In this document: positions 1 to 64,000 of the stretch, in pieces | How the letters are laid out: the number at the start of each line of letters is the position of its first letter | Numbering within the stretch: the first letter of the stretch is position 1 | Assembly: GCA_021203515.1 (NCBI GenBank) | Contig: JAJQAY010000042.1 | Coordinates: forward strand, 1-64,000 | DNA: 64,000 nucleotides | Direction: 5' to 3' | Source: Bacteroides sp. | GTDB taxonomy: Bacteria; Bacteroidota; Bacteroidia; Bacteroidales; Bacteroidaceae | Program-made: the position numbers and the translations under genes | Notes under the pieces: generated by a model | What the model was told of the DNA's origin: nothing | Databases searched by the model: none | Seen by the model: the letters and a program-made list of their open reading frames with translations, nothing else

Positions 1-56
1 GAAGTATTAGGTATTAAGTATTAAATATAAATCATTAATATAAAATTCTATCTTAC

Positions 57-1190
57 ATGAGAACGAAGAACTATTTATGGGCGGTGCTTACGATGGCAAC
101 CCTTTCACTATCTGCATGCAGCAGTGATGAAAACGAAGAACCCAAACCGCAAGGACAGGCTAAACTGGAACTGACACTGAAAGGGACGGCCATGACAAGG
201 GCAACAGGAACATTGCCCACTACCAGCAATGAGGATAAAATCAACCGCATAACGGTAGCGATATTCAACGGTGATGCCGACAAGACGGTGAACGTGATAC
301 AGGAATTCGAGATTACCAATATCAATGATGCCGTAACTGTGAGCTGTACCCAAGGAACGGGATGCACCGGAGTTGTAGTGGCAAACGCTCCGGAAGGTCA
401 TTTTGCGGGCATAATGAAGAAAGACGATTTCGTGAAAAAGACAGTGCTTCTGTCTCAGACACAAGGCAACGTGACAGCAGACGTACAGGATGCGAATAAC
501 CTGCCCATGTCGGGGGATATTAAAGTAAGTACCCAAACCAGTTTCGATATAGGCTCCACTACAGTCACCGCTTCTGCGGAAGTGAGCCGCCTTGTGGCAA
601 GGGTAGCGATAACCAGTATCAAGACGGCGTTCGACCCTAACGGGCAGTATAAAGACGCCACTTTCAAGATAAAGAAGATTTTCCTGCACAATGCGACTTC
701 CACTTCTACGGTAGGGACAGAGGTTCCGACTACAGCCCTTCCCATTTCCGGAAAGGAAGATGCCAGTAACAAGTACTTGCAGCATACACTTTCGAATGTA
801 GCTGTCACAGGCTCGGCATATACTACTCCTTACTGGTTCTACACCTTTGCCACCGGAGCAAACAGTGCAAAGCCTACCAAACTTGTAATTTTCGGTTCAT
901 TCGATGCGGACGGTACAGGAACGGCAGCGACAGATGTATATTATCCCGTGGTAATAAACAAGCTACAGACAGGAACCATCATTAATGACGGAACGAACGA
1001 CGTCACTACCGCCGGAAGCGGCAAAGGCGATATGACTATAGCCCGAAATACGCGTTATAACATTACGGCGACTATCAAGGGCAAGGGCGTGGCCAATCCC
1101 GACAGCGACATCAACCATGCCATAATCAGCCTGAGCGTCACTGTAGCCGATTGGACATTGAATATCAGTCAGGACGTCACATTTAATTAA
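57..1190 (+). CDS. Fimbrillin-type (Mfa1/FimA-like) pilus subunit lipoprotein
   Basis: This intact 377-aa protein looks like a type V pilus structural subunit. It has an N-terminal signal with a lipobox ending at about Cys21 (LSLSAC), followed by an acidic linker. The body is Ser/Thr-rich beta-sandwich sequence, and the end has the fimbrillin signature NTRYNITATIKG followed by a strand ending DVTFN, in the position of a donor strand. In this family the lipidated precursor is exported, cut by an Arg/Lys gingipain-like protease and polymerised on the outer membrane. It is first in a cluster with an Mfa2-like gene 6 bp downstream and a large tip-like gene. The family assignment rests on motifs and context. 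A minor or accessory fimbrillin rather than the main shaft subunit is possible. Confidence 0.8.
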   Translation: MRTKNYLWAVLTMATLSLSACSSDENEEPKPQGQAKLELTLKGTAMTRATGTLPTTSNEDKINRITVAIFNGDADKTVNVIQEFEITNINDAVTVSCTQGTGCTGVVVANAPEGHFAGIMKKDDFVKKTVLLSQTQGNVTADVQDANNLPMSGDIKVSTQTSFDIGSTTVTASAEVSRLVARVAITSIKTAFDPNGQYKDATFKIKKIFLHNATSTSTVGTEVPTTALPISGKEDASNKYLQHTLSNVAVTGSAYTTPYWFYTFATGANSAKPTKLVIFGSFDADGTGTAATDVYYPVVINKLQTGTIINDGTNDVTTAGSGKGDMTIARNTRYNITATIKGKGVANPDSDINHAIISLSVTVADWTLNISQDVTFN

Positions 1191-1196
1191 GCGGGT

Positions 1197-2135
1197 ATGC
1201 TTCCTTTGATACTCACCGACACCCTCGTAGCAACTGCCCGAAAGGCAGTGTTCTGCACGCTTCTCTTCCTGCTGCCCGCCTCGTGCGTGCGGGAGGACGT
1301 GGACGGGTGTGTGTAGTATGCATTGGACGTGCGCGTGGTAGACAGCGAAGGCAACGACCTCACCGCAAGCGGCATATTGGAGAAGGCGGACGTGTACCTG
1401 TTCAACCCAAAAGGATTTGTACGCATGGTTCCCGCAGGTGCATCTTCCGCCTTCCTTTTCGGTGACGACAGGGACGAGAGGCTGACACTCGTGGCATGGG
1501 GCAACGTGAAGGAAGACACGCTCGTCACCACGGAGGTGGCGCCCGGCACTTCCCTTGAAGATGCCCGGCTGTTGCTGCGCCGTCATGCCGAAGGAACACA
1601 CATCCCGGTGACCGACCTGTTCTACTGCCGCAAGGAGTTGAACGGTGCGGATATGGAAGACACCGGAGATGCCCCGCAGACACGTGGCGGCATGAGGGAA
1701 GACGGGGTGACGCTGGTAATGGAACGGATGGCGGCGGGCGTGAGCGTGCATATGATAGGTTTTACCACAAAATATCCCGAAGGGGGAAGCGCCTGCCACC
1801 TCGTGGTACGCGGCGCGGGAACGGAAATGGACTTCACGGGCAAGGCCGTGGGAGACGAGGCGGGATACAGGCCAGTGTCCTATGCCGACGAGGCGGGAGA
1901 CATTCATACAGAACCTTTTCATGTGTTCCCCACCTGTGGGGAACAGCATATTGCGGTAGACATCTATCGTCGTGGGGAGAAACTGTGTACCGTTACTCAG
2001 AACAGCAAGTTCGAACCTATATGCACGCCTGCGGGCAAGTATACGGGTATTCTGCTGGATTTCAGACATACCACGTTGCGGGTGTCGGTGACGGTGCTGT
2101 CTTGGGGAGAAGTTTTACAGGATACGGAAATATAA
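1197..2135 (+). pseudogene. Mfa2/FimB-like fimbrial anchor lipoprotein, interrupted by one TAG
   Basis: The ORF track starts this gene at 1323. The same frame extends back to an ATG at 1197 and then supplies a lipoprotein signal (LLFLLPASC, Cys about 30) and the typical Mfa2 opening CVREDVDGC. A single TAG at 1314-1316 interrupts it where Gln is the likely residue (CAG to TAG). The rest reads about 270 aa: DVRVVDSEGND, a Trp-Gly-Asn loop (AWGNV), and the C-terminal RVSVTVLSWGE that is common in FimB/Mfa2 (PF08842) proteins. These proteins anchor and terminate the pilus at the outer membrane. It sits between the fimbrillin and the tip gene and is probably cotranscribed. The stop is either a point mutation or a base-call error; I favour error because of the pattern across the window. 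Confidence 0.72.
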
Positions 2136-2155
2136 AGAATGGCAAGTGAAGTGAT

Positions 2156-4568
2156 ATGATAAAACTGTTTGAACATCCGGTGCACAGGGAGATAGATGAG
2201 CCTGTACCTTTCTGTTGGAAGGTACTCATTGCGGCTATAATGGCGTTTGCCTTGTTGGTGATGATAGGGGTATGCGTGTCCTGCCAAGAGGAAAGTGCGG
2301 GTAATGGAGAAGAAGGCGGGCAGCCTGCCACCATACAGCTACAGGTGAAGGGTGAGGAACAGGCGGACATGACCACGAGGGCAGTCAATGAAACGGTCAT
2401 CAATGACATGCATGTACTCATATATGACAGTTCCGGGGAACTTATCGGGCAAAAGTATCAAAGCGGCAATACTACCATAACGGTGGATACCCGGAGTGCT
2501 GCCAACTGCACCGTCTATGTCATAGCCAACACGGCGGATGCCGAGCTGTTCAAGGGCTACGACTATCACTCGGAGAGTGCATTGAAAGAAAAGGTGCGTA
2601 CCAACAAAGCCCTGATACTGAGCACTGCAAGCAACCTGCCCATGTCGGGAAGCAAGAAGAATGCCACAATCAGGGCGGGGCAAATTCATTGGGGACACTG
2701 CCGGTGGCACGCATGGCGGCAAAGCTGGTATTCAATATCGGCATAAAGGAAGGCAGCGGGATAATCATCGACAGGTATATCGTGTGCAATGTTCCGATGC
2801 GGACTTACTACATCGCCCGTCCGTTGAGTACGGAAGCGGAGCTCGTGGACAAGGAAACGGAAACCGCCGATAACGCGGCAGTTCCGGCTACAGCATCGCA
2901 CTGGGGAAACAGTGCCACCGTCAAACTTGATGCAGGCACGACCTCTGCCAGAAATATCATTTTCTACATGTACGAGAACAGGCGGGGAGTAAAGAATAGC
3001 ATCACCGAACAAAAGAATAAGAGCAGGACTGTTGCACCAACGCGTGCCACCTACTTGTATGTCGGCGGGACGGTGAACGGAGTAGAGGTAATATGGAGAA
3101 TATTTCTGGGAGCGAACAACACAAGCAATTTCAATATCAAGCGGAATTGTTCATATACATACAACATCACGCTGAACGATGCGGTGACAGCAGATACGAG
3201 AGTGGATATAGACTTTGCGAATACGATAAACCTGAACGAGGCGGGCACTGCCAACTGCTATCTTGCGTCGAAAACTTGTGCATGGCATAAATTTAAGGCG
3301 ACAGTGAGAGGAAACGGTACAAAAACTTTCGCTGAGATTTCTCCAACGGGAAGTGAACTGCCTGCCAATGCCGCTATATCGCCTGCCAGTGCGGAACTTG
3401 TCTGGGAAACCGGGAAGCACAACGGTATCATACAGCACGTATCACTTACAGATGACGGATATGTGCTTTTCAAGACAGGAGATATGGATGAAGGCAATGC
3501 CGTGATTGCGGTAAAAGATGGAAGTGGCAAGGTGCTGTGGAGTTGGCATATCTGGAAAACATCGTTTGATTTGGCAGGATTGAACGCCAATCATGTACAG
3601 ACCTATGTTACAAGGCCAAGAAATGTGGGTGAACACTATGTACCGACTGCACGTTCTTTAGCAATGATGGATCGAGATTTTGGTGCGGCGAGTAATGTGC
3701 CTTCTCAAGATGATAAAGTGGCGCAACTTATGGCCTATATTATCAATTTGGTCGTAAAGATCCGTTTCCTACTGCTAAAAGATGGGAATACATAGGAACC
3801 AGCGGTTCAGAAATAGAGGATGTCTTTTTGAAAGATAAAACAACACCGCTTACCACCCTACAATTACAATCTTCTCCATATCAAATAACAGCTTCCAATC
3901 AAAGTGTTGCTAAATGTATAACAACTGCTATTGAGAACCCATTGACATTTATACTTTGCAATAGTAGTGATGGTAGTTCAAATAATTGGATTTATGGAGC
4001 TGTGCCCCAATCCGCAGCTTGGAAAGCATCCAATAAACTATGGGGCAGTGACTTTAATAATACAGCGACAAGTCAAGCTTATGATGTTAAATTTATTGGG
4101 AAAACTATTTATGACCCTTGTCCGCATGGCTGGTGTGCTCCTCCTCATGATACATGGACAAACTTTGTACTTTTCTCCAGTGGGTATAATGTAGATGGTC
4201 GGTATCCTAGCGTAGGTGGAGTATATCAAAATACGTATGCAAAAGATTATTTTAATACTGTAGCGGAAGATAAATATGTGTATTCTTCAAACATGACAGA
4301 GGCTCCTATTTTTGGGCATCGTTTTTATATCAACGGCAGTTCGGGAACTACAGCTTTTTATCCGGTAAGCGGCTATAGGGATAATTTAACCGGAGTTATA
4401 TTTTATATTGCTAAAGCTTATTTGGGCTGGTCGTCTACTTCATACCTTCCTAATAGCGTGCGAAGTATTTATTTTGGATCCGGGGTATATTGGGTGTATG
4501 CGGAGGGAAATCACGGTCGTTCTGTCGGAATGTCTGTACGCTGTGTCAAAGAAGCATCTGTAAGGTAG
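2156..4568 (+). pseudogene. Large fimbrial tip-like protein (DUF4906-like plus FISUMP-like C-terminus), two frameshifts
   Basis: Three overlapping frames (2156-2746, 2689-3795, 3828-4568) join into one product of about 800 aa. The N-terminus has a long hydrophobic segment ending in a lipobox near Cys43 (GVCVSC). The middle resembles Mfa-like/DUF4906 fimbrial proteins (LPMSG, NIIFYMYENRRG). The C-terminus has FISUMP features: DPCPHGW, a Gly/Tyr-rich core, and a final SVGMSVRCVKE. Break 1 is near 2680 (CAAATTC, likely one A short). Break 2 is near 3745 (TATATTATC, likely one T short). FISUMP-type C-termini are known on pilus tip or adhesin proteins of Bacteroidales, so it probably caps the pilus built by the two upstream genes. 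A hairpin follows at 4754. The domain names are from pattern recognition only. Confidence 0.68.
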
Positions 4569-4647
4569 CTCCTCTTGCATACTACAGGTTGTATAGTTTT
4601 ATATTGCTAATTGTATTACGAATTATATTTCTAAACATAAAGAAATA

Positions 4648-4693
4648 CCGGTGGCAAGAGGATGCTTTCTTCTTCCTCTGGCACAGCCACCGG
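4648..4693. repeat. Nested inverted repeat (hairpin)
   Basis: The outer arms CCGGTGGC (4648-4655) and GCCACCGG (4686-4693) are perfect complements. An inner pair, AGAGGA (4657-4662) and TCCTCT (4674-4679), is nested inside. No U-tract follows, so it is not a textbook terminator. It may be an extragenic repeat, a processing site or part of an end of a mobile segment. Confidence 0.55.
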
Positions 4694-4753
4694 TTGACTG
4701 AGCATCGCGACGAGGATGTGACATCACTGTCCGATGCGTTTTTGTTTGTTTGC

Positions 4754-4787
4754 GAGCCTTTTATCCCAAGCGAGGGATAAGAGGCTC
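4754..4787. terminator. Hairpin downstream of the first pilus operon, likely terminator
   Basis: The arms GAGCCTTTTATCCC (4754-4767) and GGGATAAGAGGCTC (4774-4787) pair over 14 positions with a single G-U. The loop is 6 nt and an A/T-rich stretch follows (TCTCGTTAAATAAAAAA). It lies about 190 bp after the tip gene stop. The right arm is part of the 21-bp sequence that recurs at 5562. Confidence 0.5.
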
Positions 4788-5582
4788 TCTCGTTAAATAA
4801 AAAAGTCTGAGGAATAATTGCCATTACAGCATAAATGGTTACTTTTGTGTCATATAGAATAAAGGAGAAAGCCCAAGAATAGAAGCCTGTTAAGGATAAA
4901 AAGATAATAAAAAAATAAGATGACAAAGATAAATGTACAGCAAACGAGTATTACCATATTGCAGGTAAATGAGAAAGATTACATTTCATTGACCGATATA
5001 GCCCGCCATAAGAGTGATGACCCCACCACTGTGATAGGAAATTGGATGAGAAACCGCAATACAATTGAGTATCTGGGCATTTGGGAAACCTTATACAATC
5101 CAGGATTTAAACCCCTCGAATTCGAGGGGTTTAGAAGGGAAGCCGGCTTGAACGCTTTTACTCTTTCTCCTCAAAAGTGGATAAACACTACCGATGCAAT
5201 AGGTATAGTATCCCGTTCGGGACGTTATGGCGGTACATTTGCCCACAAAGATATTGCATTCAAATTTGCCAGTTGGATATCTGTTGAATTTGAACTATAT
5301 CTTGTCAAGGAGTTCCAACGCCTCAAAGAACAGGAACAAGCGCAACTGGGTTGGAGCGCCAAGCGGGAATTGTCGAAGATAAACTATCGCATACACACCG
5401 ATGCTATAAAACAAAACCTTATTCCGGCGGAAGTTATCCCGCAACAGGCCTCACGCATCTATGCCAGCGAAGCCGATGTACTAAATGTGGCTATGTTCGG
5501 TGTCACCGCCCTCGAATGGCGCGATGCACACCCTGGCCTGAAAGGGAATGTGCGCGACTATGCGAGGGATAAGAGGCTCTCT
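4770..5582. repeat. Pair of 21-bp direct repeats around the KilA-N gene (4770-4790 and 5562-5582)
   Basis: The sequence GCGAGGGATAAGAGGCTCTC(T) occurs identically at 4770-4790 and 5562-5582. Copy 1 forms the right arm of a hairpin before the KilA-N gene. Copy 2 encodes the last residues of the KilA-N protein (ARDKRLS) and lacks the left hairpin arm. The layout suggests that recombination or deletion at this repeat trimmed the 3' end of the gene and fused it to downstream sequence. Confidence 0.7.
4817..4847 (+). promoter_or_regulatory. Bacteroides-type promoter for the KilA-N gene
   Basis: A -7 box TACTTTTG (4840-4847) matches TAnnTTTG. An upstream TTG (4818-4820) sits about 19 nt before it, as expected for the Bacteroides -33 element. 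It is about 70 bp upstream of the KilA-N start. Confidence 0.5.
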
Positions 5583-5588
5583 TTGTAA
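4920..5588 (+). CDS. KilA-N domain DNA-binding protein, C-terminally truncated
   Basis: This 222-aa protein resembles the KilA-N family of phage and accessory-region DNA-binding proteins. The N-terminal part (about 10-130) has the KilA-N pattern: EKDYISLTDIARHK, then GNWMRNRNTIEYLGIWE, then TFAHKDIAFKFASWISVEFELYL split over the core. A predicted helical segment (LVKEFQRLKEQEQ) follows. Homologues I recall are about 260-290 aa and continue after the GNVRDYA-like motif. Here the protein stops 8 residues after DYA, inside the second copy of the 21-bp repeat. The C-terminal domain therefore appears to have been lost by recombination. Its own promoter suggests expression as a single gene. The target and regulatory role are unknown. 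The truncation is inferred from family length and the repeat. Confidence 0.75.
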   Translation: MTKINVQQTSITILQVNEKDYISLTDIARHKSDDPTTVIGNWMRNRNTIEYLGIWETLYNPGFKPLEFEGFRREAGLNAFTLSPQKWINTTDAIGIVSRSGRYGGTFAHKDIAFKFASWISVEFELYLVKEFQRLKEQEQAQLGWSAKRELSKINYRIHTDAIKQNLIPAEVIPQQASRIYASEADVLNVAMFGVTALEWRDAHPGLKGNVRDYARDKRLSL

Positions 5589-5665
5589 TTTGATAACGCA
5601 TTTTTATCATCTTATCAGATGACAAATAAAAATAAAAGCTTATATTTACAGAAATATCGTGAGTA

Positions 5666-5812
5666 ATGAAAAAGTATACAAAAGAAGAAGCTATAAAAGC
5701 GGTAAAAAGAATGATTGCCGAAAAGAAAGAGGTCATCAGATGGATGAACTCTAATGAGTCGTATACTGATTTGAAAAACAAAGGTATCACTTTAGGAAAA
5801 ATAGGTGACTGA
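5666..5812 (+). CDS. Small 48-aa basic protein, first gene of a two-gene cassette
   Basis: This frame is too short for the supplied track. ATG at 5666 opens a 48-residue protein beginning MKKYTKEEAIKAVKRMIAEK and ending GITLGKIGD. It is highly charged and probably helical. Its stop (5810-5812) is 2 bp before the ATG of the DUF6169-like gene at 5815, so the two are almost certainly translationally coupled. I do not recognise a characterised family. The small-basic-protein plus larger-partner layout resembles a toxin-antitoxin pair, but nothing in the sequence proves that. Confidence 0.6.
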   Translation: MKKYTKEEAIKAVKRMIAEKKEVIRWMNSNESYTDLKNKGITLGKIGD

Positions 5813-5814
5813 TA

Positions 5815-6325
5815 ATGGCAGAAGAACCGGATCGTGCGATAGTATCCTTGAATGCTATAAATCAGAAAGCTCCCTATCATGTTCTGTTTAAGGAAAGTCA
5901 GCCTAATGTACTGCAATTTATAACCGACAAGGGGTTAATTTACAATATAACTTTCGTCGTAGACCGGACGTTAGTATTATCCAATATTTTTCAGCTTGTC
6001 ATAGAAGAGGCGCTTCAAATGCATGCTTCCCATGATCCTAAAATAGAACAGACAATAATAGCCATAGTAGAAGATTTCTTTTCGGATAAAGAAAGAGTAC
6101 TTTCTTTTGTCTGTGATACTAAGGGAGCGCATGAAGTTGCTCGAAACTTATTGTTTCATAAGTGGTTCACTAAATATAATAAAAAAGAATTACTGAAAAA
6201 TAGATGGTGTCGTACATGCTGATGAAACAACTTTTTATTCCTCAATTATTTGTAGACAAAGAAATCCCAATCTTGAAATCATCAAGTCTACCTATATGGA
6301 CTTGATAGATGAGTTGCAGAAATAG
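5815..6325 (+). pseudogene. DUF6169-like protein, one frameshift near 6200
   Basis: The reading frame from 5815 gives 135 aa and stops early at 6222. Just before that, an A-run (CTGAAAAATAG) appears one base too long. In the adjusted frame the protein continues KIDGVVHADETTFYSS to DLIDELQK and stops at 6323-6325, giving about 169 aa. The pattern VLQFITDKGLIYNITFV, a central IIAIVEDFF segment and a late LLFHKWF is what I remember of the Bacteroidetes family DUF6169, whose function is unknown. It is coupled to the 48-aa gene upstream and convergent with the MNT nucleotidyltransferase downstream. There is no signal peptide or membrane segment, so it should be cytoplasmic. Family assignment is moderate; the reconstructed C-terminus is well supported by its reading sense. 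Confidence 0.6.
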
Positions 6326-6360
6326 GTAATTCTTAGCCTTACTTGTTGAAAGAAGGCAAT

Positions 6361-6675
6361 TCATAATACAATGCCTTCGTTTACTATATTTACATAAAAC
6401 GGTGTTTTGAACGGACGGTTTTCCCAAAGCTTTTTCAGCATGACAATCGGACTGATAGAAATGCCTGTCTTTAATTCTAATTCATAAAGAGGAAGAGTTA
6501 TAGCTTCTTCCTGTGTTAATGTCAATTTCTCGCCATCAACCAGAATTAGCAGGTCTATATCGCTGTCCGGACGAGCGTCTCCACGAGCTTCCGAACCAAA
6601 CAGAATGGTCTTTGCCGTAGGAGCTATATTCTGTATAGTCTTCCTGATTTGTTCAACAATCTCTATCCGTCTCAT
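6361..6675 (-). CDS. MNT-type minimal nucleotidyltransferase without HEPN partner
   Basis: I place the start at 6675 (MRRIEIVEQIRK) rather than 6732, because the upstream extension is hydrophobic and not conserved in this family. The resulting 104-aa protein has the polymerase-beta superfamily motif GSEARGDARPDSDIDLLI, with the GS pair and the two catalytic aspartates (SDIDL) intact. MNT proteins usually act as antitoxins that AMPylate HEPN RNase toxins. Normally a HEPN gene sits directly downstream. Here the downstream space is filled by the convergent DUF6169-like gene 36 bp away, so the gene is an orphan. It may act alone, regulate a distant partner or be a relic. Confidence 0.82.
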   Translation of the reverse strand: MRRIEIVEQIRKTIQNIAPTAKTILFGSEARGDARPDSDIDLLILVDGEKLTLTQEEAITLPLYELELKTGISISPIVMLKKLWENRPFKTPFYVNIVNEGIVL

Positions 6676-6995
6676 AGCTAAAAAAATGAGTATATAGAAC
6701 GAAGATACAACATTATCTCTAATAAGCAACATTCTCTGCTTTTCTTTCCGGGTTCATCACTCTGCTTCTTCCTCTTTCCCGGCCTTCTTTCCTGTTTTCT
6801 TCCCTTTTCTTCTCTTAAATAGTGTTACTGAATACCTGATACCTTGTTGTAGTATGTTTTGGAAGGGATACTCAAGGTTTTCATCCCCTTTTGGAAATGT
6901 TCTTTTGGTTGCCGCCGAAGTTGCCGCATCTTTGCAGCGTTAACGTTGACAAAGAGATTTAAAAACGAAAGTAGTAACTAAAAAACATTTGAATT
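6676..6995. other. Intergenic region with a long pyrimidine tract and the HU gene promoter
   Basis: About 85 bases (6733-6817) are strikingly pyrimidine-rich on the plus strand. The minus strand there opens a Lys/Glu-rich frame that ends in EEEAE, but it has no convincing start codon, so I do not call a gene. The right half contains a clear promoter (6904-6934) for the HU-like gene. Confidence 0.5.
6904..6934 (+). promoter_or_regulatory. Bacteroides-type promoter for the HU-like gene
   Basis: A -33 TTTG (6904-6907) and a -7 CATCTTTG (6927-6934) are separated by 19 nt. Only the first base departs from the TAnnTTTG consensus. The leader to the start codon at 6996 is about 55 nt. Confidence 0.55.
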
Positions 6996-7509
6996 ATGAC
7001 AATCTTGTTTAGAAAGTATCAACGCTTATCCAATCTGATGGATAAGAAATCTGCAAAGAAAGTTTATCCGGTTATCCTGTATGCGTATGGCAAAGGCTGC
7101 GACACTGACCGAAGTTGCCAAAACAATCAGTGAAAACTCCGGTGTGAGTGAGGGTGAGACGATAAGTGTCCTCAAAGACTACCGTACCTTATTGAAGAAA
7201 ATTCTGCTTTCGGGACGTGCCGTCAACGTGGACGGCTTGGGATACTTCTACCTCGCCGCCCAGAGCAAAGGCAGGGATAAAGCAGAGGAGTTTACCGCCA
7301 ATGACATTACGGGCTTGCGCATCTGCTTCCGTGCCAACAAGGATATATGCATTGTTGCCGCAGGCTCTACACGCTCCGATGGTCTGAACTTTAAGGATGT
7401 AGACCGCATAAAGGGCGGAGAATTTGCCGGAGAAGGCGGAGAGGACGGAAACGGTGGAAGCGGTGAAGGCGGCAAAGATGAAGACCAAGAGGAAAATCCG
7501 CTCGGATAA
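6996..7509 (+). pseudogene. HU-family DNA-binding protein with acidic Gly-rich tail, one frameshift
   Basis: The ORF track starts at 7081, but the family's N-terminus lies upstream. ATG at 6996 reads MTILFRKYQRLSNL then KKVYPVILYA, and the frame is lost near 7090 at AAAGGCTGCG (probably one G too many). After correction the HU fold follows: ATLTEVAKTISENSG, VSVLKDY-like helices, and VDGLGYFYLAA as the beta-arm region. The last 35 residues are almost all Gly, Glu and Asp and end ENPLG. Bacteroides HU-like proteins of this kind sit with a tiny 'smalltalk' gene and often an amidase. The tiny gene is present 57 bp downstream and the amidase is absent. It is likely nucleoid-associated and linked to accessory elements rather than a housekeeping HU. 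Confidence 0.72.
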
Positions 7510-7566
7510 AGCACCCGGAACAGATGAACGGTAATCTTCTATACAAACCGAAGGGAGGTGTGAGAC

Positions 7567-7662
7567 ATGAAGAAAACAATCTGGACTAAAATCCTGAAAG
7601 TGCTGATAGCAGCAGCAACCGCCATAGTGGGCGTCTTGGGAGGCACGAATGTGCTGAAGTAA
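7567..7662 (+). CDS. Smalltalk-type 31-aa peptide
   Basis: This 31-residue frame is too short for the track. It starts MKKTIWTKILKVL and continues with a hydrophobic Ala/Val/Gly-rich stretch to GGTNVLK. The composition, length and position just after an HU-like gene match the small Bacteroides proteins annotated as 'smalltalk protein', whose role is unknown. A purine-rich stretch (GGGAGG) lies about 10 bases upstream. It could be a single membrane-spanning helix. The amidase gene that often follows in other genomes is not seen here. Confidence 0.7.
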   Translation: MKKTIWTKILKVLIAAATAIVGVLGGTNVLK

Positions 7663-8068
7663 AGGGATTTAGTAGTATTTAAGGTATGCAAGCCTCTTTC
7701 CTTGTAATAAGGAAGGATGCTTCTTCTGTTCATGCAGAATTACCTTTTTCGTACATTTGAAAGTATGGTCTTGCGCAGCTACCGGCCTGCTTTGACAAAC
7801 GCTTTTATCCCGTCTTATTTTCCTATAACTATTGTAATATCGTACATAGAGGCATGGGTATTTTCTCGCCTGTATTATTAAATAATATTAAGAAAGTCCT
7901 CGCCTTATTATGTTTATTTTTTTCTTGCATCAATAAATGACTGTTTATTTGAAGTTTATTAGACTTTTTGCATAAAACTTTTGTCAGAAGTTTTGTTCTT
8001 AATGGCATGACACTTTCGGGCTATTAAAAATTTCATATATGGTTAACTTAAGATTGCATAATGTAAAG
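7663..8068. other. AT-rich intergenic region before the second pilus operon
   Basis: No gene is visible in about 400 bases. It has one hairpin near its left end (7695-7717) and is otherwise A/T-rich leader sequence for the DUF3575 gene. I could not pick out a -33/-7 pair with confidence. Confidence 0.5.
7695..7717. terminator. Hairpin after the smalltalk gene, possible terminator
   Basis: TCTTTCCTT (7695-7703) pairs with AAGGAAGGA (7709-7717) around a 5-nt loop, with one G-U. There is no clean T-run after it, so termination is plausible but not certain. Confidence 0.4.
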
Positions 8069-8632
8069 ATGAATAAAATCCATAGGCTTGTAGTGGCTCT
8101 GGCATGTGTTGCCGGAACCTGGAACGTGGGCCAGGCGCAAGAAGCAGGCATAAAGACCAACTTGCTTTATGATGCTACGACCACCTTAAATCTTGGAGTG
8201 GAAATTGGTATGGGGCGAAAGATGACGCTGGATATATCGGGTAACTACAATCCCTGGCGGTTTGGAGACTACCGACTAAAACATGGCCTGATACAACCGG
8301 AGCTACGCTACTGGACCTGTGAAAAATTCAACGGGCACTTTTTCGGGTTACACGGATTTTACGGAAGGTATAATGTGGGAGGACTGCCTTTCAACAGCAA
8401 TATGAGGCATAGCCGCTATCAAGGATACTTGTATGGTGGCGGTTTCTCCTACGGTTATCAATGGATATTGAGCGATCATTGGAATTTGGAAGCCACGCTG
8501 GGGCTGGGCTATGCCCATTTGCGAGACAAGAAATATCCTTGTGCAAACTGTGGAGAGGTTATCAAAAAATCTCATCACAACTATGTCGGTCCTACCAAAG
8601 CCGCTATCAGCATTATATATATCATTAAATAA
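8069..8632 (+). CDS. DUF3575 outer-membrane barrel protein of a pilus operon
   Basis: I choose the start at 8069 (MNKIHRLVVALAC) because it gives a clean signal peptide ending GQAQ. The upstream ATG at 8039 adds ten residues that would spoil it. The mature protein alternates aromatic and polar residues in barrel-like strands (KTNLLYDATTTLNLGVEIGM, NYNPWRF) and fits DUF3575, which in Bacteroides typically heads fimbrial operons together with DUF3868. It is intact, 188 aa from this start. A function in pilus export or anchoring is inferred from the conserved neighbourhood, not from a catalytic motif. The next gene starts 6 bp after its stop. Confidence 0.75.
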   Translation: MNKIHRLVVALACVAGTWNVGQAQEAGIKTNLLYDATTTLNLGVEIGMGRKMTLDISGNYNPWRFGDYRLKHGLIQPELRYWTCEKFNGHFFGLHGFYGRYNVGGLPFNSNMRHSRYQGYLYGGGFSYGYQWILSDHWNLEATLGLGYAHLRDKKYPCANCGEVIKKSHHNYVGPTKAAISIIYIIK

Positions 8633-8638
8633 TTTCGT

Positions 8639-10065
8639 ATGGAAACTATGAAAACAATACTTTTGTATGTGTTTATTGCCTTGCTTCCCCTTTCGGCGAA
8701 GGTAACGGAAGTGTCGGGCATCAAAGTGACGGATTGCACCGCCCAGCGCAGAAGCGACCTGATAGACCTAAACTTCCTGCTTGATTGCACCGGCATAACC
8801 ATTTCTTCCAATGAACAACTGGAAGTGCAGCCCGCGCTTGTGGGAGAGAATGATACGCTCTGTTTACCCTCCCTGTTTTTCACAGGACATATCCGTGATA
8901 AAGTCAATCATCGGCGTGCACGCTTTTATGGAGAAGCGACCGTCGGTTATGCAAATTACAACATGGAGCAACTGGAAGACGCGCGGCATACTAAGATATC
9001 CTACTCCCGCCAGATACCTTTCAGCGACTGGATGTACGGCAGCCGGCTGGTATTGAAAAACAAAGTGACCGGATGTGCCGAATGTCAACGTGAATTGGCG
9101 GATGTACCGATGGCCTATATTCCTCATAAACTGGCGGTAAGCTATATCATTCCCCCAGCCGGAGCAGAAGACACGGCGCAAGAATGTTTCCCTCTACCTG
9201 AACTTTCAACAAGGTAAATCGGACATCCTGCCGGAATACATGGACAACCGGACGGAACTGGCTAAGGCAGACAGCCTGATAGCCGAACTGACAGGCGACT
9301 CTTATATTGTGGTAGACTCGATAAGGATTATCGGTTATGCTTCTCCCGAAGGGAAGTATGACTATAACACCCGACTTTCCGGGGAACGGGCCGAAGCTTT
9401 GAAAAGATATCTGGAAAGGGTATATACTCCGAAAGGGTACATCCTCACTACTTCTGCCGCTTCCGAAGACTGGGACGGACTCTATAAAGCGTCAGCAACG
9501 GTAGTTTGCCGTACCGTGCCCGAATATTATCCATTATAGACAGCATCTCCGAACCGGATGCCCGAGATAATTACGTCCGGCAACTTGACGGCGGCGTGAC
9601 GTATGCCAACATGGTGCAGAACCTTTATCCGCCTTTGAGGCGGGTGGTATGCGACGCATGTTATGTGGTAAAGCCATTTACGACGGCGCAGGCCAAACAA
9701 AGACTTGCCACTCATCCGGAACAGTTGAGCCTGAATGAAATGTATCTCATCGCCCGGAGCTATCCCGTAGGTTCTCCGGAGTTTAACTCTCTTTTCACCG
9801 AGATGCTGTTTTTATATCCCGATAACATGGTTGCAAAAAACAACCTTGCCGCCGTAGCGCTCGATGCCGGAAACATGGAACAGGCGGATAGATGTCTGGA
9901 AAGCGTCCGGCAACTGCCCGAAGTGCAAAACAATCTGGGTATTCTCCTCTACCGGCAAGGAAATGTGGACGAGGCTAACATTGCTTTGAAAAAGCTTGTG
10001 CCTACGGCTGCAAGGAGGCCGTCTATAATTTGCAGGAGATCAATTCTTGTGTGGCTATTCATTAG
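8639..10065 (+). pseudogene. DUF3868 / OmpA-like pilus operon protein, three frameshifts
   Basis: Four frame segments join into one protein of about 475 aa. The N-terminus (METMKTILLYVFIALLPL) is a signal peptide followed by a DUF3868-like domain. From about 9215 an OmpA-like segment appears (ILPEYMDNRTELAKADSL, then RIIGYASPEGKYDYN), which in OmpA-type domains binds peptidoglycan. The C-terminus has tetratricopeptide-like helices (NNLAAVALDAGNMEQADRCL). Breaks lie near 9190, 9505-9540 and 10005; the last (AAAAAGCTTG) seems to lack one G. The real stop is then TAG at 10063-10065. The track's 578-aa ORF at 9506-11242 is an artificial fusion of this tail with the next gene. It probably tethers the pilus machine to the cell wall. 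Confidence 0.68.
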
Positions 10066-10105
10066 CACTAAATATATTTTATTAATTCCTAAACCTTACT
10101 TAACA

Positions 10106-11242
10106 ATGAAAATTAAAAGTTTTTATTTGCCGGCGGCCTTGCTGGTATGTCTGGCTTCCTGCTCGGAAGATGACACTGTAAACGGAAATGCCCTGTCGGG
10201 TGATCTGGAAACTGCGGTTGTCAAGTTTGAAATGAATGCGAAAACGGAAAATGTTTCTTCTCCGTTGTCGCGGGTAGTAACGTTGCCTGATCTTACAAAG
10301 GAAAATTTCCGGATTATGGCATTCAAGAAGTCGCTTGACAGCGACCAGTATCTTTATGCGCAGGATGTCCCTATGGACGGGATGACTTTTGGGGGTAATG
10401 CGTTGTCGGGTGCCGCCCGCCTGCCCATAGGCGAATACAAATTTGTTTCGACCTATGGGCTGGTTGCGGACGGCGGGTTTGCTCTCCCGACCTTTACTCC
10501 GAAAACTACAGTATTGTCCGATGACCTTAACATTACCCATGGATCGGTAGACGGCAAATCTGTATTCTTCCTCGAAGAAAGTCCACTTGAAAGCTTGCAT
10601 TCCTATGTTCTCGGTACTAACTCCACGGCCAACGAACCGGTCAAAGCATCGTTGCCCCGTGCCGTATCACGCGTAGACATCTTATTTATTCAAGCTAAAA
10701 AGATTGCCGACGGAGTTTATACGGAAGTATCCGATAGCGATGATGTTTTTGGAGTTTCTGAACTCGCCGACATCGAAATGCAGTTTGCCGGACTAAATAA
10801 AAATGTGAATTTAGTCGGCGATAAAATAACAACTGACGAGGATTCATTGTTTAGTGACGATTTTAAAGTGCGTGATTTGGAGAACACCGTTACCCGGGGA
10901 ACTTCCGATGATGATACTAAAGTAGGCACTACTGACTTCGTGAATTACGATGAAATTTCCGGCAACGATATAAAAATAGGCTCGGCACACGTTCACGGTA
11001 CTTATGTGCTTCCATTCGACGGCTCTGCCGCTACTACCACATTGACACTGTTGTTGACCAACAAACTGGGAGACAAACGTACTATTGCAGTTCCCGGCAA
11101 TCTGAAACTGGAACGCAACAAAGTGACTCTTGTTAAGATTTACGTTTTAAGCGGTACGGTATTCAACACCGACGTTCAATTCAACGTAGATATTAGCACC
11201 GCATGGTTGAACGCGAATACGGTAAGTGGTGAAATAAACTAA
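10106..11242 (+). CDS. Fimbrillin-like lipoprotein of the second pilus operon
   Basis: I start this gene at 10106, where MKIKSFYLPAALLVCLASC gives a standard lipoprotein signal with Cys19. It is in frame with the track's longer 578-aa ORF but separate from it. The 378-aa product has the fimbrillin pattern: an acidic N-terminal linker, an LPIGEYKF turn, many beta strands and a C-terminal LKLERNKVTLVKIYVL followed by a strand with DVQFNVDISTAW. That late motif is typical of Mfa-like subunits, where the conserved Arg-Asn-x-x-Thr/Tyr segment precedes the final strand. It is intact and followed 9 bp later by another lipoprotein. It is probably the main shaft or a minor subunit of this pilus. Confidence 0.68.
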   Translation: MKIKSFYLPAALLVCLASCSEDDTVNGNALSGDLETAVVKFEMNAKTENVSSPLSRVVTLPDLTKENFRIMAFKKSLDSDQYLYAQDVPMDGMTFGGNALSGAARLPIGEYKFVSTYGLVADGGFALPTFTPKTTVLSDDLNITHGSVDGKSVFFLEESPLESLHSYVLGTNSTANEPVKASLPRAVSRVDILFIQAKKIADGVYTEVSDSDDVFGVSELADIEMQFAGLNKNVNLVGDKITTDEDSLFSDDFKVRDLENTVTRGTSDDDTKVGTTDFVNYDEISGNDIKIGSAHVHGTYVLPFDGSAATTTLTLLLTNKLGDKRTIAVPGNLKLERNKVTLVKIYVLSGTVFNTDVQFNVDISTAWLNANTVSGEIN

Positions 11243-11251
11243 CCCTGTTTA

Positions 11252-12214
11252 ATGCGCGTGTGTATGCGGTCAGCTATATTAATTCTTTTATCCCTGCCGT
11301 TGTTATTCTCCTGTTCCGGACAGGAAGAACTGACTGTTGCTTCCGGCCAACCGGAGAATATCCCGGCAGGGATATCAAGGATCACTTTCAGAAGTGGTCC
11401 TATGCCAAAGTGTGTGTACGTCTTCCGCAAAGAGGGAAATGAGTTCCGGTACAATTCGACTCTCGACAGCGGATGGACCGATGAGGGAAAATTGACTACC
11501 CGGCTGCTGATAGGCGACTACAAGTTCTTGTGTACAGCTCCTTTGGAGGGGCAGGTCGATGTGTTGCCAACTCCATTGGATAAAACGGTCACTTTCGAGC
11601 AACTCCGTTTTGTATCCCAAGCTGATGCCGAACATCCGGGAAACATCTTGCCGGTGGAGGAACTTTTTCTTCCGGAGCCTGACGTAGCCGGTGCGGTATA
11701 TACCATTCGCGGTGGAGACGAGATAGAGTGGACGCTCAAAAGAGGGGTTTCCCAACTTGTGTTTGTTCTGAACCGAGGTTATAAGGAAGGAGACGAATAT
11801 GTGCCCCAACCTTATGCGGAAGGGCATAATATCTTTGAAACGATAGAAGAAATCCGTGTGGAGATTTCTGGCGTAGGCCGCGAATGCAATTACCTCGGCA
11901 CATCAGGCGAGGGGACTGTATCCTGCTCATATACGGCATCCGGAGCGGAAAGTATCAATTCGCATGGGTTCGCTACCATCTCCGGCCCGTTCGTCTTTCC
12001 TCCTGCCGATGACGGAGACGTTCATTTGGCCATTACACTCGTTCCGGTATCTGGAGAGGCATGCCCTGCTTTGCAATTAACGAGTAAGCTCGAAGCCAAC
12101 CGGAAACTTATGGTCAACCTGTGGTTCGGTTCTTCTTATTTCGATATTGGAGTAACTACCCGTAATCTTCCCATTTCCGACCGGACAGATGGCGACTTGG
12201 GAGGCTGGGAATAA
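11252..12214 (+). CDS. Mfa2/FimB-like minor fimbrial lipoprotein
   Basis: This intact 320-aa protein has a lipoprotein signal ending LLFSC (Cys about 21) and a compact beta-rich body. The features LIGDYKFLCTAPL and LEANRKLMVNLWFG resemble the Mfa2/FimB superfamily, in which a YxF turn follows a GDY motif and a late Asn-Arg-Lys-hydrophobic stretch marks the core strand. It contains no enzyme motif. It sits in a tight run of five lipoprotein genes (gaps mostly under 40 bp), so it likely contributes an accessory pilin or tip component on the cell surface. Confidence 0.6.
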   Translation: MRVCMRSAILILLSLPLLFSCSGQEELTVASGQPENIPAGISRITFRSGPMPKCVYVFRKEGNEFRYNSTLDSGWTDEGKLTTRLLIGDYKFLCTAPLEGQVDVLPTPLDKTVTFEQLRFVSQADAEHPGNILPVEELFLPEPDVAGAVYTIRGGDEIEWTLKRGVSQLVFVLNRGYKEGDEYVPQPYAEGHNIFETIEEIRVEISGVGRECNYLGTSGEGTVSCSYTASGAESINSHGFATISGPFVFPPADDGDVHLAITLVPVSGEACPALQLTSKLEANRKLMVNLWFGSSYFDIGVTTRNLPISDRTDGDLGGWE

Positions 12215-12231
12215 TAAAAACGGATACACTT

Positions 12232-13294
12232 ATGATAAAGATACCAGTAAAATATGCAGGCTGGTTCGGCATGACTATTTTGTTTGCCGGACTGGTGTTC
12301 TCTTGTACGGAAAGAGAGGAGTCACCGGAGTGGGTGGATAATAAAGACGGAATAGTGTTTCGTACTGAACTTCGGGAAGAAATACCGACCAATGGTTTGA
12401 TAACCAGGCTATATGTGTTCAAATCCGCCGGAAATGACAGTTATCGCCTTTGCGACTCTTTGCCGGAAATAATCAGCGGCACTACCCGGCTTAAAATGAG
12501 CCTTGCTGATTTGAATAAGAACGATTATCGCTTTCTCTTCGTTGCTACGCCGCAGGCTGAACCGGAAATGCAGGTAGCACGTATGGACGGCGCTCCTTTT
12601 GCTTTCGGAACGGAGTGGGTAAAGGTGTCGGTTGCGGCGTTGGCAGACAATCTGTCGGTAGACAATTATTATGGAATTAAAGACCTTAAAGGCGCAGAAA
12701 TCCTGCAACTGGAAGCTATTGAAGGAGAACTGACGCGGTTGGTGGGACAAATGGTGTTCTGCTTTTATAAAGACGCCCCCGAAGGAGTCCAAAACCCGGA
12801 CGTAGCTTCCGTATTGGACAGGGTTTCTTCTATTGATATTGCTTATGAGAGTATGCCCCGGCAAATCACGTTTGATGTGGATGATCTTCCGGTTAGCATG
12901 GCGGGTTCGGAAGATGTCTTAAACCATACCGTTAATTTCTCCCTGAATGAAGACGGGCAAAAAGTGGTTCTTCCCCAGACGGGAGTTCCGGTCGAAGTAG
13001 CCGACTCTATCCCCAAAGGAGCTATCCTGAAAGGAGCTTGTCTGTTTCCTTGTCGGGAAAAAGTAAAAGTGTCGATGACATTCCACTATTATGATACGAC
13101 TCCGGTATGCGGGCATACGGAAAGTGAGCATCAGCATGTGGCGGAATGTTATACCCCCCCGGACATTGTCGCTCAGTTTACCGAAGAATGCGGGAATGGC
13201 AGGTCTGACTGTGTTGCCGGATCACTTTACAATCAATAACGCTACCCTCCCGTGCGACCGGGTGATTGACGTGCTGCATACGTCCGGCATCTAA
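12232..13294 (+). pseudogene. Mfa2/FimB-like lipoprotein, one frameshift near 13190
   Basis: The frame from 12232 reads a lipoprotein signal (FAGLVFSC, Cys about 25) and a fimbrial accessory body with NDYRFLFVATPQ, the same GDY/NDY-x-F turn seen in its neighbour. Near 13185-13195 the frame is lost. The continuation in the next frame reads FTINNATLPCDRVIDVLHTSGI and stops at 13294, giving about 353 aa. A Cys/His-rich stretch (CGHTESEHQHVAEC) near residue 290 is unusual for this family and could bind metal, though that is a guess. It is followed 30 bp later by another lipoprotein of the same type. Role: accessory pilin by context. Confidence 0.58.
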
Positions 13295-13324
13295 ATAAAT
13301 GCAGTGTGGAATTAGCTTAGAAAG

Positions 13325-14539
13325 ATGATGAAAAAGAATATATTCGGCATGTTGGCCGGCATCTGTATTTTGTTGCTGGCTTGTTCGGAACAGGAAGATA
13401 ATGACAGTCTGATTAACAACTCCCTTGAGGGCAGGGGGGGATAAGGTGACTGTAAACCTGAGTTTATCTGCCATACCGAAAATACATATTGACGATAATA
13501 CGGACTACTGTCCCATATCCAGCCGGGCGACAGAAAATGTGCGTTCTATCATAGCAAACAATTACAAGTGTTTGGTGATGAAAGAAATAGACACCAAGTG
13601 GTATGTAGACACACTGACTAACAGGAATTTGACGGACGCTTCCAAGTATTCGGAAGTGAAAGTGACGGATGAGACGAGATTTAATGACCTTCAACTTACG
13701 CTACGACCGGGGCATTACCGGGTGTTGGTAGTCTTGAACCCACTGTGCGGGAAATGGAATGCAGACCTGGTGCCGGGGCGATAGTGAAAGGTGAAGCAGA
13801 TACTGTGGCATACGCCTATACCTATAATTACCAGATGAATGCATCTTATGCCAACGTGGGAAAACGCTTTGTGCGTTATGAAATATTTGCAGGGACGGCA
13901 GAGTTTACGGTGGAGAAAACATCCGATCTGCATTCGAAACCGGTAAATGGGAATACCCATATTGCTTTCACCCGCAGAGTTGCGCAAATGCGCTTCCTAT
14001 TGAAAGATGAACCGTCGGAGAAAGAAAATTTTAACTTCGCCCCAACGCAGCATACCGTATATGCCACTTTGAAAGCGACTCAACCGGATATGCCTTTCTG
14101 TGACGGGTTGGACTGCTGGGGGGATGCTTACTATAACCATACAACCCCGACAAGAGAATTAGAAATGTGTACGAACCTCCATGCAAACTGGCATAAAGCC
14201 AAGACGGGGGATAATTATATGATAATCGATCCCAGCGTAACCATATATTCTCCTTTTGTCTTTGCGGACGAACTCAAAGATATTCCCTATGAGTTGGACG
14301 AGATTAAGGTGACAGGACAAGCGGGCTCGGGAGGATTTGTGTATGTTTATCCGCAACCTATCCCGCAACCGACATTAGAGTGCAACTCTATCCAGCCGGT
14401 CGCATTCCGCACTACGGACGATATAGTCTTAACCCCTTCTTCGCAAAAACAGGTGACATTGGAGTATCTGGAGGCGGAAAGTTCTAAAGAATTGCTGGAT
14501 ACTTATTTCGACGCTTACTATGAATGTAATATACACTAA
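13325..14539 (+). pseudogene. Mfa2/FimB-like lipoprotein, two frameshifts
   Basis: ATG at 13325 (or 13328) opens a short frame with lipobox LLLAC (Cys about 21). It is lost in a run of seven G at about 13434. The next frame runs VTVNLSLSAIPKIHI and TLRPGHYRVLVVLNPL to 13784, then a second slip near 13770 leads to the last segment (13745-14539). That segment contains THIAFTRRVAQMRFLL and a late FVYVYPQPIPQPT. The pieces combine to about 404 aa with the GHYRVLVV turn seen in this family. Neither slip destroys sequence content, so I treat it as one real gene. It is an accessory pilus lipoprotein by context. Confidence 0.58.
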
Positions 14540-14550
14540 TTATTATCGCT

Positions 14551-15431
14551 ATGAATGCTAAACTATTGTTATTTCTATCCGTCATACTGTTTGCCGGTTG
14601 TATTCATGAAACACTGGAACCATGCCCCGTGGGGGATGTGAAAATTAATATCTATGTGGAAAAGTATCAGGCAGTGACTCACAATTTCAGTACGGATATG
14701 GAGGCTTCTTTTTTCACCCGTATCCGCGATGTTCATTATTTCCTGTTCAAGGACAAGGCTTTGATTGACGAAGGGCGTATCTCGGACTGTACCTTGTTCA
14801 CCACACCCCCTTATACTTTTCAGCGGGAAGGGCTTGAGTTCGGCGACTACTGTCTGGCGGTGGTGAGCAATTGTAGTGCCCTTGTGTGAGGAAAAGCTCC
14901 GTCCGAGCTCTTTTTCACCTATGCGGGCGTAGATAATAAAGAGGACTATTTTGCCGTTTGCCTTCCTTTTACGGTGGATTGCAATTGCGAGACCGAATAC
15001 AATGCTTATATGGAACGCGCTCACGGTGTGGTTCGCTACACTTTCAGCAATGTTCCCAAAGATATAAGCGAGATTGAAATGACCATGACCAACGTAGGGA
15101 ACAAAAAATGATTGAGGGAGACTATTCCGGGCAGATAGAAGTTACTAAACGTATTCCTGTGTCTGCCGTGACGCGTGCGGCAACTGAAAGCAAGGATATT
15201 ACCGTAACATTGGGCACATTCCCCACGACAAAGGGAATGCGCTCGGCTTACCGTTTAAGGCTATATAAAGAGGGAGGGGAAGAACCTTTGTACAATGGCA
15301 CTGTAATAGATACTTTGACTGTTCGCAGAAACCAGTTGCTGAATGTCGATACCCGTTTCAGGGAAGGCAGTTCTTCGTTTGAGGTAGTGGTAAATACTAC
15401 TTGGGACGGAAGTATTCCGGGGGGGTGCTGA
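14551..15431 (+). pseudogene. FimB/Mfa2 family fimbrial lipoprotein, one stop and one frameshift
   Basis: The signal LSVILFAGC gives a lipoprotein Cys at residue 17, followed by a short CIHETLEPCP segment. That double-Cys start, VKINIYVEKY, the hydrophobic GDYCLAVVSNC and the closing VVVNTTWDGS are classic PF08842 (FimB/Mfa2) features. TGA at 14887-14889 interrupts the frame after NCSALV. A second break near 15105, after GNKK in an A-run, shifts the frame to 15108-15431. The full product would be about 293 aa. It is last in the pilus operon, where the anchor or cap gene can lie. The convergent sigma-factor gene ends about 60 bp later. Confidence 0.68.
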
Positions 15432-15493
15432 TATTGACTAATTGAATAGGGCAGGGGCGTCTGTGACAGATGTCCGATTGCTGATTATGGGGG

Positions 15494-16059
15494 TTATCGG
15501 AGAAGGGTTTCTTTCAGCCGTGCGAGTGCCTTTTGCAGTTGTGCATCCACCGTCTTCACGCTGATGCCCAGCTCTTCCGCCACTTGGGCATAGCTTTGTT
15601 TCTCTTCGCGGATGCGTATGAATACTTCGCGGCAGCGTTCGGGCAGGCGGTCGAGGGCTTTGACGTAGCGGGTGAAAAATTCCTCGCTGATGAGCATATC
15701 TTCGGGGGAGTCGGACAGGTCGGAGGCTTCGGATATCTGATCGGTATCGGCAGACTGGGCGGACAGGGCAGAGAGGGCGGAATGTCGCGCTTCCTTCTCC
15801 AGATAGTTGAGTGAGGCATTCTTGACGAGAATAAAGCAATAATCCTCAATGCTCTGCACTTCGGGCAGGCGGGCGCGCTGCTCCAAAGGCGCATGAAGAC
15901 ATCCAGCACAATCTCTTGTGCCCATTCTTCACGTTTCACGTAGTAGTAGGCAATGCGGAACAGGCGGTCGTAAGTGAGGTTATAGAATTCCCGAAAGGCA
16001 CGCTCCGAGTCTTCTTCTTTCATTTGCCGCAGGTATCGTCTGACTTCTTGTTCGGTCAT
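15494..16059 (-). pseudogene. ECF (sigma-70 family) RNA polymerase sigma factor, one frameshift
   Basis: Two frames join at about 15885 into a protein of about 188 aa. Region 2 is at the N-terminus (FREFYNLTYDRLFRIAYYYV, then AQEIVLDVFMRLW), and region 4 is at the C-terminus (RLPERCREVFIRIR, then YAQVAEELGISVKTVDAQLQ). This is the architecture of Bacteroides ECF factors, which normally pair with a FecR-type anti-sigma factor and a SusC/SusD system. No anti-sigma gene is adjacent: the pilus operon converges on it and a metallophosphoesterase diverges. An acidic Ser/Asp-rich linker joins the two regions. Its targets cannot be read from the sequence; the divergent phosphoesterase is a candidate. 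Confidence 0.8.
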
Positions 16060-16211
16060 GTCGCTTTTGTCTCAATTGCTGGCAAATGTAGGGCTTTTCG
16101 GTGAAATATCCTAACCCCCGGCTGATTTGAGAACGTCACGAGATTGCAGCAGGCTTGTAACACGGCTTGTATTCCTTTGCAACGCATAATTAAGTAAAAA
16201 ATGACACGAAA

Positions 16212-17648
16212 ATGAAAAGTAAACTATTATCAGTTTTGAGTGTGTTGTTGTGCGGTGCTTTTGTAGAGGTTGCTGCGCAAAACAGTGTTTTGAACTTTAC
16301 CGGAAAGGTGACGGACAAGTCGGGCAAGGGAATTTCCGGTGTAGTGGTAAATGACGGTGTGCGCTTCACGCAGACTGACGCGCAGGGAGTGTGGACGCTG
16401 ACGGCGGATGCGGTGGTGAGCAAGTTCGTCAGTATCTCTACGTCTGCCGCCTATCAGTTGCCACAACGGGAGGGGCTGGCAAGCGGATTTTATGTCTCTG
16501 TGGCCCGTCTGGCCGCAGACGGATGCAAGCATGACTTTGTGCTGGAGAAACGCAAGCAGCCGAAGGATGATTTCTACTTTATAGCCGTATCCGACCCTCA
16601 GGTGCGCAATGCACAGGAGATGAAACGCTGGCGGCAAGAGACTGTTCCCGACATCACGCAGACGGTGGACTTCCTGAAGCAGAGCCGTGAGGTGGTGGGC
16701 ACAACGCTAGGCGACCTCGTATTCGACAACATGTCGCTTTACGACGAGTATGAGGCTTCGCTGAAGAACACGGGTGCGACCTTCTTCCAGTGCATCGGCA
16801 ACCATGACCTCGATTTGCGCTACCAAGACCTCCATAATATGGCGGCGGGTACTCCGGTGTATGGCGAAATGGTTTATAACCGTTATTTTGGCCCTACGGA
16901 CTATTCCTATAATGTGGGCCGGGTGCACGTCGTCACGATGAAGGACTTGAACTATGTGGGCGGCAAGAGGTATCTTGAGAGTCTGACCGGTGCACAGATT
17001 GAATGGCTGAAGAAGGATTTGAGCTACGTACCCAAAGGTAGTCTGGTCTTCCTGAATATGCACGCTCCTGCCTGGAACCGCGTGTCGGGAAGCGGCAATG
17101 TGCGCAATGCCGCTGAACTGAAAGAGGCGTTGAGGGATTACAATGTACATGCCTTTACCGGTCATACCCACTACTTCCAGAACAATGAGGTGGCGGACAA
17201 TCTCTATGAACACAACATCGGTGCGGCTTGCGGCGCCTGGTGTGCAGGCTGGATAAACCAGTGCGGCGCTCCCAACGGCTATCTGGTGGTGGACGTGAAG
17301 GGCGACGACGTGAAGTGGCATTATAAGAGTACGCGTCGCGACTTCAGCCATCAGTTCCGCCTCTATGGCAGGGGACAGTTTCTTACGCAAAGCAGCTTTG
17401 TGGTTGCCAATATCTGGGACTGGGATAGCGCCTGCCATGCCGTGTGGTATCAGGACGGTAAGCCGATGGGCGATATGGAGCAGTTTGTCGATGCCGACGA
17501 AGAGGCCGCCGCCATGAAGAAAGACCGCTCTGCCGCAGTGAAGACGGGACATCTGTTTCGGGCCATGCCTGCCGACGGTGCCAAGGAAATCAAGGTGGAG
17601 TTTACCAATCGTTTCGGGGAGGTGTATACGCAGACGTTGAAGTTATAA
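16212..17648 (+). CDS. Secreted calcineurin-like metallophosphoesterase
   Basis: This intact 478-aa protein has a signal peptide (MKSKLLSVLSVLLCGAF) and three parts. An N-terminal beta domain (about 25-110) of the carboxypeptidase-regulatory/MetallophosN kind contains GKVTDKSGKGISGVVV. The catalytic calcineurin-like core (about 115-345) carries the metal-binding motifs VSDPQ, GDLVFDN, GNHD, LNMHAP and GHTHYF. A C-terminal beta domain follows. All core metal ligands appear present. Such proteins are common in Bacteroidetes and are predicted to act on phosphate esters in the periplasm or outside, but the substrate cannot be told. The gene stands alone and ends at a strong bidirectional terminator. 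Confidence 0.85.
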   Translation: MKSKLLSVLSVLLCGAFVEVAAQNSVLNFTGKVTDKSGKGISGVVVNDGVRFTQTDAQGVWTLTADAVVSKFVSISTSAAYQLPQREGLASGFYVSVARLAADGCKHDFVLEKRKQPKDDFYFIAVSDPQVRNAQEMKRWRQETVPDITQTVDFLKQSREVVGTTLGDLVFDNMSLYDEYEASLKNTGATFFQCIGNHDLDLRYQDLHNMAAGTPVYGEMVYNRYFGPTDYSYNVGRVHVVTMKDLNYVGGKRYLESLTGAQIEWLKKDLSYVPKGSLVFLNMHAPAWNRVSGSGNVRNAAELKEALRDYNVHAFTGHTHYFQNNEVADNLYEHNIGAACGAWCAGWINQCGAPNGYLVVDVKGDDVKWHYKSTRRDFSHQFRLYGRGQFLTQSSFVVANIWDWDSACHAVWYQDGKPMGDMEQFVDADEEAAAMKKDRSAAVKTGHLFRAMPADGAKEIKVEFTNRFGEVYTQTLKL

Positions 17649-17667
17649 TAATAGGTATCAGTTAAAG

Positions 17668-17711
17668 AAAACCGGCTATCAGTCTGTTACAGATTGATAG
17701 CCGGTTTTTTA
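17668..17711. terminator. Bidirectional intrinsic terminator
   Basis: AACCGGCTATCA pairs with TGATAGCCGGTT around a loop of about 13 nt. The stem is flanked by an A-run on the left and a T-run on the right, so it can stop both the plus-strand phosphoesterase transcript and the minus-strand operon that ends at 17732. Confidence 0.85.
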
Positions 17712-17731
17712 TTGGAAAGAACAAGCTTCCA

Positions 17732-18283
17732 TTACATCTTCACCAGCTTCACTTGCTCAAATAGCCTGACGGCTTCTTCGCCGTTCCTGGCTTTCTTGGC
17801 AGCTTCTTCAAAGCTCTTGCTGTCGTTCTCGAAACAGAGGACATTGGCGCAGTCCAGAATGTGTCCCATTAGGTCTATGGCCTTCGCATTGGTGAGCTGA
17901 CCTTTTTTCAAGGCTTTCTTTACATACTTGTTGGCATTCTCTACAGCGTTGTAGATGGCGGGCTTCACAATCTCCGTGCCGCTGCTCGACAGGCCAATCT
18001 CCACATTGTACTCGTGCGTGTAGTTGGCAAGGAACGTATTCCATTTGGCGGATATGGCCTTACCCAGGTAGTGCTCTTCCTCAAAGACAGGGTGTGTCTC
18101 GGGAATTTCACCGTAGACGGTGTACTCGTAGATGGCGGTTCGGGAGTCGTCTCCGTCATAAATGGCAGTTGCATTGCCGGTGGAGGCGGCGCGATTGCTG
18201 TTGGCCGCCAAAGCCAACTCCTGTGCATGGCCGGAAGCTATGCACAGGAGGGCTGAGAGAAGTAAAAGGTTTCTCAGTTTCAT
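17732..18283 (-). CDS. Secreted protein of unknown function in a SusCD operon
   Basis: I do not recognise this 183-aa family. It has a clean signal peptide (MKLRNLLLLSALLCIASGHA) with cleavage expected after HAQ, then an Ala/Asn-rich stretch, a beta-like segment (TAIYEYTVYGEIPETHPVFE) and a helical, Lys/Glu-rich second half (NANKYVKKALKKGQ). There is no lipobox, no transmembrane helix and no enzyme motif. It is the last gene of the minus-strand SusC-SusD operon, 25 bp after the SusD stop, and is intact although both partners are interrupted. A periplasmic or surface accessory role in the same uptake system is inferred from position only. Confidence 0.6.
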   Translation of the reverse strand: MKLRNLLLLSALLCIASGHAQELALAANSNRAASTGNATAIYDGDDSRTAIYEYTVYGEIPETHPVFEEEHYLGKAISAKWNTFLANYTHEYNVEIGLSSSGTEIVKPAIYNAVENANKYVKKALKKGQLTNAKAIDLMGHILDCANVLCFENDSKSFEEAAKKARNGEEAVRLFEQVKLVKM

Positions 18284-18308
18284 AATTCTTGTTGTTTTAG
18301 TGTGACTA

Positions 18309-19770
18309 TTATCTCTTTTGCCAGATTAACCGCGTTTTGAATTCATCACTTCCCATCGACTTCAGAGCTTGCTCGTAGTTCGCGCGGTTCATGCGCTGCA
18401 CGATGGCAGGGTAGCGGAAGCGGAAAGGCATGGCGTCGCCCGTGGCTACTCCGGGGCCGGTGGCACATCGGGATAGCCGGTACGGTTGTACTCGAACCAT
18501 TGCTGATGGTCGACGAAGAAAAGGGCATAGAACTTCTGCTCGATGATGCGCTTCAGTGTTCCGTCGTAGGCGGCGGAGGGGTGTCGAAGTAGCCGGCCGG
18601 CAAGGTGGCTCCCCATTGGGTGACGGCGGCTTCTACTGCGGCTTCATACAGGGTGCGGGCATCGTCGCTGATGATGCCGCGCTGGGCGAGTTCGGCTTTG
18701 ATGAAGAGAACCTCGGCATAGGTCATGCACCATAAATCTTGCGGAGCAGTGGCAAGAGTGGCGGCATTGGGCGCGGAACCGGTGATGGTGGGCGTTGTGG
18801 AGTAGCCGCTAGGTAGGCCGAAGTAATCGCTCACATCCTTGCCCGTCTCGTCTTTATTGGTAGCCTTCCTTACAAATACAGGCAGGCGGGGGTCGTTCCA
18901 TTCCTTCAGCTTGTTGATGAAGAATTCGGACAGCGCTTTATAGGAAGAAAGGTCGGAGGGACGGGGCATCGGTGCCTCTTGGGGTGCTACACCGGATACG
19001 TGCACGCTGGCGGCATCTTCGTTCGACTCGAATACGGGATACTTCACCGGGTCGGCCAGCATCTGGCGCAGGGTTTCTGCGGCATTCAGTTCGGGCACGT
19101 CGATGACACGCAGCAGGGCACGCAGGCGGAGGGAGTTGGTAAACTTCTGCCACAGCTTGATGCCGTTGGCGTCGCTACCGCTGGTGCAGTACATCATGTC
19201 GCCGCTGTCGTTGTAGCGCAGTCCGTCGGCGGGCACATAGAGCTCGTTGGCATGTGCCAGCGAGTCTATGATGCCGCGATAGACTTCCAGTTATGTGTTG
19301 AACTTAGGGTAATAGATTTGTTGTTCTCCTTTGCAAGCCTCTGCCATGGGCACGTCGCCGAAGGCGTCCGTCAGTTGCTGGAACATCCAGCTTTGCAGGG
19401 TGAGGGCGATGGCTTGGTAGTTGCTTGATTGCGTCTCTACGGCATAGTCGTAGGTGGCTTGTGCGTTGCTGGCCCATTTGTAATAGGTGGCCCAGGCACC
19501 GTCTCCGGCAGTATCGCCGATGCGATACCAGCCCACACCGTTGCTGGTGTTGGTCGTCACGAGGCATTGCATCAGTTGGAACGTCCAACTGTTGTATCGT
19601 GTTCACGTGTAGATGCCCATGCCGTAGATGGTAGGGTTGAGGAAGCTGCCCGCATTGGCTTTGTCCATGCGGGTAGGGTCGGTATTGATTTCGTCCATAC
19701 TATCGCAGGCGGTGAGGATCACGGCCGGCAGAACGAGTATTGCCATGAGGCTTCTGAATATCTTTTTCAT
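18309..19770 (-). pseudogene. SusD/RagB-like nutrient-binding lipoprotein, two stops and two frameshifts
   Basis: The start at 19770 gives a signal and lipobox (LPAVILTAC, Cys about 22), then DSMDEINTDPTRMDKANAG, which is typical of the SusD-like_2 subgroup. The body includes a TPR-like helical region (LQSWMFQQLTDAFGDVPMAEA), then LRLRALLRVIDV, and a C-terminal FYALFFVDHQQWFEYNRTGY. Breaks: TGA at 19603-19605 (probably Trp), TAA at 19291-19293 (probably Gln), a frameshift near 18580 in a C/G-rich run and another near 18467. The reconstruction is about 487 aa and ends at 18309. It binds oligomers or peptides at the cell surface as the lid of the SusC channel encoded just upstream. The ligand is unknown, and this subgroup is not restricted to glycans. 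Confidence 0.75.
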
Positions 19771-19794
19771 TGTTCTGTTTCAATTATGGTTTTG

Positions 19795-22700
19795 TTAGAA
19801 TGATACCTTTAGATTGATGCCGTAAGACCGGGTGCTGGGGAGCGTACCGACTTCCACACCGCTTACCATGGCGCTACCGTCGAGCGATACGGTTTCGGGG
19901 TCGAACATCGGGTAGTCTGTGATGCAGAGCAGGTTGCGGCCGAATACGCCAATGCTGGCATTGTTCAGTTGCAGGGTGTTCAGCCGCTTCTTGGGGAAGT
20001 CGAAGTCAACTCTCAGTTCGCGCAACTTCAGGTAGGTGGACTTGAAAGAGTTGGTTTCTATGTTGGCAATGCGGTTGTATTCCTTGTAGTAGGCTTCCAG
20101 CGTCACTATTTTCTGGTTGGGGCTGTAAGTGCCGTCACCGTTGTCTACCACGCCCGGGGCGATGCAATAGACACCTTCTACCGGCGTGATATTCTGTGCG
20201 GCGAAGAGGGCGGCTATTTCAGGGTCTTTGATGTCCAGGTAGAGTGGTGTGTTGGGCAGACGTCCGTTCAGGGTTTCGGTGATGTGGCCTTGTTCGCACA
20301 TCTTGTGGTGAGACTGCGAGTAGATGAGTCCGCCCACTTGTCCGTCCCATTGCATGGAGAGGCGCCAGTTCTTGTAGCGCAGCGAGGTGTTGAAACCGCC
20401 TTTCCAGTCAGGCAAGGCACAGCCCACATATTCTATTTCCGACGGACGGTCGGGCATACCGGTGGAGCCGATGATGACTTCGCCTTTGTCGTTGCGTTTC
20501 AGCTTGTATCCCCAGATGTCACCGGTGGTTCCGCCTTGGGTACCGATGATATAGACGCTCCCGCTGACGTAGGAACCGATGACTTGACGCTCGTCGGCAA
20601 ACTCGGAGAGGGACTCTATCTTGTTTTTATTCTTTGACCAGGTGAAGGTGGTGTTCCATTCCCAGTCGCGCGTCTTGATGGGGTGGCGTTCAACACGATT
20701 TCCGCACCGCGATTGCTTACGCTACCGGAGTTGATGGTGCCTCTGGTGTAGCCCGTGGTGGGGTCGAAGGGCGCGTTCAGGATTTGGTTCTTGGTCTTGT
20801 TGTAATAATAAGTAAAGTCCAGTCCCAAGCGTCCGTTGAACATGCGGAAGTCAAGACCGCCTTCCCAGTTGGTGGAGATTTCGGGCTTGAAGTCAGCGTT
20901 GTAGAGGGTGCTTGCCTTTTCGAGCGAGCCGGCAAAGTCGCTGGTGGTGTAGTAAGGAGCCGTTTTGTAAGGGTCGGTGTCGTTACCCACTTGTGCCCAG
21001 GAAGCGCGTATCTTCAGCAGGCTGATGACTTCGGGCATTTTCACCAATTCGTTGACGATGCCGCTGAGGCTGACGGAGGGGTAGAAGAAAGAACGGTTCT
21101 TGCTGGGCAGCGTGGACGACCAGTCGTTGCGGCCCGTCACGTCTAGGAACAACTTGTCCAGATAGGCGAAGTTGGCGGTGAAGTAGAGGCTGTTCACCAT
21201 CTTCTTGCGGATGACGGTGTTGATTTGCGGGTTGGAGATACCGTTGGCGAGTTTATATACTCCCGGCGTGTTGAGGCCCACAACGGCTGCCGAGAGCAGG
21301 TCGTAGTAAGAGTACATCATGTTTCCTCCGGCGGCGGCGTTGATGCGCAGTCCGTTGCTGAAGCTGTCGTGGTAGGAGAGCAGTGCATCGCTGTTCACCT
21401 CGTAATCCATGATGTTCTGTTTCTTGAAGAAGCCGTCGGGATAGACCTTGTCGTCCCAGGGGCGATGTTGCTCATGCTGTTGGGCAGTGAGCTGGATGCC
21501 CGAGCGCACCATGAAGTCCAGTTTGCGGGTAATCTGCAAGGTGGCGGAACCGGTGCTCATCAGGCTATGCTTGGTGGCGGGGTTTTCTGCCTCATAGAGC
21601 AGCACGTAGAGGTTCGGCAGGTAACTGCTGAAGGGGCGTATCTGCTTGATGTTTTCCTGATCCTTGTTCCACATCAGCTTGAACCAGTTCAGGTCGAAGT
21701 TGGGGTTCATAAAGATGAGGAAGTAGGGGATGGAGTTGCTGTTGTAGGTCAGTGAGGGGGTATTCTCCACGTCGCGATAGGTATAAGTGGACTTGAAGTT
21801 CACCTTCAGCCGGCGCGATACTTGCTGGTTGGCCGATACGCTGGCGGTGATGCGCTCGTAACCGCTGTTGGGCAATATCCATTCGTTTTTGGCGTAGGTG
21901 ACGGAGGCACGCATGCTGCCACGGTCGGAGTTTCCGGTGATGGCAACCGAGTGGGTCATGGTGTGCCCTGTCTGGAACAGGTCGGAGTGATTGGTCTTAT
22001 AAGGTTGCCATAAAGTGGCTTGTGCTCCCCGTGCTTCCAGTTCGGGGTCGTACTGGTAGAACATCTGTCCGCGGAAAGGCGCACCGAAGGCGCTACTGGT
22101 GCCGCTGGTACTTGCCAGACCGTCGTCGCCCTTACCGTAAGAGTAGCATTGTTGCCCTTCCCAGGCAGAACCTGCCGTTCCGATGTTGCCCGCTACACCC
22201 TGACCGAATTCATATTGATAGTCGGGGAAGTGTGCGGCTTCTTCCCAGGTGTTGTTGAAGCTGTAGGAGATACCCAACCCTTTCTTGGCTTTCTGTCCCG
22301 ACTTGGTGGTCACCATTACCACACCGTTTGCAGCGCGTGAGCCGTAGAGTGCCGAAGCGGAAGCGCCTTTCAGCACTTGTATGCTTTCGATGTCGTCCGG
22401 ATTGAGATCGGAGAAACCGTTACCGTAATCGATGGAGCCGTCCGATGTGCCGCCTGCTCCGTAGGAGCCGCCGGGGTTGTTCATTGGACTGGAAAGGTGC
22501 ACACCGTCCACCACGATTAACGCACCGTTTCCGGTGGAGTTCAGTGATACGTCGCCACGCAGCGAAATCTGTGTGGAAGATAGCGGGCCGCCTGCCGAGA
22601 GCACGTTCAAGCCGGCAACTTCGCCTTGCAGGGCAAGCGACCAGTTGGCGGGCATACTGCCTGTGATATCATCGCCTCCCACGGTCTGTGTGGAGTAGCC

Positions 22701-23081
22701 CAGTCCTTTCTCTTCGCGCTTGATGCCGAGCGCTGTTACAACGACGTTACCCAGCATCACCGATTCATCTTCCAGAACGGCATTGATAACATTGTTGCCC
22801 TTGTAGGCAATGGCTTTTCGCTTGTAGCCCACATACTGGAAGATGATGGAGTCTTTCTTCGTCAGTGTGTTCTTTACTTTCAGTTGATAAGTGCCGTCCA
22901 CGGCGGCTGTGGTGCCCAGTTGCGGGGCGGAGTTAAGCAGGATAGTGGCACCGGCCATCGGTTCTCCCGATGCGTCGGTCACTTTTCAGCTGATGGTTGT
23001 TGTGCTTTGTGCATGTAGCATGGGTGTTGTGCCTGTGATGCATAGCAACATTAATATACCGAGACTTCTCTTTGCATTCAT
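19795..23081 (-). pseudogene. SusC/RagA TonB-dependent outer-membrane transporter, one stop and one frameshift
   Basis: The true start is ATG at 23081 (MNAKRSLGILMLLC), giving a signal ending HAQ. A TGA at 22986-22988 then interrupts TTTIS[14 protein letters not shown], where Gly is the expected residue. The CarboxypepD-like domain, the plug ([41 protein letters not shown]) and a 22-strand-type barrel follow. A frameshift near 20680 (missing C in CACCCCATC) shifts the last third to the 19795-20457 frame, which ends in SYGINLKVSF, a proper C-terminal beta signal. The reconstructed product is about 1,095 aa. It imports ligands through the outer membrane, energised by TonB, with the SusD-like protein downstream. 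No regulator or enzyme is adjacent, so the substrate is open. Confidence 0.82.
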
Positions 23082-23181
23082 AAAATTTGTTATCTTTGGT
23101 TTAAATTTTGCTGCAAAGAACGGGTCTGCGCATTACAGGGCTGCTACAGCCTGATAACAAATTTGATACAAATACGGTGTG

Positions 23182-24315
23182 CTATTCTTCGATAAACATC
23201 AGGTTGCTGATGATGCTGTCTGATATGAAAACGCCTTCTCGGGTGAGGCTGAGGTGGTTATCTTTCTTTTGCAGTAAACCGGCTTCCAGGTAGGGGGCGG
23301 ACATCTTTAAGCAGTATTGCTGCAAGTCTGTGCCGAACTTCTGTTTTAACTCTTCTATAGAAATGCCGCGTGCGGTACGTAGGGAGGTCATTACGTATTC
23401 ATTGTAACGGGTGGGGCTGTCCAGTTCTTCTCTTTCAACGGAGCAAACTCCGGTTTCGACGGAGCTTATGTATTTTTCCAACGACGAAATGTTCCATTCC
23501 CTCGTCTCGGTGTCGAACGAATGCGCCGAAGGACCGCAACCCAGGTAGGGGATACCTTTCCAATAGGATGTGTTGTGGCGGGAGTACATGCCCGGGCGGC
23601 AGAAGTTGGATATTTCGTAATGCTCGTATCCGGCGTTGCCGAGCGTGTCTATCAGGGTGGAGAAGAAGCGGACGCTGCTTTCTTCGTCCACCTCGCAGAT
23701 GCGGTGGGCTTGCAGCAGTTCGTAGATGCGTGTTCCCTCTTCGTAGGTCAGGTGGTAGGCGGAGATATGTTCCACGTTGAGGCTGACGGCTTGTTGCAGG
23801 TCGCGCTTCCAGCGCTTGTCCGTTTCGCCCGGCAGACCGTAGATGAGGTCGATGCTGATATTGTTGAAACCGGCACGGCGGCAGCGGTGTACGGCTTCAA
23901 TGGCTTGTGTGGCATTGTGGCGTCGGTTCAGTAGCTTCAAGGTGGCGTCGTCGAAGGTCTGTATCCCCATGCTGAGGCGGTTGAAGGGGAGGCGGCGGAG
24001 CATCGTGACGTATTCTTCTGTCAGGTCGTCGGGATTGGCTTCGAGGGTAATCTCCTTGCAATGTTCCATCCCGTAAACTTCCTGAATAGTCTCGAATATG
24101 GCTTTGAAATCTTCTTCCGCCAGTTGTGACGGCGTGCCGCCACCGAAGTAGACAGTTTCGACGGCTTCTCCACGCAGGTAGTCTCGGCGCATCCGTAGTT
24201 CTTTGCACAAGGCGCGGATATAGCACTCTTTCAGTTCGCTGCGGGTGGTGGAGTAGAAGTCGCAGTAGATGCAGCGCGTCCTGCAAAAGGGAATGTGGAT
24301 GTAGATACCTGCCAT
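23182..24315 (-). CDS. hemW: Radical SAM heme chaperone HemW
   Basis: This intact protein begins MAGIYIHIPFCRTRCIYCDF, with the radical-SAM CxxxCxYC cluster motif and the Phe that marks the coproporphyrinogen-oxidase-like HemN/HemW branch. I prefer the start at 24315 over the track's 24342 because family members begin right at MAGIYIH. Further motifs are YFGGGTPS, LEANPDDL, RLSMGIQTF, DLIYGLPGET and a C-terminal HemN_C winged-helix part (ARGISIEELKQKFG). At about 377 aa it has the HemW length, and the missing fourth-Cys pattern of true HemN supports heme chaperone over oxidase. It is a cytoplasmic housekeeping gene and one of the few uninterrupted genes here. Confidence 0.9.
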   Translation of the reverse strand: MAGIYIHIPFCRTRCIYCDFYSTTRSELKECYIRALCKELRMRRDYLRGEAVETVYFGGGTPSQLAEEDFKAIFETIQEVYGMEHCKEITLEANPDDLTEEYVTMLRRLPFNRLSMGIQTFDDATLKLLNRRHNATQAIEAVHRCRRAGFNNISIDLIYGLPGETDKRWKRDLQQAVSLNVEHISAYHLTYEEGTRIYELLQAHRICEVDEESSVRFFSTLIDTLGNAGYEHYEISNFCRPGMYSRHNTSYWKGIPYLGCGPSAHSFDTETREWNISSLEKYISSVETGVCSVEREELDSPTRYNEYVMTSLRTARGISIEELKQKFGTDLQQYCLKMSAPYLEAGLLQKKDNHLSLTREGVFISDSIISNLMFIEE

Positions 24316-24428
24316 GATGTTCGGAATTGTTTCAGACGGCAAAGATACGATTATTTTCTAATCTTAATAGGCAGCATGACTTTATTGAAAATTCAACAGA
24401 CCTTCCGAATGTACAGAAAAGTTTTAAT

Positions 24429-24472
24429 TATACTTCAAACTTTCAGGGAAAAGAGCAAAAGTTTGAAGTATA
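24429..24472. repeat. Perfect 15-bp inverted repeat upstream of the first DUF2264 gene
   Basis: TATACTTCAAACTTT (24429-24443) and AAAGTTTGAAGTATA (24458-24472) are exact reverse complements around a 14-nt spacer. They lie about 85 bp before the start of the DUF2264 gene and 45 bp before its -7 box. No T-run follows, so a regulator-binding site is at least as likely as a terminator. Confidence 0.6.
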
Positions 24473-24517
24473 AAACTGTGATTAAGGGCAAATGGGGTGA
24501 AGTATCGAAGAAAAAGG

Positions 24518-24525
24518 TATCTTTG
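24518..24525 (+). promoter_or_regulatory. Bacteroides -7 box for the first DUF2264 gene
   Basis: TATCTTTG fits TAnnTTTG exactly and lies 32 bp before the start at 24558. I see no good -33 TTTG at the usual distance, which may fit an activator-dependent promoter. Confidence 0.45.
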
Positions 24526-24557
24526 CCGGCAGAAGAACACATTATAATATAGTAAAT

Positions 24558-25811
24558 ATGAAAACAAGACAGTATTTGTGGTTATTATTGGCAGTTGTAT
24601 TATTGCTGCCGGTTCAGGAAATCTCTGCTAAGGGAAAAAAGGAGAAAGAGTTGACGGATCGGGAACTTTGGTGCAGTGTCATGTATCAGATGGCTGCGCC
24701 GGTGCTCAGCAATATGAGTGAGGGGAAACTGAGGGAAAATATGATGTTGGAGTTGAGCCCCACTTGGGACGGACGCGACAAGCAGGTGGCATATATGGAA
24801 TACTTCGGGCGACTGATGGCGGGGCTGGCACCGTGGCTGTCGTTGCCGGACGATGATACGGCGGAAGGTGCGCAGCGCAAGCAACTTCGCGAGTGGGCGT
24901 TGAAGAGCTACGCGCAGGCTGTCGACCCCGAAAGTGAGGACTACTTGTTGTGGCGTAGCGAGACGCAAACGCTCGTGGATGCCGCTTTTCTTGCCGAGAG
25001 TTTCCTGCGCGGTTACGATGTGCTTTGGATGCCGCTGGACAGCCTGACCAAGCAGCGTTATATTGCAGAGTTCACCCAGATGCGCCGGATAGACCCGTAT
25101 TACAACAACTGGATGTTGTTTTCCTTGACCATAGAATGCTTCTTGCAGCGGGCAGGAGCCAAGAGTGATACGTACCGTATCTCTTCCACTCTCCGGCAGA
25201 TAGAAAAATGGTACGTGGGTGACGGTTGGTACTCGGACGGGCCGGACTATTCTTTCGACTATTACAATAGTTTCGTGATACAGCCCATGTATGTGGAATG
25301 CCTCGAAGTTGCCACCAATGGCGGAAAAAGGAGAGTCAGAACGGCTCCCGCCTGTAACTTTGAGCGTGCGCAGAAGCGCATGCAACGCTTCGGCGTGATA
25401 TTGGAACGCCTCATTTCTCCGGAAGGTACTTTCCCGGTATTCGGACGCTCGATAACCTATCGCACCGGTGCGCTCCAACCGCTGGCCCTGCTGGCATGGC
25501 GTGGCTGGCTGCCCGAAGAATTGCCGAACGGACAAGTGCGTGCAGCCATGACGGCCGTCATTAAACGCATGTTCGGCAAGCCGCGCAACTTCAATGAAAA
25601 GGGTTTTCTGGTGCTGGGCTTCAATGGTTCCCAACCCAAGATTTCCGATTACTATACCAATAACGGCAGCCTCTACCTTACCTCGCTCGGATTTCTTCCG
25701 TTGGGTCTGCCCGCCGACCATCCTTTCTGGACAGATGCCCCTCAGCCGTGGACGTCCAAGAAAGCATGGGAAGGGGAGGATTTCCCCAGGGGCCATGCGT
25801 ATCATGAATAG
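24558..25811 (+). CDS. DUF2264 secreted protein (possible GH154-type beta-glucuronidase), intact copy
   Basis: This 417-aa protein has a signal peptide (LWLLLAVVLLLPVQEISA) and an all-helical (alpha/alpha)6-like body with repeated aromatic motifs: SPTWDGRDKQVAYMEYFGRL, ALKSYAQAVDP, WYVGDGWYSDGPDYSFDYYN, SPEGTFPVFGRS. These fit DUF2264 (PF10022). I recall that some DUF2264 proteins from Bacteroides arabinogalactan loci were assigned to CAZy GH154 as beta-glucuronidases, but I cannot verify that here. A close paralogue lies at 36727-37979 in the same PUL. The gene directly precedes hybrid regulator 1. Expected location: periplasm. Confidence 0.78.
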   Translation: MKTRQYLWLLLAVVLLLPVQEISAKGKKEKELTDRELWCSVMYQMAAPVLSNMSEGKLRENMMLELSPTWDGRDKQVAYMEYFGRLMAGLAPWLSLPDDDTAEGAQRKQLREWALKSYAQAVDPESEDYLLWRSETQTLVDAAFLAESFLRGYDVLWMPLDSLTKQRYIAEFTQMRRIDPYYNNWMLFSLTIECFLQRAGAKSDTYRISSTLRQIEKWYVGDGWYSDGPDYSFDYYNSFVIQPMYVECLEVATNGGKRRVRTAPACNFERAQKRMQRFGVILERLISPEGTFPVFGRSITYRTGALQPLALLAWRGWLPEELPNGQVRAAMTAVIKRMFGKPRNFNEKGFLVLGFNGSQPKISDYYTNNGSLYLTSLGFLPLGLPADHPFWTDAPQPWTSKKAWEGEDFPRGHAYHE

Positions 25812-25866
25812 CGTTATTGCGGCAGAAAAAAGACAAGAGGGAAAGACTGTTGTCGGATAAATTCTT

Positions 25867-25874
25867 TATATTTG
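25867..25874 (+). promoter_or_regulatory. Bacteroides -7 box for hybrid regulator 1
   Basis: TATATTTG fits TAnnTTTG and lies about 40 bp before the regulator start. A TTG at 25850 is closer than the normal -33 spacing, so only the -7 element is well supported. Confidence 0.4.
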
Positions 25875-25905
25875 CCACGATTTTACACATCTTTCGTTGT
25901 AAACA

Positions 25906-28900
25906 ATGGTAACTATGAAAGCAAAACAGCAGATCCTTTCCCTTTGTTTCTGGATATTTTTCCTCTTTACATATCAGCAGGTTGCAGCAATATCGCAGCC
26001 TTTTTCCTTGTTGTTTAAAACCTCTCCGGTACTGAATGAATTGCCTAGTAAGGATGTACAGTCTGTTTATCAGGATAGGGACGGTTATATCTGGATTTCC
26101 ACCCGTAACGGGCTTTTTCAGTACGACGGTTACTCTCTCACCACTTATAAGTCCAATCTCTTTCATTCCGATTTGTTGAATAATAACAATATTATGTGTG
26201 TGGGTGAGGACGGCCATCATCGTTTGTGGATAGGTACTTACAGTGGATTGAATGTATTGGATAAGCGGGCGGGCAATAGAAAAAGTGGTAGCTCCCGGAT
26301 TGACGGGTAACGGTGTTGCCTGCATCCTGATTACTCGTGATGACCGCATCTGGTTTGAAGCAGATAATGGGTTGTACGAATACCGTGAAGGCGAACAAAA
26401 CCCTTATCTGCTTTATAGCGAGAAAAACACGGAAGGCACATTGCCTGTTGTATCTATCAAATCTCTGTTCGAAGACGATCGGGGGGATATTTGGATCGGA
26501 ACGTGGGAGCATGGTTTGTTCCGTTATGAGAGCACTTCCGGCAGATTTCTGAGATATCCGAAGATGAATGAGCTAAACTCGGCTCATGTCGTTTTTCAAG
26601 ACAGTCGCAAGAATATCTGGGTGGGGACATGGCGCGGCGGATTGACGCTGCTGAAAGATGCTTATCAACCGGAAAAAACTAGCTGGGTAACTTTTCGATA
26701 TGACGAGAAGAACCCTTATAGTGTTTCGGATGATATAATCTATGCGATTTCGGAAGACCCGAACACACACGCCTTGTGGGTGGGAACACGTAAAGGACTA
26801 AGTATACTCCCTCAAAGAGAAGAATATACACCTACGGTTTCTTTTGAAAATTATTATCCGGCCGATTCGGAACATTCTATATCCAGTGACGAAGTGGCTT
26901 CTTTGTTGTGCGACCGCCAAGGTTTGATGTGGCTTGGTATGATTGGCGGAGGAGTTAATATAGTCAATACGCATGTTCCAGATTTTGAGTGGGACCGCTT
27001 GCCTGAGGCTAAACGTTTGTTGAAAACCTCTTCTGTGCGTAGCCTTTTTGTTGGATGATGAAAATAAACTGTGGCTGGGAGTTGGCACTTACGGATTGGG
27101 GGTGAAAGACCGGAAAACCGGAAAATTTACTTTCTATACGCAAATGCCGGAATTTGCCGGTTATACCAAAATTCCTACGGTAATGTCCATTAAGCAGTAT
27201 TCGGTAAACGGACATATCTGGGTTGCGGCTTATAATGGCGGCATTTATGAGATAGACAAACATGTTCCGGTGGCTCAACGGGTGAAGAAATATACTTCTC
27301 ATGATGTGGAATGGTTGTCTTCGAACTATGTGTATAACATATTTGAAGATTTGAAACATAATCTCTGGTTTGTCACCCGGAATGGGGTTTCTATGCGTAA
27401 TGCGGATGGAAAAGCTGTGCGATTTGACTCCTTGCAGGTGGGTAACTCCTTGATGAAAACATTCTTGTCGTACAGGTTGTCGAAGGAACAGACGGAGAAA
27501 TATGGGGAGCTACCAATACGCATGGCGTGATACGGCTAAAGAAGCAGGGGGGCATTATACGGTTTCAGAATACTCTGCGGAAAATGGAAAATTGAATAGT
27601 GTTCATGCGGACTGCATTTATAAAGATGAGCGGGGCGCATTTGGACCGGAACGGGCGGAAGTGGTCTGAACCTCTATGAGGAGCATACAGACGCTTTTCT
27701 GCCTGTACATGCCCAGTGGAATTTGCCGGGCGATGCGGTTGTCAGCATTCAAGAGGACAAGAACGGCAATTTATGGTTAGGAACTAATGCCGGATTGGTA
27801 AAACTTTCGGTTGCCGGTGATTTGGAAAATATAACATTCCGCTTATATACTACAGTAAACGGTTTACAAGATAACTTGTTTAATCGTGCAGCCGTAACGG
27901 TGGCGCCTGACGGTGAAATATTCTTTGGGGCATCGCGGATACAATAGTTTCTATCCCGATAGGCAAAACGATCAGGCTTTCTTGTCTCCCGTTGTAGTGA
28001 CGGACATTAAGATTTTCAATCAATCCTGAAGTGTTATCTCGGATAAAGAACTGAGAGACATATCCGATTTGGCACCTGGTTTTGCACGCAAGATACAATT
28101 AGACTATCGACATAATAACTTTACTGTCGAGTTTTCGGCACTGGAGTATGCCAATCCGGATCGCAATCGGTATGCCTACAAACTAGATGGCTTCGACACC
28201 AATTGGCAGTACACCGATGCTTCCAAACATTTTGCCTACTACAACAATCTGAAGCCTGGTGATTATACCCTCTATTTAAGGTCATCCAACTCCAATGGCA
28301 TTTGGAACGACAATACACTTAAAATGCAAATCATTGTTCTGCCGCCGCCTTGGAAGACGTGGTGGGCCTATACTATATATATAGTATTAATTCTGGGTGC
28401 TGCTTATTATGCCTATTTGGTAGTGCGTAACCGCATCCGCCTGCGCAATGCCCTGCACCTGCGCGAAATGGAACAGGCGAAGTCGGAAGAAGTAAACCAT
28501 GCCAAACTGCAATTTTTCACTAACATCACACACGAGTTACTTACTCCGCTAACAATCCTTTCCGCTTCGGTAGACGAGTTAAAGCACGTTGCTCCCGCCC
28601 ATAAAGGGCAGTACTCCGTAATGACAAACAATATCAACCGCCTGATACGCTTGTTACAACAGACACTTGAGTTCCGCAAGGCGGAGACGGGCAACTTGAA
28701 GTTGCGTGTTTCGCAGGGAGACCTAGCATTGTTTGTACAGCGCAGCCTCGACAGTTTCCGCCCATTGATGAAGAAAAAGGATATGGAGTTCCGTCTTTAT
28801 TGCAACCCCAAACCGTTTGAAGCCTATTTCGACTCCGACAAACTGGATAAGATACTATATAATTTGCTTTCCAATGCTTCCAAGCATAATCGTCCGGGAG

Positions 28901-30084
28901 GAGTGGTGAGCGTTGAACTGACGGGCAATGAAGACGGTTTTGCAGGTTTAGTGGTAAAGGACAATGGCTCCGGCATCTCGAAGGAAGCCCAAAAGGAACT
29001 CTTCAAGTGTTTTTACGAAGGCGATTATCGGAAATTCAAAACAATCGGCACCGGCATCGGGCTGTCATTAGTGCGCGACCTTGTTGTCTTGCATCACGGC
29101 ACGATTACTGTAGAGAGCGAAGAGGGACACGGCACGGCATTCATTGTCGCCATTCCCGTATTGCACGATGCATATGCGGAAACAGAAATAGACGATGTGG
29201 ATGTACCCGATGTGCTCGAAGATGTTGTCGGAAAAGACGTTGACACAGATACTGACGTGATGGAAACAAGCAATGCTGAGGTCTCCGTCTCGAAGTCTGC
29301 CCTGCTTTTAGTGGAAGACAACGAAGACCTGTTGGCACTTATGGTGAAACTGCTTGGGCATGAATACTCTGTATATACTGCTACAAACGGTCAGAAAGCG
29401 CTCGACGTTGTGCAACGGGAAGACATCGACTTGATTGTTTCCGATGTCATGATGCCCGTCATGGATGGCTTTGAACTGTGCAAGACTATAAAGAACAATC
29501 TCGATACCAGCCATATTCCCCTTATCCTGCTCACTGCCAAGAAACTGGAGGAAGACCGTGTAGAAGCCTACGAATCGGGAGCTGACGCCTTTATTACCAA
29601 ACCCTTCAACCTGAGCGTTCTTCACGCCCGCATCGGCAACTTGCTGAAAGCGCGGCAACGTGTCATGAAAGACTTCAAGAAGCAACTTGTATTCGAAGCC
29701 AAAGAATTGGACTACACCAGCCTTGACGAAGATTTCCTGCAACGTGCCATCGAGTGCGTGAATCGTCATCTCAATGATCCGGAGTTCGACCAAACGCAGC
29801 TTCTTGAAGAAATGCACACTACTAAGTCCACTTTCTTCTGCAAACTGAAGTCACTCACTGGGCTTACCTATTCTTCTTTTATCCGCAACATCCGCATGAA
29901 GGCTGCTTGCCGCATTATGGAAGAGAAAAAGCGAGTGCGCGTTTCAGAATTGGCTTATGCTGTGGGCTATAACGACCCGCGCTACTTTAGCGCCTGCTTC
30001 AAGAAAGAACTCGGTATGCAACCTTCTGAATATATGGAGAAGTTTACGAGTGGTGGGGTAGTAGAAGACGATACGGTGAAGTAA
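25906..30084 (+). pseudogene. Hybrid two-component system regulator 1 of the large PUL, at least six interruptions
   Basis: Frames from 25906 to 30084 build one protein of about 1,390 aa. Order: signal peptide; two sets of reg_prop beta-propeller repeats (DGYIWISTRNGLFQYDGYSL, DIWIGTWEHGLF, KNIWVGTWRGG); a Y_Y_Y domain (YAYKLDGFDTNWQYTDA); one transmembrane helix (TWWAYTIYIVLILGAAYYAY); HisKA with FFTNITHELLTPL; HATPase (VKDNGSGIS, GTGIGLSL); a receiver with IVSDVMMPVMDGF; an AraC-type HTH at the end. Breaks near 26275, 27050, 27525, 27640 and 27940 plus TGA at 28027-28029 all fall in the sensor half; the kinase-regulator half (28069-30084) is clean. By family, the periplasmic propeller senses an oligosaccharide and the HTH activates the adjacent susCD. 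Start could also be 25915. Confidence 0.85.
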
Positions 30085-30125
30085 AAATATCTTTTTCTCT
30101 TAGCTTCCTTCCTTCCCCCTCTTAT

Positions 30126-30204
30126 CTTCTATGCACAAGATGTCATCTTATGTATCACAAGATGGCATCTTATGTTGCTCAAGATGGCATCTTGTGCATA
30201 GAAG
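30126..30204. repeat. Three palindromic 13-mers at exact 22-bp spacing inside a 17-bp inverted repeat
   Basis: AAGATGTCATCTT (30137-30149), AAGATGGCATCTT (30159-30171) and AAGATGGCATCTT (30181-30193) start exactly 22 bp apart. Each is a palindrome AAGATG-N-CATCTT. The outer copies extend to CTTCTATGCACAAGATG and its exact complement CATCTTGTGCATAGAAG (30126-30142 and 30188-30204), so the block can fold as one long hairpin or as three small ones. Two helical turns between sites would suit a dimer binding cooperatively on one DNA face. It could instead be an extragenic palindrome family or the terminator of the regulator gene. Confidence 0.85.
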
Positions 30205-30394
30205 GTAGGCGAGGTTATGTTCTTAGGTTGTAGGGTAAAGTTGCGAAGGTATGGGGAGAGCATAGAAGGGAACTGCAGATTAGTAATGTATCATTTATGT
30301 GGAAGAATGGTACAACCTATGTAGACGATTGTTTCATGCACCATATTTCTACCTGTTTGAAACTTTACAAGCAGTGTCCTATTCTGAATTAGTT

Positions 30395-30402
30395 TACGTT
30401 TG
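30395..30402 (+). promoter_or_regulatory. Bacteroides -7 box for susC1
   Basis: TACGTTTG fits TAnnTTTG, about 85 bp upstream of susC1. It is preceded by TTCTGAA, as is the TACATTTG box of susC2 (59094), so the two PUL promoters share elements. Confidence 0.45.
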
Positions 30403-30488
30403 CATTGCAGGACGGGAAGAAGCATGCACTTTTCTGTTTCTGCAATGAGAACTTTTAAACTAATTAATTACTATCTTAAATTTATACG

Positions 30489-33400
30489 ATGGAAAGACAG
30501 AAGATTTCTGCGAGGGTGGGGATAAGCCGGGTGCTTTTTACTTTGGCTATCTGCATGGCTCTTTTCTTGAATGTCCGATATGTGGGCGCTCAAAACCGAA
30601 CAATTAACGTGAAAGGCGTGGTAAACGATGCAATGGGACCCGTAATCGGTGCCAGCGTTGTGGAGAAAGAAAACACTTCTAATGGTACGATTACTGATAT
30701 AGACGGTAATTTCTCTCTGAAAGTATCTTCCAATGCTACTTTAGTTGTCAGTTTTATCGGCTACAAGACACAAGAAGTTCCCGTAAACGGAAAGACTTCT
30801 TTTACCATTAATCTGGCAGAGGATACAGAAATGTTGGATGAAGTGGTTGTAGTAGGTTATGGTACAATGCGTAAGAAAGACCTGACGGGTTCTGTTATTC
30901 AAATCCGCCCCGACAAACTGGCGAATGAAGCCCCTAAGACAGTACAGGATGTGTTGCGTGGTACGCCGGGCCTGAATGTCGGTATGGATGCATCTGCCAA
31001 AGGCGGCGGTTCGTTGCAAATTCGCGGACAGCGTTCGCTTTACACGGACGGTAATCACAATGATCCGCTCATTATTCTCGACGGTATGATGTTCTACGGT
31101 GAACTCTCCGAAATAAATCCCGACGATATCGGCCAGATTGATGTGTTGAAAGATGCTTCCTCGGCTGCTGTTTATGGTGCGAAAGCTGCGAATGGCGTCA
31201 TTATCATCAGTACCAAGAAAGGTTTGCAAGGCAAGCCGATTATCCGGTTCAATTCTAATATCGGCATTTCTACAATGGGTGCTAATCGCAAAGTTTACGA
31301 TGCGGAAGGTTATATGAAGTATCGTAGTGACTGGTACACGGCTACTACCTATGGTGTAAATCCCGAAACCGGAACTTACGAAGAATATCAGACTAATAAG
31401 GATAAGTATCCTGCCGGATATTATGCCGCACCTACTCAGGCAAATCTTGATAAATATGGTATTAGTCTTGATCAATGGAGGGCCTATACCGGTGAAGGCT
31501 CGGATATTTCGGATAATGAGATATGGGGGAACAGACTGCTTTTGGAAGGTACCAATTTACAGAACTATCTTGACGGAAGAACGTTTGACTGGTATGACCA
31601 GTCTTTCCGTACAGCTCTCAACCAAGATTATAATGTCAGTTTGTCAGGTGCCAGCAATTATGTGAATTATTACTTTTCATTGGGATATCTGGACAATGAA
31701 GGGGTGGTTGCGGGAGATGATTACCGTGCTTTCAGTTCTAATATGAAAGTAAATGCCAAGGTAACAAAATGGTTGAAAATAGGTGCCAACGTTAATTTCC
31801 AGGATCGTACGGACGGCAATCAGAAGGTGGATTGGGAAAAGCAGATCACAGTGAACAGTCCCTTTGCTTCCTACAAGAATGAAGACGGTGAACTGGAAAT
31901 ATATCCGATGGGTAATGTTTCGGGAAACAGGGGATACAATTATGATTTTGAGCAGCAATATAAAGAGTATGAGTCGGGCTATACGGTGCTCAATACTATC
32001 TTGAATGCTAAAGTAAATCTCCCGTTCAATATCTCCTATACATTTAATATTGCTCCGCGTTATCAGTGGTTCTATAAGCGCACTTTCGACTCATCCAAAC
32101 ACCCCGATCGCCTTAACGGTTCGGCTGCTCGCAACAATGGTAAGCGTTTTGACTGGGCTTTGAACAATACGCTTACCTGGGATCAGACATTTGCACAGAA
32201 ACATCATGTGGTGTTGACTTTGGTACAAGAAGCGGAAGAACGTCGTAAATGGTCGGATGATCTTTCTGCCAATAATCTTGCGCCGACCGACGCTTTGGGA
32301 TTTCACTATGTGAAGGCTGCCGACAAAACATCCAGTTCTTTTAGTTCGGATGATATGCACGAGACCGCTGACGGTATGCTGGCGCGGGTGTTCTATTCTT
32401 ACGACAATCGCTATATGTTTACCGGTTCTTTCCGTCGTGACGGCTATTCTGCTTTTGGCACTTCCAATCCGAGAGCCAACTTCTTCTCTGCCGCCGTTGC
32501 CTGGACGTTTACTAATGAAAAGTTTTTCAACTGGAAGCCGTTGAGCGCCGGTAAACTGAGATTTTCTTGGGGACAGAATGGTAACCGTTCGTTAAGTAAT
32601 CCCTATATTGCCCTTGCCAATTTGAGCGCAGGCATGGGAGCTACGCAAGGTTACATTGACGCGAGCGGCAATACGGTGGAATATCGTTATTATACCATGG
32701 ACCGTCTGGCAAATACTCACCTTGAATGGGAAAAGACAACGGCTTGGAACATTGGTTTGGATTTTGGTTTCCTGAACGACCGCATCACCGGTAGCATTGA
32801 TTACTATAATATGCCTACCACAGATATGATTATGAATCAGTCTCTACCCGGATTTTCGGGATTTGGTTCTATCACTTGTAACTTGGGTGAAGTGCAAAAT
32901 CGCGGTATTGAAATATCTTTGAGCACTACCAATATTCGGAACAAAATATTGGAGTGGAATACCACATTGGGTTTCTCTTATAATAAGAATAAAATCAAGC
33001 ATCTTTATTATGAATATGAAAATGTGCTTGATGCGCAAGGAAATGTCATAGGAACGAAAGAAAGAGATGATATTTCGAATAAGTGGTTCATAGGACGGCC
33101 TATCGGTGCTATTTGGGACTATAAAGTGACTGGTATCTGGCAGAAAGATGAAGTAGAAGAAGCAGCCAAGTACGGTCAGCGTCCGGGTGATCCCAAAGTA
33201 TGGAACAATCCCGATAATGACAAAATCAATGCAGACGGCACAACGACTATCGTGTATGATAACGATGACAAAGTGTTCCTGGGTCAGACAAGCGCATCCT
33301 ATAATTGGTCGATGCGAAATGAGTTCGTATTCTTCAAGAATCTGACTTTCTCTTTCAATATTTATTCCAAGATGGGGCAAAAGAGCCAAAGTGAGAACTA

Positions 33401-33755
33401 CTTGAATAAGGATAATGCTGGTTCAAAAGTGACGAATGGGCAGAATGTCTATAAAAAGGAATATTGGACAGTCGATAATCCGACTAATGAGTACGGTCGT
33501 TTGGATGCCCAAGGTCCTTCCGGACTTGCCTCTCCTAAGAAATTGTACAATCGTTCGTTTATTCGTCTTGAGAATATTGCACTTTCCTACACGTTGCCCA
33601 AAAAGTGGACTTCTAAGTGGAGCATTGAAAAAGTGAATGTCTCCGGAAGCATCAAGAATGTGGCTGTTTGGGCGAAAGATTGGAATTATTGGGATCCTGA
33701 AACAGGAGGCATAGCTCCGAGAGTTTTTAATATTGGATTGAATTTAACTTTTTAA
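30489..33755 (+). CDS. SusC1 TonB-dependent glycan transporter
   Basis: This intact 1,088-aa protein begins with a signal peptide (LFTLAICMALFLNVRYVGA, cut before QNRTINV), then a CarboxypepD-like domain (KGVVNDAMGPVIGASVVEKE), the TonB-box region (DEVVVVGYGT), a plug (VLRGTPGLNVGM, LIILDGMMFYG, VLKDASSAAVYGAKAANGVI) and a long barrel ending RVFNIGLNLTF, a correct C-terminal beta signal. It moves oligosaccharides across the outer membrane with TonB energy, paired with SusD1 12 bp downstream. Its N-terminal 130 residues are very like those of SusC2 in the second PUL, while the barrels diverge, which suggests different ligands. It is one of the longest uninterrupted genes in the window. Confidence 0.93.
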   Translation: MERQKISARVGISRVLFTLAICMALFLNVRYVGAQNRTINVKGVVNDAMGPVIGASVVEKENTSNGTITDIDGNFSLKVSSNATLVVSFIGYKTQEVPVNGKTSFTINLAEDTEMLDEVVVVGYGTMRKKDLTGSVIQIRPDKLANEAPKTVQDVLRGTPGLNVGMDASAKGGGSLQIRGQRSLYTDGNHNDPLIILDGMMFYGELSEINPDDIGQIDVLKDASSAAVYGAKAANGVIIISTKKGLQGKPIIRFNSNIGISTMGANRKVYDAEGYMKYRSDWYTATTYGVNPETGTYEEYQTNKDKYPAGYYAAPTQANLDKYGISLDQWRAYTGEGSDISDNEIWGNRLLLEGTNLQNYLDGRTFDWYDQSFRTALNQDYNVSLSGASNYVNYYFSLGYLDNEGVVAGDDYRAFSSNMKVNAKVTKWLKIGANVNFQDRTDGNQKVDWEKQITVNSPFASYKNEDGELEIYPMGNVSGNRGYNYDFEQQYKEYESGYTVLNTILNAKVNLPFNISYTFNIAPRYQWFYKRTFDSSKHPDRLNGSAARNNGKRFDWALNNTLTWDQTFAQKHHVVLTLVQEAEERRKWSDDLSANNLAPTDALGFHYVKAADKTSSSFSSDDMHETADGMLARVFYSYDNRYMFTGSFRRDGYSAFGTSNPRANFFSAAVAWTFTNEKFFNWKPLSAGKLRFSWGQNGNRSLSNPYIALANLSAGMGATQGYIDASGNTVEYRYYTMDRLANTHLEWEKTTAWNIGLDFGFLNDRITGSIDYYNMPTTDMIMNQSLPGFSGFGSITCNLGEVQNRGIEISLSTTNIRNKILEWNTTLGFSYNKNKIKHLYYEYENVLDAQGNVIGTKERDDISNKWFIGRPIGAIWDYKVTGIWQKDEVEEAAKYGQRPGDPKVWNNPDNDKINADGTTTIVYDNDDKVFLGQTSASYNWSMRNEFVFFKNLTFSFNIYSKMGQKSQSENYLNKDNAGSKVTNGQNVYKKEYWTVDNPTNEYGRLDAQGPSGLASPKKLYNRSFIRLENIALSYTLPKKWTSKWSIEKVNVSGSIKNVAVWAKDWNYWDPETGGIAPRVFNIGLNLTF

Positions 33756-33767
33756 CTATAGAAAATC

Positions 33768-35734
33768 ATGAATAAGATAAATAAAATAATAGCTTGCCTG
33801 ACTATTGCGGGCTGTATGTGTTCTTCATGTTCGGAAGACTTCTTGAAGCCGGATCCTCTATCGTTCTACGAACCGGGAAAAACATTTACCACGGTAGAAG
33901 GCTTGGAATCTGTATTGGCAAATCTGGACCGTCATATACGTACTTACTGGACGAACTATCAGGGAAGGGATATTGCCGTTCCTATTTATTCGCAATACAT
34001 GTATTCTGATTTGAATGTGGCAGCTAAGACGGACCAAAGCACTATTTTTGCCGATATTGCTACCCGTCTGACCCCTACTGACGGTTTGGGAGGTGATGAC
34101 AGCGAAGTCAATCAGTTGGGTTATTTCTGGGGCAAACTTATACCGCTATAAAATCTGCCAATACGGTAATCAGCTATATAGATAAAGTAGAAGGATTGAA
34201 AGAGGATATAAAGAATGAATATTTGGGTAGGGCTTATTTCCATCGTGCATTCCGCTATCTGTCGTTGGTATTCATGTTCAATGATGTTCCTTATGTGTCA
34301 CGCATTGTCGACTCCCCGAAGTTTGACTATCGCAGCACTTCCCGTGAAGCCATCCTGAAGAAGATGACGTTGGATATGGAATTTGCTGTTCAATGGGTAC
34401 CCGACCAAAAGGATATGGCAATGATCGGTATGGTGAATAAAGGGGCTTGCTGTATGTTGTTGGCAAAACTTTATCTCTCTTTGGGACGCTGGGATGATGC
34501 AATAAAACAATGTGATGCTTTGATTGGCGATCCTAATTATGAACTGATGAAACAGAGCTTTGGTACTTTTGTCAAACCTTTCAATAACGAGGCATGGCCT
34601 GTGACACGCAATGTCATTTGGGACTTACATCGTCCGGAGAATAAGTTGATTGCAGTCAATAAAGAAGTTATATTCGGCATGCCTGATCGGGGTATAGGTT
34701 CAAGTAACTCTTTTATTTATTTCAATACAATGCGTTCTTTAGTTCCATTCTGGAACAGTGCAAATCTGAAAACTCCCGCTCCTGATGGAAAGAAGTTCAT
34801 AGAGGCCTATGCGCGTTCTGATTCAAAATATAGTGGAAAATATGATTATACTAGGTCATTGGGACGTGGCACGGGTTATATTCGTCCTACCTATTATGCC
34901 CAACATGGCATGTGGTGTGTGAATGGAGTGGATGACAAAGGGGACTTGCGCCATAATTCGACTGTCGGTAATTGGGCTGCGACTTCCATGATGAAAGTGA
35001 ACAGCAAGGATTCTAAATTCTTGGGAGAATATGTACAGCAAACTTGGACTACAGATACTATTCGTGAATGGTATGGCTGACCTCATTATAAAGTATATTT
35101 GTTAGACCAGAATGCAGAATCGAAACAAAGTTCTACCAACTGGAATGGAGCAAACGGCAGTTCGACTACTGCCGGTAATGCCGACTGGTACTGCTATAGA
35201 CTGGCTGAAACCTACTTGTTGCGCGTTGAAACTAAATTTTATAACGGTGACCCGGTTGGAGCTGCCGCCGACGTGAACGAAGTACGCAAAAGAGCCCAGT
35301 GCGAGCGGTTGTATAACACTGTGACTATTGGTGATATCGTTGACGAACGTGCACGCGAACTTTACATGGAAGAATGGCGGTATATGGAACTTAGCCGTAT
35401 TTCATATTGTCTGGCACTAAGCGGAAAATCGGATGAATTTGGTAATACATACAATCCCGAAACTTACGATAAGCAGGAAGGAACTGATGCAAACGGCGGA
35501 AGTTATTGGTATCAACGTATCGTTCACTATAACGACTTCTACAATAAAAATCCTAAACTATTGGTGAAGAATCGTGCTTATGCAATTGATAAGCATAATT
35601 TGTACTTGCCTATCCCGCAATCAGCTATTGATGCCAATCGTTTGGGTAAGTTACGTCAAAACTATGGATACAATGGCTATGACGAAACTATTCCGATGTG
35701 GGAAACTTGGGAAGAAGCCGAGGCTAATAACTAA
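33768..35734 (+). pseudogene. SusD1 surface glycan-binding lipoprotein, one frameshift and one TGA
   Basis: The signal MNKINKIIACLTIAGCMCSS ends in a lipobox with Cys about 21 and is followed by EDFLKPDPLSFYEPGKTF, a standard SusD opening. The helical TPR body (RAYFHRAFRYLSLVFMFNDV, LLAKLYLSLGRWDDAIKQCD) and the late RLAETYLLRVE and ERARELYMEEWRYMEL motifs are classic SusD/RagB. The frame slips near 34135 (FWGKLIPL should read FWGETYTAIKSAN), and TGA at 35078-35080 sits where WYGWPHYK is expected, so Trp (TGG) is the likely original. The product would be about 655 aa. It forms the lid of SusC1 and selects the glycan. Confidence 0.85.
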
Positions 35735-35747
35735 AAACGAATAAAAT

Positions 35748-36629
35748 ATGATACAAAAAGATAATTGTAGGATATGGATTATATTCACATTGTTGTTAGG
35801 CTGGGTATATCCTACTGTTTCTTTCGCCCAAGAGTGAAAACTGGTATGGAATGATGAGTTCAATCAGGCAGGACGCCTCGATACTGCCAGTTGGAATTAT
35901 GAGAACGGCTTTGCCCGCAATGAAGAGGCGCAATGGTATCAGGCTGACAATGCATATTGCAAAGACGGCAAACTGATTATTGAGGCGCGGAAAGAGAACG
36001 GACGAAAAAATCCGTTGTATGAAGCCGGTAGCGAGAACTGGCGTAAGAAGCGTGAATTTGTAGAATATACCTCTTCCTCCGTCACTACGGCGGGGAAGAG
36101 GGAGTTCCTTTACGGACGTTTCGAAGTGTGTGCCAAGATACCCGTAGGGGGGGTGGTGCCTGGCCGGCTATCTGGTTGCTGGGCCGTGGCATGGAATGGC
36201 CTTCGTGCGGGGAAATAGACGTAATGGAGTATTACCGCATCAACGGTGTTCCGCATATTCTTGCCAATGCCTGTTGGGGGGCATGATAAACCTTATGATG
36301 CCGTGTGGAACAGCAAGAAGATACATTTTACGCACTTCACGGACAAAGATCCGAAGTTGGCGGATAAGTTCCATGTCTGGCGCATGGATTGGGACGAAAC
36401 AAGCATCTGGATTTATCTGGATGATGAATTGCTGAACGAAATTCCTCTGAGCCAGACAGTGAACGGCAACATTGGGCAAGGCACCAATCTTTTCCGCAAG
36501 CCGCAATATCTCTTGCTAAATCTTGCTATTGGCGGCATTAACGGCGGTGAAATTGATGATGATGCCATTCCGATGAAGTACGAGATTGACTATGTGAGGG
36601 TTTACCAAAAATCTTCCAAGTCTGAATAA
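35748..36629 (+). pseudogene. GH16 family endo-glycanase, one TGA and frameshifts in G-runs
   Basis: ATG at 35748 gives a signal peptide (LLLGWVYPTVSFAQE). TGA at 35835-35837 follows, where KLVWNDEFN is normally preceded by Trp. The body reads LDTASWNYENGFARNEEAQW, YGRFEVCAKIP, and, in a shifted frame, the GH16 catalytic signature EIDVMEY. After another slip it reads WRMDWDETSIWIYLDDEL and ends DYVRVYQK. Slips lie at a run of seven G (about 36146) and a run of six G (about 36276). Length is about 293 aa. GH16 enzymes cut beta-1,3/1,4-glucans or galactans. In this enzyme setting an endo-beta-1,3-galactanase or glucanase is the best guess. It directly follows susD1. Confidence 0.8.
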
Positions 36630-36642
36630 ATGAATGATATCT

Positions 36643-36696
36643 CTCCCTTTTTGACAGAATAGTGGTGCTCAGGCAGGAAGAAAGGGAGTATTTTTG
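36643..36696 (+). promoter_or_regulatory. Inverted repeat and -7 box before the second DUF2264 gene
   Basis: CTCCCTTT (36643-36650) and AAAGGGAG (36681-36688) are complementary across 30 nt. The -7 box TATTTTTG (36689-36696) follows directly. It may be a weak terminator for the GH16 gene, a regulator site overlapping the promoter of the DUF2264 copy, or both. Confidence 0.4.
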
Positions 36697-36726
36697 CAAC
36701 AATGAAAAACGAACGTAAACAATATC

Positions 36727-37979
36727 ATGAAAACAAGACAATATTGGTGGCTACTGCTGGCGGTTGTATTATTACTGCCCGTTCAGGAGGCCTTCGCTAA
36801 AAAGAAAAAAGAGAAAGAAATAACCGAACGCGAACTTTGGTGCAATATTTTATATCAGATGGCTGCTTCGGTACTCAGTAATATGAGTGAAGGGAAGTTG
36901 CAGGAAAATATGTTGGTAGAGCTAAGTCCTACCTGGGACGGACGCGACAAGCGGGTGACATATATGGAATGCTTCGGGCGACTGATGGCGGGACTGGCTC
37001 CGTGGTTGTCGTTGCCCGATGATGAGTCGGCGGAAGGCACGCAGCGCAAGCAACTCCGCGAGTGGGCATTGAAGAGTTATGCGCAAGCCGTAGACCCCGA
37101 AGCAAAGATTATTTGCTTTGGCGTAGAGAGGGACAGCCGTTGGTGGATGCGGCTTATGTTGCCGAAAGTTTCCTGCGTGGATACGATGCCCTTTGGGTTC
37201 CGCTAGATAGTTTGACGAAACAGCGCTATATAGAAGAGTTTACCCAGTTGCGCCGCGTAGACCCTCCCTACACGAACTGGCTGCTGTTCTCCTCTACCGT
37301 TGAATGTTTTCTGAAGAAAGCGGGCGCTAAGAGTGATACATACCGCATTGTTTCCGCTCTCAGGAAGGTGGAAGAATGGTATGTGGGCGACGGTTGGTAT
37401 TCGGACGGTCCGGGTTTTGCTTTTGATTATTACAATAGTTTCGTTCTGCATCCCATGTATGTGGAGTGTCTTGAGGTATTTACAAATGGTGGCAAGAATA
37501 GAGTTTGGAATGCTTCCAACTGCAATTTCCCGCGTGCACAGAAACGCATGCAACGTTTCGGCGTAATATTGGAGCGCTTCATCTCTCCGGAGGGCACGTT
37601 CCCGGTGTTCGGCCGTTCCATTCCCTATCGCACGGGTACACTTCAACCGCTCGCTTTGCTGGCGTGGCGTGGCTGGTTGCCCAAGGAACTCCCGAACGGA
37701 CAAGTGCGGGCTGCTATGACGGCCGTTATCAAACGGATGTTTGGTGACAATCGCAACTTCAATGAAAAGGGTTTTCTGACTTTGGGCTTTATTGGCTCGC
37801 AGCCCCATACGTCAAACAGATATACGAACAACGGTAGCCTTTATATGGCATCCCTGGCATTCCTGCCCTTGGGCTTGCCGGCAGACCATCCTTTCTGGAC
37901 GGATGCGCCTCAGGCGTAGACTTCCAAGAAAGCATGGGAAGGAGGGAATTTCCCGATGGACCATGCTTACTATGAATAG
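36727..37979 (+). pseudogene. DUF2264 secreted protein (possible GH154-type), second copy, interrupted
   Basis: This is a close paralogue of the gene at 24558: same length, same signal region (MKTRQYWWLLLAVVLLLPVQ) and the same motifs in order (ELSPTWDGRDKRVTYMECFG, WYVGDGWYSDGPGFAFDYYN, SPEGTFPVFGRS). It is broken twice. Near 37100 one A seems to be missing (DPEAKIICF should read DPESKDYLLW, as in the other copy). TAG at 37917-37919 replaces the Trp that the paralogue has in PQPWTSKKAW. The corrected end is TAG at 37977-37979, overlapping the next start by 8 bases (ATGAATAG). Comparison with the intact copy makes both repairs convincing. The duplication brackets the regulator, susCD and GH16 genes. 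Confidence 0.8.
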
Positions 37980-39302
37980 GATAAATAATATATGTGTAAA
38001 ACTTTCATTAATTGTGTTTAGTGTTGGTGGGTGTTTCGCAACACTTTGTGCTCAAAGTGTTGCGGACTCCCTTCACCTGAAGACTCATTTAGTGGAAGTT
38101 GGAAAAGGGTACAGCCGGAATTCCGTTAACACGACTGTGTTCCGCAACAACTCGTTGGTTACTCATGGAGACGACCAATACGTCAGTTATTATGATGCGG
38201 ACGGCTACCTTGTCTTAGGCAAACGTAAGTTGGGGACGGAACAATGGACGCTGCACCGCACGCAATATCAAGGGGATGTGAAGGATGCCCATCGAGTCAT
38301 CAGCATGATGCTTGATGGTGACGGCTATATCCATGTCTCTTTCGATCATCATGGAAATAAACTAAACTATTGCAGAAGTCTTGCTCCTTACTCTTTGGAG
38401 TTGGGCGAAAAAGAGCCGATGACGGATGTGGATGAGGGGAATGTGACTTACCCTGAATTCTACCCGTTGGCTGGGGGAGATTTGCTGTTCGCTTACCGTT
38501 CCGGTTCGTCCGGGCGGGGAAATCTGGTGATGAACCGCTACTCGGTAAAGGAGAAGAAGTGGCATCGGGTGCAGGATGTGCTGATAGACGGCGAGAATGA
38601 ACGGAATGCTTACTGGCAGTTGTATGTGGACGAGCGGGCATCATCCATCTGTCGTGGGTGTGGCGGGAAACGTGGCATGTGGAGACGAACCATGATTTGT
38701 GTTATGCCCGTTCCTTTGATGACGGGGTGACGTGGTATAAGGCGAATGGTAAGAAATATGAGTTGCCCATCCGCTATGGAAATGCCGAATATGCCTGTCG
38801 TATACCGCAAAACTCGGAACTGATAAATCAGACCGGAATGAGTGCCGATGCAGGAGGTAATCCGTACATCGCTACCTATTGGCGCAGCCCGGATAGCGAC
38901 GTTCCCCAATATCGCATCGTATGGCACGACGGACAGATATGGCATAACCGTCAGGTGTCCGAGCGCCATGCTCCTTTCTCACTGAAAGGCGGCGGCACGA
39001 AGATGATTCCCATTTCCCGTCCGCGCATAGTGGTAGATGGCGGTGAAATCTTTTATATCTTCCGGGATGAAGAGCGGGGAAGCCGGGTATCACTGGCCCA
39101 TGCCAATGATGTGGCCGTCAGTAAATGGCAATTCTGCGACCTGACGAATTTTCCGGTAGATGCGTGGGAGCCTTCGCACGACACGGAATTATGGAAACGC
39201 AAACGACAATTGCATCTTTTTGTACAGCATACCAAGCAGGGTGACGGTGAGCATACGGTGGAGTTTGAACCGCAACCGGTGTATGTGTTGGAAGTTGAAT
39301 GA
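37972..39302 (+). pseudogene. BNR_4 family secreted protein (possible GH145-like), one frameshift
   Basis: The start at 37972 (MNRINNICVKLSLIVFSVGG) overlaps the previous stop and gives a signal peptide ending LCAQ. Two frames meet near 38640 (GAGCGGGCATC, probably one G short) to make about 443 aa. Motifs such as RNSLVTHGDDQYVSYYDADG, DAHRVISMMLDGDGYIHVSF and ISRPRIVVDGGEIFYIFRDE fit BNR_4 seven-bladed propellers. Related proteins in Bacteroides arabinogalactan loci include GH145 rhamnosidases and lyase-like relatives; I cannot decide the activity. The next gene (GH105) often partners such enzymes. Confidence 0.68.
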
Positions 39303-39319
39303 TAAAACATTTATATATT

Positions 39320-40437
39320 ATGAACTTAAAACTCTGTCTTTTAATTCTTAGCGTTGGCGTCACTTCATGTGCCGCCAAGCAGCCGAAAGCGGATGAAGTG
39401 ATTGGCATTATTAATAAGGTGAATAAGTATTGGCAGGAAACGCATCCTCAGCACGGGCGTTCCTTCTGGGATAACGCAGTCTATCACACCGGAAATATGG
39501 AGGTCTTTTTCCTGACCGGCAATTCGGATGATTATGCTTATTCCGAAGCTTGGGCGGAACATAATGAGTGAAAAGGTGCCAAGTCGGACAATAAGGCTGA
39601 CTGGAAATACGGTTATGGAGAAAGCGACGATTATGTTCTCTTCGGAGACTATCAGGCCTGCTTTCAGACCTATGCGGATTTATACACGGTGGAGCCCAAC
39701 TCAAACAAGATAGCCCGTGCGCGTGAGGTGATGGAGTATCAGATGAGTACGGATAGAAACGACTATTGGTGGTGGGCAGACGGGCTGTATATGGCGATGC
39801 CCGTCATGACGAAGCTGTATAAACTGACGAAAAATCCGTTGTATCTGGAGAAACTGCATGAGTATTAGATGTATGCCAATAGCATCATGTACGATGAAGA
39901 AGCCGGATTATATTATCGGGATGCCAAATACGTGTATCCCAAACATAAGAGCGTAAACGGGAAGAAGGACTTCTGGGCGCGTGGCGACGGTTGGGTCTTG
40001 GCTGCCTTGGCAAAGGTCTTGAAGGACTTGCCGGAAACGGGTACGTATCGTCAGGAATACATTGATCGTTTCCAGACAATGGCGGAGGCAATAGCCGCTT
40101 GTCAGCAATCCGAGGGATACTGGACTCGCAGTATGCTCGACCCCGAACATGCACCGGGACCGGAAACCAGTGGTACGGCTTTCTTCACCTATGGTCTGTT
40201 GTGGGGGATGAACAACGGCTTGCTGGATAAGCCACTTATCGACCGGTCGTAATGAAAGCGTGGCATTATCTGACGACCGTCGCCCTGCAACCCGACGGCC
40301 GGGTAGGCTACGTGCAACCTATCGGTGAGAAAGCAATTCCCGGTCAGGTGGTGGATGCCAACTCTACGGCAAACTTTGGCGTAGGGGCATTCTTGCTGGC
40401 ATCTTGTGAAATGGTACGTTTTATTAGTATGAAATAG
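39320..40437 (+). pseudogene. GH105 unsaturated glucuronyl/rhamnogalacturonyl hydrolase-like protein, two stops and one frameshift
   Basis: Start at 39320 gives MNLKLCLLILSVGVTSC, a lipoprotein signal with Cys17. The (alpha/alpha)6 GH105 motifs follow: GRSFWDNAVYHTGNMEVFF, WWWADGLYMAMPVM (with the likely catalytic Asp of the ADG motif), ARGDGWVLAALAKVL, SGTAFFTYGLLWGMN and ANFGVGAFLLASCEM. Breaks: TGA at 39569-39571 (AEHNE-x-KGAK, Trp expected), TAG at 39866-39868 and a frameshift near 40245 (GACCGGTCG, one C short). About 372 aa. These enzymes remove a 4,5-unsaturated uronic acid left by lyases, or saturated GlcA in some relatives, which fits the BNR_4 neighbour. Confidence 0.85.
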
Positions 40438-40439
40438 TT

Positions 40440-42377
40440 ATGAAAGACATCCGCAGATCCTTTAGGGAGATACTGTGTATGGCAGTATTCTCACTGTTAT
40501 TTACCGCCTCCGCCTTTTCTGAGGAAAGGCCTCTCCCTGAAAAAGATTATGTGGCTTATCTGTTCGCTTATTTCACAGGGAACCATATTGATGATGAGGC
40601 CGTTTGCTATGCCGTCAGTATGGATGGCTATACCTATTGGGCGCTGAATAATGGCAAACCTGTGATTGACTCAAAAGTCATCAGTTCTACGGGTGGTGTA
40701 CGCGACCCTCACATTTTGCGTTGCGAGGATGGGAAGACTTTCTATCTGGTAGTGACGGATATGGTTTCTGCTAAAGGTTGGGACTCCAACCGGGCGATGG
40801 TTTTGTTGATGTCCACCGACTTGGTGAACTGGTCACATTCGGTCATCAACATGCAGGAACGCTATGAAGGTCAGGAAAATTTAAAACGGGTATGGGCTCC
40901 GCAGACGATTTATGATCCGGAAGTCGGGAAGTATCTGGTGTATTGGAGTATGAAGTACGGTGACGGTCCGGATGTAATCTATTATGCGTATGCGAATGAC
41001 GACTTTACCGATTTGGTCGGTGAACCGAAACCTCTCTTCTTGCCGAAAGCGGGAAAATCGTGCATTGACGGAGACATTATATATAAGGATGGAGTATTCC
41101 ACCTTTTCTATAAGACGGAAGGACACGGCAATGGCATCAAGGTAGCGACCACCCGTTCGCTTACTTCCGGCCACTGGAATGAAGAACCCGACTACAAGCA
41201 GCAGACAACGGATGCAGTGGAAGGTGCGGGCACTTTTAAACTGATAGGTTAGGACAAATATATACTGATGTATGACGTATATATGAAAGGTAAGCATCAG
41301 TTTACGGAGACTACCGACCTGAAGAATTTCAAGGTGATAGACAGTGAAGTAAAGATGAACTTCCATCCGCGTCATGGTACGATTATTCCTATCACCCGGG
41401 ATGAATTACTACGGATTATCGGCAAGTGGGGGAAGCCCTCGGAACTGAGCGAACCGCCCAATAATCCGGTGCTCCCGGGTTTCCATGCCGATCCAGAGGT
41501 GTTATATTCCAATCAGACGAAGAAGTATCATATTTATTCTACCACAGATGGACAACCGGGCTGGGCGGCTGGGATTTTTCCGTATTTTCATCTACGAATT
41601 TGAAACATGGCAAGATGAAGGTGTGATGTTGGATTTGAAGTCTGAGCAAGTTCCTTGGGCGAATGGGAATGCTTGGGCACCGTGCATTGAAGAAAAAATG
41701 ATGGATGGACAATACAAATACTTCTTTTATTATAGCGGAAACTCTAAAGAAGGAAAAGGGAAACAGATTGGAGTCGCTACAAGCTATTCTCCGACAGGAC
41801 CGTTTACCGACTTGGGGCATCCCATTATAACCGCATCTCCCGTGGAGAGAGGACAGCAAATTGATGTGGATGTCTTCACCGATCCTGTTTCGGACAAATC
41901 GTATCTGTACTGGGGTAATGGCTATATGGCAGGTGCCGAACTGAATAAAGATATGCTTTCCGTCAAGAAGAATACGATTACGGTAATGACACCCCAGGGG
42001 GCACTTTGCAGGATTATGCTTATCGGGAAGCACCTTATGTATTCTATCGTAAGGGGCTTTACTATTTTCTGTGGTCGGTAGATGATACCGGTTCGCCCAA
42101 CTATCATGTGGCTTGCGGTACTTCCAAATCACCGCTTGGCCCTATTGAGGTGGCAAAGAAACCGATAGTCTTAATTCAGAATTCGGAGAAAGAAATATAC
42201 GGCCCTGCTCATAACTCCATACTTCAGATTCCCGGTACGGATGAATGGTACATCGTCTACCACCGTATTAATAAGAACTATTTAAAACACGAGGCGGGCA
42301 CGCATCGCGAAGTGTGCATAGACCGGATGGAATTCAATCCGGACGGGACAATCAGACCGGTAGTACCTACCCGCTGA
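40440..42377 (+). pseudogene. Tandem GH43-GH43 two-module glycosidase, one stop and two frameshifts
   Basis: A signal peptide (MAVFSLLFTASAF region) leads into module 1 (about 30-330). It keeps the GH43 triad: Asp in GGVRDPHIL, Asp in CIDGDII and Glu in AVEGAGTF. Module 2 (about 335-645) opens PGFHADPEVLY, with Asp in QQIDVDVFTDP and Glu in YREAPYVFY, so it also looks active. Breaks are TAG at 41250-41252, a slip near 41570 (GGGCTGGGCGGC) and one near 41995 (CCCCAGGGGGCAC). The product is about 645 aa. GH43 enzymes are exo-acting arabinofuranosidases, xylosidases or beta-1,3-galactosidases. Two different active modules in one chain would remove two linkages in succession. The subfamilies cannot be told without a search. 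Confidence 0.78.
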
Positions 42378-42446
42378 TTATAGTGAAAACTCTAATATTT
42401 GAAATACATTATGAAGAACTGATATCTTAAACAATACCATATATCA

Positions 42447-44387
42447 ATGAAAACACTCACCACCTTTTTTGCTTTGCTTTTTGCATTGGGTGTGCAAGCG
42501 CAGCATGTAATGACCGTCGATGTATCCCATCCGGCGGCAAAGATAAACCCTGCCATGTATGGCATCTTCTTTGAAGACATCAACTTCGGTGCCGACGGCG
42601 GGCTATACGCCGAACTGGTAAAGAACCGTTCTTTTGACTTCCCGCAACCGTTTGTCGGCTGGATTCCTTTTGGCAACGTGACGATACAGAGCGACGGACC
42701 CTGTTTCGACCGTAACCCGCAGTATGTGCGCATCGTCAATGATGGCCGTCTTTTGCGCGCCGGCCTTGATAACGAGGGTTTCCGTGGCATCGGCCTGAAA
42801 GAAGGCAAAGAATATCGCTTCACCGCCTACGCCCGTACACCGGATGCGAAGCCGATGAAACTTTCTGTGGAACTGGTGAATGCCAATGGCGATAATCTCC
42901 TGAAGAAAGAGCTTGAAGTGAAAGGCAATGGATGGCAGAAACTGACCGCTGCTCTGAAAGCTCCTTTCACCGATGCCCACTCCCGCCTGCGTGTGGTGCT
43001 GGCAACGGAAGGTACGGTCGATATGGACCATATCTCCCTGCTCCCCGTCAATACATGGAAGAACCGTGAGAACGGCCTGCGTGCCGACCTCGCCCAAGCG
43101 CTCTACGACCTCAATCCGGGTGTATTCCGCTTTCCCGGCGGCTGCATCATCGAGGGCAATAACCTTGTCACCCGCTATCAGTGGAAGAGCTCCGTCGGCC
43201 CGGTAGAAAATCGTCCCCTGAACGAAAATCGTTGGAACTATACCTTTAAGCATAAGGCTTTCCCTGATTATTTCCAATCCCTCGGTCTGGGCTTCTACGA
43301 GTATTTCCTGTTGAGTGAGGACATTGGAGCCGAACCCCTTCCGGTGCTGAGTTGCGGTCTTTCCTGCCAGTATGAAAGCAATGAAATAGTATCGCTTGAC
43401 GAGCTATCCCCTTATGTGCAAGACGCACTGGATTTGATTGAGTTTGCCAATAGGCCTGTTACTTCCCAGTGGGGCGAAGTGCGTGCCGACATGGGACATC
43501 CCGCACCGTTCAACCTGAAAATGATTGCCATTGGCAACGAGCAATGGGGTAAGGTTTATCCCGAACGCCTCGAAGTCTTTACGAAGGCCATTCGTGCCCG
43601 CTATCCCGAAATCGAGATTGTAGGCTCTGCCGGCCCGAGCGCTTCCGGCGAGCAGTTTGACTACCTTTGGCCGGAAATGAAGCGCATCGGTGCAGACTTG
43701 GTAGACGAACATTACTATAGGGCTCCCGACTGGTTCTTTGCCAATGCCGCCCGCTATGATAACTACGACCGTAAAGGCCCGAAAGTCTTTGCCGGTGAAT
43801 ATGCCTCACACGACCATTCCACGGGAAAAGCCAACAATTTCCTCGCCGCCCTCTCCGAAGCCGCTTTCATGACGGGGCTGGAACGTAATGCCGATGTGGT
43901 GCGCCTGGCTACTTATGCTCCTCTGTTTACCCATGTCGATGCTTGGCAATGGAACCCCGACCTAATCTGGTTCGACAATCTTCGCATGATGCGCACTCCC
44001 AGCTATTACGTGCAGCAGATGTATGGCATGAATGCCGGTACGGATGTACTTCCTCTGCAAATGGGGGGCAAGCCGGTGACAGGACAAGATAGCCTTTATG
44101 CAACCGCCGCACTGGACAGTAATACCGGTGAAATTATCCTGAAAGTAGTCAATGCTGCCGATAAGCAGGCAGATGTACGGATTGATTTCAATGGTTTGAA
44201 GAAGAAGACGCTCGTCTCCGGTTCTTGTACCTATCTACAAAGTAATGACTTGAAAGCGAAGAATACATTGGAACAAGAGGCTTTAATCCCCCGTGTCCGT
44301 CCTGTACAGGTCAGCGGACGGTCTTTGAACTTGAAACCGGAACCCTATTCGTTTGGAGTCTATCGCTTACAAGTGAATGGAAAATGA
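42447..44387 (+). CDS. GH51 alpha-L-arabinofuranosidase
   Basis: This intact 646-aa protein has a signal peptide (LTTFFALLFALGVQA, cut before QHVM). A small beta/CBM-like insert is followed by a (beta/alpha)8 barrel with the GH51 acid/base Glu in AIGNEQWG and the nucleophile Glu in VFAGEYASHD. FRFPGGCIIEGN and the opening GIFFEDINFGADGGLYAELV are also diagnostic. The C-terminal beta domain closes with SFGVYRLQV. It removes alpha-L-arabinofuranosyl side chains, which fits an arabinogalactan or arabinoxylan target, and would act in the periplasm. It follows the GH43 gene by 69 bp and its stop overlaps the upstream leader of the GH2 gene. Confidence 0.92.
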   Translation: MKTLTTFFALLFALGVQAQHVMTVDVSHPAAKINPAMYGIFFEDINFGADGGLYAELVKNRSFDFPQPFVGWIPFGNVTIQSDGPCFDRNPQYVRIVNDGRLLRAGLDNEGFRGIGLKEGKEYRFTAYARTPDAKPMKLSVELVNANGDNLLKKELEVKGNGWQKLTAALKAPFTDAHSRLRVVLATEGTVDMDHISLLPVNTWKNRENGLRADLAQALYDLNPGVFRFPGGCIIEGNNLVTRYQWKSSVGPVENRPLNENRWNYTFKHKAFPDYFQSLGLGFYEYFLLSEDIGAEPLPVLSCGLSCQYESNEIVSLDELSPYVQDALDLIEFANRPVTSQWGEVRADMGHPAPFNLKMIAIGNEQWGKVYPERLEVFTKAIRARYPEIEIVGSAGPSASGEQFDYLWPEMKRIGADLVDEHYYRAPDWFFANAARYDNYDRKGPKVFAGEYASHDHSTGKANNFLAALSEAAFMTGLERNADVVRLATYAPLFTHVDAWQWNPDLIWFDNLRMMRTPSYYVQQMYGMNAGTDVLPLQMGGKPVTGQDSLYATAALDSNTGEIILKVVNAADKQADVRIDFNGLKKKTLVSGSCTYLQSNDLKAKNTLEQEALIPRVRPVQVSGRSLNLKPEPYSFGVYRLQVNGK

Positions 44388-44419
44388 AGGGCACTCATCT
44401 AAACTTAAATATTATTATT

Positions 44420-47514
<3,095 letters not shown>

Positions 47515-47521
47515 AGAAAAT

Positions 47522-47564
47522 TTTAGCGCAGTAAGGGCACATCATATACCCTTACTGCGCTAAA
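47522..47564. terminator. Bidirectional terminator between the PUL and the accessory island
   Basis: TTTAGCGCAGTAAGGG (47522-47537) and CCCTTACTGCGCTAAA (47549-47564) are a perfect 16-bp inverted repeat with an 11-nt loop. It can end both the GH2 transcript and the convergent VapE-like gene, which stops at 47569. Confidence 0.88.
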
Positions 47565-47568
47565 TAAA

Positions 47569-49662
47569 TCATCCCAATTTCTCCAAATGGTAAAGCGTTC
47601 CTTTATATGACTTCTTACAAGGGATATTCAGCTTTTGGAGTGCACGCCCGAACTGCCCTACCTTGTTGATAGCCAGCTTATCCTTCGTCTTTGTTTGCAG
47701 ATAATTCAATATCTGCATCGCCGTGAGCCATTCCCCTTCGCCTTCTACATCCGTTGAATGAAAATAACAATGGAAAAGCTGCTCCAACGGGCTTGCTTGT
47801 TCAAATTCGCGGTTGGCTTGCTTCAGGATAGCCTCGTCCTCATCATTCAGCCAGTAGCGTTCGCCTTTGTGCAGGGCATTCATCGCCTGTGCATAAAGCT
47901 GCTTGTAATTAATGGTTACATTCGTCTCAATGGGCGCTGTCACTTCGATGCAGATGAAACGGCGGCTGCCCGAAGGGTCGGTGAGCAAATCTTTCTGGTT
48001 GCTGGTGCCGATGAAAGAGGTATAACGGCGTATCTCCTGAATGCTGTTCCCATAAGGTTTCCGCAGATTGGCAACCGGCTTCTGCAACAGATGCTTCAGA
48101 AAGACTTGCTGATTGACGTTGATTTGGTCGAATTCGTCGATGTTTATCAGGAAGAAACGCCCTAAATAACGCTCTGCTTCCTGTTTGCTCTTGAAGTCGA
48201 TGCTGTCCGTGTAGCCGAAACGGAGTTCAGGCGGCAGCAGGATGCGGCAGAAAGTGGATTTACGGTATCCCTGTGCACTTACCAACAGGGGTGACGTGCT
48301 GTTTCCATGCTGTTTATCGCGTTGCATCCAGTTTGCCACCATACTGAGAAACCAACGATAGAACAACTCCCGCCAATGCGGGTTATTGCATGGAACAAGA
48401 TTTGCCAACGCACGGATGCGGTCTTTTCCGTCCCACTGGCCTACATCGTAAAGGTACTCTTCGACCGGATTATAAAACGGTACATAGTCCGACGTCAGAA
48501 AACGGTCTACGTCACGATCCCAGACACGGATACCCTCTCGCAGGGCGTTGATAGAGATACTGTTTCGCACGCGCTTGTCCACGGGCTTGAAGTAAAAGTG
48601 GATAGAGTCGCGCTGGCGGTGCTCCAAGTCGTCGAGCACGGCGTTGTAACGGAACTCGTAGCGGCGGCTCATAAATTCTTCCAGCAGAAAAGCCGTTTCC
48701 TGTTCTTTATTGAGACTGTTTTTCTTGCCGAAACCTTTACATTCCTGATAAAGATTGTGCAACGTCAGCCGTATCAACTGTTCGTCCGACTGGCGGTAAT
48801 AATGAATGAGTGTCTGCCGCACGGCTTCTTCTTCGGGGATGCCCGCCTTGTAGCAATGTTCGGCAAGGTGGACGAGCAAGGGTTGCAAGTCGTCGCCACG
48901 CTGCCAGTTCTCCAGTTCGTGAAGCGCGCGTCCCAAGGCGGCTTCATAAATCATCGTGAAGGTTTCCGCCGTTTCATAGCCCGGTTTCAGTCGGGACAAG
49001 GGGTTCTTTCCCTCCTGTTTCCGTTGCCGGAAAGTCTCTTCTCCCGGCATGGCGAAAGGCTGTTCCAGACAAAACGCCACGGCGTTGGGATTGTAATAGG
49101 GATGTTCGTCCAACGTCATACGGCAACTCTGCGTCAACGCAGGTTCTTTCAGTGCGATGTCGAACGGCAGTATCGGTTGGTAGCATTTCACCGCCAGCCG
49201 GTAGGCATGGGCATGGAATAGCGCCGCTTCCTTTTCTTTCACGGGCAGTTTGCCGTCATCGGGCAGGGAAAATCGCACCCATATCTTTGCGCTTCGTCCG
49301 CCGGAACCGCAAAATGCGGCAAATGTCTGTGGCAAAAGCGCCGCCTGCCGTTTCACGAACTCCACTTCGGACAGTCCGGCCAACTTATTTACTTCTATTT
49401 GCACCAATCCGTTATACCGCTTCATCCGCCGTTCGCCCTCTTTGGTACGGGTGTATTCCACCGCCGGATAGATGCGTGGCAACTTGTCGATGCGCCCGTA
49501 CCGGGCATTTGTCCCTTCCAGTGTCGGCAGAAACTCCCGCAGAGCCGTTATGTATCCCGATTTTGTTTCCGTTGTTATTTTTTCAAACAATGTGTCTGTG
49601 TCGCAAACACTGAGAGCTTCCTTTCCGCTCTCTCTGTCTTTTCTTATCAGAGTGATTTTCAT
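47569..49662 (-). CDS. VapE-like / BT4734-type primase-ATPase of mobile elements
   Basis: This intact 697-aa protein is the type often annotated 'virulence-associated E' in Bacteroides. The N-terminal third resembles the BT4734-like primase-related domain (NGLVQIEVNKLAGLSEVEFV, FCGSGGRSAKIWVRF). The central VirE-type ATPase has a P-loop-like GYRKSTFCRILL, a Walker B FFLINIDEFDQ and a sensor SFIGTSNQKDLL. The C-terminus (QILNYLQTKTKDKLAINKVG) looks like the DUF3874 winged domain. Such proteins are linked to replication of phages, plasmids and satellite islands. Here it is the start of an accessory block with the DUF4062 gene (3 bp upstream) and an HU-like gene. Whether the block can still move is unknown. 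Confidence 0.8.
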   Translation of the reverse strand: MKITLIRKDRESGKEALSVCDTDTLFEKITTETKSGYITALREFLPTLEGTNARYGRIDKLPRIYPAVEYTRTKEGERRMKRYNGLVQIEVNKLAGLSEVEFVKRQAALLPQTFAAFCGSGGRSAKIWVRFSLPDDGKLPVKEKEAALFHAHAYRLAVKCYQPILPFDIALKEPALTQSCRMTLDEHPYYNPNAVAFCLEQPFAMPGEETFRQRKQEGKNPLSRLKPGYETAETFTMIYEAALGRALHELENWQRGDDLQPLLVHLAEHCYKAGIPEEEAVRQTLIHYYRQSDEQLIRLTLHNLYQECKGFGKKNSLNKEQETAFLLEEFMSRRYEFRYNAVLDDLEHRQRDSIHFYFKPVDKRVRNSISINALREGIRVWDRDVDRFLTSDYVPFYNPVEEYLYDVGQWDGKDRIRALANLVPCNNPHWRELFYRWFLSMVANWMQRDKQHGNSTSPLLVSAQGYRKSTFCRILLPPELRFGYTDSIDFKSKQEAERYLGRFFLINIDEFDQINVNQQVFLKHLLQKPVANLRKPYGNSIQEIRRYTSFIGTSNQKDLLTDPSGSRRFICIEVTAPIETNVTINYKQLYAQAMNALHKGERYWLNDEDEAILKQANREFEQASPLEQLFHCYFHSTDVEGEGEWLTAMQILNYLQTKTKDKLAINKVGQFGRALQKLNIPCKKSYKGTLYHLEKLG

Positions 49663-49665
49663 TTT

Positions 49666-51132
49666 TTAGTCTTGTTCAGTAAGAATCCATTTACCATTAG
49701 CGCGTCCGCCGATTCTAACTAATATACCTGCATCCCTTAGTTCGTCAATGATTTTTCTTGTTTGTCGTTCACTGATATTAAGTTTGTTTGCTAAGTCCGC
49801 ACGTGATATTTCAGGATTCTCTTTAATCAAAGTTTTTAGTTGTAGAACTTCCTTTGGATCACTTTGGATCGCTTTTGGATCGCTTTTGGATCGCATTGGA
49901 TTGTCCGACTCGCTTATTTGTCTCCATATCACTACCCTAAAGTCCTCCTCCTGATAAAACTCCGGTGTCTTCAACCTATAATCCAGACATTTATTGATAA
50001 TATCTTCCGTACCTGTACCCACCTTTTCGATGTATCCGTTCCAATACATTGGATCAGCCAATAGCTGATTGGTCGGTAATGACTTATGAGGTCCTTGTAG
50101 TTTTAGTACAGTCAGACCATAGGGCAGTGTCCCCGGATTCCAAACTTCCAGCCGGTTACGAAACAACATTATCTGTACGCTGGCATTACTGGTGTAATCC
50201 CGGTGGCAAACAGCATTAACAATCGCTTCCTTAACAGCATCTATCGGCAGTTCCGGTCGGGTAGGTACATCGGCTTTATCTCCTTCCGAACGTGTCCCTA
50301 CCCAATTATCAATGCGGCTCATTACGAAACTGGTAGCTTGGTCTACCAATTCAAACACATCGCAGCGATAAATCTGATAAGACGGCATCGGCTTTTCCAC
50401 CACATTCCCATAAAACTGTACACATTTTACTTCGGAAGTGATGAAATGCTTTTGCGGTTTTTTGCCGAAAAGAAGAATGGCGGCGTTGGCCAGCCTCCCT
50501 TTATCGTCAATTAAATCCAAATGTTTGAGCAAAGTCTCGGGAAGCGTGTCCACCGGAAGTGGAAAATTGCGCTTGACACGAGCCATGTGGATAAAGTTAC
50601 GCATTTTATTTTCATCCAGTTCTTCAAGGGTTGCCCCTGTGTCATTGGAAGCATCGAAGGGATACCAGCGGATATACTCTTTCTCTTCAAGGTAACGAAT
50701 TAGTGAGGCATATACCGATGTCCTTAACCCGTCAATGTCTACAAAAGTTTTGCGTACAATGTCCTGTTCCACTTTTTTGATAAATGCGGTTTCCTTGGGT
50801 TGCCGTTTGTCTTCGTCTATGCTTTTGATATAGATAAGCCGGAACTTATGTAGTAAAGTCGCCAAATCATATTCCCGTTCAGTCGGTGAAATACCTTCCG
50901 CATCTTCGGAACCGTATTTGTTCCCAAATAGTCCCAAGTAGATGTCGCTCATTTCTACTTCCTTCAGATAAACTTGTTGCGGAGTATGTTCAATGGCGGG
51001 AACTTCTTCAAAAATGAAAGGCTCAAAGAATTTTCCTAATAATACATCCGTCCGGATGTATTAGCAAAGCATTTCCCGCTCTTTTGCAAATTCGTTTTGC
51101 ACACTACTTATGAAAATCCTGATTCGCTTCAT
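49666..51132 (-). pseudogene. DUF4062 plus RecG-like ATP-binding plus wHTH protein, one in-frame TAA
   Basis: The track begins at 50952, but the same frame extends upstream to ATG at 51132. The added N-terminus (MKRIRIFISSVQNEFAKERE), with YLGLFGNKYG and ISPTEREYD further on, is a textbook DUF4062 domain. A TAA at 51061-51063 splits it after EREMLC, where Gln would fit. The middle resembles RecG-related/AlbA_2 proteins: AVKEAIVNAVCHRDY, SVQIMLFRNRLEVWNPG, ADPMYWNGYIEKVGTGTEDI, the pattern of HATPase_c_4. The C-terminus (ADLANKLNISERQTRKIIDE) is a winged helix. About 488 aa. DUF4062 occurs at the N-terminus of many predicted STAND/NLR-like and defence proteins, so a sensor-regulator of invasion is plausible. 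The gene overlaps no other and lies 3 bp from the VapE-like gene. Confidence 0.72.
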
Positions 51133-51477
51133 TGATTTATTTTTTACCGTACAAAAGTAGAGAATTTATCTAAGATGAGGAAAGTAATGCCTGGGTTTCT
51201 TTTGATAAAAGCCTGTGCTTTGTTTGCTTTTCCCCTAAGGTTAATGTATCTTTGCCCCCATGTTAGTCAAGAGCCAACAATTGTGGATAGATAAGCTCTC
51301 AACTATAAACAAAATTGTTCATTATTGTAGACTTATATGTTCACAACTGTGAGCTGATGAATATGCTAAGGCTTTAATACAAAGAAGATACGGTGTTAGC
51401 ATAAGGAATACGAGGGACTAACTTATTAGAAACAAGGCGTCAGCCGAACTGAAACGCTTATTTAAAATCATAGAACA
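51133..51477. other. Intergenic region between divergent DUF4062 and HU-wHTH genes
   Basis: About 345 bases without a gene. A strong promoter for the rightward gene lies at 51223-51254, with a leader of about 220 nt. The leader contains an imperfect inverted repeat (AGCTC at 51294 and GAGCT at 51351) and palindromic bits such as ACAATTGT, suggesting a structured or protein-bound leader. Confidence 0.45.
51223..51254 (+). promoter_or_regulatory. Bacteroides-type promoter for the HU-wHTH gene
   Basis: A -33 TTTG (51223-51226) and a perfect -7 TATCTTTG (51247-51254) are separated by 20 nt. It is one of the best promoter matches in the window. The long leader suggests regulation after initiation. 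Confidence 0.6.
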
Positions 51478-52097
51478 ATGGCAATATTATTTGATTGGTA
51501 TGAAGACCCGAAACCTACAAGTAAACAGGGAGAAGAGAAAACGTTGCATCCGCGCATCAAGTACAACGGTTCAAGAGGGACGGACGAGTTGCGCCGCCGC
51601 ATACAGGAATGGTGCTCACTGACGGAACCGATGTCACCGCTGTGCTTGATGCCCTTTCCCATATCATGGGACAGGAGTTGGCGGAGGGCAGGCAGGTTCA
51701 TCTCGACGGCATCGGCTATTTTCATCCCACGTTGACTTGTACGGAGCAGGTAACGGCTTCCACCAAACGGAAACTGACGAAAGTGAAGCTGAAAGGCATC
51801 AAGTTCCGTGCCGACCAAGCACTGAAGAATGAATTCGGCGCCCTTAAAGTGAAGTGCCTGAAAGGGGACCTGAACTTCAGACGGCTTACCAATGAAGAAA
51901 TAGACCAACGGTTGGAGAACTACTTCCGTACCCACCAATTTCTGCGGAGAACTGACTTCCAGGATGTATGCGGAATGGCGAGAACTACCGCAATGCGGCA
52001 CATCCGTCGCCTGCGCAGCGAAGGAAAGCTGAAAAACGTGGGTGGATTGATGCAACCGATTTATGTGCCGGGAGAAGGATATTACGGTGATAAATAG
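51478..52097 (+). pseudogene. HU-like DNA-binding protein with C-terminal winged helix, one frameshift
   Basis: The N-terminal frame (MAILFDWYEDPKPTSKQGEE) breaks near 51608, where GGAATGGTG seems to lack one A. The corrected text reads RIQEMVLTDGTDVTAVLDAL and continues in the 51609-52097 frame, so the gene is about 206 aa. The first 120 residues fit the Bacteroides HU-like fold (a helical pair, then VHLDGIGYFHP as beta arm). The last 70 (FLRRTDFQDVCGMARTTAMR, RLRSEGKLKNVG) form a winged helix. It probably binds DNA in two modes. It accompanies the VapE-like gene, a pairing that recurs in Bacteroides islands, and the region after it carries three TATGAGGGTA repeats that could be its sites. 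Confidence 0.72.
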
Positions 52098-52127
52098 GAG
52101 GTTAAGACGATAATCTTCAAAAAAAGG

Positions 52128-52230
52128 TATGAGGGTAAACGGTTACTCTCATGCTACCCTCATAGATGCTGCCATAGCTGTATGTCCGATGAATAAAAGG
52201 ATACAAACGATTTATGAGGATATGAGGGTA
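52128..52230. repeat. Three copies of TATGAGGGTA after the HU-wHTH gene
   Basis: TATGAGGGTA occurs at 52128-52137 and 52221-52230. Its exact reverse complement TACCCTCATA is at 52155-52164. First and second copies face each other 17 bp apart. No gene lies here. The set resembles iterons or operator sites for an island protein. Confidence 0.7.
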
Positions 52231-52326
52231 AAAGTCGATGAAAACTTTTTCCCATAACGTGAATTATCCAAGTCTTTATAGTACTTCTTTGAACTATAAT
52301 TCGCCCTAACATTTACCGATTTGCCT

Positions 52327-52334
52327 TATTTTTG
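52327..52334 (+). promoter_or_regulatory. Bacteroides -7 box for the GH115 gene
   Basis: TATTTTTG fits TAnnTTTG, 46 bp before the start codon. A TTTG at 52288 is farther away than usual, so the -33 element is uncertain. Confidence 0.42.
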
Positions 52335-52379
52335 CATCGGCATACACCCTGTGTGCCCAATAACTTAAATGCTATTATT

Positions 52380-54719
52380 ATGAAAAAAAGGAATCGCGAG
52401 TTTATTATTTTGTCTTCTTGTTTCACAGGTATTGTGGGCACAGTTCAAGTTGACCTCGGGAAGAACTGTTACGGTGGCTTTCGACCCATCGGAAGAGATG
52501 ATTGTGCATACGGCTTTGGAGTTGTTCTCACGAGATTTTCAAGCGGTCTTCTCTGCTGCTGTCGGGCGGGATGCCCGGCAAGGGAATATTATAATAGGTA
52601 CTGTTGGTAAAAGTCCGTTGGTGGCGGAAGCCGGAGCGAATGTTTCTGCCTTGGAAGATAAGAAGCAAGCCTTTCGGATAGCGGTCTTACCGAATGGAAA
52701 GTTGTTGGTTGCGGGCAGCGACCAGTACGGAACGGCTTACGGCATCATGGAACTTTCACGCCTGATAGGGGTATCTCCGTGGAAATGGTGGGCGGACGTG
52801 ACTCCGGAAAAGAAGGAAACGTTTGAATTGCCGGCAGGATATGAGACGCTTCAATCGCCGTCCGTGGAATATCGTGGCATCTTTATTAATGACGAGGACT
52901 GGGGATTGATGCCGTGGAGCTGCCAGATGTATGAGCCTTCGGACGAAAGAGGGCATATCGGCCCTGCAACCCATGCCCGTATTTTCGAGTTGTTGCTTCG
53001 CCTGCGTGCCAATACCTATTGGCCCGCCATGCACGAATGTTCGCTTCCGTTCTTCCTGACAGAAGGAAACCGGGAAGTGGCCAAGAAGTTCGGCATCTAT
53101 ATCGGTTCGTCCCATTGCGAACCGATGGCGTGCAATGCTGCCGGCGAGTGGAGCAGGCGGGGAGAGGGAGAGTATGATTATGTGAATAACAGCAGTGCCG
53201 TATATCGTTTTTGGGAAGACCGGGTGAAAGAGGTTGCCTGACAGGAAATCTTATACATGCTTGGTATGCGTGGCGTGCACGATGAGCAGATGCAGGGAAC
53301 TAAACGACGGAAGAACAGAAGGCTGTTCTGGAGCGTGTACTGGAAGACCAACGGGGATTATTGCAGAAGTATGTGAACGAGGATATTAAATCTGTTCCGC
53401 AAGTCTTTATTCCTTATAAAGAGGTTTTGTCCGTTTACCGTGCGGGACTGGAGGTGCCGGACGATGTGACGCTGATGTGGTGTGACGATAACTACGGATA
53501 TATCCGCCATTTTCCGGATGAGGAAGAACGTGAGCGTAAGGGGGGAAGCGGCATTTATTATCATGTCTCGTACTGGGGCGTCCACATGATTATCTGTGGT
53601 TGGGTACGTTTAGCCCGGCTTTGCTCTATCAACAGATGAAGCAGGCTTATGAATATGGCATACGGAAAATCTGGGTGCTGAATGTAGGGGATATCAAACC
53701 TGCCGAGTATCAGATAGAGCTTTTTATGGATATGGCATGGAATATGGACAAAGTTGGAAAAGAGGGAGTCACCCGACATTTGGCAGGCTTCCTGAAACGT
53801 GAATTTGGGGAGACTGTTGGAAACAGATTGCTCCCGGTCATGCAGGAGCATTATCGGTTGGCTTATATCCGTAAACCGGAATTTATGAGGAATACACGCG
53901 TTGAGGAGAACTTGTCTATATATAATGTAGTAAAAGATTTACCTTGGAGCGAACAGGAAATAAACAAGCGTCTCACCGCTTACGGGCATTTGTCGGAACG
54001 GGCGGAAGAGTTTGGAAACGAAAATTGCTCCTGACAGGCGAAGCGCTTACTTTGAATTAGTCAAATATCCGGTGCAGGCTGCGGCGCAGATGAACAGGAA
54101 GCTGTTGTCGGCACAGTTGGCACGCCACGGCAAGGCCGATTGGGCTCAAAGCGATGCCGCCTTTGACAGTATTGCAAGTCTTACGCGGCAATACAATACT
54201 TTGGAGAACGGTAAATGGAACCGCATCATGGACTCCCAGCCCCGTAAACTTTCTGTCTTTAATCGTGTGGAGCGAAGGCTTCCCATTGACTCGATTCCGG
54301 CGGAGCGTCCGGCGGCCTATGTATGGAACGGCACGGAATGTACATCGGGAAATCCTCTAGCCTGCGAGGGCTTGGGATATGAAGGGAAGGCTGCCGGAAT
54401 AGAAAAAGGAGAAGCTCTGACTTTCGAGTTTGATAATTGGGAGACTGATACGATAGAGATTGAAATCGGTTTGCTGCCCAATCATCCGGTGGAGGGTGGG
54501 CATTTGCGTTTCTCCGTATCCGTAGACGAAGCGGACAAAGTAATATCTTATGCCACTGAAGGATGAAGCGAAGAATGGAAGGAGAATGTTTTGCGTAATC
54601 AGGCTGTCAGAAGAGTTGCGTTCCCGATACAGAAAGAAGAGAAGCACCGCCTGGTAGTTAAAGCTCTTGATGAAGGAGTAGTGCTGGATCAAATAAAATT
54701 ATATGATTTGAAGAACTGA
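52380..54719 (+). pseudogene. GH115 alpha-glucuronidase, two stops and several frameshifts
   Basis: ATG at 52380 is followed by a run of seven A. Removing one A gives the signal peptide MKKGIASLLFCLLVSQVLWA, in frame with the long ORF from 52432. The core reads GTAYGIMELSRLIGVSPW, YRGIFINDEDWGLMPW, LLRLRANTYWPAMHE and IYIGSSHCEPM, then (adjusted) LMWCDDNYGYIRHFP and the end ALDEGVVLDQIKLYDL. This is the GH115 order. Breaks: TGA 53239-53241, slips near 53305, 53585 and 54025, and TGA 54564-54566. About 780 aa, slightly short for GH115. The enzyme removes alpha-1,2-linked (4-O-methyl)glucuronic acid, classically from xylan. It precedes hybrid regulator 2. Confidence 0.83.
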
Positions 54720-54830
54720 CAGGAGTTGATGGAGATATATAGATTTTGTACTATTAAAAGTTACTATAATTTATCCCTGCATAAACAGAAACTTGCTATA
54801 TTTTGCCATTGTTCTTAATACTCTAATGTT

Positions 54831-57800
54831 ATGAAAAATATAGTGAGTTTCTGTCCTGTTTACAGGTGTTTTGTTTTATCTATTTGTCTGCTATTGCTTT
54901 CATCCCTGCTTAGGGCCAGTGATGCGCGGGGAGATATAGGATTGAAATTCAAACAGATATCTACATTCAATGGATTGCCAACCGATGAAGTCCAAAAAAT
55001 CTATCAGGATAAAGAAGGGTTTATATGGTTTGCCACCCGATATGGGCTTTGCAAATATGACGGTTATCAGGCTACGGTCTATAAATCAAATTTGTATGTT
55101 CCGGGAATGCTTACCAATAATAATATTTATTGTCTTGCAGATGATTATGACGATAATCTTTGGATTGGTACGCAAGGGGGATTGAATGTGCCTAATAAAA
55201 GGACAGGAGAGATACGTCAATATAGAACTCCGTCCATCCCCGACAATTTAGTCTCTTGCTTGTTGGTTACTAAAGATAATACGGTGTGGGTGGGTACGGA
55301 CGGTGGTTTGTGCCGGTATATGGCAGATAAGGACTCTCTTCTTGTATATGATGACCGTATAAGTGAGGGTGTATTCAAGAAAACGGTGGCGAAGTCTTTG
55401 TTTGAAGACTCGGATGGGGATGTATGGATTGGTACTTGGTCTGATGGGCTTTATCGTTACTCTCCGAAGCCCGGAAAGTTTTTTGAATATCCCCCCCCAT
55501 CAATGAGCGTAACTCTGCGCACGTTATTTATTAGGATATCGATAAGCGAATTTGGGTAGGGGGATGGGATTGTGGATTATCTCTACTGAATGATCCCAAA
55601 GATATGGAAAAGGTGTCTTATACCCGGTATGTGCATAAGACGGGAGATGATACGACTCTTTCGGATAATATTGTTTATGATATTGTAGAAGACTTGCATA
55701 CGCGGACTTTGTGGATTGGTATACGTGCCGGCTTGAGTATTATGGAGCATGATAGACCGGGACATTTCATTAATTATAAGTCGAGACACGCTTCGCATTA
55801 TATTCCCTGCGATGAAATAAATTCGTTGTTGCGAGACAATGCCAATCATATTTGGTTAGGTTCCATCGGAGGCGGTGTATTGATGGTGGACACCCAATTG
55901 CCGTTATTTACTTCCCACTCTTTGAATTTGGTGGAAGATGATGTACCTACCACTGCGGCCCGTGCCATTTTTGCCGACGATGAAAAGAACCTTTGGCTGG
56001 GAATTGGCAGTTATGGGTTGGCCCGTAAGGATTATAAAACCGGCAAGTTGACCTTTTTCTCTCATATCCCTGAGTTCTCGGGTATATCCAGTGTTCCCAC
56101 TATCAATACGATTGTCCAGCGTAAGAATGGAGAAATCTGGTTCGGAACTTATGATGGCGGAATTTTGGTGTACAAAAAAGGAGAAAAGGTGAAAGTGCTG
56201 CGAACTGAAAATGCGCCTTATCTCTATTCTTATTGTGTCTTGGCGTTGTATGAGGATAGTCGGGGGAATTGTTGGGCAGGCTGTCGGGGCGGAATGGGCG
56301 TAAGTTTGGCAGATGGCGGGTTTTATAAATTCGGAGTGCTTCCTTTTGAAAATGGCGGTTTGGCGGATTGGTATCATGTAAGAGATATCGTGGAAGATAC
56401 GGATGGCAGTATTTTGGTGGCTACGGGTAATTGTGGTATTATACATATCACTGGCAACGTACAACATCCGGAAACATTGAAGTATCAGAGTTATAATTTT
56501 GAGAACGGACAACTGGCTGTCAATACGGTGCTGTGCCTGCATGTGGATGAAGCGGGCAGGCTGTGGGCAGGTACCGAAGGGGGGCGGTTTGTATTTGTAT
56601 GACCGTAAGAAACTGTCGTTTACTGAAAAGAACCGGGAGTACAATATTCCCGGTGATATGGTTGGCTCCATAGAGGAAGACGATCAAGGTGCGTTGTGGA
56701 TAGGTACAAATAGAGGACTGGTACGGTTGATTGCTTCTGCGGATGGAACTTTATTTTCCACTCGTGTTTATACGATAGCAGACGGGTTGCAGGATAATTC
56801 CTTTATCGCACATTCTTCTTGCAGCCGGGGAGGTGAATTGTTTTTTGGAGATAACAAAGGGTATAATAGCTTTTCCCCGGCGATGCTAAAAGAGGGTAAT
56901 GCAAACGTTCCTTATTTAATTACGGATATTAAGATATTCAACCGTTCGCTCGCTTCTTTGGAACCGGAAGTTCGCGAGCGAATATCTCCCGTGATGCCTT
57001 CATTTGTACGGAAAATAGAATTGCCTCACGACTATAATAATTTCAGCGTTGAGTTCGCTTCGCTTACTTATAAAAATCCGGAGTTGAACCGTTATGCCTA
57101 TCAACTTGTGGGTTTTGATAATAAATGGCAATATACGGATGCCAGCCGTAGGTTCGCCTATTACAATAATCTGGAAAGCGGCACCTATAAATTCCGTTTG
57201 AAAGCTACCAATGAAAACGGAATTTGGAGTGGGGAAGTCCGTGAACTGACGGTGGTCGTGTTACCGCCATTTTGGGCTACCTGGTGGGCGTATGTCATAT
57301 ATGTACTGATAATAGCAGCAGTGATTTATTGGATATTCCGCACAGCCCGTAACCGCATGATGCTACGTAATGAGTTGCGCTTGCGTGAATTGGAAAAATC
57401 GAAGGCTGAAGAACTAAACCATGCGAAACTCCAGTTCTTCACAAATATTACTCATGAGTTGCTTACTCCGCTTACTATTATCTCTGCCGCAGTAGATGAA
57501 CTGAAAATGCAGGCACCGGGATATGATGAACTTTATGCGATGATGTCCGGTAATGTCCGTCGCCTTATCCGTTTGCTGCAACAGATATTGGAATTCCGTA
57601 AAGTTGAAACGGGTAATCTGAAATTGCGCGTATCACCAGGTGATATTGCCGCCTTTGTGAAGAATGAGGCGGAAGCATTTCAACCCTTGATAAAGAAACG
57701 CAAAATGCACTTCTCCGTACTTTGCAATCCGGAGTCGATTATCGGTTGCTTTGATACGGACAAGCTGGACAAGATATTGTATAACCTCCTTTCCAACGCT

Positions 57801-58976
57801 GCCAAATATAATAAGGAAGGAGGCTATATACAAGTAACTTTGTCGTATGCCGAGGATAATAAAGATTTTGTCCAATTACGCGTCAGGGATAACGGTTGCG
57901 GCATTTCCAAAGAGAAGCAAAAAGAATTGTTCAAGCGTTTTTATGAAGGGGATTATCGCAAGTTCAATACGATAGGAACGGGTATCGGGCTGTCTCTGAC
58001 GAAAGATTTAGTCGAATTGCATGGCGGAACTATCCATGTGGAAAGTGATGAAGATAAAGGTACGGAGTTTATAGTGACTCTGCCCGTGGATCGCTCTTAT
58101 TTTAAGGAAGAGCAGATTGATGAGAAGGCGGTGCTGCCGGTGCAGAACATGATTACTTATGAGGATGACAGTTCGGAGGATACTGCCGATCTGATTTCTT
58201 CCGGAAATGAAAAACTGCATAACCTGCTTGTTGTTGAAGATAATGAGGAATTGCTCCAACTGATGATGCGTCTGCTTCATCGCGATTACAATGTGTTTAC
58301 TGCCGAAAACGGCAGAGAGGCGATTACTATTGTAGAGAATGAAGATATAGATTTGATTGTTACCGATATAATGATACCCGTAATGGACGGCATTGAACTT
58401 TGCAAATATGTGAAAAGTAAAATAGAAATCAGTCATATCCCTGTCATTTTGCTTACTGCTAAAAATAAAGAAGAAGACCGGGCAGAAGCGTATGAGATAG
58501 GTGCGGATGCATTTATCAGTAAACCTTTCAATCTTGCAGTGTTACATGCTCGTATTCGTAACTTGTTGAAATACAAAGAACGTATGGCAAAGGATTTCAA
58601 AAACCAATTGGTGTTTGAAGTGAAAGACCTGAACTATACCAGCATCGACGAGGAGTTCATGCAGCGTGCCATTGATTGTGTGAACCGACATTTGGAAGAT
58701 TGCGAGTTTGACCAGACGCAGTTTGTAGATGAGATGGGGACCAGTAAATCCACTCTTTACAAGAAACTCAAATCGCTTACCGGGCTGAACACTTCCGCCT
58801 TTATCCGTAATATCCGTTTGAAGGCGGCTTGCCGCATCATGGAGGAGAAAGGAAATGCCGTTCGTGTCTCCGAACTGGCTTATGCGGTAGGCTTCAATGA
58901 TCCGAAGCATTTCAGTTCCTGCTTCAAGAAAGAATTCGGGATGCTGCCAACGGAATATTTGGAACGGTTTGTGTAA
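54831..58976 (+). pseudogene. Hybrid two-component system regulator 2, two frameshifts
   Basis: Three frames join into about 1,380 aa: a signal peptide, propeller repeats (EGFIWFATRYGLCKYDGYQA, DVWIGTWSDGLYRYS, HIWLGSIGGG), Y_Y_Y (YQLVGFDNKWQYTDA), a transmembrane helix (TWWAYVIYVLIIAAVIYWIF), HisKA (FFTNITHELLTPL), HATPase (VRDNGCGIS, GTGIGLSL), a receiver (IVTDIMIPVMDGI) and an AraC-type HTH. Breaks are in a run of eight C near 55493 and a G-run near 56586, both in the sensor. All signalling motifs are intact. It shares architecture and many residues with regulator 1, but the propellers differ, so a different ligand is likely. It would control susC2/susD2 and probably the GH115 gene. Confidence 0.87.
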
Positions 58977-58989
58977 TAATCGGATAACC

Positions 58990-59015
58990 TTCTCCCTTAC
59001 TTGTGTAAGGGAGAA
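58990..59015. terminator. Hairpin after hybrid regulator 2
   Basis: TTCTCCCTTAC (58990-59000) pairs perfectly with GTAAGGGAGAA (59005-59015) around a 4-nt loop, 14 bp after the stop codon. No T-run follows, but the position suits a terminator or attenuator. Confidence 0.6.
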
Positions 59016-59093
59016 TTATGGTTTAAATAGGTCGAAAAACTAAAATTCTACTTTACGGAACTATTTTTGGAGCCTTTCTGAACTGCTTGTTTT

Positions 59094-59101
59094 TACATTT
59101 G
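59094..59101 (+). promoter_or_regulatory. Bacteroides -7 box for susC2
   Basis: TACATTTG fits TAnnTTTG and is preceded by TTCTGAA, the same element found before the susC1 box. The leader to the start at 59164 is about 60 nt. Confidence 0.48.
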
Positions 59102-59163
59102 CCCCTGTCTTCGTAGCTGGAGTATGGAGACGGTGATTAATGTTTAATCTTAAAGTTTATACA

Positions 59164-62100
59164 ATGAAAAGACAAAAATTCCTTGAAGGACCTGGACTGA
59201 AGGCGTGCTTCGCTTTGGCAGTTTATATGGTTCTTTTGTTGAATGTTCAGTTCTTGAACGCACAGAGTTCAACAATCAATGTAAAAGGTGTGATGAATGA
59301 TGCAATGGGGCCGATTATCGGTGCCAGTGTCGTGGAAAAGGGAAATACGGCTAATGGTACGATTACCGATATGGATGGTAATTTTTCTCTTTCAACAAGG
59401 CCGGATGCAACACTTACAGTCTCTTATATAGGATATAAGACGCAGGAAGTGCGGGTAGTAGACGGAAAGGCAATCAATGTTACATTGAAGGAGGACACTG
59501 AGGTGCTGGATGAAGTCGTGGTCGTGGGTTTCGGTACACAAAAGAAAGTAAACTTGACGGGGACTGTCGATGTAATCGACAACAAGCAGTTACAGGAACG
59601 CCCGGTAGCAAATGCGGTACAAGCATTGCAGGGTGTAGTGCCCGGTTTGCAGATTACACAAGGCAGCGGTAGTTTGGAGTCACGTCCCAGTATCAATGTT
59701 CGTGGTACGGCTACTATCGGTGAGGGCTCTTCGGGTAGTCCGTTGGTATTGATTGATGGTATGGAGGCTGATTTGAACTCTATTAATCTGCAGGATATTG
59801 CCAGTATTTCTGTATTGAAGGATGCGGCAGCTTCATCTATTTATGGTTCTCGTGCACCGTTCGGTGTTATTTTGGTAACTACGAAAGCCGGTGGAAGCGA
59901 GGGGAAGGTGTGTATTAATTATAATAATAACTTCCGATTCAGTACACCTGTGCACATGAACAACATGATGAACTCATTAGATTTTGTTACATGGGTAAAC
60001 GATACGCATATCAATAAAGGAGATAATGCCTATTTTGAAGGTACACGTTTTGACCGGCTTGTGGAGTATTTTTATGCCAAGCCTTATAGCCAGGGTGTGA
60101 GGATGACTGATAGCGGTGAACTTGTATATGCTTTGCCGGAATATAATGACAACGGACAGTGGAAAGGAGGTTTCTCTACCGGTGTGGATGATGTGGACTG
60201 GTATGATATGCTTTATAAAGACTGGACTTTTCTCAAGAACACAATTTTAGCGCAAACGGCGGCAGTAAGAAATTCAATTACTACGCATCCGGGAGTTACT
60301 TCGGTCAGGGTGGCTTTTTAAATCTCGGTGATGAGGATTTGAAACGTTATACGGCAACGGTGAAGATTAACTCTGAATTGACGGACTGGTTGAAGTTTCA
60401 CTACAGCATGCGTTTCACGCGCGAAGATTATAAACGTCCGGCAGCATCGACAGATTATTTATATGAAAGTTTGGCATTGAAGGCTTGGCCGGTAATCCCT
60501 GCTTATGATCGTAATGGATACCATTTCTTTAGTGATGATACATCGGTATGGGGATTGGAATCCGGTGGCACGGACAAGACACAGACTGACAATACTTACC
60601 ATCAACTGGGCTTCACGATAGAACCGGTGAAGAACTGGATAACCAGCGTCGATTTTAATTATCGCATCAAGTCGGCAAACCGTTATTGGGATAGTCAGGC
60701 TATTGTCAACCATGATTTGAATGGAATCCCTATGTGTGCAAGTCTGCAACGAATGTGCACGAGGATTATCTGAAGAATAATTACTATAATTTCAATGTGC
60801 GTTCGGAATACTCTCACACATTTGCCGAAAAGCACAACTTCCATATTCTTGCCGGTATGCAGATTGAAGACCTGAAAGAAGCCAAATTCGGACTACAACG
60901 TAATGGCATTATGATTGCCAGCAAACCGGAAATTAATATGACTACGGGACTGGAAAACGGTACGGCTGTTACTCCCAGCCTCAATGGAGAACGCAATGAA
61001 TGGGCAACGGTAGGTGTTTTCGGGCGTCTGAACTATGACTATAAAGGTAAATATTTGTTGGAAGCCAATGTTCGTGGCGATGGTTCTTCACGTTTCCGTA
61101 AAGGAAATCAGTGGAAGGTTTTCCCTTCTGTTTCTTTAGGTTGGAATGTTGCTGAAGAAAGTTTCTTTGAAGGTGCACGGGGTTTTATGGATATGTTTAA
61201 GTTGCGTTTCTCTTACGGTTCGCTAGGTAATCAGAATACAGACAATTGGTATTATACGTTCCAGACACCTTCCGCATCACCTTCGGGCGGTGGTTGGTTA
61301 CAGAATGGTGTGAAGCCGAATGTGGCGAGTGCGCCGGGATTGGTTTCCGAAACGTTGACTTGGGAAACTATTGAAACCTATAACGTCGGTGTTGACTGGG
61401 GTTTCCTGAATAATCGTTTGACCGGTTCTTTTAACTGGTACATCCGTAATACGAAGGATATGGTAGGTAAGCGCCCGCGTTGCCTGACATCTTAGGAACG
61501 AATGTTCCTAATATCAATAATACCGACTTACGTACACAAGGTTGGGAATTTAGTATCGGCTGGAAAGACCGCCTGAAGAACGGATTATCTTATGGCGCAA
61601 GATTTATGCTTTATGACTCTCGTACCAAGATTACGCGCTATCCTAATAATCCGACTCATTCTATAGATACTTATGTAGAAGGAAGGTATATCAATGAAAT
61701 CTGGGGATATGAAACAATCGGTATCGCTAAATCGGATGATGAAATGAGTGCTCATCTGGCAACATTGGATAAAGGTGGGCAGAATGCCTTGGGCTCTGAT
61801 TGGAAGGCCGGAGACATCATGTATAGAGACCTGAATGGCGATGGTAAAATCTCCGGAGGAGCCGGAACGGTGGAAGACCCGGGTGACAGAAAGGTTATCG
61901 GTAACAGCACGCCTCGTTTCCAATTCGGTTTGGATTTGAATGCCGCATGGAAAGGATTTGATTTACGTGTCTTCTTCCAGGGAGTGATGAAACGTGATTA
62001 TTGGCAGGGTAGTGATTACCTGTTCGGAGCGACCGGTAGTGGACTTTGGGGAGCTTGTGGTCTTGATGCTGTAGGTGATTATTATCGTGATGAAAATACC

Positions 62101-62430
62101 TGGTCGGTTCAGGAAGGATATCGTGATGTCAATCAGAATGCCTACTTACCACGACCATTGTACAGTAATAAGAACTTCCAGACGCAGACACGTTATCTGC
62201 AAAATGCGGCTTATATCCGTTTGAAGAATCTATCTGTAGGCTATACTTTACCGGATAATCTGACTTCGAAATGGGGCATTCAGAAGATACGTGTCTATTT
62301 CTCAGGTGAAAACCTATGGACGGGAACCGGTCTGGCAGAACAGTTTGACCCGGAAACAATCGGAACGAATAAGGGTAATGCTTATCCTTTGTCCAAAACA
62401 TTATCTTGTGGTTTAAGTCTAACTTTCTAA
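59164..62430 (+). pseudogene. SusC2 TonB-dependent glycan transporter, three frameshifts
   Basis: I start at 59164 (MKRQKFLEGPGLKACFALAV) rather than 59140, because this matches SusC1 and gives a proper signal ending NAQ. The CarboxypepD-like domain, DEVVVVGFGTQKKVNLTG, the plug (LQGVVPGLQIT, LVLIDGMEADL, VLKDAAASSIYGSRAPFGV) and the barrel run through four frames and end CGLSLTF, a correct beta signal. Slips lie near 60275, 60750 and 61478 (GGTAAGCGCCCGC, one G short of GKAPALPDILG). Reconstructed length is about 1,088 aa, the same as SusC1. Its first 130 residues nearly repeat SusC1, but the plug and barrel differ, pointing to a different oligosaccharide. Confidence 0.87.
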
Positions 62431-62443
62431 AAACTTTGAAGCA

Positions 62444-64000
62444 ATGAAACTAAATATAAAGAATATACTGTCGCTGATGCTTATAAGTGGCGCATTGGCA
62501 TCGTGTGAGGACCTTTTGGATCAACAACCTCCTTCATATATCGTGCCGGAAGATTATTATAAACAGAAGATCAGGTAGAAGTTTGTGCCAACCAGTTTTA
62601 TACGGATGTACTCCCTTCTCATGGCGGCCAATATGGTTTGTATGCGAGTGATAATAATACGGATAATCAAGCCGGAAGAAGTGCGGATGGTAAATACGCC
62701 GTTGGCGAGTGGAAGGTCGGCATGACGAATGGCGAGTGGTCATGGGGGACTATCCGGAACATTAATTATCAGTTGAACACTATTTTGGGCTTGTATGAAC
62801 AGAAGCAGATAACGGGTACGGACAAGAACATTCGCCAATATATCGGTGAAATGTATTTCCTCCGGGCATATAAGTATTTCAGCTTATTGCAGAAGTGGGG
62901 TGATTTGCCTATTTTGACGCAGGCTTTCCCTGACAATGAGGCTGTTCTGGTAGCGGCAAGCAAACGCAGTCCGCGCAATGAGGTGGCACGTTTCATTATC
63001 AACAATTTGGATACAGCGCTGACTTACATGAGTCCGAATTTTGAAAAACGTCGTACCCGCATATCACAGGATGTTGCCGTATTGGTGAAGTCTCGCGTTG
63101 CTCTGTTCGAGGCTTCCTGGCTGAAAAACTTCAAGGGTACTCCATTCGTGCCGAATGGTGAAAGTTGGCCCGGTAAGGCTAAAGATTATAATGCGGGGTA
63201 TCAATATCCGTCGGGTGATATTGATGCTGAAATTAAATATTTCTTGGAAATAGCAGTAGAGGCTGCTGAAACAATAGCTGAGAAGTATAAGGGGCAGTTA
63301 GTGCAGAATACCGGTACGGTACCGCAGTCGGAAGCAGATCCGGAAAATCCTTACTTCAGCCTGTTCGGAACGATAGATATGTCTAAAACACCTGAAATAC
63401 TCTTGTGGCGTGAATATAGTGATGCTTTGTCTGTCAGAAACGAAGTAGAAGTTGCAGTGCAGCGTGGAAATTATGGGGTTGGCGTAACCCGTAGCTTGGT
63501 GGAGAGTTTTCTGATGGCTGATGGTAAGCCTATCTATGCAGGCCATATTGGTTATACTTATAATGATATGTCGATTGCCGGTGTGCGCAAAAATCGTGAT
63601 CCGCGTCTGACTGTTTTTCTGAAAGTACCTGACCAGATTAACACGTTTAAGAATATGGATAATCCTGCAACCATGTATATACCGGTAGAGCCTAAACCGG
63701 ACATCACAACAGGAGCAGATGACCGTGCTTACACCACCGGATATACTCTTCGTAAAGGAGGTACTTTCGACCGGGCTTTGTGTGAGAATGGAAGAAGTTA
63801 TAATGCTGCTTGCTGTTTCAGGGCAACAGAAGCATTGCTGAACTATATGGAAGCGCAGTATTTACTGTCGGGAAGTATCAATTCCGGAAAGATTCTTGAA
63901 TATTGGAAATTAATTCGTGAGAGGGCCGGCTTTACCGGTGAGGCTATCGATCCGAATACTACGATTGATGCTACAGTGATGGCTAACGAGAAGCTGGATT
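62444..64000 (+). pseudogene. SusD2 surface glycan-binding lipoprotein, one frameshift, runs off the window
   Basis: This gene is missing from the supplied ORF track. ATG at 62444 gives MKLNIKNILSLMLISGALAS and a lipobox Cys21, then DLLDQQPPSYIVPEDYY. The frame slips near 62567 (TATAAACAGAAG, probably one A short), and the corrected frame (TEDQVEVCANQFYTDV) stays open to the end of the window. RQYIGEMYFLRAYKYFSLLQ and WGDLPI are classic SusD helices. At least 518 aa are visible and the 3' end lies outside. It would pair with SusC2, 14 bp upstream. Confidence 0.85.

What the first reader, a model, noticed from the sequence alone, without database searches (positions are those of the whole stretch)
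5666..6325. Two-gene cassette: 48-aa basic protein coupled to DUF6169-like protein
The genes are separated by 2 bp, the first is tiny and charged, and the second belongs to a family of unknown function. The layout resembles toxin-antitoxin or small-regulator pairs and sits among orphan and phage-like genes. The small gene is absent from the ORF track and could be overlooked elsewhere too.
Basis: inference. Interest (0 to 1): 0.5.

Follow-up and report, generated by a model that had tools for sequence, protein, structure and literature searches.

The report
Conserved small-gene plus DUF6169 pair
A tiny basic protein is encoded directly in front of almost every DUF6169 gene across the Bacteroidota, so the two form a real, unstudied, mobile two-gene unit that looks like a toxin-antitoxin module but has not been tested.

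Summary
The 48-aa ORF (5666-5812) and a DUF6169 gene (PF19666, E 2.7e-14), 2 bp apart, are really there. As assembled, the DUF6169 frame ends at 6222; its last third (to 6325) lies in another frame. This assembly is full of frame breaks, so that break is probably an artefact. The small ORF is under purifying selection (pN/pS about 0.04-0.2 in close pairs). It usually follows its own Bacteroidetes -7 box (61 of 77, against 6.5% background). The pair stands alone among unrelated neighbours. It occurs patchily, and on a conjugative plasmid beside a restriction-modification system. DUF6169 is predicted to have a GNAT-like fold without the acetyl-CoA loop. Several DUF6169 genes are deleted or stopped while the small gene is intact; I saw no clear reverse case. 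Best reading: an undescribed toxin-antitoxin-like module, with the small protein as antitoxin lacking a recognisable DNA-binding domain. Toxicity and binding are untested. No paper in the library mentions DUF6169.

The parts
5641..5648 (+). candidate -7 promoter box TATATTTA (one mismatch to TAnnTTTG) 25 bp before the small gene
   Evidence: position-conserved box: 61 of 77 homologous small genes have an exact TAnnTTTG within 70 nt upstream, background 6.5%; consensus from PMC7366714
5666..5812 (+). small basic protein, 48 aa, proposed antitoxin
   Evidence: ORF; homologues at 102 of 103 intact DUF6169 loci; purifying selection
5815..6222 (+). DUF6169 gene, in-frame part as assembled (135 aa), proposed toxin or effector
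   Evidence: PF19666 E 2.7e-14, profile 1-55 of 92
6196..6200 (+). A5 run where the reading frame breaks; probable assembly error
   Evidence: comparison with intact L018/L122; SusC-like and other genes of the same window are also split
6197..6325 (+). C-terminal third of DUF6169 in the shifted frame
   Evidence: matches the DUF6169 HMM at 125-161; aligns to the intact relative

Best explanation
A stand-alone, horizontally moving two-gene module that works like a type II toxin-antitoxin pair. SHOWN: one compact unit, usually with a promoter-like box just upstream; a 40-60-aa, mostly basic protein encoded first; DUF6169 second, starting at or inside the end of the small gene; selection on both proteins. 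INFERRED: the small protein (a charged amphipathic helix plus a short hydrophobic tail) is made first and in excess, binds DUF6169 and holds it inactive. When the locus is lost or the small protein is depleted, free DUF6169, a GNAT-like fold without the canonical acetyl-CoA loop, slows growth, most plausibly by acting on a translation component. The window copy is probably intact in the organism but is frame-broken in this assembly.
For: 102 of 103 intact DUF6169 genes have the small gene (100 automatically, L030 by reading, L035 with its full start unclear); controls 4.6%. Fixed geometry: stop at -8 nt in 31 cases and +35 nt in 24 cases relative to the domain start. Small-gene pN/pS 0.04-0.2 in close pairs. 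TAnnTTTG box in 61 of 77 against 6.5%. Small and DUF6169 divergence correlate (Mantel r 0.72). Neighbours have no common theme, including housekeeping genes. Patchy: 48 of 399 family genomes, 10 of 396 phylum genomes. On conjugative plasmid pRUNSL03 next to a recombinase and an MvaI-type restriction-modification system. Known toxin-antitoxin genes lie nearby at several loci. DUF6169 deleted or stopped with the small gene intact: L045, L047, L055, L084, L123, L124, L152, L234. Two AF2 models (pLDDT 89, pTM 0.85-0.86) whose top PDB matches are mostly GNATs.
Against: No growth or binding data. The small protein has no recognisable DNA-binding domain. DUF6169 lacks the [RQ]xxGx[GA] acetyl-CoA motif at the expected place, and the fold matches are weak (best E 3.8e-4, TM 0.4-0.5). 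The decay asymmetry is only suggestive: cases not found through the small gene number 10, chance about 0.08 by gene length, and single-base breaks may be assembly errors. Proximity of other toxin-antitoxin genes was not compared with a control. PADLOC gives nothing robust.
Confidence: 0.5

Rival explanations
1. A non-toxic two-subunit accessory protein: the small protein is an obligate folding partner or subunit of DUF6169, and the complex does something useful such as modifying a surface, polysaccharide or ribosomal component. No addiction is involved.
For: The same co-conservation and coupling would result. GNAT-like fold. Several Bacteroides copies sit inside capsule or O-antigen gene clusters (L103, L104, L094, L097, L109).
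Against: Only about 7 of 40 loci have polysaccharide genes nearby; other neighbours are unrelated. A subunit would not be expected to survive alone, yet the small gene is intact at several loci where DUF6169 is deleted.
Confidence: 0.27
2. The small ORF is mainly a leader or uORF that controls translation of DUF6169 by coupling; its peptide has no function of its own.
For: It is first, short, close to the promoter-like box, and abuts or overlaps the DUF6169 start at fixed distances.
Against: Strong amino-acid-level selection, pN/pS about 0.04-0.2 in close pairs, and a shared protein motif. It persists after DUF6169 is deleted.
Confidence: 0.08
3. An anti-phage defence pair in which DUF6169 is an abortive effector released upon infection, with the small protein as its inhibitor.
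For: Patchy distribution, plasmid carriage beside a restriction-modification system, companion toxin-antitoxin modules. It overlaps mechanistically with the main reading.
Against: No robust PADLOC or PHROG match; no consistent defence-island neighbours.
Confidence: 0.12

Closest known systems
GNAT toxin-antitoxin modules (TacAT, AtaRT, KacAT; PMC9177977, PMC9431474)
   Same: Two-gene unit, small partner plus a protein of about 160 aa whose predicted fold is GNAT-like; carried on chromosomes and plasmids; multiple copies per genome occur.
   Different: Those antitoxins carry DUF1778 (ribbon-helix-helix) or DUF4065; here the partner is 40-60 aa with no such domain. DUF6169 lacks the acetyl-CoA loop motif, and no sequence link to GNATs was found.
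PF19666 DUF6169 (Pfam family of unknown function)
   Same: The second gene is a member by profile score.
   Different: The Pfam model covers only 92 C-terminal positions and does not include the small partner or the N-terminal half.
DUF3791-DUF3990 pair (next to the second, truncated copy in the same genome, L105)
   Same: Compact two-gene accessory unit of unknown function in the Bacteroidota.
   Different: Unrelated sequence; merely adjacent to one DUF6169 relic.

Membership tests
DUF6169 (PF19666) | profile score above the curated cut-off | tested here: met
   53.5 bits against a cut-off of 27
DUF6169 (PF19666) | full-length domain in one open frame | tested here: not met
   in-frame part covers profile 1-55 of 92; the rest is in another frame, probably an assembly error
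type II toxin-antitoxin module | two adjacent or overlapping co-directional genes with the small partner first | tested here: met
   102 of 103 intact loci
type II toxin-antitoxin module | both genes encode proteins under selection | tested here: met
   pN/pS
type II toxin-antitoxin module | horizontal mobility, patchy distribution, carriage on mobile elements | tested here: met
type II toxin-antitoxin module | DNA-binding domain for autoregulation in the antitoxin (frequent, not universal) | tested here: not met
   no Pfam or NCBIfam DNA-binding domain in the small proteins
type II toxin-antitoxin module | toxicity of one gene and neutralisation by the other protein | not testable with these tools
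   needs expression and binding assays
GNAT-type toxin-antitoxin | GNAT fold of the toxin | tested here: inconclusive
   two AF2 models, best hits mostly GNATs but E 3.8e-4 or weaker and TM 0.4-0.5
GNAT-type toxin-antitoxin | acetyl-CoA loop [RQ]xxGx[GA] | tested here: not met
   3 of 77 sequences have any match, none at the strand4-helix3 loop
GNAT-type toxin-antitoxin | DUF1778 or DUF4065 antitoxin | tested here: not met
   no such match; definition from PMC9177977
PADLOC anti-phage systems | match to a described defence protein | tested here: not met
   only isolated weak matches, E about 0.005, to different models

The most novel reading that the evidence does not exclude
A previously undescribed toxin-antitoxin family of the Bacteroidota in which a 40-60-aa peptide, in effect a stand-alone neutralising domain without DNA-binding part, controls a toxin with a GNAT-like fold that does not use the usual acetyl-CoA site.
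Probability: 0.4. Interest if true: 0.65.

Novelty: new variant of a known kind. Interest (0 to 1): 0.52.

Why it matters
A Pfam family of unknown function with no paper in the library turns out to be half of a conserved pair whose other half is often missed because it is short: it is annotated on the Runella plasmid but not on the Spirosoma plasmid. Recognising the pair gives a direct experiment (express each gene alone and together) and would explain why DUF6169 genes sit at unrelated places in gut Bacteroidota and on plasmids. If it is toxic, it adds a toxin fold and an unusually small antitoxin.

Tried and rejected
Leader-peptide-only reading: rejected as the main reading because of protein-level selection. 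Polysaccharide-locus function: 7 of 40 loci only. Relation to DUF6934 suggested by motif resemblance: hhalign probability 6%, not supported. Sequence relatives with solved structures: none. PHROG and PADLOC: nothing robust. Viral-contig scans: none; two unannotated, unverified 'phage' clones from faeces carry the pair. First reading of the window copy as a decayed pseudogene was withdrawn after finding that neighbouring genes are also split by frame breaks. Broad alignment A3 could not be used for a collection scan.

Full report
OBSERVATION. The window has an ATG ORF at 5666-5812 (48 aa) and, 2 bp on, an ORF at 5815 that matches Pfam DUF6169 (E 2.7e-14). The latter is open only to 6222 and covers profile positions 1-55 of 92; the missing C-terminus is in another frame to 6325. 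Aligned to the closest intact relative (L018 = L122, Bacteroidaceae MAG RGIG1657), one extra A in a run at 6196-6200 accounts for the break. I first took this as decay, since the copy also lacks the near-invariant Asp of the CDTxD motif. But long genes of the same window are broken in the same way: a SusC-like region at 59.1-62.4 kb lies in four collinear frame segments, and genes at 33.8-35.7 kb and 24.6-30.1 kb look similarly split. ORFs in this assembly are shorter than in control loci. So the frame break is probably an assembly error; this cannot be decided here.

IS THE PAIR REAL? DUF6169 was searched in 200-400 genomes each of the family, order and phylum and by a named-genome scan. Of 103 distinct intact DUF6169 genes, 100 have a 36-70-aa charged small ORF whose stop lies within 60 nt of the domain start. 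L030 has one on reading and L035 has the same C-terminal motif with an uncertain start. Only a divergent Chitinophaga locus (L158) has none. With stricter criteria only 11 of 239 control genes have such an ORF. The distance is fixed within clades: stop 8 nt before the domain start in 31 loci, 35 nt after it in 24. Two sequence styles recur...MLxDKxAxR...KGIKFAxPL (A1, the window's style) and ...KEE...F..A..KK... (A2). In close pairs pN/pS of the small gene is 0.04-0.2, as low as for DUF6169. Small and DUF6169 divergence correlate (Mantel r 0.72).

A UNIT OF ITS OWN. Of 77 small genes, 61 have TAnnTTTG, the -7 box of the Bacteroidetes primary sigma factor (PMC7366714), within 70 nt upstream, mostly 25-40 nt before the ATG; random 70-mers have it in 6.5%. 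The window has TATATTTA there, one mismatch. Around 40 loci the neighbours are unrelated, including housekeeping genes. About 7 of 40 are near polysaccharide genes, notably several Bacteroides copies in capsule-type clusters. Known toxin-antitoxin genes lie near some copies: HipA (L170), PIN (L186), YoeB-like (L200), Phd/YefM-YoeB (L103), nucleotidyltransferases (L188); no control rate was computed. On conjugative plasmid pRUNSL03 the pair (WP_169705254.1 and WP_013921727.1, overlapping) lies between a recombinase and an MvaI-type restriction-modification system. On a Spirosoma plasmid the small gene is unannotated in the table held.

DECAY PATTERN. DUF6169 is truncated, deleted or stopped beside an intact small gene at L045, L047, L055 (this same genome, contig C81), L084, L123 (nonsense), L124 (stop at codon 2, small gene lengthened by 5 aa), L152 and L234. 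Single-indel cases (the window, L005, L006, L027, L036, L061) may be assembly errors. No clear case of a disrupted small gene with intact DUF6169 was seen; L092 and L097 are unclear or have both ends affected. Counting only cases not found through the small gene (10), chance by gene length is about 0.08: suggestive only.

FOLD. Two AF2 models from different first sequences (pLDDT 89; pTM 0.86 and 0.85) give the order a-b-b-b-b-a-b-a-b-b-a, which I read as the GNAT core order b2-b3-b4-a3-b5-a4-b6-b7. In both searches the best PDB matches are mostly GNATs: DfoC, YncA, RimI, Naa10, phosphinothricin acetyltransferases (E 3.8e-4 at best, TM 0.4-0.5). The acetyl-CoA loop [RQ]xxGx[GA] is absent at the strand4-helix3 loop, and conservation sits in CDTxD..xxR.RLF..WF. 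So the fold is GNAT-like; membership and activity are not shown.

MECHANISM. Best supported: a toxin-antitoxin-like module, antitoxin first. Shown: unit, order, promoter-like box, coupling geometry, selection, mobility. Inferred: toxicity, binding, translational target. Rivals are a two-subunit accessory enzyme, a leader ORF, and a defence pair.

KNOWN OR NEW. No paper in the library mentions DUF6169. GNAT toxin-antitoxin systems use DUF1778 or DUF4065 antitoxins (PMC9177977), which this is not. I file it as a new, unproven variant of the toxin-antitoxin kind.

Noticed in passing
window 24558-30084, 33768-35734, 54831-58976, 59140-62430: Many long genes (SusC-like, SusD-like, sensor-regulator-like) are split into consecutive frame fragments, so this assembly has a high indel error rate; frame-dependent findings from this genome need caution.
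   Followed up: partly
L055/L105 (own genome, contig C81, 23239-23382): A second small gene of the same family with DUF6169 truncated to about 15 codons and directly followed by a DUF3791-DUF3990 pair (PF12668, PF13151).
   Followed up: yes
window 6361-6732, minus strand: Stand-alone MntA-like nucleotidyltransferase (PF01909) convergent with the pair; weak NCBIfam resemblance to HalB and MntA antitoxin models. A HEPN partner was not looked for.
   Followed up: no
window 4920-5588: KilA-N domain protein (PF04383) directly upstream of the pair.
   Followed up: no
L091 (G698 contig C56, 1-10000): Two divergent DUF6169 pairs in tandem, each with its own small gene; genome G770 carries six DUF6169 copies on different contigs.
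   Followed up: partly
L103, L104, L094, L097, L109: In Bacteroides and a near relative, several DUF6169 pairs sit within capsule or O-antigen-type gene clusters (UpxY-like regulator, flippases, glycosyltransferases, RmlA and RmlB).
   Followed up: partly
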